A stretch of 41,462 bases of DNA. Source: Fructilactobacillus sanfranciscensis DSM 20451 (GTDB lineage Bacteria; Bacillota; Bacilli; Lactobacillales; Lactobacillaceae). Position 1 is the first letter of the stretch, and the number at the start of each line of letters is the position of its first letter. The notes beneath the pieces were generated by a model. That model was not told where the DNA came from and made no database searches. It saw nothing but the letters and a program-made list of their open reading frames with translations. Shown here piece by piece: positions 1 through 41,462 of this stretch. The stretch lies in NCBI RefSeq assembly GCF_001436035.1, contig NZ_AYYM01000007.1, forward strand, positions 11,159 through 52,620, given 5' to 3'. A program made the translations under genes and the position numbers.

Positions 1-33
1 GATAAAATTTATAACTTTAGAGGAGCTGAAATT

Positions 34-241
34 ATGCGGTTGAGATTTAAAATTTGGAGTGTGGTAACTATTTTGGAGATTATCACTTATGGATTACTTT
101 CGGTAATGATTTTTATGCGGAGTGTCACAAACTCCTCGAATCAAAATGATAACTTGGTATATATTAACTGGTTTTTATGCATTCTTTTTTGTAATCCAGT
201 TAATCTGGTTCATAATTATGAAACTCAGCAAGCAAAAATAA
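34..241 (+). pseudogene. DUF3923-like small two-helix membrane protein, frameshifted
   Basis: A good RBS (AGAGGAG) precedes the ATG at 34. The first ~30 codons in that frame encode a basic start and a hydrophobic helix (WSVVTILEIITYGLLSVMIF). The continuation of that frame (to 279) is not membrane-like and runs through the terminator hairpin. In the +1 frame, open from 110 to a TAA at 239-241, lies GVSQTPRIKMITW followed by a second hydrophobic helix (FFFVIQLIWFIIM) and a basic tail. Joined, the two halves match what I recall of DUF3923 (about 70 residues, two helices around a V-Q-T-P-E-I loop). I infer a frameshift near 115-130. Function is unknown for the family. An intact ORF 34-279 is the alternative reading but is less plausible. 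Confidence 0.55.
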
Positions 242-247
242 GTAAAC

Positions 248-277
248 AAAAAGCAGTCAAAATTTTGACTGCTTTTT
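248..277. terminator. Bidirectional intrinsic terminator between convergent genes
   Basis: A perfect 15+15 inverted repeat (A-rich left arm, GCAGTC core, T-rich right arm) with T-runs on both strands. It sits between the end of the DUF3923-like remnant (+) and the xpt stop codon (-), so it can terminate both. Confidence 0.85.
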
Positions 278-279
278 AA

Positions 280-852
280 TTAGTTAGCAAATTTAACTTG
301 GTTATTTTCTAATGAAGCAATTTGGGCTAAAGAAAGCACATTATAACCTTGATCACGTAAGTATTGACCACCAGGTTGGAATGTCTTTTCAATTACGATT
401 CCGATCCCAGCGATATCAGCATTGGCAGCATCAGTAATTTTAATTAGTCCTTTGGTTGCTTCACCGTTTGCTAAGAAATCATCAATAATTAGAACCTTGT
501 CGTCACTAGTTAAAAATTGCTTTTCAATATAAATATGATTAGAAACTTTCTTTGTATATGAATAGACTTCTGCTGAGTAAACATCATTTTTTACGACTAA
601 TGATTTACTTTTACGAGCAAACACTACTGGCACTTCCATAGCTAAACCAGTCATCACAGCAGGAGCGATTCCGGATGCTTCAACGGTTAAAACTTTAGTA
701 ATACTTAAATTTTTGAAATATTCTGCGAATGTTTGTCCGATTCTATACATTAGTTTTGGATCAATTTGATGATTTAAAAATGAATTTACTTTTAAAATGT
801 TACCTGGTAAAACTTTTCCTTGTTCTTTGATGACGGTTTTTAATTCTTCCAT
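280..852 (-). CDS. xpt: Xanthine phosphoribosyltransferase
   Basis: Cytoplasmic purine salvage enzyme that joins xanthine to PRPP, giving XMP for GMP synthesis. At 190 residues it has the usual Xpt length. The PRPP-binding motif VLIIDDFLANGEA is at residues 120-132, and the type I PRTase fold is visible with EASGIAP near 58-64. The ATG at 850-852 has a strong RBS (GGAGG, 860-864 on the minus strand). Expression is predicted to be controlled by the purine riboswitch and terminator just upstream. The xanthine permease gene pbuX that often follows xpt is absent here; the next element is a terminator shared with the convergent remnant. Confidence 0.95.
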   Translation of the reverse strand: MEELKTVIKEQGKVLPGNILKVNSFLNHQIDPKLMYRIGQTFAEYFKNLSITKVLTVEASGIAPAVMTGLAMEVPVVFARKSKSLVVKNDVYSAEVYSYTKKVSNHIYIEKQFLTSDDKVLIIDDFLANGEATKGLIKITDAANADIAGIGIVIEKTFQPGGQYLRDQGYNVLSLAQIASLENNQVKFAN

Positions 853-864
853 TGAAATACCTCC

Positions 865-895
865 AAAAAAAGATCATCCATATAAGAATGATCTT
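865..895 (-). terminator. Riboswitch expression-platform terminator for xpt
   Basis: On the minus strand an AAGATCAT...ATGATCTT hairpin is followed by seven T's, directly after the purine aptamer and ending about 13 nt before the xpt start. This is the layout of a ligand-induced transcription terminator (guanine OFF switch). Confidence 0.85.
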
Positions 896-899
896 TCAT

Positions 900-962
900 G
901 CTTATAGTTCAGAATTGCGGTTCTGAGTAGAAACGACTGACCAATTTCAGTCGTATATAAGT
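900..962 (-). promoter_or_regulatory. Purine (guanine-type) riboswitch aptamer
   Basis: Read on the minus strand: P1 is CTTATA paired with TATAAG; P2 is CGACTGA/CAGTCG; the J2/3 core is TTTCTAC; P3 is TCAGAA/TTCTGA; and J3/1 is ACTAT. These match the purine riboswitch consensus. The J3/1 specificity base is C, which by established knowledge selects guanine/hypoxanthine rather than adenine. It lies between the predicted promoter and the xpt terminator. Confidence 0.9.
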
Positions 963-973
963 TATTCACTTTT

Positions 974-1642
974 CTACATTGTAACTAAAATACTTTTAAG
1001 AAACAACACGACAATTAAGTTGTTAAACAAAAAAGGAGTGAAAGGAACTACCTTGTTCTTTTTGAACCAACAATATAAAAGTGCACTTGCTGACGCTAAT
1101 AGTAAAGTGTGTGCGAAAACCATCAGGTTAGTTGAAATTAAGATACAAGCGAGCAAATCCAAATCGCCGTTACCAATCCATTTAAATTTATAATTAATCA
1201 ATAAAATGATTAAATATAAAATAAGTATGCTGACAATATTATTGTATGGCATGGGAGAATCATAAATTGCTAAAGCAAAGATTAAGGGAAGCCACCATAA
1301 ACTGAATTGAAAAGTGAATAAATCAAAAAGACTAATAATTTCAAAGCAGATTAATAAACACAAAATTTTGAATGGTTGTTCTCCGTATAAAGTGAATAAG
1401 AATCCGGTAGAAAATTCATATACTAATAGGTAATAAGGGAGTTTGATTTTACAAACTCGACATTTACCACGAAGGGTAACAAAACTAAAAATTGGAATTA
1501 GTTCGAACCAATCCAACTTTCTACAACATACTGTACATTGAGAACGCGACCAAATGAAATTCTTTTTTGCGATGATTCGTTCCACTAACAATGGTAAAAA
1601 CGATCCGATGATACTTCCATAAATAAATAAAATTATTTTCAT
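974..1642 (-). CDS. comC: Prepilin peptidase / leader peptidase of the competence pseudopilus (A24 family)
   Basis: Polytopic membrane aspartyl protease that cleaves and N-methylates ComG-type prepilins during DNA-uptake pseudopilus assembly. At 222 residues it is normal for ComC. N-terminal GSFL is at 13-16. A zinc-binding pair of CxxC motifs is at C36/C39 and C61/C64. Catalytic aspartates are D107 (SLFDLF) and D160 in GNGD (157-160). Several hydrophobic helices fill residues 72-220. Key residues are intact. A TACGTATT element about 20 nt upstream loosely resembles a competence ComX box, but I do not trust it. Position beside rpsL is common in lactobacilli. Convergence with competence function elsewhere cannot be judged here. 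Confidence 0.9.
   Translation of the reverse strand: MKIILFIYGSIIGSFLPLLVERIIAKKNFIWSRSQCTVCCRKLDWFELIPIFSFVTLRGKCRVCKIKLPYYLLVYEFSTGFLFTLYGEQPFKILCLLICFEIISLFDLFTFQFSLWWLPLIFALAIYDSPMPYNNIVSILILYLIILLINYKFKWIGNGDLDLLACILISTNLMVFAHTLLLASASALLYCWFKKNKVVPFTPFLFNNLIVVLFLKSILVTM
978..1006 (-). promoter_or_regulatory. Predicted xpt promoter inside the 3' end of comC
   Basis: On the minus strand, TTGTTT (1001-1006), a 17-nt spacer and TACAAT (978-983). Transcription would begin a few bases before the aptamer at 962. The promoter overlaps the last codons of comC. Confidence 0.65.
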
Positions 1643-1676
1643 ACTTTCACCTCACTAAAAAATACGTAAAAGTCTG

Positions 1677-1705
1677 TTGACGTGATTGCTCTAACATGTT
1701 ATTCT
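1677..1705 (+). promoter_or_regulatory. Predicted str operon promoter
   Basis: TTGACG (1677-1682), 17-nt spacer, TATTCT (1700-1705) with a TG just upstream of the -10 box. It leaves a leader of about 95 nt before rpsL. Confidence 0.75.
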
Positions 1706-1714
1706 AGTCAATGT

Positions 1715-1738
1715 GCTTAAACTGTTAAGCGATTTTTT
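1715..1738 (+). terminator. Candidate attenuator hairpin in the rpsL leader
   Basis: GCTTAA-ACTG-TTAAGC (1715-1730) is followed by GATTTTTTT. It lies just after the predicted transcription start and 70 nt before rpsL, in a place where a full terminator would silence the operon, so it may be a weak attenuator. The 6-bp A/T-rich stem is modest. Confidence 0.4.
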
Positions 1739-1807
1739 TATTCCAAAAAATGGTTCACCTGGATGTGTGGACTTAAAAACCAAATTTAAGAAAGGAGGAC
1801 TTTTTAG

Positions 1808-2227
1808 ATGCCTACAATTAATCAATTAGTTAGAAAAGGTCGTAAATCTAGAAGTTCTAAATCAAAATCCCCAGCTCTTGGCTTCGGATACAACAGTTAC
1901 AAGAAGAAACAAACTAACAACGCTTCACCTCAAAAACGTGGAGTTGCTACCCGTGTGGGAACTATGACTCCTAAAAAGCCTAACTCTGCCTTACGTAAGT
2001 ATGCGCGTGTTCGTCTTTCAAACTTGCTTGAAGTTACTGCTTACATTCCTGGAATTGGTCATAACTTACAAGAACATAGTGTTGTTTTAATCCGTGGTGG
2101 TCGTGTTAAGGATTTACCTGGGGTTAGATATCATGTTATCCGTGGTGCCTTAGATACTGCCGGTGTTTCAGATCGTCGTCAAAGTCGTTCTAAATACGGT
2201 ACTAAGAAACCAAAAGCTAAGAAATAA
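1808..2227 (+). CDS. rpsL: 30S ribosomal protein S12
   Basis: Decoding-centre protein that contacts the A-site codon-anticodon helix; site of classical streptomycin-resistance mutations. The conserved [11 protein letters not shown] and [13 protein letters not shown] loops are present with wild-type lysines in both, so no resistance change is visible. It has 139 residues, near the usual 137-138, with a lysine-rich C-terminus. Strong RBS AAAGGAGG. First gene of the str operon; the RBS-start block is nearly identical to that of rpsG. Confidence 0.98.
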
Positions 2228-2257
2228 TATAATATTTAATTAAAGGAGGACTTTTAG

Positions 2258-2728
2258 ATGCCTAGAAAAGGAAAAGTTCAAGAACGTGAAATCCTTCCAG
2301 ATCCAATCTACAACTCAAAGTTGGTTTCAAAATTAATCAACCACTTGATGTTAGATGGTAAGAGAGGTACTGCATCAGAAATTTTATACGATGCATTTGA
2401 CCAAATTAAAGATACTACTGGTAACGATCCAGTTGAAGTATTCGAAGAAGCAATGAAAAACATCATGCCTGTCCTTGAAGTTAAGGCTCGTCGTGTTGGT
2501 GGTTCTAATTACCAAGTTCCTATTGAAGTTCGTCCTGCAAGAAGAACTACTTTAGGTCTACGTTGGTTAGTTAACTATTCACGTCTTCGTGGTGAACATA
2601 CCATGAGTGACCGTCTCGCTAAAGAAATTATTGATGCATCAAACAATACTGGTGCAGCTGTTAAGAAACGTGAAGATACACACAAAATGGCTGAAGCTAA
2701 CCGTGCTTTCGCTCATTACCGTTGGTAA
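2258..2728 (+). CDS. rpsG: 30S ribosomal protein S7
   Basis: Primary binder of the 3' major domain of 16S rRNA, organising the 30S head. It is 156 residues, full length, with recognisable MPRKGKV start, [14 protein letters not shown] and the [14 protein letters not shown]-terminus. RBS AAAGGAGG is 30 nt after rpsL. Followed by a hairpin with a T-run before fusA. Confidence 0.98.
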
Positions 2729-2757
2729 TCTTCTGATTGCTTAATTGCAATTAAAGG

Positions 2758-2783
2758 GTGGCTAAGAAATTGGCCACTTTTTT
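2758..2783 (+). terminator. Intercistronic hairpin between rpsG and fusA
   Basis: GTGGC (2758-2762) pairs with GCCAC (2773-2777), followed by six T's. It has terminator form inside the str operon and may lower fusA readthrough or mark a separately started fusA transcript. Confidence 0.6.
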
Positions 2784-2813
2784 AGAACTATTGAATTTTA
2801 AAAGGAGTTAATA

Positions 2814-4904
2814 ATGGCTAACAAACGTGAATTCCCGTTAGACAAAACACGTAACATTGGGATTGTTGCCCATATCGATGCCGGTAAAACAACAACTACT
2901 GAACGTGTGCTTTACTATACTGGTAAAGTTCATAAAATTGGTGAAACCCATGATGGTGCATCACAAATGGACTGGATGGATGAAGAAAAAGAACGTGGAA
3001 TTACCATTACATCAGCTGCTACTACAGCTGAATGGAAAGGTTACCGTGTTAACATCATCGATACCCCAGGACACGTTGATTTTACTGTTGAAGTAGAACG
3101 TTCACTTCGAGTTCTTGATGGAGCAGTTGCTGTTCTTGATGGACAAGCTGGTGTTGAACCTCAAACAGAAACTGTTTGGCGTCAATCATCTGATTTTGAT
3201 GTTCCTCGGATTGTTTTTATCAACAAAATGGATAAATTAGGTGCTAACTTTGATTTCTCTGTTAAATCAATGCACGACCGTTTAGGTGCTAATGCAGTTC
3301 CTGTTCAAATTCCTGTTGGTGCCGAAAATGATTTCATCGGTGTAATCGATCTTATCGAAATGAAAGCTTACATTTATGATGAAGATAAAGAAGGTTCTAA
3401 CTGGGATACTGTTGATGTTCCTGATGATTACAAAGAAAAAGCACAAGAAGCTCGTGATAATTTAATTGAATCAGTTGCTGATTTGAATGATGGTATCATG
3501 GACAAATATCTTAGTGGTGAAGAAATCACTAAAGATGAATTAAAAGCTGCTATTCGTAAAGCAACCATCAACCTTGAAATGTTCCCTGTTTTTGCTGGTT
3601 CAGCTTTCAAAAACAAGGGTGTTCAAATGTTGATGGATGGGGTTGTTGATTACCTCCCATCACCACTTGACGTTCGTCCTTACGAAGCAATTGATCCTGA
3701 AACTGGAGAACAAGTACCAGTTAAACCTGATGATAAAGCACCATTTGCTGCTTTAGCATTTAAGGTTGCAACTGACCCATTCGTTGGTCGTTTAACATTT
3801 ATTCGTGTTTACCGTGGTTCACTTGAATCTGGTTCATACATTTTAAATGCTACTAAAGACAAACGTGAACGTGTTGGTCGTTTAGTTCAAATGCACTCAA
3901 ACACTCGTCAAGAAATCCCTGAAGTATTCTCTGGTGATATTGCTGGTGCAATTGGTTTGAAGAACACCACTACTGGTGATTCTCTTACTGATGTTGATCA
4001 CCCATTACATCTTGAATCAATGGAATTCCCAGAACCAGTTATTGAAGTTGCCGTTGAACCTAAGACCAAAGCTGACCAAAACAAGATGAATACTGCTCTT
4101 CAAAAACTTTCTGAAGAAGATCCTACATTCCGTGCCCAAACTAACCCAGAAACTGGGCAAACTATTATGGCCGGAATGGGTGAACTTCACCTTGATATTT
4201 TGATCGAACGTATGAGACGTGAATTTAGTGTTGATGCTACAATTGGTGAACCACAAGTTGCTTACCGTGAAGCATTTACTAAACAAGTTGAAGCTCAAGG
4301 TAAATTTGTTCGTCAATCTGGTGGTAAAGGTCAATATGGTGATGTTTGGATTGAATTCACTCCTGGTGAAGAAGGTTCAGGTTTCCAATTTGAAAATGCT
4401 ATCGTTGGTGGGGTTGTTCCTCGTGAATTTATCCCTTCAGTAGAACAAGGTCTTAAAGAATCAATGGAAAATGGTGTTCTTGCCGGATTCCCATTAATTG
4501 ATATTAAAGCTAAGTTATATGATGGTAGTTATCATGATGTCGATTCTAGTGAAGCTGCCTTCAAGATTGCTGCATCAATCGCTTTGAAGAATGCTGCTAA
4601 GAAAGCTGCTCCAGTTATCTTGGAACCAATCATGAAAGTTGATATTCGTGTTCCAGAAGAATACATGGGAGACGTTATGGGACAAGTTACTGCTCGTCGT
4701 GGTAACGTTGAAGGTATGGAAGCACAAGATAATGCACAAAACATCCATGCTATGGTTCCTCTTTCAGAAATGTTTGGTTACGCAACTGACTTACGTTCTG
4801 CTACTCAAGGTCGTGGAACATTCGTTATGTCATTTGACCATTACACTGCTGTTCCTAAGAGTATCCAAGAAGATATTATTAAGAAAAATGGTGGAGAAGC
4901 TTAA
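2814..4904 (+). CDS. fusA: Translation elongation factor G
   Basis: GTPase that drives tRNA-mRNA translocation on the ribosome. It is 696 residues, standard length. G1 motif AHIDAGKT at 19-26, switch II DTPGH at 83-87, NKMD at 137-140. Domain II, the III/V RRM-like folds and the domain IV region ([12 protein letters not shown]) follow in order. RBS AAAGGAG is 7 nt from ATG. It is the last gene of this str operon: a strong terminator follows and no tuf gene is present. Confidence 0.99.
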
Positions 4905-4924
4905 TTGCTTTTCTTTAAATAAAT

Positions 4925-4963
4925 AAAAAAGTTTTGTTAATTAAATTTAACAAAACTTTTTTT
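4925..4963 (+). terminator. fusA / str operon terminator
   Basis: GTTTTGTTAA (4931-4940) pairs with TTAACAAAAC (4947-4956), with flanking A-run and T-run extending the stem. Strong intrinsic terminator before the S10 promoter. Confidence 0.9.
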
Positions 4964-4982
4964 GTTTTAGAGCTTAAAAACC

Positions 4983-5011
4983 TTGCAACACAAGCGAATT
5001 ACATGTATGAT
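4983..5011 (+). promoter_or_regulatory. Predicted S10 operon promoter
   Basis: TTGCAA (4983-4988), 17-nt spacer, TATGAT (5006-5011). It follows the fusA terminator and precedes a ~155-nt leader. Confidence 0.75.
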
Positions 5012-5017
5012 ATAGTA

Positions 5018-5130
5018 GTGTCTTATATAAGAAGGGCAAAGTGTGCTCTGAAATTGATACAATAAGCGATGATGTAGAAGATTGCGGCACACCCGGCCGC
5101 TTTGCCATGGCAAGGTGTGTCCGGTAACTT
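5018..5130 (+). promoter_or_regulatory. Structured S10 operon leader RNA
   Basis: The leader contains a GC-rich island in AT-rich DNA. GGCACACC (5086-5093) can pair with GGTGTGTC (5114-5121) around the self-complementary TTGCCATGGCAA. Alternatively GGGCAAAG (5034-5041) can pair with CTTTGCC (5100-5106), and GTGTGC (5041-5046) with GCACAC (5087-5092). The two folds exclude each other, as expected of an autoregulated ribosomal-protein leader. L4 is the known regulator of S10 operons in enterobacteria; the ligand here is inferred only. Confidence 0.6.
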
Positions 5131-5175
5131 TTACGGAGTTAGTCTTACAAGAAAATAGACGAGGGAGGGAAAAAC

Positions 5176-5484
5176 ATGGCAAAAGAAAAAATTCGTATTC
5201 GCTTGAAAGCTTACGAACACCGTAGCTTAGATCAAGCTGCTGATAAGATTGTTGCAACTGCACAAAGAACTGGTGCCACTATTTCAGGTCCAATTCCATT
5301 GCCAACTGAAAGAACTATTTATACAGTTCTTGCATCACCATTCAAGTACAGCAAAGCACAAGAACAATTCGAAATGTTAACACACAAACGTTTAATCGAT
5401 ATTTTGAATCCAACACCTAAAACTGTTGATTCATTAATGAAATTAGACTTACCAAGTGGTGTTGATATCGAAATCAAATTATAA
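5176..5484 (+). CDS. rpsJ: 30S ribosomal protein S10 (NusE)
   Basis: 30S head protein that also acts as NusE in transcription antitermination with NusB. It is 102 residues, typical. The conserved start [15 protein letters not shown], central [14 protein letters not shown] and KRLIDI motifs are intact. RBS GAGGGAGGG. First gene of the S10-spc-alpha transcription unit, following the structured leader. Confidence 0.98.
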
Positions 5485-5510
5485 TATTACACAATATTGG
5501 AGGTGTACTC

Positions 5511-6146
5511 ATGATCAAAAAAGGAATCTTAGGTAAAAAAGTTGGTATGACTCAAGTTTTTACTGAAAACGGTGAATTAGTACCAGTTACTGTTGTTGAT
5601 GTAACTCCTAACGTTGTTTTACAAGTTAAAAACAACGAAACAGATGGTTACGAAGCAATTCAACTTGGTTTTGATGAAAAACGTGAAGTTTTAAGTAATA
5701 AACCTGAACAAGGTCACGCCAAAAAAGCTAACACAACCCCTAAGCGCTTCGTTCGTGAAATCAGCGATGTCGACTTAGAGGAATACAAGGTCGGAGACGA
5801 AGTTAAGGCTGACATTTTCCAAACTGGAGACTCTGTCGATGTAACTGGTGTCACTAAAGGTCATGGTTACCAAGGTAACGTTCATAAAGATAATCAAAGT
5901 CGTGGACCAGAAACTCATGGTTCTAGATATCACCGTCGTCCAGGTTCACTTGGTGTTATTATCAACCGTGTTGTTAAAGGCATGAAGTTACCTGGTCGTA
6001 TGGGTAACAAAACTGTTACTATTCAAAACCTTGAAATTGTTAAAGCAGACGTTGAAAACAACGTATTGTTAATTAAAGGTAATGTACCTGGTGCAAATAA
6101 AACATTAGTTACTATTCGTACTTCTGTACACAATTCAAGAAAATAG
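5511..6146 (+). CDS. rplC: 50S ribosomal protein L3
   Basis: Early assembly protein whose central loop reaches the peptidyl transferase centre. It is 211 residues, complete. The signature region [14 protein letters not shown]...GPETHGS...RRPGSLG is intact at about residues 119-148, followed by [19 protein letters not shown]. Second gene of the S10 operon. Confidence 0.98.
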
Positions 6147-6164
6147 GAAAGGAGGAACCGCAAA

Positions 6165-6788
6165 ATGACAAGCGTATCATTATTTAAACAAGATGGTAGT
6201 AAAGATGGTTCAATCGATCTTAACGAAAACATCTTCGGTATTGAACCAAACGAAAACGTAGTATTTGACACTGTTGTTATGCAACGTGCATCTCAACGTC
6301 AAGGTACTAATGGAGTTAAGAGCAGAGGCCAAGTTTCCGGTGGTGGTAAAAAACCATGGAGACAAAAAGGTACAGGTCGTGCTCGTCAAGGTTCTATTCG
6401 TTCACCACAATGGGTTGGTGGTGGAGTAGTATTTGGACCAACATCTCGTTCATATAGCTACCACCTTCCTAAAAAAGTTACTAGATTAGCTGTTAAATCA
6501 GTTCTTTCAGAAAAAGTTTCCGAAGATAATTTTGTTGTTGTTGACTCAATTAACTTTGATGCACCAAAAACAAAAGAATTCGCTAACTTATTGAAAAACC
6601 TTGATGCAGCTACTAAGACATTGGTAGTTTTGGAAGATATTAACGATAACGTTGCTCGTTCAGCTAAAAACATTCCGAACGTTCAAGTAATTAGTGCAAA
6701 AGGTGTTAACACTCTTGATGTATTAAATGCTAAAAAAGTCGTTATTACCAAAGCTGCTCTTTCTCAAGTAGAGGAGGTGCTCGCATAA
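6165..6788 (+). CDS. rplD: 50S ribosomal protein L4
   Basis: Lines the nascent peptide exit tunnel and, in enterobacteria, represses its own operon. It is 207 residues. The extended tunnel loop with [19 protein letters not shown] is intact, so no macrolide-resistance deletion is visible there. The C-terminal Rossmann-like half is present. Its TAA overlaps the rplW ATG by one base (ATAATG), implying translational coupling. Confidence 0.98.
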
Positions 6789-7075
6789 TGGAAGCACGAG
6801 ATATCATTTTACGTCCAGTAATCACTGAAGCTTCAACTGATCGTATGGACGACAAAAAATATACATTTGATGTTGATTTACGAGCAAACAAAAACCAAGT
6901 TAAAAATGCTGTAGAAGAAGTTTTCGGCGTTAAGGTTGCTAAAGTAAACATCATGAACGTTAAAGGTAAAGAAAAACGCCAAGGTCGTTACGTTGGTTTC
7001 ACTAAGAAACGTCGTAAGGCAATCGTTACTTTATCAAATGATTCAGACGAAATTAAGTTATTCTCTGAAGAATAA
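6788..7075 (+). CDS. rplW: 50S ribosomal protein L23
   Basis: Exit-site protein that docks trigger factor and SRP. It is 95 residues. N-terminal [14 protein letters not shown] and the basic loop [19 protein letters not shown] are typical. The start overlaps the rplD stop by one base; RBS GAGGAGG lies inside rplD. Confidence 0.98.
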
Positions 7076-7100
7076 TCTATTAAGATAGGAGGAAAACAAC

Positions 7101-7946
7101 GTGGCTTTAAAGAAATACAAACCAACGACTAATGGTCGCCGTAATATGACTAGTATTGATTACAGTAATATTACTACTAATAAGCCAGAAAAAAGCTTAG
7201 TGAAAGCTAATGCTAAAAAAGCTGGTCGTAACAACTCAGGTCGTATGACTGTTCGTCATCGTGGTGGTGGAAACAAACACTTATACCGTGTTATTGATTT
7301 CAAGCGTAACCATGATGGTATTAAAGCAACAGTTAAAACAATCGAATATGATCCAAACCGTACTGCAAACATCGCATTAGTTGTTTATGCTGACGGAATT
7401 AAATCATACATCCTTGCTCCTAAAGGATTAAAAGTTGGAGATGTTGTTGAATCTGGTGCTAATGCTGATATTAAACCAGGTAATACACTTGAACTTAAAG
7501 ATATTCCCGTTGGATCAACTATTCATAACATCGAATTGAAACCAGGTAAGGGTGGACAACTTGCTCGTTCTGCTGGTAATTCAGCTCAATTGTTGAGTAA
7601 TGAAGGAAACGGTAAGTACTCACTTGTTAGATTACCTTCTGGTGAAGTAAGAATGGTTCTTTCTGTTTGTCGTGCCACAATCGGTACTGTTGGAAACGAA
7701 GAACATTCACTTATTAACTGGGGTAAAGCTGGTCGTACTCGTTATCGTGGTCAAAGACCTCACGTACGTGGATCAGTTATGAACCCTAACGATCACCCTC
7801 ATGGTGGTGGTGAAGGTAAAGCTCCAGTCGGTTACCCATCTCCTTTGTCACCTTGGCACAAGAAGACTGTTGGTAAGAAGACCCGTTCTAAGACTGCTCG
7901 TTCAAACAAATTTATTGTTCGTCGTCGTAAGGGTTCAAAGATGTAA
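7101..7946 (+). CDS. rplB: 50S ribosomal protein L2
   Basis: Needed for subunit association and peptidyl transferase assembly. It is 281 residues with a GTG start and RBS AGGAGG. N-terminal [29 protein letters not shown], and the functionally critical C-terminal [16 protein letters not shown] with its conserved histidine are intact. The final RRRKGSKM is slightly variant but ordinary. Confidence 0.98.
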
Positions 7947-7990
7947 TTTAGTTACATCCAGATAATCAGACTTGAAGAGGAGGTTTTATA

Positions 7991-8275
7991 ATGAGTCGTA
8001 GTTTGAAAAAGGGACCATTCGCTGATCAATCTTTATTAAAGAAAATCGATGCCCAAAAAGACCAAGAAAAGAAAACTGTTATTAAAACTTGGTCTCGTCG
8101 CTCAACTATTTTCCCTAGCTTCATTGGTTACACTATCTCAGTGTACAATGGTAGAACTCATGTCCCAGTTTTCATTCAAGAAGACATGGTAGGACACAAG
8201 CTTGGAGAATTCGTTCCAACACGTACATTCCATGGTCATGGTAATGTAGGTGGAAAAGACAAGATTACAGGATAA
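7991..8275 (+). CDS. rpsS: 30S ribosomal protein S19
   Basis: 30S head protein that forms an S13-S19 pair near the A site. It is 94 residues; [12 protein letters not shown] start, [12 protein letters not shown] and GHKLGEF motifs are intact. RBS GAGGAGG. Confidence 0.98.
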
Positions 8276-8290
8276 CAAGGAGGATACAAA

Positions 8291-8647
8291 ATGGCTGAAC
8301 AAGTTACATCAGCAAAAGCTATTGCTAAGACTGTTCGTATTGCCCCCCGTAAGGTCCGTCTTGTTTTAGATCTTATTAGAGGTAAAAACGTTGCAGAAGC
8401 TGCTTCAATTCTTGAATTCACCCCTCGTGGTGCATCTCCAGTAGTTGGAAAAGTTTTAAAATCAGCTGTAGCAAATGCAGAAAACAATTTTGATCTTGAT
8501 GGTCAAGACCTTGTTGTTGCTGAAGCATTCGCCGACGAAGGACCAACTTTAAAACGGTTCCGTCCTCGTGCTAAAGGTTCTGCTTCACCAATCAACAAAC
8601 GTACAAGTCACATTACAATTGTAGTATCAGAAAAAAAGGAGGGATAG
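8291..8647 (+). CDS. rplV: 50S ribosomal protein L22
   Basis: Its long beta hairpin lines the exit tunnel opposite L4. It is 118 residues. The hairpin [20 protein letters not shown] is complete, so no macrolide-resistance insertion or deletion is apparent. Only 3 nt separate it from rpsC, whose RBS lies in its last codons. Confidence 0.98.
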
Positions 8648-8650
8648 AGC

Positions 8651-9313
8651 ATGGGTCAAAAAATTAACCCTAATGGTTTCCGTATCGGTGTTAACCGTGG
8701 TTGGCAAGCTCAATGGTATGCTAACGATGATAAATTTGCTTCATATTTAAATGAAGATTTGAAGATTCGTGACTACCTTGCTAAACGTCTTGCTGATGCT
8801 TCAGTTTCAGAAGTTGAAATTGAACGTGCTGCCAAACGTGTAAACATTTCTATCCACACTGCAAAACCTGGTATGGTTATTGGTAAGGGTGGATCAGAAG
8901 TTGAAAGTTTACGTAATGAATTAAACAAGTTAACTGGACGTCGTGTTCACATTAACATTATTGAAGTTAAGAAACCTGACTTAGAAGCTGATTTAGTTGG
9001 TGAAAACATTGCTAAACAACTTGAAGGTCGTGTTGCTTTCCGTCGTGCTATGCGTCAAGCCATGAAGCAAGTTATGCGTTCAGGTGCTGATGGTGTTAAA
9101 ACTCAATCAGCCGGTCGTTTAAACGGTGCTGATATGGCTCGTATCGAAAGTTACTCTGAAGGTCGTGTTCCACTTCATACATTGAGAGCTGATATCAACT
9201 ACTCATGGAATGAAGCACACACTACTTACGGTGCAATCGGTGTTAAAACATGGATTAACCGTGGTGAAGTTTTACCTGGAAAGCCTTTGGATAACCGTAA
9301 AGGAGGTAAATAA
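8651..9313 (+). CDS. rpsC: 30S ribosomal protein S3
   Basis: mRNA-entry protein. It is 220 residues with an N-terminal alpha-hairpin, a KH domain whose GxxG loop is in [12 protein letters not shown] (near residues 77-88), and a C-terminal domain with [22 protein letters not shown]. Two bases separate it from rplP. Confidence 0.98.
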
Positions 9314-9315
9314 AC

Positions 9316-9750
9316 ATGCTTGTACCTAAACGTGTTAAGCATCGTCGTGAATTCCGTGGTAAACTACGTGGACACTCAAAAGGTGGAAACTCAGTTGCTT
9401 TCGGTGAATATGGCTTACAAGCCATTGATTCACATTGGATCACTAACAGACAAATTGAAGCTTGTCGTGTTGCCATCACCCGTTGTATGAAACGTGGTGG
9501 AAAAGTTTGGATTAAAATCTTCCCTCAAAAATCATATACTGAAAAAGGTATTGGTGTTCGAATGGGTAAAGGTAAAGGTAGTCCAGCTGGATGGGTAGCA
9601 GCCGTAAAACGTGATAAGGTACTTTTCGAAGTTGCCGGCGTTGATGAAGCTACTGCTGTCAAGGCTTTGACTTTAGCTTCAAGTAAGTTGCCTGTTCGTA
9701 CTAGAATTATTAAACGTGAGGAAGTAGGTGGCGAATCAAATGAAGGCTAA
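9316..9750 (+). CDS. rplP: 50S ribosomal protein L16
   Basis: Binds near the A-site tRNA elbow. It is 144 residues. [16 protein letters not shown] start, FGEYGLQA, the [21 protein letters not shown] loop and the usual GGESNEG tail are present. Its last four codons overlap the start of rpmC. Confidence 0.98.
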
Positions 9751-9934
9751 AGAAATTGCTCAATTAACCACTGATGAAATGCGTGCTAAAGAACAAGATT
9801 ACAAGAAAGAATTGTTTAATCTTCGTTTCCAATTAGCCACTGGTCAATTAGAAAATACTGCAAGATTGAGAACTGTTCGCAAAACAATTGCACGGATCAA
9901 AACTGCATTAAGACAAAAAGAATTAAATAAATAA
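9740..9934 (+). CDS. rpmC: 50S ribosomal protein L29
   Basis: Small two-helix exit-site protein next to L23. I start it at ATG 9740 (64 residues, [14 protein letters not shown]), which matches the family. AGGTGG at 9726-9731 gives good spacing. A GTG at 9728 would add four residues but would consume that [22 protein letters not shown] is the conserved core. It overlaps rplP by 11 nt. Confidence 0.96.
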
Positions 9935-9947
9935 AATACGATAAAAA
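9935..9947 (+). repeat. Left arm of a 13-nt perfect inverted repeat flanking rpsQ
   Basis: AATACGATAAAAA lies immediately before the rpsQ Shine-Dalgarno GGAGGG. Its exact reverse complement is at 10239-10251, just after rpsQ. Confidence 0.7.
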
Positions 9948-9962
9948 GGAGGGTTTATTTAT

Positions 9963-10229
9963 ATGAGCGTAGAACGTAATGAACGTAAAACATATAGAGG
10001 TCGTGTTGTTTCTGACAAGATGGATAAAACTATTACAGTTGCCGTTGAAACTACTAAAACACATCCTACTTATGGCAAGCGTATTAAATATACTAAGAAA
10101 TACAAGGTTCGTGATGAAGATGGCGTTGCTAAAGTTAACGATATCGTTGAAATCATGGAAACTAGACCATTATCAAAGACTGTTCACTTCCGTCTTCTAG
10201 ATGTTGTTGAAAAAGCCGTTATTATCTAG
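9963..10229 (+). CDS. rpsQ: 30S ribosomal protein S17
   Basis: Early 16S rRNA 5'-domain binder with an OB fold. It is 88 residues with [18 protein letters not shown] and [15 protein letters not shown] signatures. RBS AGGAGGG. The gene is bracketed by a 13-nt perfect inverted repeat that could enclose the cistron in a long-range stem. Confidence 0.98.
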
Positions 10230-10238
10230 CTTGTATCG

Positions 10239-10251
10239 TTTTTATCGTATT
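10239..10251 (+). repeat. Right arm of the inverted repeat flanking rpsQ
   Basis: TTTTTATCGTATT is the reverse complement of 9935-9947. It lies in the 54-nt gap before rplN, the gap also holding a second partial TATCG copy. Confidence 0.7.
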
Positions 10252-10283
10252 ATGATTTTTAAATCGAAGGGAGGACACTTGCG

Positions 10284-10652
10284 ATGATCCAACAAGAAAG
10301 TCGTTTAAAAGTTGCCGACAACTCAGGTGCTCGTGAATTATTAACTATTAAAGTTTTAGGTGGTTCAAGAGTTCGTTACGCTGGCGTTGGTGATACTATT
10401 GTTGCTACTGTTAAACAAGCAACACCAGGTGGCGTTGTCAAAAAGGGTGACGTTGTTAAGGCTGTTATTGTAAGAACTAGATCAGCTGAACGTAGAACTG
10501 ACGGTTCATACATTCGTTTCGACGAAAACGCTGCTGTTTTAATTAATGATGATAAGAGTCCTAAAGGTACTCGTATTTTTGGTCCGGTTGCTCGTGAATT
10601 ACGTAGTAATAATTTCATGAAGATCGTTTCATTAGCACCTGAAGTACTTTAA
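10284..10652 (+). CDS. rplN: 50S ribosomal protein L14
   Basis: Intersubunit bridge protein and docking site of RsfS. It is 122 residues: [19 protein letters not shown] start, [14 protein letters not shown] and [13 protein letters not shown] are conserved. RBS GGGAGG. First gene of the classical spc group, preceded by the largest gap so far in the operon (54 nt) but no clear promoter. Confidence 0.98.
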
Positions 10653-10686
10653 TACTAAGAAGCAAAATCAAGGAGGTGCCAGATTA

Positions 10687-10995
10687 ATGTTCTTAAAGAC
10701 TGGTGACAAAGTTCGTGTTATTGCTGGTAAAGACAAGGGTAAAGATGGTCAAATCATCAAAACCATTGCTGCTGACAATCGCGTAGTTGTTGAAGGAATC
10801 AACAAAGTTAAGAAACACCAAAAGGCTTCTCAAGCAAACCCACAAGGTGGAATTGCTGATGTTGAAGCCCCAATCAATGCATCAAACGTAATGCTAATCG
10901 ACCCATCTACTAACGAACCTACTAGAGTAAGTTTCGAAGTTAAAGATGGTAAAAAAGTTCGTATTTCAAAGAAATCACATAAAGCAATCGATTAA
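10687..10995 (+). CDS. rplX: 50S ribosomal protein L24
   Basis: Assembly-initiator protein with an N-terminal KOW motif ([18 protein letters not shown]). It is 102 residues. [12 protein letters not shown] and the [10 protein letters not shown] stretch are typical. RBS AGGAGG. Confidence 0.98.
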
Positions 10996-11025
10996 GATTG
11001 TTAGTGAAAGGAGGAAATTACTCGC

Positions 11026-11568
11026 ATGTCTACTCGCTTAGAAGAAAGATATAAGAAAGAAATTCTCCCAGCACTAGTTGAAAAATTCAACTATTCATCA
11101 ATTATGCAAGGACCAAAACTTGAAAAAATTGTTTTGAATATGGGTGTTGGTGATGCTGTAACAAACTCTAAAAATTTAGACGAGGCTGTTAACGAATTGA
11201 CCCTAATTTCTGGTCAAAAGCCACTTGTTACAAAAGCTAAAAAATCAATTGCTACTTTCCGTTTACGTGAAGGTATGCCAATTGGTGCCAAAGTCACTCT
11301 TAGAGGTGACAAAATGTATGACTTTTTGGACAAATTAATTAACGTTTCATTACCACGTGTTCGTGATTTCCATGGTGTTCCAAGTCGTTCATTCGATGGT
11401 CGTGGAAACTACACATTAGGTATCAAGGAACAATTAATTTTCCCAGAAATCAGTTACGATGATGTTAACCGTGTTAGAGGTTTAGATATCGTACTTGTTA
11501 CAACTGCTAATACTGACGAAGAAGGACACGAATTGTTACGTCAATTTGGTATGCCATTCGCTAAATAG
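11026..11568 (+). CDS. rplE: 50S ribosomal protein L5
   Basis: 5S rRNA-binding protein of the central protuberance that contacts P-site tRNA. It is 180 residues: NIMGxGD-type motif as [25 protein letters not shown], and the [14 protein letters not shown] region are intact. RBS AAGGAGG. Confidence 0.98.
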
Positions 11569-11579
11569 GAGGTTTTACA

Positions 11580-11765
11580 TTGGCTAAAAAATCATTAGTT
11601 GCAAAAAGCAAACGTCCAGCTAAGTTCGCTGTACAAGCTTACACTCGTTGCGAACATTGTGGTAGACCTCGTGCGGTTTACCAAAAATTCCACTTATGCC
11701 GAATTTGTTTAAGACAACTTGCCCACAAGGGTCAAATTCCTGGTATGAAAAAAGCTAGTTGGTAG
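11580..11765 (+). CDS. rpsN: 30S ribosomal protein S14, zinc-binding type (type Z)
   Basis: Short form of S14 (61 residues) with a zinc ribbon: C24, C27, C40 and C43. TTG start with RBS TAGGAGG overlapping the rplE stop. By established knowledge many Firmicutes hold a zinc-free paralogue elsewhere for zinc limitation; none is in this window. Confidence 0.97.
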
Positions 11766-11797
11766 AATAAACAAACTTAAAAGGAGGTTGTACGTTC

Positions 11798-12196
11798 ATG
11801 GCTATGACAGATCCAATTGCAGATTTTCTAACTAGAATTCGTAATGCGAACATGGTTCGTCACAATTCTGTAGATATTCCTGCATCAAAAATTAAACGCA
11901 ACATGGCTGAAATCTTAAAACGTGAAGGTTTCGTAAGTCGTGTTGAATATATTGAAGACGATAACCAAGGTGTTATCCGTGTTTACCTTAAATATGGTAA
12001 AGACAATCAACGTGTAATCTCAGGTTTGAAGAGAATTTCAAAACCTGGATTACGTTCATACGTTAAATCTGATGATGTTCCTAAGGTACTTAATGGTTTA
12101 GGTATTGCGATCATCTCAACTTCAAATGGTGTTATTACTGACAAAGAAGCCCGTGCTCAAAAAGTCGGTGGAGAAGTATTAGCATACGTTTGGTAA
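11798..12196 (+). CDS. rpsH: 30S ribosomal protein S8
   Basis: Central-domain 16S rRNA binder and, in E. coli, the spc operon repressor. It is 132 residues: [16 protein letters not shown] start, and C-terminal [16 protein letters not shown] 11798 (MAMTDP) has RBS AGGAGG; ATG 11804 is the alternative. Confidence 0.98.
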
Positions 12197-12227
12197 AAAA
12201 TAATTAAGAGATGGAGGTGTCTAACAC

Positions 12228-12767
12228 ATGAGTAGAATTGGTTATAAAACAATTGTAATTCCTGAAGGTGTAACTGTTACACGTGATGAAGATGTAATTA
12301 CTGTTAAAGGTCCTAAAGGTGAATTATCAGAAACTTTCTCACCTGATGTTGCAATGAACGTTAACGGTAACGAAATCAACTTCGAACCAACTGGTAAGTA
12401 CGACAACAAAATGTGTGCTTTACATGGTACACAACGTGCTAACCTTGCTAACATGATTGAAGGGGTAGAAAAAGGATTCAACAAGACTTTGAAATTAGTC
12501 GGTGTTGGTTACCGTACTCAACTTAAAGGATCAGATTTGATTCTTAACGTTGGTTACTCAAATCCTGTTGATGTTAAAGTTCCTGAAGATATCGATGTTA
12601 AAGTTCCTGACAACACAACTATCGAAATTGCTGGAATTAACAAGCAACATGTTGGAGATTTTGCTGCAAAAGTACGTGAAATTCGTTCACCAGAACCTTA
12701 CAAAGGTAAAGGTATTCGTTACGAAAACGAACACATTACTCTTCGTGAAGGTAAGACTGGTAAATAA
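12228..12767 (+). CDS. rplF: 50S ribosomal protein L6
   Basis: Two-domain protein near the sarcin-ricin loop. It is 179 residues: [15 protein letters not shown] start, [10 protein letters not shown], and C-terminal [16 protein letters not shown] are conserved. RBS GGAGGTG. Confidence 0.98.
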
Positions 12768-12804
12768 GCTTATTTAAATAAACAATAATATAGAGGTGAC
12801 TATT

Positions 12805-13161
12805 TTGATTACAAAACCAAGCAAAAATAAAACACGTGTCATTCGACACAAACGTGTTCGTAATAAAATTGCTGGTACTGCTGAGTGCCCACGTTTAGAC
12901 GTATACCGTTCTAACAAAAACATCTACGCTCAAGTTATTGATGACGTAGCGGGTGTAACGCTAGCTAGTGCCTCAACTCTCGATAAAGAAGTTACTGAAG
13001 GTAACAAAACTGAACAAGCCCAAGGCGTTGGTAAGTTAGTTGCTGAACGTGCTCTTGCAAAAAACATTAAACATGTCGTTTTTGACCGTGGTGGTTACTT
13101 ATACCATGGACGTGTAGCTGCTCTTGCAGACGCTGCCCGTGAAAATGGACTTGAATTTTAA
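12805..13161 (+). CDS. rplR: 50S ribosomal protein L18
   Basis: 5S rRNA binder of the central protuberance. I choose TTG 12805 (118 residues, [11 protein letters not shown]), which matches the family start and is preceded by AGAGGTG at 12793-12799. The in-frame GTG at 12796 lies inside that RBS and would add three residues. [18 protein letters not shown] and [20 protein letters not shown] are conserved. Confidence 0.96.
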
Positions 13162-13182
13162 TAAAAAGGAGGAATAAATCAC

Positions 13183-13686
13183 ATGGCTAAGTATATTGAT
13201 CCAAATAAATTGGATTTAGAAGATAACGTTGTTGCCATTAACCGAATCACTAAGGTTGTTAAAGGTGGACGTAGATTACGTTTCGCTGCTTTAGCAGTTG
13301 TTGGTGACAAGAATGGTCACGTTGGTTTCGGTACAGGTAAAGCTCAAGAAGTTCCTGAAGCAATCCGTAAAGCTGTTGAAGCTGCCAAAAAGAACTTGAT
13401 TGAGGTTCCAATTGTGGGAACTACTATTCCTCACGAAATCGTTGGTGTATACGGCGGTGGAAAAATTATGTTGAAACCAGCCGAAGAAGGTTCTGGAGTT
13501 GCAGCCGGTGGTGCCGTTCGTTCCGTTATGGAATTAGCAGGTATTAACGATGTTACTAGTAAACGTCTTGGTTCAGATACTAAGATCAACGTTATCCGTG
13601 CAACTTTCGAAGGTCTTAAAGGACTTAAGAACGCTAATGAAGTTTCAGAACTTCGTGGTGTTTCTGTTGATCATTTAGCTGAATAG
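13183..13686 (+). CDS. rpsE: 30S ribosomal protein S5
   Basis: mRNA-entry and fidelity protein, site of spectinomycin-resistance changes. It is 167 residues: [18 protein letters not shown] loop intact (no deletion typical of resistance), [17 protein letters not shown], then the C-terminal [24 protein letters not shown]. Confidence 0.98.
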
Positions 13687-13698
13687 GAGGATTTACAG

Positions 13699-13884
13699 AT
13701 GGCTCAATTAAAAATCACTTTGATTCATAGTGCTGCTCATCGTCTTCCAAAACAACGTAAGATTGTGGAAGCTTTAGGTTTAGGACGTATTAACAGTAGC
13801 GTTGTAAGACCTGACACTGCAGCAACTCGTGGAGCATTATTCAAAATTGCTCATTTAATTAAGGTTGAACAAGTTAAAGATTAA
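13699..13884 (+). CDS. rpmD: 50S ribosomal protein L30
   Basis: Small 23S rRNA-binding protein. It is 61 residues: [25 protein letters not shown] with the later [14 protein letters not shown] segment. RBS TAGGAGG overlaps the rpsE stop. Confidence 0.97.
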
Positions 13885-13914
13885 TTATTTTAAAGTAAGA
13901 GGAGGTGCAATTCA

Positions 13915-14345
13915 ATGAAGTTAAACGAATTAAAATACGCTGAAGGTTCTCGTTCAGAAAGAACAAGAAAAGGACGCGGTCGTTCAAGTAAAGGTAAAAC
14001 TTCTGGTCGTGGGCAAAAAGGTCAAAAAGCTCGTGGAAAGACTCGTTTAGGTTTTGAAGGTGGACAAATGCCATTGTACCGTCGTATTCCTAAGCGTGGA
14101 TTTACTAATATCAACCGTAAAGATATCGTAATTGTTAACGTTGAAGAACTTAACGTATTCGATAATGGTGTAGAAGTTACACCAGAATTGTTGATTGAAG
14201 CTGGCATCATCAAAAATGTTAAAGATGGTGTTAAGGTTCTTGGTGAAGGTAAACTTGAAAAGAAACTTACTGTTTTAGCTAACAGATTTTCTGAAAGTGC
14301 AAAAAAAGCTATTGAAGATGCTGGTGGTAAAGCAGAGGTGATCTA

Positions 14346-14346
<1 letters not shown>
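13915..14346 (+). CDS. rplO: 50S ribosomal protein L15
   Basis: Late assembly protein with a long basic N-terminal arm ([17 protein letters not shown], then [17 protein letters not shown]). It is 143 residues. RBS GAGGAGG. Its stop overlaps the secY ATG by one base (TAATG). Confidence 0.98.
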
Positions 14347-16332
<1,986 letters not shown>

Positions 16333-16343
16333 GGTCTTCTTAA

Positions 16344-16372
16344 TTGTCGATAAGGCAATGATATGCTATATT
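16344..16372 (+). promoter_or_regulatory. Predicted internal promoter before infA
   Basis: TTGTCG (16344-16349), 17-nt spacer, TATATT (16367-16372) preceded by TGC (extended -10). It would give a separate transcript for infA-rpmJ-rpsM-rpsK-rpoA-rplQ. Confidence 0.6.
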
Positions 16373-16430
16373 GAAGATTGATAGTGTTATTGGATACGAA
16401 TTGAATTAATCATGATTTTGGAGGATTGTT

Positions 16431-16649
16431 TTGTCTAAAGATAATGTAATTGAAGTAGAAGGAAAGATTACTGAAACCTTACCTAATGCGATGTTTAAAG
16501 TAGAACTAGAAAACGGTCATGCTATTTTAGCACATGTTTCTGGTAAAATTAGAATGCATTACATTAAGATACTTCCAGGAGACCGTGTAACTGTTGAAAT
16601 GTCACCATATGATTTAACTAAGGGTAGAATTACTTATCGGTTTAAGTAA
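16431..16649 (+). CDS. infA: Translation initiation factor IF-1
   Basis: OB-fold factor that occupies the 30S A site in initiation. It is 72 residues, standard. TTG start with [50 protein letters not shown] and the [12 protein letters not shown] end are conserved. It follows a 98-nt gap carrying a predicted promoter. Confidence 0.98.
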
Positions 16650-16676
16650 TTTCCCTTTATTAGGAGGTTTAATAAG

Positions 16677-16796
16677 ATGAAAGTAAGACCATCAGTAAAA
16701 AAAATGTGTGAACAATGTAAAATTATCAAAAGAAAAGGTCGTGTTATGGTAATTTGCTCTGCAAACCCTAAACACAAACAAAGACAAGGTAAGTAA
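16677..16796 (+). CDS. rpmJ: 50S ribosomal protein L36
   Basis: A 39-residue zinc-type L36 with ligands C11, C14, C27 and H33 ([15 protein letters not shown] start). RBS TAGGAGG 7 nt before ATG. Too short for many ORF callers but certain from sequence and from position between infA and rpsM. Confidence 0.97.
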
Positions 16797-16816
16797 TTAA
16801 ACAGGAGGTGGACTAA

Positions 16817-17167
16817 ATGGCTCGTATCGCCGGAGTGGATTTACCACGTAACAAGCGTGTGATTATTGCTTTAACTTACATCTATGGTGTTGGTGAAGCA
16901 ACTTCAAAAAAGGTTCTTGAACAAGCTGGTGTTTCAGAAGATGTACGTACTCAAGACTTAACTCCTGATCAACAAGATAAGATTAGAGAAGCCCTTGATA
17001 ACTTTGTTATCGAAGGAGACTTGCGTCGTAAAGTAAGCATGGACATCAAGAGATTATCAGAAATCGGTTCATACCGTGGAATGAGACATCGTCGTGGATT
17101 ACCTCTTAGAGGTCAACACACTAAAAACAATGCTCGTACTCGTAAAGGTAAGAGAACCAAGAAATAA
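16817..17167 (+). CDS. rpsM: 30S ribosomal protein S13
   Basis: Top-of-head 30S protein contacting P-site tRNA and the 50S. It is 116 residues (the family is about 121). [15 protein letters not shown] start, helix-two-turns-helix [14 protein letters not shown], and [19 protein letters not shown] tail are intact. RBS AGGAGGTGG. Confidence 0.98.
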
Positions 17168-17194
17168 TAATTAAGAAGGAGGTTACTAGTTCTT

Positions 17195-17581
17195 ATGGTA
17201 AAGAAAAATACTCGTAAGCGTAAAGCAAAGAAGCATGTTGAATCTGGTGTAGCTCACATTCATTCAACATTTAACAACACATTGGTTATGATTACTGATG
17301 TGCAAGGTAATGCTATTGCCTGGTCATCTGCTGGTGCATTAGGTTTCCGTGGAAGTCGTAAATCTACTCCATTTGCTGCACAAATGGCTGCTGAAGCAGC
17401 TGCTAAAACAGCAATGGAACATGGAATGAAGACAGTTGAAGTTGCTGTTAAAGGTCCTGGTTCAGGTCGTGAATCAGCAATTCGTGCATTACAAACAACT
17501 GGTTTGGAAGTAGCTGCAATTCGTGACGTTACTCCAGTTCCTCATAATGGTTGTCGTCCTCCAAAACGTCGTCGAGTTTAA
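17195..17581 (+). CDS. rpsK: 30S ribosomal protein S11
   Basis: Platform protein by the E-site mRNA. It is 128 residues: [29 protein letters not shown], and the [19 protein letters not shown]-terminus are conserved. RBS AAGGAGG. Confidence 0.98.
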
Positions 17582-17643
17582 TTTTTTAGTGAGATTTAAT
17601 TTTGTAAAAGACTCAACGCGGTTTGAAAGGGGTAGAAGTTAGA

Positions 17644-18594
17644 ATGATTGAATTTGAAAAGCCTAACATTCATAAAATTGAAGAAACAAATAACTACGGT
17701 GAAGTAGTTGTCGAACCATTAGAACGAGGATATGGTACTACACTTGGTAATTCATTGAGACGTATTTTACTTGCCTCATTACCTGGTGCTGCTGTAACTA
17801 GTGTTCAAATCGATGGTGTTTTACATGAATTTTCTACTGTAAAGGGTGTTACTGAAGATGTTACTAAAATCATCTTGAACTTGAAAAAGCTTAAGTTGAA
17901 AATTGACTCTGAAGACAATGACATTCATACATTGAGTATTAATGTAACTGGTCCTGCTGATGTAACTGCTGCTGATATTACTACAGATAGTGAAACTACA
18001 ATTCTTAATCCAGACTTGCATATTGCTACTGTTGCTGAAGGTGCAACTTTGCATATGACAATGACTGCTAACAAGGGTCGCGGTTTCGTATCAGCTGAAG
18101 AAAACAAAGCTAGAAACGATGATATGCCAATTGGTGTATTACCAATCGATTCTATTTATACCCCAATCGAACGTGTTAACTACCAAGTTGAAGACACACG
18201 TGTAGGACAACGTGATGACTTTGATAAGTTGACATTAGACGTTTGGACAAATGGTTCAATTTCTCCTTCAGATGCAATTTCATTAGCTGCTAAGATTTTA
18301 AGTCAACATTTAGACATGTTTGTTGATTTAACTGATCGTGCACAAAAAGCTAATGTTATGGTAGAAAAAGAAGAAACCCATAAAGAAAAAATGCTTGAAA
18401 TGTCAATTGAAGAACTAGATCTTTCAGTTCGTTCATACAACTGTTTGAAACGTGCTGGAATTAACACTGTTCAAGAATTAACAGACAAGTCAATGGCAGA
18501 CATGATGGAGGTTAGAAATCTTGGCCGTAAATCACTTGAAGAAATCGAAAACAAAATTGATGCTTTAGGTTTGTCATTTCGTAAAGAAGATTAG
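17644..18594 (+). CDS. rpoA: DNA-directed RNA polymerase alpha subunit
   Basis: Dimerises to nucleate RNA polymerase; the C-terminal domain binds UP elements and activators. I choose ATG 17644 (316 residues, [14 protein letters not shown]), matching the family; GTG/ATG options from 17623 would add seven atypical residues and absorb the AAAGGGG RBS. The NTD carries [15 protein letters not shown]. The CTD is at about 245-316 ([17 protein letters not shown], then [10 protein letters not shown]). Confidence 0.97.
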
Positions 18595-18615
18595 TTAAAA
18601 GGAGGAAATCCATTT

Positions 18616-18996
18616 ATGAGTTATCGTAAATTTGGTCGTGAAAAAGGCCCACGTCGCGCTATGCTTCGTAACTTGACTACTGAATTAATCGTTAATGGTC
18701 GTATCGAAACTACTGAAGCTAAAGCAAAAACTGTTAGATCTTCTGTAGATAAGATGGTTAGTTTAGGTAAACGTGGTGATTTATCAGCACGTCGTCAAGC
18801 TGCTGCTTACTTACAAAACATGGTTGCTGACGTTACAGAAACCGACGATAAGATCAAGGTAACTACTGCTTTGCAAAAGTTATTTGATGAAATTGCACCA
18901 AAATACAAGGATCGTAACGGTGGTTACACTCGCATCCTTAAAACCATGCCTCGTCGTGGTGATGGTGCACCAATGGTAATCTTAGAATTTGTTTAA
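18616..18996 (+). CDS. rplQ: 50S ribosomal protein L17
   Basis: Exit-site protein. It is 126 residues: [26 protein letters not shown] start, and the [20 protein letters not shown] tail is conserved. RBS AGGAGG. Last gene of the alpha group, followed by the L17 downstream element. Confidence 0.98.
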
Positions 18997-19030
18997 TCAC
19001 AAATCTTGAGATAATAGCATAAATAACTGA

Positions 19031-19131
19031 ATCACTAAATATGAGGCATAAAGCGTTATGATGATGGAATTTTCCAAGTCTAGCTTGAATGTGGTTAATA
19101 GCCAAGCGCCTCATATTTATGTGATTTTTTT
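19031..19131 (+). ncRNA. L17 downstream element (structured 3' UTR / terminator)
   Basis: Long arms ATCAC-TAAATATGAGGC (19031-19047) and GCCTCATATTTATGTGAT (19108-19125) form a 17-bp stem with one bulge, then a T-run. The ~60-nt apical region can make sub-hairpins (GGAATTTTCC; GCTTG with CAAGC). Position right after rplQ in a lactic acid bacterium fits the known L17DE motif, whose function is unknown. It also looks able to terminate the ribosomal operon. Confidence 0.8.
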
Positions 19132-19158
19132 ATACATAAAATTAAAGAAGGAACACGA

Positions 19159-19983
19159 ATGCAATCAAAAATTGAATTTAAGACTGTTTCATTTGTTTAT
19201 CCAAATCAAGTTAAAGCGTTAAATCAACTTTCATTTAAAATTGAAGCAGGTAAGAAGATTGCATTGATTGGGAAAAATGGAAGTGGGAAAAGTACAATTG
19301 CTAAATTAATTGATGGATTGCTTAGTGCTACTTCTGGAAAAATTTTAATTGATGAGATTGAGTTAAATGAAACTACTATTGCTGATTTACGTCAAAAAAT
19401 TGGAATTGTTTTTCAAAATCCGGAAGATCAAATTATTGGTGCAACCGTTGAAGAGGATGTAGCTTTTGGTTTAGAAAATCGAAATTTACAATTTAAGTTG
19501 ATGAAAAAAAGAGTTAATCAAGCTCTACAAGATGTTGGTATGTTAGAGTATGCAAACATTAATCCAAATCTTCTTTCTGGTGGGCAAAAACAAAAGGTTT
19601 CTTTAGCAAGATCCTTGGCATTGCAACCCTCAATTCTAATTTTAGATGAAGCAACAAGTATGTTAGACCCAATCGCAAAATCGGAGATTAAACACATAAT
19701 TAGTTCTTTACAGAGAAAAAATAAATTAACCGTAATTTACATTACACACGATATGGAAATGTTAGAGAACGTTGATCAAGTATTAGCATTAGATCATGGA
19801 GACTTAGTTTTTAATGGTAAACCAGAAAAGCTTTATCATGAGACAGACATTTTAGCTCAGTTAGCAATTAAACCACCTTTTACTGAACAAATTAAGCAAC
19901 TATTTAAAGAGCATGGCTACAATCCGCCAGTTGAATATTTAGATGATCGGGGATTAAGTGAATGGATAACAAAATTGTTTTAA
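19159..19983 (+). CDS. ecfA1: ECF transporter ATPase A1
   Basis: One of two ATPases of the shared energising module that powers vitamin and micronutrient uptake with exchangeable S components. It is 274 residues. Walker A GKNGSGKST is at 38-46, Q-loop near FQNPEDQ, signature LSGGQ at 139-143, Walker B ILILDEAT, and switch histidine in ITHD. RBS AAGAAGGA. The 3' end overlaps ecfA2 by 22 nt. No S component is adjacent, as usual for group II ECF systems. Confidence 0.95.
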   Translation: MQSKIEFKTVSFVYPNQVKALNQLSFKIEAGKKIALIGKNGSGKSTIAKLIDGLLSATSGKILIDEIELNETTIADLRQKIGIVFQNPEDQIIGATVEEDVAFGLENRNLQFKLMKKRVNQALQDVGMLEYANINPNLLSGGQKQKVSLARSLALQPSILILDEATSMLDPIAKSEIKHIISSLQRKNKLTVIYITHDMEMLENVDQVLALDHGDLVFNGKPEKLYHETDILAQLAIKPPFTEQIKQLFKEHGYNPPVEYLDDRGLSEWITKLF

Positions 19984-20810
19984 AAAACGTGAGCTATACC
20001 TATGCGCCCGAAAATATAGATGCTAGGCAAGCACTGCAAAATATTAATTTGACGATTAATGCTGGTGAATTTATTACTATTGTGGGAAAAACGGGTAGTG
20101 GTAAATCTACGTTGGTTAGGTTGCTGAACGGTTTATTAACGGCAACTTCAGGAGAGGTAATTGTTAAGCAAAGTTTAATTACTAAAAAAATGTCGAAAAA
20201 AGCATTACTAAAAATTCGCTCAAAAGTCGGAATGATTTTTCAGTCACCGGAAAATCAATTATTCGCTGATACTGTGTTAGATGATGTCAGTTTTGGTCCG
20301 CAAAACTTTGGTAAATCAAAGGAAGAGGCAGAGCAATTAGCAAAACAAATTTTAACAGAAGTTGGAATTTCAGCTGATTTATTTAAACGTTCTCCCTTTG
20401 AATTATCCGGTGGACAGATGCGACGAGTTGCCATTGCAGGTGTTTTAGCCATGCAACCATCCATTTTGATTTTGGATGAACCAACTGTTGGTCTCGATGA
20501 AATCGGACGTAATGAAATTTTAACGATGATTAAAAAACTAAATGAACAGCAGCATGTGACAATTTTATTGATTACTCACAATATGCAGGTGGTTAGTGAG
20601 TTTGCTGAACGTGTCATTATGCTTGACCATGGCCAAATACTGAGCGATACAAATCCGCAAACTTTTTTTATGCAACTAGCTAATGAAGCTAGTTTGCCTG
20701 ATTCTGTTAAAATATATAAAGAGTTAGCGAAAAATGGAATTAATTTAGAAGAACTTCCATTAAATAAAAAACAATTGGTCGACCAGGTTTTAAAAAAACT
20801 AGCAAAATAG
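19962..20810 (+). CDS. ecfA2: ECF transporter ATPase A2
   Basis: Partner ATPase of EcfA1. It is 282 residues. Walker A GKTGSGKST is at 42-50, Q-loop FQSPENQ, signature LSGGQMRRVAIA, Walker B ILILDEPT, switch ITHN. The start lies within ecfA1, so the pair is translationally coupled. Confidence 0.95.
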   Translation: MDNKIVLKNVSYTYAPENIDARQALQNINLTINAGEFITIVGKTGSGKSTLVRLLNGLLTATSGEVIVKQSLITKKMSKKALLKIRSKVGMIFQSPENQLFADTVLDDVSFGPQNFGKSKEEAEQLAKQILTEVGISADLFKRSPFELSGGQMRRVAIAGVLAMQPSILILDEPTVGLDEIGRNEILTMIKKLNEQQHVTILLITHNMQVVSEFAERVIMLDHGQILSDTNPQTFFMQLANEASLPDSVKIYKELAKNGINLEELPLNKKQLVDQVLKKLAK

Positions 20811-20822
20811 GAGGGTGAGTAG

Positions 20823-21623
20823 TTGAATAAAGCTATTTTTGGTAATTACTTACCAGGGAATTCAAATATTCACCGCATGAATCCGACTGCCAAAATTTTG
20901 GCTACTTTATTAGTCATTACTTGGATTTTATTTGCTAATAACATCTGGAATTATGGACTTTTAGTGGCATTTGCCGTTTTTGAGACCTATCTAGCACAAC
21001 TCAAACTTAAGACGGTCCTAAAGGCCATTAAGCCCTTTATTTGGCTAATTATGTTTACCGTTGTTATTCAAATTATCTTTAGTCCTCATGGAAGCTCATA
21101 TTTTTCCTGGGGTCCAATTAAAATTACTAATTATGGGATACAGTTGGCCGGTTTAATTTTTATTCGGTTTGTCTTAATTATTATCCAAGCAACCCTCTTA
21201 ACGATGACAACTTCACCTAATTCAATCGCGAGTGGAGTAGAAAAATTAATCGCTCCTTTACGATATGTTGGAGTTCCAGTCGAAACCATCGGAATCATGA
21301 TTTCAATTGCGTTACGGTTTGTTCCAACCTTAATGGAAGAATTACAAGTTATTATGGATGCCCAACGTTTGCGTGGAGTAATGTTTAATAGTGGCGGTTT
21401 TATCAAGAGGTGTAAGAATATTATTTCTTTAATCATTCCCATTTTGGTATCTTCGTTTCGCCATGCTGATAATTTAGCGGATGCCTTGGGAGCAAGTGGG
21501 TACGAAGCTAATCAACCGCGTAGTAGTTATCGACAGTATCATTGGAATTTAACAGATAGCATAACGATTATCGCAGTTATTTTGTTGGGAATTGCAGTAA
21601 TTTTAATGAGGACTTTAAGTTAA
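20823..21623 (+). CDS. ecfT: ECF transporter transmembrane component T
   Basis: Membrane scaffold linking the two ATPases to S components. It is 266 residues with a TTG start and RBS GGAGGG. About five to six hydrophobic helices are seen, plus the cytoplasmic coupling motifs with Ala-Arg-Gly type signatures, here DAQRLRGV and DALGASGYEA. Its stop overlaps the truA ATG by one base. Confidence 0.94.
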   Translation: MNKAIFGNYLPGNSNIHRMNPTAKILATLLVITWILFANNIWNYGLLVAFAVFETYLAQLKLKTVLKAIKPFIWLIMFTVVIQIIFSPHGSSYFSWGPIKITNYGIQLAGLIFIRFVLIIIQATLLTMTTSPNSIASGVEKLIAPLRYVGVPVETIGIMISIALRFVPTLMEELQVIMDAQRLRGVMFNSGGFIKRCKNIISLIIPILVSSFRHADNLADALGASGYEANQPRSSYRQYHWNLTDSITIIAVILLGIAVILMRTLS

Positions 21624-22414
21624 TGAGAAGATATAAAATTACATTTGCATATGATGGAACAAAGTTTGCGGGGTTTCAAAAGCAACCCAAACAACGGACT
21701 GTGGAGGGCGTTTTAACTAAATTAGTTAATCGAATGGCTAAAAACCCAACTCAAGAAATTGGAGTCTACGGATCAGGAAGAACGGATGCAGGTGTGCATG
21801 CTCTAGCTCAAGTTGCTCACTTTGATTTTCCGTTTGATATACCCGCAGAAAACATGCTCAAAGGCTTGAATAGCATGTGCCCATTAGATATCGAAATTTT
21901 AAAAGTTAAAATTGCTGAACCAAATTTTCATGCTCGCTATGATGTAACCGGGAAAAAATACCTTTACAAAATTTCATTAGGTCAATTTACAGATCCATTT
22001 AAACGATTTTATACCGCTCATTGGCGTTTTCCTATGGATTTTGAAAAAATGGAGATTGCAATCCAAGACTTTGTCGGTAAACATGATTTTTCATCATTTG
22101 TTGCTTCTGGTGCTAAACCAGGAAGTCGGGTAAGAACTGTTTTTTCGGTTAAAGCAATTAATGATCAGGCCAATCATGAAATTCATTTTGAATTTTATGG
22201 AGATGGTTTTATGTACAACCAAATTAGAATTATGACGGCTGTTTTAGTTGAAATTGGAATGGGGAAAAGACCAATTCATGATATTCAACGCTTACTAAAA
22301 GTAAAAGATCGCCAAGAAGCTCGTTTGACGATGCCTGCTGAAGGATTATATCTAAAGCAAGTTTATTATCCTGGTGATGATCCTGAACATTCTGAAAAAA
22401 AGCATCATGACTAG
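21623..22414 (+). CDS. truA: tRNA pseudouridine(38-40) synthase TruA
   Basis: Converts U38-U40 of tRNA anticodon stem-loops to pseudouridine. It is 263 residues. The catalytic aspartate is in GSGRTDAGVHALAQ. Tail motifs FMYNQIRIM and DRQEARLTMPAEGLYL are intact. Coupled to ecfT by TAATG overlap. There is no clear terminator before the rplM promoter. Confidence 0.96.
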   Translation: MRRYKITFAYDGTKFAGFQKQPKQRTVEGVLTKLVNRMAKNPTQEIGVYGSGRTDAGVHALAQVAHFDFPFDIPAENMLKGLNSMCPLDIEILKVKIAEPNFHARYDVTGKKYLYKISLGQFTDPFKRFYTAHWRFPMDFEKMEIAIQDFVGKHDFSSFVASGAKPGSRVRTVFSVKAINDQANHEIHFEFYGDGFMYNQIRIMTAVLVEIGMGKRPIHDIQRLLKVKDRQEARLTMPAEGLYLKQVYYPGDDPEHSEKKHHD

Positions 22415-22432
22415 ATTAATTCTTGAATTTGA

Positions 22433-22461
22433 TTGACTTTTCACTTTATAGTTTGTAAAAT
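22433..22461 (+). promoter_or_regulatory. Predicted rplM-rpsI promoter
   Basis: TTGACT (22433-22438), 17-nt spacer, TAAAAT (22456-22461), with an ~80-nt leader before rplM. Confidence 0.75.
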
Positions 22462-22467
22462 GGTATA

Positions 22468-22540
22468 TGGTATTGTTTGCCCCACATTTAAGCCCCGGAA
22501 ACTTATATTGGTGTCGAACAAAACAAAGAAACGCGGAGGA
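22468..22540 (+). promoter_or_regulatory. L13 leader RNA
   Basis: GTTTG (22475-22479) can pair with CGAAC (22515-22519), enclosing conserved-looking GCCCCACA and AGCCCCGG segments, ending just before the RBS. Position and pattern match the known Firmicute L13 leader, thought to mediate autoregulation by L13. Recognised from memory of the motif, not from a covariance search. Confidence 0.65.
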
Positions 22541-22547
22541 AAATATA

Positions 22548-22991
22548 GTGCGTACAACATACATGGCTAAACCCGGTGAAACTGAACACAAATGGTACAT
22601 TATCGATGCTGCTGGTATTCCAGTAGGTCGTCTTGCAAGTGTTACTGCTTCAGTTTTACGCGGTAAAAACAAAGTAACTTACACACCAAACGTAGACAAT
22701 GGTGACAATGTAATTATTATCAATGCATCACAAGTTGCATTAACTGGTCACAAGGCCAAAGATAAGATGCATTTCCACCATACTCAATACATTGGTGGAA
22801 TTAAACAAGAATCATTTGGTAAATTGCGTGCTGAAAAACCTGAAAAGTTCATTGAACAAGTTGTTAAGGGTATGCTTCCTCACAACTCATTAGGACGTAA
22901 GATTGGTTTGAAACTTCACGTATATGCTGGTGAAGATCACAAGCATGATGCACAAAAACCAGAAGTTTTAGATATTACTAACCTAATTTAA
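22548..22991 (+). CDS. rplM: 50S ribosomal protein L13
   Basis: Early assembly protein of the 50S. I choose GTG 22548 (147 residues, [11 protein letters not shown]), matching the family, with RBS CGGAGGA at 22534-22540; a longer frame from 22467 runs through the leader. [26 protein letters not shown] and [12 protein letters not shown] are conserved. Thirteen nt separate it from rpsI. Confidence 0.97.
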
Positions 22992-23004
22992 GGAGGATAT
23001 ACAC

Positions 23005-23397
23005 ATGGCTAAAGTTCAATACAGTGGTACAGGTCGTCGTAAAGACTCAGTTGCTCGTGTACGTTTAGTACCAGGTACTGGTAAGATTATTATCAACGGT
23101 AAAGACGTTGAAGAATACATTCCATTCCCTAACTTACGAGAAGTTATTTTACAACCATTCAATGTTACTGAAACATTAGGTAACTACGACACATTAGCAA
23201 ACGTTAATGGTGGTGGTTTCTCTGGTCAATCAGGTGCAGTTCGTTTAGGAATTGCTCGTGCATTGCTTGATGTAGATCCTGACTTCCGTGAAGCTCTTAA
23301 AAGAGCTGGTCTTTTGACTCGTGATCCACGAATGAAAGAACGTAAGAAACCAGGTCTTAAGAAAGCTCGTAAGGCTGGTCAATTCTCAAAACGTTAA
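23005..23397 (+). CDS. rpsI: 30S ribosomal protein S9
   Basis: Its C-terminal tail reaches P-site tRNA. It is 130 residues: [39 protein letters not shown] and the FSKR end are conserved. RBS AAGGAGG. Followed by a strong hairpin terminator in which the next ORF's only ATG sits. Confidence 0.98.
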
Positions 23398-23424
23398 GAT
23401 ATATTTTTACGAATATGCTTTTGG

Positions 23425-23453
23425 AACACTCATACTTGGTATGGGTGTTTTTT
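23425..23453 (+). terminator. rpsI terminator
   Basis: An 11-bp stem AACACTCATAC/GTATGGGTGTT with a TTG loop and T-run. It overlaps the 5' end of the dld reading frame. Confidence 0.85.
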
Positions 23454-25108
23454 GTTTGCAAAAAATATTCCTAATTACTTCTAAATCACGTTCTGAAAAA
23501 TATCGTGAAGGATATCGTTCCGGTCATGGTGACGCCTTAGCAGTAATCCGTCCAAAGACCTTAATTGAACTATGGAAAGTTTTACAAATTGTCCATCAAG
23601 CTGGTTTGATTGTGATTATGCAAGCTGCCAACACCGGATTAACAGGAGGATCCGTTCCTAACGATAATAGTTATGATCGTGATGTGGTAGTCATTAATAC
23701 TTTAAGAATGAAAGGGATTCAATTAATTGACGATAACAAACAAGTAATCGTATTCCCTGGAACAACTTTACATGGGTTAGAAACAAAACTTGATAAAGTT
23801 GATCGTAACCCACACTCTGTCATTGGTTCATCAACAATTGGGGCAAGTGTCGTCGGTGGAGTAAACAATAATTCTGGCGGTGCTTTAGTTCAACGTGGAC
23901 CAGCTTACACAGAGTTAGCTCTTTATGCTCAAGTTGATAAAAATAATCAATTACATCTAGTCAATCATTTAGGTGTTGATTTAGGAACCACACCTGAAGA
24001 GATTTTAACTAATTTGGAAAATCATAATTATAGTAGTCAAGACGTTCATTATAGTGAAGAACGAGTTGGACACAATCGTAATTATGAAAGCCGTGTTCGT
24101 AATGTTGATGCTAGTACGCCAACTCGTTACAATGCTGATCCGCGAGAACTATATGAAGTTTCTGGTTCTGCCGGTAAACTAGTTACGTTTGCAGTCCGTT
24201 TAGATACTTATCCTAAGCCTAAAGAAGAAAAGGTCTTTTACATTGGAACTAATGATCCGGATGTTTTGGAAAAATTAAGACGGCATATTTTAACGAAGTT
24301 TAAATACCTTCCCGTTTCTGGTGAATACATGCACCGTGAAGCTTATGACTTAGCGAAAAAATATGGTAAAGATAGTTTAATGGTAATTGATGATATCGGA
24401 ACCAAACCATTACCATTCTTATTTAATGCCAGAGCTGCTAGTGAAAGAATCTTACGGCATATTCCTACCTTTAAACCATATTTCGTTGATCGTATGTTAC
24501 AAAATATGAGTAAGATTTTCCCTGACCAATTGCCTAAACGGATGGAAGAGTTCCGGGACAAATATCAACACTATCTTCAATTAAAAGTTGATAATCAAGG
24601 AATTAAAGAAGCACAAGATTATTTACAAGAGTTTTTCAAAGATAACGAAGGTGGCTACTTTGAATGTACCCCTAAAGAAGCTAAAGTTGCTGCAACGCAT
24701 CGTTACGTAACAGCTGCTGTTCCAATTCGTTATGCAGAAACTCACCAAAAAGATGATATTCAAATTTTACCTTTGGATATTGCTTTACCACGAAATGAAG
24801 AAGACTGGTTCGAAATTTTACCTAAAGAAATTGATGATAAAATTAAATACAAACTTTACTATGGACACTTCTTGGATCACGTTATGCATCAAGATTACAT
24901 CTTGAAAAAAGGTGTTGATCCTCATGAATTGAAACAAGAAATGTTAAAAATTTTAGATAAACGTGGTGCTCGTTATCCTGCTGAACATAATGTAGGACAC
25001 TTATATCATGCTCCTGAAAGTTTAGTTAAACATTACAAAGAATGTGATCCAACAAATATGTTCAATCCTGGAATTGGATTAACTTCGACGAAGAGGGATT
25101 GGAAATAG
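23441..25108 (+). CDS. dld: Quinone-dependent D-lactate dehydrogenase (FAD), 5' end apparently lost
   Basis: Peripheral membrane flavoenzyme oxidising D-lactate to pyruvate with electrons to quinone. From LITSKSRSEKYREGYRSG onward it aligns closely with E. coli Dld: PCMH-type FAD segment MQAANTGLTGGSVPN, HSVIGSSTIGASVVGG, the C-terminal Dld-specific domain, and GARYPAEHNVGHLYHAPE with NPGIG. It has 555 residues against about 570; the first ~15-20 family residues are replaced by MGVFCLQKIF. The only ATG (23441) lies inside the rpsI terminator, no RBS precedes it, and no other start codon exists upstream in frame. The body is intact over 540 codons. It may be silent, translated weakly from TTG 23456, or a recent pseudogene. 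Confidence 0.85.
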   Translation: MGVFCLQKIFLITSKSRSEKYREGYRSGHGDALAVIRPKTLIELWKVLQIVHQAGLIVIMQAANTGLTGGSVPNDNSYDRDVVVINTLRMKGIQLIDDNKQVIVFPGTTLHGLETKLDKVDRNPHSVIGSSTIGASVVGGVNNNSGGALVQRGPAYTELALYAQVDKNNQLHLVNHLGVDLGTTPEEILTNLENHNYSSQDVHYSEERVGHNRNYESRVRNVDASTPTRYNADPRELYEVSGSAGKLVTFAVRLDTYPKPKEEKVFYIGTNDPDVLEKLRRHILTKFKYLPVSGEYMHREAYDLAKKYGKDSLMVIDDIGTKPLPFLFNARAASERILRHIPTFKPYFVDRMLQNMSKIFPDQLPKRMEEFRDKYQHYLQLKVDNQGIKEAQDYLQEFFKDNEGGYFECTPKEAKVAATHRYVTAAVPIRYAETHQKDDIQILPLDIALPRNEEDWFEILPKEIDDKIKYKLYYGHFLDHVMHQDYILKKGVDPHELKQEMLKILDKRGARYPAEHNVGHLYHAPESLVKHYKECDPTNMFNPGIGLTSTKRDWK

Positions 25109-25160
25109 GTGAAGGTCTGATTAATTCTAATAAAAACATTCTGTACATTAATCATTATTA

Positions 25161-25187
25161 AACTCGTACTTAGTATGAGTTATTATT
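25161..25187 (+). terminator. Weak hairpin after dld, similar to the rpsI terminator
   Basis: A 9-bp stem AACTCGTAC/GTATGAGTT with a TTA loop, followed by the T-rich ATTATT. Over 29 nt it matches the rpsI terminator at 23 positions, so dld is flanked by two related hairpins. Confidence 0.55.
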
Positions 25188-25195
25188 GTTATAAT
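25187..25195 (+). promoter_or_regulatory. Extended -10 promoter candidate
   Basis: TGTTATAAT (25187-25195), consensus TGN-TATAAT, with no good -35 box. It could drive the small ORF and the RHH-SPFH genes downstream. Confidence 0.4.
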
Positions 25196-25230
25196 AATAA
25201 ATATTTTATTTAAGTAATTTTATATTTATT

Positions 25231-25362
25231 ATGAGGAGAATTAATTGTGATTGGAAGTCTGGAAAATTTATTGATATAGGAGCAAAAGAAGCATTAAGAC
25301 AAGTCTTTTCAAATCTAGATGAAGAGGAACATTTTAATAGATATTGGCGGCCTGAAGATTAA
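25231..25362 (+). CDS. 43-residue orphan ORF, possibly a gene fragment
   Basis: Encodes MRRINCDWKSGKFID, then IGAKEALRQVFSNLDEEEHF and NRYWRPED: hydrophilic, with amphipathic helix character. No RBS precedes its ATG. A better RBS-start pair (GAGGAG, then GTG 25247) enters another frame and stops after ten codons. It may therefore be the remnant of a frameshifted gene. I do not recognise a family. Confidence 0.3.
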   Translation: MRRINCDWKSGKFIDIGAKEALRQVFSNLDEEEHFNRYWRPED

Positions 25363-25374
25363 AAAAGGAAAAAT

Positions 25375-25707
25375 ATGGAAAAAATTGCCATCACTCTCAA
25401 TCCCCAAAATGCCCACACCCTTCAACTATTAGCAAACGCCAAAGGTATCACTGTGGCTGCCGAAATTGAGTCAATCATCGCCCAACATTTTGCAAAACTC
25501 GAACTAATCGGGATGCCGGAATTAGTTGGCACCGAAATTAGCGGCAACCAACTCCAAGCGGATGGAATTGTAAAACTTAACGGTGTGTTATACTTTTACC
25601 AAATCGTTGGTAGCACATTAAAGTCAAAAGCGACTTATGTAGTAGCTGATGTGACCGACCAAAAAGTTTATTTAGTCGATAAAGGAGAGTACCATGCTCG
25701 GAATTAA
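25375..25707 (+). CDS. Unknown protein with an RHH-like N-terminus, coupled to an SPFH gene
   Basis: It is 110 residues. Residues 3-42 (KIAITLNPQNAHTLQLLANA, GITVAAEIESIIAQHF) have the strand-helix-helix pattern of ribbon-helix-helix DNA-binding or antitoxin domains: alternating hydrophobic strand, then two helices with a G-T/V turn. Residues 45-110 look like a small beta domain (GIVKLNGVLYFYQIVG, ATYVVADVTDQKVYLVD). I do not know this architecture. RBS AAGGA. Its end overlaps the SPFH start by 14 nt, so the two are probably translated together. The early codons are unusually C-rich compared with neighbours. Confidence 0.7.
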   Translation: MEKIAITLNPQNAHTLQLLANAKGITVAAEIESIIAQHFAKLELIGMPELVGTEISGNQLQADGIVKLNGVLYFYQIVGSTLKSKATYVVADVTDQKVYLVDKGEYHARN

Positions 25708-26542
25708 AATTGTGCAACAAAACAACGTTGGATTAGTAACCTTTTTAGGAAAATATTCTCGTCAATTTGAGAGTGGAATTCATTTTTATATTCCATTTAT
25801 AGAACACGTCAGTACGGTTAGCCTTCAATCACAACCGTTAGCTTTACCTGTTCAAACTGGGATTACCAAAGATAATGCCAGTATTAGTATTCAAGTTACC
25901 TTAAACTACCGAATTACTAATGCTGAACGCTATACCTTTGGAAACAGTAATTCAATTCAATCAATGGCCTACCAAGTTAGTGGAACGCTTCGTGACATTA
26001 TCGGAAGTATGGATCTTGATGAAGTTTTAAATTCTACTGATAAAATTAACACTAAATTAATGCAAAACATTGGTGATTTAACTAACACTTATGGAGTCAT
26101 GATTGAACGGGTTCAAATCGGTAACTTAACACCTTCTAAAGGGGTTAGTGAAGCGATGGAAAATCAAATTACTGCATCTAAAAATAAGCAAGCAACCATT
26201 TCACAAGCCCAAGGGAATGCTGAACAAATTCGCTTAAATACTGAAGCACAAAATGCCGCTAAAATTGCAACTGCCAAAGCTGATAAACAACAAACTGAAA
26301 TTCATGCTGATGCACAAGCATACGCCACAAAGATTCAAGCCGATGCCGACAAATATCGAATTGCTGAATTACAAGCTGCCTATGCCGCTGCTGATCCTAA
26401 GTATTTCAATGCGCAATCAATTGATGCCATCCGTGCTGCCGGGACAGACGGTAACTTAATTATTGTGCCAAATGAAAGCAATGGTTTATACGGTCAATTA
26501 GCTGCTTTTAGTAAGATGCAAAAAACCGACACAACCAAATAA
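25694..26542 (+). CDS. SPFH/band-7 (stomatin-like) protein without membrane anchor
   Basis: It is 282 residues. The SPFH domain spans about 5-170 (NNVGLVTFLGKYSRQFESGI, HFYIPFIEHVSTV, then SGTLRDIIGSMDLDEVL and RVQIGNLTPSKGV). An Ala/Gln/Lys-rich coiled coil at about 155-235 follows, then a C-terminal segment with FNAQSIDAIRA. Bacterial relatives normally begin with a transmembrane helix; here the protein starts directly with the SPFH domain and has none. RBS AAAGGAGAG lies within the preceding gene. SPFH proteins scaffold membrane microdomains or proteases; the role here is unknown. Confidence 0.85.
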   Translation: MLGIKIVQQNNVGLVTFLGKYSRQFESGIHFYIPFIEHVSTVSLQSQPLALPVQTGITKDNASISIQVTLNYRITNAERYTFGNSNSIQSMAYQVSGTLRDIIGSMDLDEVLNSTDKINTKLMQNIGDLTNTYGVMIERVQIGNLTPSKGVSEAMENQITASKNKQATISQAQGNAEQIRLNTEAQNAAKIATAKADKQQTEIHADAQAYATKIQADADKYRIAELQAAYAAADPKYFNAQSIDAIRAAGTDGNLIIVPNESNGLYGQLAAFSKMQKTDTTK

Positions 26543-26552
26543 GTGGGAAAAA

Positions 26553-26870
26553 ATGAACTTTAAGCAAATTCATCACATTGCTATCATCGGGCCTGATTAC
26601 GCTGAATCACTGCATTTTTACCGTGACGTTTTAGGCTTTGAAGTGATTCGCGAACATCAGCGTCCTGACAAAGATGACGTCAAAATTGATTTAAAAATCA
26701 ATGAGACAACTGAGTTAGAGTTATTTATTAAACCAGACGTACCCCGACGAGTTAATTGTCCTGAAGCACAAGGTGTCGAGGTTGAAGCCTTGCGTACGGA
26801 TGACTATACTGGCGAAAAGATGGTCTTTTTCTATGACCCAGATGGTTTACCAATTGAATTACATGAATAA
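26553..26870 (+). pseudogene. VOC/glyoxalase-like protein with internal in-frame deletion
   Basis: Resembles the YaeR-like VOC family (about 126 residues), but has 105. The N-terminal beta-alpha-beta module (IHHIAIIGPDYAESLHFYRD, then DLKINETTELELFIKP) is intact, and so is the end (TGEKMVFFYDPDGLPIELHE). Between PEA and QGVEVE the expected ~20 residues containing the G-L-R-H-L-A-F strand are absent, including one of the metal-ligand histidines. The reading frame is preserved. It is likely inactive, unless it represents a genuinely shortened variant. Confidence 0.65.
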
Positions 26871-26906
26871 AAAAATGGATTGAGAATTAATTCTCAATCC
26901 ATTTTT
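26871..26906. terminator. Bidirectional terminator between VOC gene and DUF2187 gene
   Basis: A perfect 18+18 inverted repeat (A5-TGGATTGAGAATT and its complement) with T-runs in both directions, between convergent genes. Confidence 0.9.
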
Positions 26907-26914
26907 AATTAAAA

Positions 26915-27193
26915 TTATTTTTCTGGTTCGTCTTCTTTAGGTTCTTCTTCGACTTTTTCAGGACGAGGAGCTTGCTTAATCATCGTTAGATCTTTCCAGT
27001 TAATCACAGTTTTACCGTGATAACTATCGAGAATATCAGGATCATCAGTTTTAAAAGACACTAAGAAGGCATTTTTGTAACCTTTTTCAATGGTTCCTGT
27101 GAAATCATCTTTTTTAATTTTGAAACCAACTACATCACCGACTTCGAAGGGTGATTTTTCAGTTTCAGTTAATTCATCATTTTTCTTTGGCAA
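26915..27193 (-). CDS. DUF2187 family (KOW-like) protein
   Basis: I choose the TTG start at 27191-27193 (92 residues, MPKKNDELTE), because AAGGAGG at 27202-27208 on the minus strand is placed for it; the ATG at 27235 would put that RBS inside the gene. Residues ~14-60 (FEVGDVVGFKIKKDDFTGTI ... KTVINWKDL) fit the small beta-barrel DUF2187/KOW-like fold. The C-terminus is a Glu/Pro/Lys-rich tail. Function unknown; perhaps nucleic-acid or ribosome associated. Monocistronic, convergent with the VOC gene. Confidence 0.75.
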   Translation of the reverse strand: MPKKNDELTETEKSPFEVGDVVGFKIKKDDFTGTIEKGYKNAFLVSFKTDDPDILDSYHGKTVINWKDLTMIKQAPRPEKVEEEPKEDEPEK

Positions 27194-27307
27194 GATTGTC
27201 GCCTCCTTGTTTAATACTCGAACAAAATATTTCAAATTACTATACTAGTTAATTATAACCTATTTTGTAGTACAATTTAAGTATATCGAAAGATGTGGGT
27301 GTTTAAT

Positions 27308-27946
27308 TTGGCAAAAAAAAGACGGCGGAAACGCAAGCGTACCAGAAAAACTAAAAAAAATAATGTTTCAGGTTATGGTCTAATTGTACTAATTGTGATT
27401 GGAATGTTTTTAGTGGTGGGAATTATGAAATTTGTTAAGTCACCAACTTTTATTTATTACAATCAACCTAACATTAGCCAGCAAGATAAAAAATTTGTAA
27501 ACAAAGTATTGCCAGAAGCGTTCGTTGTCCAAAAGAAATATCGCATTTTAACTAGCATTACCTTAGCACAGGCTATCTTAGAATCAAATTGGGGCCAAAG
27601 TGAATTGGCAGCAAAATATCACAACTTATTTGGTGTGAAGGCAGGCGCTAATCAACCCGGAGTTAATTTAACAACAACCGAATATCGATATGGGAAACCA
27701 GAGACAGTCACAGGGCGGTTTCGCGTTTATGATAGTTGGAAGCAGTCAATTGATGATCATGCGATGCTTTTAGCTCATGGAACGGACTGGAATGCTTTAC
27801 AATATAAAGAAGTTGTTCAAGCTGATAATTACAAGGATTCTGCAAAAGGTTTAAGCATGGATGGATATGCAACTGATCCCGCTTATGCCCAAAAAATAAT
27901 TCAAATCATTGAAAAATATCATCTCAATAAATATGATCGAAACTAG
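27308..27946 (+). CDS. Membrane-anchored N-acetylglucosaminidase (GH73, peptidoglycan hydrolase)
   Basis: Cleaves glycan strands in the cell wall. The TTG start at 27308 gives MAKKRRRKRKR, a very basic cytoplasmic head, then one membrane helix (GLIVLIVIGMFLVVGIMKFV, about 24-43) and an extracellular glucosaminidase domain: SITLAQAILESNWGQSELA with the catalytic glutamate, YHNLFGVKAG, FRVYDSWKQSIDDHA and GYATDPAYAQKI. It is 212 residues; ATG 27293 would add five. No SH3 or LysM repeats are present. Divergent from the DUF2187 gene. Confidence 0.9.
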   Translation: MAKKRRRKRKRTRKTKKNNVSGYGLIVLIVIGMFLVVGIMKFVKSPTFIYYNQPNISQQDKKFVNKVLPEAFVVQKKYRILTSITLAQAILESNWGQSELAAKYHNLFGVKAGANQPGVNLTTTEYRYGKPETVTGRFRVYDSWKQSIDDHAMLLAHGTDWNALQYKEVVQADNYKDSAKGLSMDGYATDPAYAQKIIQIIEKYHLNKYDRN

Positions 27947-27966
27947 GATAGAGGGGTAGTTTAATT

Positions 27967-29058
27967 ATGAATACAAATTTATTAAATCCCGGAGCAACCT
28001 TGGGAGTAATTGGTGATAATCTTAATGGCTGTCAAATTATGAAAGAGGCCAAAAGTTTAGGACTAAAAGTTGGCGTATTAACAACTTTGTCTGAAAGTAA
28101 AATTAAACAATATGCCGATTTTGTAGTTGTCGGCAGTTTCAATGATCGTTCAGTTTTAAAGGATTTTGCCGAACATTGTGATGTAGTAACTTATGCGACT
28201 GATTCAATTGATTTTGCTTCACTAAAATACATGGCCCAGTTTACTAAAATTCCTCAAGGTACTGATTTACTAGAAATTGTTCAAGATCGTGCCTTAGAAC
28301 ATGCCTTCTTTGATCAACTGAACGTGAACAGTGTTCCTTATATGACAGTTGTCGGCATTGATGATTTATACCAAGCTAGCGATTCAATTGGTTATCCAGC
28401 TGTTTTAAAACCAATTTTAAAAACTGGAACCCAACAACAAGAGTTCAAAATTGGTACCAAAAACGAAATTGATTTAACCAAACCGCTTTTTGGTCATGGA
28501 ACTTTTATTCTAGAATCAGATATTAACTATTTGCACAAGTTTTTAGTAATTGCGACTCGAGATCAAAATGGGAAATTAGTTCAGTTCCCAGTACTTTAAT
28601 ATCATGGTGCGGAAAATGGTACGAAAGTGGTTATTAACAGTGAGTTTACCGATATGAAAGATGCTCTTGCTGAAATGAAACGCATTACTAATGAAGTTGC
28701 AAAAAACATTAATTATGTTGGAACGTTTGAATTAAGTTTTGGGTTTGATAAGAATGAAACATTATATGTTTGTGGCATTCGACCAACGACCACTTCTTTC
28801 GGGTTTATTTTCAATCTAGGAATGAACATTAACCAATATCGCGAACACTTGCGAGCTTTAAGTAACTTACCGTTACCAGAAGTACAAAAATATACGGATG
28901 TGATTTTGAAGTCCTTTATTCCAGAACAACTTCCTGCGATTTTAAAAGCTCGTGCTAGTGAACCGGATTGGCAATTAAACTTTGAACATCAATGTATTTT
29001 GATTCCAACTGACACGGTTATTAAGACGGAAGCCAGTTTTAATCAATATAACTTATAA
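27967..29058 (+). pseudogene. purK: PurK-like ATP-grasp protein interrupted by one in-frame stop
   Basis: Resembles N5-carboxyaminoimidazole ribonucleotide synthase of de novo purine synthesis. The first part (211 codons) has PGATLGVIGDN, SIGYPAVLKPI and the HKFLVIATRDQNGKLVQFPV strand. A TAA at 28597-28599 then interrupts, and the same frame resumes at once (YHGAENGTKVVINSEF) and runs to 29058, including YVGTFELSF and REHLRALSNLPLP. Normal PurK signatures are eroded: GGGQLGRM is GDNLNGCQIM, the GYDGKGQ loop is missing, and NEIAPRPHNSGH is CGIRPTTTSFGF. The copy was probably non-catalytic before the nonsense change. RBS GAGGGG. A terminator follows. Confidence 0.8.
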
Positions 29059-29075
29059 ATATCTATAAAAATCAT

Positions 29076-29105
29076 AGAGTCGGCATTTATGCTGGCTCTA
29101 TTTTT
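29076..29105 (+). terminator. Terminator after the purK remnant
   Basis: AGAGTCGGCA (29076-29085) pairs with TGCTGGCTCT (29090-29099; two G-T pairs) around TTTA, followed by ATTTTT. Confidence 0.8.
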
Positions 29106-29113
29106 GCTATAAT
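29105..29113 (+). promoter_or_regulatory. Extended -10 promoter for pcrA
   Basis: TGC-TATAAT (29105-29113) sits on the edge of the preceding terminator's T-run, 35 nt before pcrA. The -35 region falls in the terminator stem and is poor. Confidence 0.55.
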
Positions 29114-29147
29114 TAAACTAAGAGAAATTTTTGGAGGACGAAGATAA

Positions 29148-33448
<4,301 letters not shown>

Positions 33449-33471
33449 CATTTATTATGGAAGGTGAAGGA

Positions 33472-34587
33472 ATGAAACGATTAGGAGTAGTACTACTGGT
33501 TGCCGCAAGTTCAGTAGTTTTAGTAGCTTGTAGAAGTGGTAAAGGAGTTGGAACCAACAGTGGTTCTAGCAAAACAGAATTAACCGGTAATAACTCTGGT
33601 AGTAAATATCAAAGTTTAATTAAAGATGGTCATTACCAAGTTAGTAAGTCTTCTGGGGTTGACCAAAGTCAAACTAGTAACACCTTTAATTTGCAAGGTT
33701 TCCAACATGGATTACAAAATATTTCTAAGAAAGAATTCTCACCAGATAAATATGTTTTCCAAGAAGGTCAATATATTTCTACTTCAACTACTTATAATTG
33801 GTTAGGTAGAAAATCAAAAGATAATCCAGAAGGGCTAAATCCAAGTCAACCAAAGAAAAAAGTGGTTCCTGAATACCTCCAACAAGTTGATGAACAAGAC
33901 TACCTTGAACCAGAAGGTGGAAAAATGAAACTTAAGGGTATGACAATTGGAATTGGATTGAATTCAGTTTATTATTACACTAAGGAAAAGTATGGAGCTC
34001 AATACTCAAAACATTTAGATGATGCTGATATTGAACAAAATGGTAAGGAAATTGCCAACAAAATCCTAGCACGGATGCGAGCAAATAAAGATACCAAGAA
34101 CATTCCGATTGTGATTGCCTTATACAAGGCAGCACCTGAAGATAGTTTAGTTGGTGGAAACTTCATTGCTTACTCCGTTAATAAGGATGGAGCAAAGGAA
34201 GTTAGTTCTTGGAACAAGGTTGATGAAAAGAACTATGTCTTACCTGCTTCGGATGGCGAAAAATTACCAAATGACAATGATGCAGCAGCCTTTAATGAAT
34301 TTAAGAATAAAGCTCAAAGTTATTTTCCTAACTTAAGTGGTGTTACTGCTCAAGCTCATTACACTGATGGTTCGCTTTCAGGAATGACAATTAATGTAAC
34401 GACGCAATTCTACAGTTACACTGAGATTAATAGTTTCACCCAATATCTTCAAACTGCGGCACAAAAATACTTGCCAACTGGCGCTCCAATTGAAATTCAA
34501 GTTGGATCAACGAACGGAATGCAAAGTTACTTGTATCGGAGTACGAACGATAAGAAATTTAGTTCACACATCTTTACAAACTATTAA
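33472..34587 (+). CDS. camS: CamS family sex-pheromone-precursor lipoprotein
   Basis: Lipoprotein on the outer face of the membrane; in enterococci and staphylococci its signal peptide is the source of a conjugation pheromone. I start at ATG 33472 (371 residues) with GGAAGGTGAAGG upstream; ATG 33457 lies before that RBS. Signal peptide MKRLGVVLLVAASSVVLVAC has lipobox LVAC at 17-20. The mature CamS domain contains EGLNP, MTIGIGLNSVYYY and NIPIVIALYKAAPEDSLVGG. Cellular role remains uncertain. Confidence 0.93.
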   Translation: MKRLGVVLLVAASSVVLVACRSGKGVGTNSGSSKTELTGNNSGSKYQSLIKDGHYQVSKSSGVDQSQTSNTFNLQGFQHGLQNISKKEFSPDKYVFQEGQYISTSTTYNWLGRKSKDNPEGLNPSQPKKKVVPEYLQQVDEQDYLEPEGGKMKLKGMTIGIGLNSVYYYTKEKYGAQYSKHLDDADIEQNGKEIANKILARMRANKDTKNIPIVIALYKAAPEDSLVGGNFIAYSVNKDGAKEVSSWNKVDEKNYVLPASDGEKLPNDNDAAAFNEFKNKAQSYFPNLSGVTAQAHYTDGSLSGMTINVTTQFYSYTEINSFTQYLQTAAQKYLPTGAPIEIQVGSTNGMQSYLYRSTNDKKFSSHIFTNY

Positions 34588-34607
34588 TGCATAATTAGGA
34601 GGTCATT

Positions 34608-34916
34608 ATGACAGAAAAAGTAAATGAAGCAACTACTCAACACATTGCTGGGTTAGCTAAATTAAAGCTAACTGAAGAACAACTACCGAGGTTCACAGAA
34701 CAACTAAACGATATGTTGAATATGTTAGATGAACTTGGAACTGTTGACACTGAAGGAATTGAACCTACTTACTCAGTAACTGATCGGATTAACGTTTTAC
34801 GTGAAGATGTTGCTGATAACTGGGGTCAAAGAGATGCATTATTAGCCAATGCTCCTGAAACGACGGATGGCTTAATTCGCGTTCCAACTATTATTGACGA
34901 AAGTGAGGACAAATAA
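34608..34916 (+). CDS. gatC: Asp/Glu-tRNA amidotransferase subunit C
   Basis: Small clamp subunit of GatCAB, which converts Glu-tRNA(Gln) (and often Asp-tRNA(Asn)) to the amide form. It is 102 residues: [38 protein letters not shown] and the LREDV segment are conserved. RBS TAGGAGG. Stop overlaps the gatA ATG by one base. Confidence 0.97.
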
Positions 34917-36364
34917 TGAACTATTTTGATACCGATTTAGAATCACTTCACAACCAATTAGTTAGTGGAGAACTTACTTCTGAAGAGTTAACAAAGCAAA
35001 CGATTGAAAAAATTAAGGAACAAAATGAATCTGTCCAAGCTTACTTAACGATTAATGACAAAGCGATTGAACAAGCTAAAGCCATCGATGAAGCTGGAAT
35101 TGATCCAGACAGTATTTTTTCTGGAATTCCCGTTGCCCTAAAAGACAACTTGGTAACCAAAGAAATGAAAACGACTGCTGCTTCAAAAATGTTGGAAAAC
35201 TTTACGTCAATTTTTGATGCAACCGTTGTCGAAAAATTAAAAGCTGCTGGAGCTGTGTTTGTCGGAAAAACTAACATGGATGAATTTGCCATGGGTAGTT
35301 CAACTGAAAACTCTGCCTTTGCGACAACTCGTAATCCTTGGAACCTAGATACTGTTCCTGGTGGTTCATCAGGTGGGTCAGCAGCCACTGTTTCAGCCGG
35401 CCAAGTGCTTGCTAGTTTAGGTTCAGATACTGGTGGTTCAATTCGTCAACCAGCTGCCTTTACTGGGGTCGTTGGAATGAAACCAACTTACGGTCGTGTT
35501 TCTCGTTGGGGTCTAATCGCCTTTGGTTCAAGTTTTGACCAAATCGGACCTTTTACTCGCAACGTGAAAGACAATGCTCATTTATTAAATGTGATTGCTG
35601 GTCATGACGAACATGACGCTACTTCATCCCTTAAAGAAGTTCCTGATTTTGCTGAAGGAATTGATCAAGGTGTGAAAGGTTTGAAGATTGCGTTACCAAA
35701 AGAATTCTTAGGTGACGGAGTTAAGCCAGAAATTAAGGAAGCCATTCAAAAGGCTGCTGAAACATACAAATCACTTGGTGCAACCGTTGAAGAAGTTTCA
35801 TTACCTAACACGAAGTATGGAGTAATGGCCTACTACGTGCTTGCTTCTTCTGAAGCATCATCAAACTTAGAACGATTTGATGGAATTCGTTACGGTTTCC
35901 GTGCTCCTGAAGTGAAAAACCTAGAAGACCTCTACGTTAAAACCCGTTCAGAAGGTTTTGGTGACGAAGTTAAACGTCGGATTATGATTGGAACGTTCTC
36001 ACTTTCAGCTGGTTCATTTGATAAATACTTCAAGCAAGCTGCTAAAGTTAGAACTAAGATTATTAACGATTTCCAAAAAGTATTCAAAGATTATGATTTA
36101 ATCATGACACCAACGGCAACTAGTACTGCCTTTAAAATTGGGGAAGAATCATCAGACCCAATGGAAATGTATCTCAATGATGCGTTAACCATTCCCGTTA
36201 ATTTAGCTGGACTTCCTGGAATGTCCCTTCCAGCCGGCTTTAGTAATGGCTTACCAATTGGTTTACAACTAATCGGTCGTCCGTTTGATGAAAAGACTAT
36301 TTACCGTGCTGGTTATGCCTTTGAACAAAACACTGACTTCCACAAACAAACGCCAGCATTATAG
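34916..36364 (+). CDS. gatA: Glutamyl-tRNA(Gln) amidotransferase subunit A
   Basis: Glutaminase subunit of GatCAB. It is 482 residues. Amidase-signature catalytic triad: Lys in VALKDN, cis-Ser and nucleophile Ser in [10 protein letters not shown] and [17 protein letters not shown]-terminal [20 protein letters not shown] is intact. Coupled to gatC through the AATAATG overlap. Confidence 0.98.
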
Positions 36365-36376
36365 GAGGAAATACTT

Positions 36377-37798
36377 ATGAATTTTGAAACGACTATCGGT
36401 CTAGAAGTTCACGTTGAATTAAAAACTAATTCAAAGATTTTTAGTCCTTCTCCCGTTAAATATGGTGTTGAAGCAAATGCCAACACCAACGTGATTGATT
36501 GGGGTTATCCCGGAACGTTGCCAACGGTTAACAAACAAGTAATTGCCAACGGAATTACAGCTGCTTTAGCTTTACATGCTGATATTTCTAGACATCCTCA
36601 CTTTGATCGGAAAAACTACTTCTATCCTGATAATCCAAAGGGTTACCAAGTTACAGAAAATGACATTCCTGCCGCTCGTAATGGTTGGATTGAAGTTAAA
36701 ACCGCTAATGGTACTAAGAAAATTGGAATTGAAGAAATGCACGTGGAAGAAGATGCTGGAAAGAACACCCACGGAAAGACATATTCTTACGTTGATTTAA
36801 ACCGTCAAGGAACACCTTTGATTGAAATTGTTTCTAAAGCAGAAATGTCAAGTCCTCAAGAAGCTTACGATTATCTTGAAGGACTTCGTCAACGGATTCA
36901 ATTTACTGGAATTTCTGATGTTAAAATGGAAGAAGGGTCCATGCGGGTTGATTGTAATATTTCCATTCGTCCCGTTGGTAGTGATAAGTTAGGGCAAAAA
37001 GTCGAACTTAAAAACTTGAACTCCTTTAACTACGTGCGTAAAGCTTTAGCATATGAAGAAGTTCGTCAAGCCCAAGTCTTAATGTCTGGTGGTACAATTG
37101 GTGCCGAAACTCGTCGTTACGATGAATTAAACGGCAAGACCTACTTGATGCGGGTTAAAGAAGGTAAAGATGATTATCGTTACTTCCCAGAACCTGATCT
37201 TCCAAGTCTTGATATTTCTGAAGAATGGATTAACGAACTTAGAGAAGCTCTTCCAGAAATGCCTGAAAGTCGTCGGAAACGTTATGTGGAAGACATGGGA
37301 CTTACTGAATATGATGCAATGGTTCTTACCCAAACTAAAGAAATGTCAGATTTCTTTGATAAGTTAATTGAACTTGGGAGTGATCCTAAGATGGCTTCTA
37401 ATTACCTTCAAGGTGATGTGAACGCCTACTTGAATGACAAACAAGTTGATTTAGCTGATACAAAAATTACCCCTGAAGCCTTGGCAACTATGATTAAGAT
37501 GATTATGGATAAAACCATTTCAACTAAGATGGCCAAAAAAGTCTTTAAAGCCATTACAGATGGTAAAAATCCAAAGCAATTTGTTGAAGAAAAGGGCTTA
37601 GTTCAATTATCTGACCCCGCTAAACTTCAACCAATTATTGACGAAGTCTTAGCAGCTAACCCCCAATCAATTGAAGATTTTAACAATGGTAAAGATCGTG
37701 CCATTGGTTTCTTGGTTGGTCAAATTATGAAGAAAACCCAAGGTAAAGCCAATCCATCAGTGGTTAACAAAATTTTGATGGAATCATTAAATAAGTAG
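36377..37798 (+). CDS. gatB: Aspartyl/glutamyl-tRNA amidotransferase subunit B
   Basis: Kinase/transamidase subunit of GatCAB that phosphorylates the misacylated tRNA and transfers ammonia. It is 473 residues: [19 protein letters not shown] start, [40 protein letters not shown], then the C-terminal YqeY-like helical tail ending [24 protein letters not shown]. Confidence 0.98.
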
Positions 37799-37814
37799 AG
37801 AAAGTGGTGTAACG

Positions 37815-38753
37815 ATGGTAAAGCGAGCACGTATAATTTATAATCCAAGTTCGGGGAGGGAGACTCTCAAGCCGAAGTTGGTTGATATTTTAAATGTCCT
37901 AGAAAATGGAGGTTACGAAACTAGTACTTTTGCGACTACGCTAAAACCACATTCTGCTAGAGACGAAGCGGCTCGTGTTGCTAAAGATGGCTTTGATTTA
38001 ATCGTTGCAGCTGGAGGAGATGGGACCATTAATGATGTAATTAATGGAATTGCTCCGTTAGAACAACGACCAAAATTAGGGATTATTCCTGCTGGAACTA
38101 CGAATGATTTTGCTAGAGCATTGGGAATTCCACGTGATGATTTTGTGGAAGCTGCTAAAGTAATGATTGATGGTGAACTAATGCCAATGGACGTTGGTAA
38201 AGCATACAACGAACACGAAACGCGTTACTTTATTAACATTGCAGCTGGTGGACGTTTAACCGAATTAACCTACGACCTACCTTCAGATTTGAAAACAATC
38301 TTTGGTTACATGGCATACATGTTAAAGGCCGTTGAAATGTTACCAAGTAGTTATCCTGTTCAAATTGAAGCCCAATATGATGGTGGAGAATACAAAGGAA
38401 AAGCCTTAATGTTTTTCCTTGCAATGACGAATTCAGTGGGTGGTTTGGAACAATTAGTTCCCGATGCCTCTTTGAATGACGGAAACTTTACCATGATTAT
38501 TGTCAAAACGGGAAATGTCTTTGAAGTCTTACAATTGATTACGAAAGCCTTAAATGGCGGACGTCACATCGATGATAATCGAATCGTTTATAAGAAGACC
38601 AAGAATTTCTCAATCGTACCAAAAATGGGTCGTAAAATGCCCATTAATTTAGATGGTGAATTTGGGGGGAATGCCCCAATGAAGTTTGCTAATTTAAAAC
38701 AACATATCCAAATTTTTGCCAATCTAAAAAATAAAAAACTAACTGACCAGTAA
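37815..38753 (+). CDS. dagK: Diacylglycerol kinase (DgkB/YegS lipid kinase family)
   Basis: Soluble lipid kinase returning diacylglycerol from lipoteichoic acid synthesis to phosphatidic acid. It is 312 residues. N-terminal RARIIYNPSSGRE, nucleotide motif VAAGGDGTINDVINGIA near residues 56-72, GIIPAGTTNDFARALG, and C-terminal INLDGEFGG. RBS AAAGTGG. The position after gatB is conserved in lactobacilli and bacilli. Confidence 0.94.
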   Translation: MVKRARIIYNPSSGRETLKPKLVDILNVLENGGYETSTFATTLKPHSARDEAARVAKDGFDLIVAAGGDGTINDVINGIAPLEQRPKLGIIPAGTTNDFARALGIPRDDFVEAAKVMIDGELMPMDVGKAYNEHETRYFINIAAGGRLTELTYDLPSDLKTIFGYMAYMLKAVEMLPSSYPVQIEAQYDGGEYKGKALMFFLAMTNSVGGLEQLVPDASLNDGNFTMIIVKTGNVFEVLQLITKALNGGRHIDDNRIVYKKTKNFSIVPKMGRKMPINLDGEFGGNAPMKFANLKQHIQIFANLKNKKLTDQ

Positions 38754-38760
38754 TAAACTT

Positions 38761-38795
38761 AAAAAGTTTTGTCGGATTATACGGCAAAACTTTTT
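38761..38795 (+). terminator. Terminator after the gat-dagK operon
   Basis: AAAAAGTTTTG (38761-38771) pairs with CAAAACTTTTT (38785-38795), plus inner TCG/CGG pairs. Strong hairpin only ~20 nt before the next start codon, so rlmCD may depend on readthrough or a hidden promoter. Confidence 0.8.
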
Positions 38796-38809
38796 ATTAG
38801 GGAGAAAAA

Positions 38810-40186
38810 ATGAGTAAAAAAATTGATGCACCAGTAACCAAAAACGAAGAATTAACGGTTTCCGTTACTGATTTAACATACGAAGGAATGGGTGTTGCAA
38901 AAGTTGGGGAACATTTCCCAATTTTTATTGAAGATGCTCTACCTGGTGAAGAAGTAAAAATTAAAGTTTTAAAAGTAAAACGGAACTTTGCGTTTGCTAA
39001 ACTAGAAAAAATCTTGAAGAAGAGTCCAGATCGAGTAAAAGCCGTGGATAAACGTTATACTCAAGCCGGAATTGCACCATTACAACATTTAAGCTACGAC
39101 AAACAACTTGAATTCAAACAACACCAAATTGCTGAAATGTTCAAAAAAGATCACATTGACGTTGAAGTTAATCCAACGATTGGGATGGAAAAACCCATGC
39201 AATACCGGAATAAAGCTCAAATTCCAGTGCGGATGATTAATAACCGACTAGAAACTGGTTTTTACCGTCGTCACAGTCATGACTTGATTCCAATTGAAGA
39301 TTTCTATATTCAAAATCCAGAAATTGATAAGGCTATTGTGGTGGTTCGAGATGTATTACGGAAATACAACATTGCCGCATACAACGAAGTTACCCACGAA
39401 GGCTTAATTCGGAACATCATGGTCCGTTACGGTTTTTACAGTCATGAAATGATGATTGTCATTGTCGTTAATGGTCGTGATTTACCACATGCCCAAGAAA
39501 TTACGCATGATATTATGGAAAAAATACCTAACTTAGACAGTTTAATGATGAACATTAATACTGGTAAAGGTAATAAATTAATGGGTGACAAGAACTTCAT
39601 GTTGGAAGGTAAAAACTACATCATGGATCAATTGATGGGCACGAAGTTTATGATTTCACCATTGTCATTTTACCAAGTCAATCCTTTCCAAACGGAAAAA
39701 CTCTACAAACTTGCCATTGAAAAAGCTAAATTAACTAAAGATGACATTGTTATTGATGCTTACTGTGGAATTGGAACTATTTCCTTAGCCATGGCACCAA
39801 ATGTTAAGCATGTTTATGGTGTTGATGTGGTTAAAGAAGCCATTGAAGATGCCAGAACTAACGCTAAGTTAAACCACATTGATAACGCAACTTTTGTGGT
39901 TGGTAAAGCCGAAAAGCAAATGAAACAATGGGCTGAAGATGGCATCAAACCGGACGTGATTGTCGTTGATCCTCCTCGTAAGGGAATGGATGAAAGTTTC
40001 ATCGAAACTGTGTTAAAGATGAAACCAGAACGTTTAGTGTATGTTTCATGTAACCCAGCTACGTTAGTTCGTGACGCTAAGTTACTTGAAGAAGGTGGCT
40101 ACAAGATTAACCAACCGGTTCAACCAGTTGATCAATTCCCACAAACGCCGCACGTTGAGAGCATTACAGTATTTTCCCGGAGCTAA
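38810..40186 (+). CDS. rlmCD: 23S rRNA (uracil-5-)-methyltransferase RlmCD/RumA
   Basis: SAM-dependent m5U methylase of 23S rRNA (RlmCD acts at U747 and U1939 in Gram-positives). It is 458 residues. N-terminal TRAM domain (about 10-70), SAM motif DAYCGIGTISLAMA, DPPRKGMD, and catalytic cysteine in VYVSCNPATLVRDAKLL. The four Fe-S cysteines of E. coli RlmD are absent, as is usual here. RBS AGGGAG. Which uridine(s) are modified cannot be told. Confidence 0.93.
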   Translation: MSKKIDAPVTKNEELTVSVTDLTYEGMGVAKVGEHFPIFIEDALPGEEVKIKVLKVKRNFAFAKLEKILKKSPDRVKAVDKRYTQAGIAPLQHLSYDKQLEFKQHQIAEMFKKDHIDVEVNPTIGMEKPMQYRNKAQIPVRMINNRLETGFYRRHSHDLIPIEDFYIQNPEIDKAIVVVRDVLRKYNIAAYNEVTHEGLIRNIMVRYGFYSHEMMIVIVVNGRDLPHAQEITHDIMEKIPNLDSLMMNINTGKGNKLMGDKNFMLEGKNYIMDQLMGTKFMISPLSFYQVNPFQTEKLYKLAIEKAKLTKDDIVIDAYCGIGTISLAMAPNVKHVYGVDVVKEAIEDARTNAKLNHIDNATFVVGKAEKQMKQWAEDGIKPDVIVVDPPRKGMDESFIETVLKMKPERLVYVSCNPATLVRDAKLLEEGGYKINQPVQPVDQFPQTPHVESITVFSRS

Positions 40187-40189
40187 TTA

Positions 40190-41053
40190 ATGGCTTTAAA
40201 TAAAACACTTAAATCAGAAAATTTAATAATGAGTGAAGCACTAAAAGCAATGCAAAGTCTCGGTGGTAAGTTAACTCGTAAAGAAATCAAACGGGAAATT
40301 AGAGACCACTCAAAAATAATATCTGAAGAGACAGTTGATGAAGTAAAAATATCTAAAAAAAGTGGTTCCAAATATCATCCTTTTGATTATCGTTTTAATT
40401 TTTCTATCAAGGACTTAATTACTGCTGGATATATTGTAACTGATGATAATCATATTTTAGAGTTGTCAGAAAAAGGCAGAACCGTTAAATTTGAAAAATT
40501 TAATCCTGCTAAAGATGTTCGGCCAATTGTTGATGAAGCAACAAATATTGGTGTATTAAATGACGATGAAAAAAATGAAAACGTTGATGATGATTCTTGG
40601 AAAGATGAACTTTTAACTTCATTATTAAAAATGGCACCGCAAAAATTTGAACTATTCTGTCGTGGCTTGTTAAAAGAGATGAAAATTGATCTTGATGATA
40701 CGATTGGAGTTCAGTATGTTGGTGATGGTGGACTTGATGGTTTTGGTTATATCACATCAGGTGATTTCCGTACTACTAGAGTTGCACTACAAGCTAAACG
40801 ATGGGATGGAAAAGTTTCATCTCCAGAAATTGATAAGTTTCGTGGGGCAATGGATAAGCATAATGCAGAATATGGTGTTTTTATAACGACGTCCGATTTT
40901 ACTCGGGATGCAATCAAAGCTGCTAAAGTTGGAACTAGGGTAATTACTTTAATTAATGGTGACCAGATTTGTGAATTGGTTGCTAAATATGGATATTATG
41001 TGAAACCAATTACTACTTATAGACTTGGCAGTTTTTATACTGATGATGAATAA
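40190..41053 (+). CDS. Mrr-type restriction endonuclease (putative type IV, solitary)
   Basis: It is 287 residues. An N-terminal winged-helix Mrr_N domain is at ~6-100 (MSEALKAMQSLGGKLTRKEI, then FDYRFNFSIKDLITAGYIV). An acidic linker (about 115-138) leads to the Mrr catalytic domain with FELFCRGLLKEM, D183 in GDGGLDGFG, Q201-A-K203, and GVFITTSDFTRDAIKAA. The PD-(D/E)xK residues are in place. By family knowledge such enzymes cut modified DNA and need no methylase; none is adjacent. It starts 4 nt after rlmCD with GGAG inside that gene. The locus is more AT-rich than its neighbours, hinting at acquisition. Confidence 0.88.
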   Translation: MALNKTLKSENLIMSEALKAMQSLGGKLTRKEIKREIRDHSKIISEETVDEVKISKKSGSKYHPFDYRFNFSIKDLITAGYIVTDDNHILELSEKGRTVKFEKFNPAKDVRPIVDEATNIGVLNDDEKNENVDDDSWKDELLTSLLKMAPQKFELFCRGLLKEMKIDLDDTIGVQYVGDGGLDGFGYITSGDFRTTRVALQAKRWDGKVSSPEIDKFRGAMDKHNAEYGVFITTSDFTRDAIKAAKVGTRVITLINGDQICELVAKYGYYVKPITTYRLGSFYTDDE

Positions 41054-41101
41054 ATGTTATAATATTTGTTTAATCTAGATTAATAATTAAATAAGCATAA
41101 C

Positions 41102-41138
41102 AAAAGCGACCAAATCTCGATGGATTTGATCGCTTTTT
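41102..41138 (+). terminator. Terminator after the Mrr gene
   Basis: AAAAGCGACCAAATC pairs with GATTTGATCGCTTTT (one C-A mismatch) around TCGATG, with a T-run after it and A-run before it, so it may act in both directions. Confidence 0.85.
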
Positions 41139-41462
41139 GTATATGGCAGATTGTAAAATTTAAGTTGAACATTTGTATGATAACCTGCCAAAAATTTTAT
41201 CTCACACATTATCTAGACAATCTTGTCTCCAGCTTCTAATGCATTATCTAATTTATAATGGATCTTTGTCAACCGCTGTTGATGAGAAATCTTTATGAGA
41301 AAATGGTAGATTGTCACCAACTATTATTGGTGTTGTTCTTAAATGTTTTCTTTTGTCTATTACCATATTCAGCAACTTTATTTTCATTTTGATTGTCATT
41401 TTTATCCTTGATGTGACTGGTATTAGAACTATTCGTCAAGGTGGATGTAAGCTGATTCCTGA
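41139..41462. other. Unassigned sequence at the window end
   Basis: There is no ORF of note on the plus strand. On the minus strand short protein-like stretches occur in three frames: KDKNDNQNENKVAEYGNRQK (hydrophilic, about 41412-41353), VGDNLPFSHKDFSS, and LTKIHYKLDNALEAGDKIV (ending at a TAG at 41213-41215). This could be a decayed gene reading toward the Mrr terminator, but I cannot assign a family. Confidence 0.3.

Follow-up and report, generated by a model that had tools for sequence, protein, structure and literature searches.

In a 41,462-nucleotide stretch of Fructilactobacillus sanfranciscensis DSM 20451 DNA (hereafter the window), a small gene overlapping an SPFH gene encodes, by homology, a soluble form of NfeD in which a ribbon-helix-helix (RHH) takes the position of the membrane helices. 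We computed the domain homologies, the gene pairing, the absence of the membrane anchor, and a putative operator together with its link to a conserved arginine. Taken as a whole, these results are best explained by a family of SPFH-coupled autorepressors that would form soluble assemblies of the SPFH/NfeD type and whose DNA recognition would have decayed or changed in Fructilactobacillus, a reading that we consider probable, with real room for doubt.

The gene pair in the window

Both genes lie on the forward strand. The first, rhh-ob (25375..25707), is an ORF for a 110-aa protein with an RHH and a putative NfeD-type OB domain, whose SPFH-adjacent homologues occur in 22 genera. The second, spfh (25694..26542), encodes a 282-aa SPFH/Band_7 protein that lacks an N-terminal membrane anchor, as judged from the ORF, Pfam, and hydrophobicity. 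An earlier note on this DNA had described a 110-residue protein that overlaps a band-7 protein by 14 nt within 25375-26542, as we also find, and reading of the sequence places a likely Shine-Dalgarno element of spfh, AAAGGAG, inside rhh-ob (25681..25687, forward strand). The spfh product covers the whole Pfam Band_7 model (1e-36), with no other match to this model in the genome; the best NCBIfam model for the product is HflK, below that model's cut-off. We detected no hydrophobic segment in it (highest 19-residue Kyte-Doolittle mean, 0.94), and because the stop-to-stop frame of spfh extends over only 288 aa, an anchor encoded further upstream is impossible, which bears out the earlier description of a band-7 protein without a membrane helix. 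The small protein has no hydrophobic segment either. It yielded nothing significant in Pfam, NCBIfam, and PHROGs, the sole named relative found for it comes from F. lindneri (83% identity), and AlphaFold2 on a two-sequence alignment gave a pLDDT of 38.6.

An RHH joined to a divergent NfeD-type OB domain

The N-terminal RHH segment of the small protein (residues ~1-43; 25375..25503, forward strand) was assigned by alignment with relatives above the Pfam Arc/HicB cut-off, and the same alignment places the ribbon residues of the window protein at I4-A5-I6-T7-L8. At E<=0.01, 33 of 49 RHH-OB members matched the HicB family in Pfam and 24 of 49 matched Arc, the window protein matching none, and an RHH-OB profile found the Arc repressor in the PDB at 7.3e-6. 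The RHH-like N-terminus proposed earlier is hence of the Arc/HicB type by homology and clear in the aligned relatives, while it goes undetected in the window protein itself.

The C-terminal segment (residues ~46-104; 25510..25686, forward strand) can be connected to canonical NfeD by a chain of profiles that passes through bare-OB proteins. One bare-OB relative (L094) exceeds the cut-off of the Pfam NfeD C-terminal domain (PF01957; 35.3 bits vs 29.1), and NfeD matches at E<=0.01 were obtained for 9 of 31 bare-OB and 4 of 49 RHH-OB members. The four best PDB matches of the bare-OB profile were 2k5h 'Conserved protein' (4.8e-4), 3wwv 'Stomatin operon partner protein' (0.015), 2exd 'nfeD short homolog' (0.035), and YbbJ (0.27), followed by two unrelated chains (0.82 and 1.7). 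Upon HMM-HMM comparison, the OB part of RHH-OB was colinear with 30 canonical NfeD domains at a score of 20.0 and an E of 8e-4, with a probability of only 10%, and ten column shuffles used as a control scored <=3.8; the probability was 98.9% for bare OB against the OB part of RHH-OB and 49% (E 2.6e-5) for bare OB against canonical NfeD.

On these profile matches, we identify the beta domain as a divergent version of the C-terminal (OB) domain of NfeD, the part known to bind SPFH proteins. The window protein is linked to it through the chain with no direct match, PF01957 being present at the family level and not detected in the window protein alone. The RHH and the NfeD assignments of the window protein accordingly both rest on its relatives. 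Most known NfeD homologues are described with three N-terminal hydrophobic stretches (PMC2636767), and because the RHH would replace these stretches, the window protein is not a classical NfeD. The "small beta domain" of the earlier note was thus correct as far as it went and missed the identity of the domain, and the note's contrast between an NfeD-type partner and a DNA-binding partner was mistaken, as the beta domain itself is of the NfeD OB type by homology.

Distribution of the family and its pairing with SPFH

A search with the single window sequence reached 6 of 201 Lactobacillaceae genomes; restriction of the small gene to one genus was ruled out by a profile built from 11 proteins with RHH and beta domain, which at E<=0.001 matched 111 of the 201 genomes and 30 of 40 genera, a count that includes beta-only and some weak RHH-only matches. 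SPFH matches occurred in 165 of the 201 genomes, and we classified 151 SPFH loci from the 150 of these listed with coordinates, leaving the pseudogene locus L120 out of the counts. The genes upstream of SPFH in other genera (~106-150 aa as called) have an obvious RHH N-terminus followed by the same beta domain. Among these SPFH loci, RHH-OB was found at 80, in 22 Lactobacillaceae genera (79 assigned by profile, and L079 by eye, its Pfam RHH matches lying below cut-off), so that the gene pair is conserved well beyond this strain and the NfeD trait of the SPFH-adjacent gene is present across these pairs. The two genes overlap or lie <=105 nt apart at 76 of the 80 loci and 352-415 nt apart at four g19 loci, and there is usually one locus per genome, across many genera. 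RHH-OB accompanies 77 of the 87 anchorless SPFH loci (bare OB at 8, none found at 2) and only 3 of the 63 anchored ones (bare OB at 40, another OB fusion at 5, none found at 15). An anchor and an RHH seldom occur together, and their correlated evolution is only suggested, as the independent-pairs test was not significant (p 0.5-1, few pairs). The earlier suggestion of an undescribed module held: in the open-access full-text literature we found no description of an SPFH protein paired with an RHH (or Arc family) protein, nor of a link between SPFH and DNA binding in Lactobacillaceae.

No full-model match was found outside Lactobacillaceae in samples of the order (295 genomes) and the class (299 genomes). 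Nearly all matches outside the family are limited to the RHH; a few are longer (reaching at most position 88), and most of these carry internal stop codons. By this sampling, RHH-OB seems restricted to Lactobacillaceae, and bare-OB proteins beside anchored SPFH are present in a second family of the order as well (L258, L259). We found no support for horizontal transfer or a phage source, the profile search of viral contigs returning nothing and plasmid records giving no match to the window protein as query.

Several pairs show additional features. At L025 and L093, two of the four widely spaced g19 loci, a basic ORF of 105-112 aa lies between rhh-ob and spfh; at g5 loci L078, L130, and L143, the SPFH protein has a basic N-terminal extension; at g9/g23 loci L026, L027, and L031, a membrane-plus-basic ORF lies just 3' of the pair; and at L079, a membrane helix and a linker precede an SPFH protein otherwise of the anchorless type.

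A predicted operator that tracks an RHH arginine

Upstream alignments by eye revealed palindromes, TGATATCA, often repeated at 11 bp, directly before rhh-ob in 8 of 9 genera and absent in the genus of the window. Counted in the same loci in which the motif had been found by eye, an exact TGATATCA lies near the start at 55 of 80 RHH-OB loci, compared to 0 of 48 bare-OB loci, 0 of 5 loci with other fusions, and 22 of 1478 other sequence windows of RHH-OB loci. With <=1 mismatch, the mean number of copies was 1.52 for RHH-OB, 0.08 for bare-OB, 0 for other fusions, and 0.175 for background windows; single copies with one mismatch are not rare. Neighbouring sites are spaced by 11 bp in 43 of 53 cases. 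A scan of the 201 whole genomes with the tandem pattern TGATATCANNNTGATATCA (<=1 mismatch) gave matches in 42 genomes (the reversed pattern in 2); of 51 sites, 37, from 33 genomes, precede rhh-ob by 8-64 nt, and 14 are elsewhere.

The occurrence of the site follows the identity of a single RHH residue. A TGATATCA site (<=1 mismatch) is present at 63 of 64 loci with an arginine at the position of Arc Arg13, as against 1 of 16 loci that lack it. Among six independent pairs on supported branches, 5.7 on average agreed in direction and none ran opposite (sign test, median p 0.031, range 0.031-0.0625). We take the conserved arginine to be the counterpart of Arc Arg13 and assume that the ribbon and helix B make contacts as in Arc. 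Under autoregulation, TGATATCAnnnTGATATCA would be bound by the RHH-OB of arginine-keeping relatives.

A derived form in the window clade

The window protein has T7 where 38 of 49 family members have R and A28 where 37 of 49 have N, and in the window and five close relatives, both the RHH arginine and the helix-B asparagine are replaced. None of these six clade members has an exact or tandem TGATATCA site, and L010 has a single one-mismatch copy. In the intergenic region upstream of rhh-ob (25109..25374, forward strand), the 150 nt next to the gene are free of TGATATCA, in contrast to most other genera. The residues and the tandem operator that elsewhere in the family speak for DNA binding, which the earlier note had thought possible, are thus missing in the window strain and its closest clade.

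The 5' end of the gene is itself unusual. The first 17 codons of rhh-ob (25375..25428, forward strand) and the DNA upstream are unlike F. lindneri, with 52% nucleotide identity giving way to 92% at a sharp break near 25428. This divergence goes together with the odd base composition noticed earlier at the start of the pair, which our measurements corroborate: the GC skew of 25375-25500 is -0.382, and 0 of 657 windows of equal length are as low. Between the window and F. lindneri, pN is 0.03 in the OB part and 0.40 in the ribbon and helix A, and within the clade the hydrophobic ribbon pattern is kept while the contact residues vary. From the pN contrast and the missing arginine, asparagine, and site, we conclude from sequence comparison that in the window clade the putative SPFH-binding part appears to be under selection and DNA recognition to be lost or changed. 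As the arginine and the tandem operator are gone and the first 17 codons differ, the RHH may only dimerise here. Hence, autoregulation is not supported for the window strain, which lacks both arginine and tandem operator, and its form is derived and probably non-regulating.

Proposed mechanism and alternative explanations

In the mechanism that we propose, an RHH of the Arc/HicB type would serve for dimerisation and DNA binding, and the NfeD-type OB domain joined to it would bind the SPFH protein made from the next, overlapping gene. Such binding is expected by analogy with S. aureus, whose NfeD touches the flotillin FloA through its OB domain (PMC11222466). Because the SPFH protein has no membrane anchor, the pair would form a soluble SPFH/NfeD assembly. 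In most Lactobacillaceae with the pair, the RHH would occupy the tandem TGATATCA palindromes that overlie the promoter of its own gene, which would repress the operon; free RHH-OB would be the repressing form, and OB-SPFH binding would modulate repression according to SPFH supply or assembly state, as for antitoxins with their toxins. In Fructilactobacillus, with DNA recognition decayed or changed, the dimeric RHH would remain as a connector between OB domains bound to SPFH. QmcA assembles as 26 copies (PMC12624060), and RHH pairs of the family could ring such a cage. We infer OB-SPFH binding within the pair, repression, feedback by SPFH, and loss of DNA binding in the window strain.

The most serious competitor, which we find doubtful, is a purely structural role, where the RHH would serve only to dimerise, joining OB domains around the SPFH ring and making up for the bracing by the missing anchor, any DNA binding being incidental. 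It draws on the prevalence of anchorless SPFH at RHH-OB loci (77 of 80). In the SPFH tree (150 rows, a quick LG+G4 inference with long branches), g7, which combines anchor and RHH-OB, is sister to g2/g39, which have bare OB and an anchor called in 7 of 8 rows, and this lineage is nested in the anchorless clade; from the nested position, the anchor seems to have been regained before the RHH was lost. The hydrophobic ribbon pattern maintained in the window clade fits a dimeriser as well. Against this, a specific operator tracks the contact arginine across lineages, eight anchorless loci have bare OB and no RHH, and at other loci a MazE/AbrB or HTH-like domain is fused instead.

The other OB fusions comprise a MazE/AbrB-OB protein beside an anchored SPFH (L098:1538-1921; Pfam 4.9e-10), an HTH-like-OB protein at L076 and L077 (Pfam HTH_59 at only 0.066; PDB match 'AM32' at 4.6e-7), and a fusion with a helical-looking segment and no match at L099 and L186.

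We judge it improbable that the TGATATCA array is a promoter element or the site of another regulator, next to an ordinary SPFH/NfeD operon. The motif was found post hoc, and TGATATCAT is one base off the extended -10 element, and owing to this resemblance one copy may act as such a promoter element. Against this stand the palindromy and the tandem repetition at 11 bp, the lack of any exact copy at the 48 bare-OB loci, and the joint absence of site and RHH arginine.

We regard as very unlikely a tethering role in which RHH-OB would fasten SPFH cages to numerous places on the chromosome and connect DNA with the quality control of proteins or membranes. The idea has its appeal in the presence of DNA-binding and SPFH-binding domains in one predicted protein and in a cage that, without an anchor, would be free of the membrane. 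Yet in the whole-genome scan the tandem site occurs only 0 to 3 times per genome and mostly at the promoter of rhh-ob itself (37 of 51). Least credible of all is a toxin-antitoxin-like pair with the SPFH protein as the target of an RHH-OB antitoxin, for although the gene order, the close spacing or overlap, the N-terminal RHH or MazE-type DNA-binding domain ahead of a C-terminal partner-binding domain, and the operator at the own promoter all resemble such systems, the locus is usually single in many genera, plasmid records gave no match to the window protein, and SPFH proteins are not known to be toxins.

Some tandem sites away from the pair deserve mention. In g5 (L283, L284, L285, L286, and L287, each at 2001-2019), off-locus tandem sites precede, by 28-49 nt, ORFs whose products of ~190-200 aa look mutually related; the L287 copy is split over two ORFs, and two that were scanned had no Pfam match. 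RHH-OB may thus have these ORFs as additional targets. Two further genes each have a single tandem site with one mismatch before them, namely ftsH at a distance of 35 nt (L291:2001-2019, genome G167) and a gene for a CdaA-type diadenylate cyclase at 19 nt (L296:2001-2019, G056). FtsH is a known SPFH partner elsewhere; both sites may be due to chance.

Relation to known systems

Conserved NfeD/SPFH operons (PMC2636767) such as NfeD1a-SPFH1a, YuaF-YuaG, YbbJ-QmcA, and S. aureus NfeD-FloA share with the window a small gene beside the SPFH gene and an OB-type domain, whereas the window pair has a predicted RHH for the membrane stretches and an SPFH protein without anchor. With Arc/HicB-type repressors, RHH-OB shares the RHH sequence family and, in most relatives, tandem palindromes at its own promoter; it differs by its NfeD-type OB C-terminus and, in the window protein, by the absence of the conserved arginine and asparagine. 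Like the window SPFH protein, B. subtilis YdjI is predicted to have no membrane anchor, and it needs partners for localisation (PMC8581546), but these are the membrane proteins YdjG/H, and PspA, the available part of that source mentioning no RHH-OB partner. Only 2 of 12 SPFH subfamilies, SPFH8 and SPFH9, are soluble by prediction and lack a transmembrane region as the window protein does; compared by description, they differ in that the same survey reports a neighbouring NfeD only for the SPFH1, 2, and 5 subgroups (PMC2636767). An L. crispatus SPFH protein has been described with a membrane helix (PMC8010061), as in our anchored group.

What is new here is an NfeD/SPFH pair whose membrane part appears exchanged for a DNA-binding domain, with a predicted operator in most pairs. 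SPFH proteins have mostly been studied as membrane-microdomain scaffolds. We tentatively raise the possibility, which we would not call likely, that Lactobacillaceae swapped the SPFH/NfeD anchor for a DNA-binding domain, giving a soluble SPFH assembly with a repressor as its NfeD subunit, the occupancy of the operator serving as a readout of SPFH assembly or of client load. If so, the RHH, MazE/AbrB, and (on weaker evidence) HTH domains on the same OB would mean that coupling of SPFH to transcription arose repeatedly. The family offers a natural experiment in which anchor and DNA-binding domain, the latter with its predicted operator, seem to replace each other, and it makes two questions testable: what role SPFH/NfeD assemblies have when not anchored in the membrane, and whether the state of SPFH is read out by the cell for gene control.

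Genes around the pair

A gene for a D-lactate dehydrogenase of the membrane-binding type (23441-25108) lies between rpsI and the pair in the window; at L009, rpsI immediately precedes the pair, with no such gene between. A 43-aa ORF without a Pfam match (25231-25362) is located close upstream of the pair. Downstream, a VOC-family protein of the SMU1112c/YaeR type (26553-26870) looks internally shortened: it has 105 aa vs 130 aa in L009, and its match to the NCBIfam model is divided into two stretches and falls short of the cut-off (129.9 of 140 bits). Further on, an ATP-grasp (PurK-like) protein (27967-29058) extends over two ORFs (27967-28599 and 28627-29058, the scan covering the first) and is perhaps a split, broken gene.
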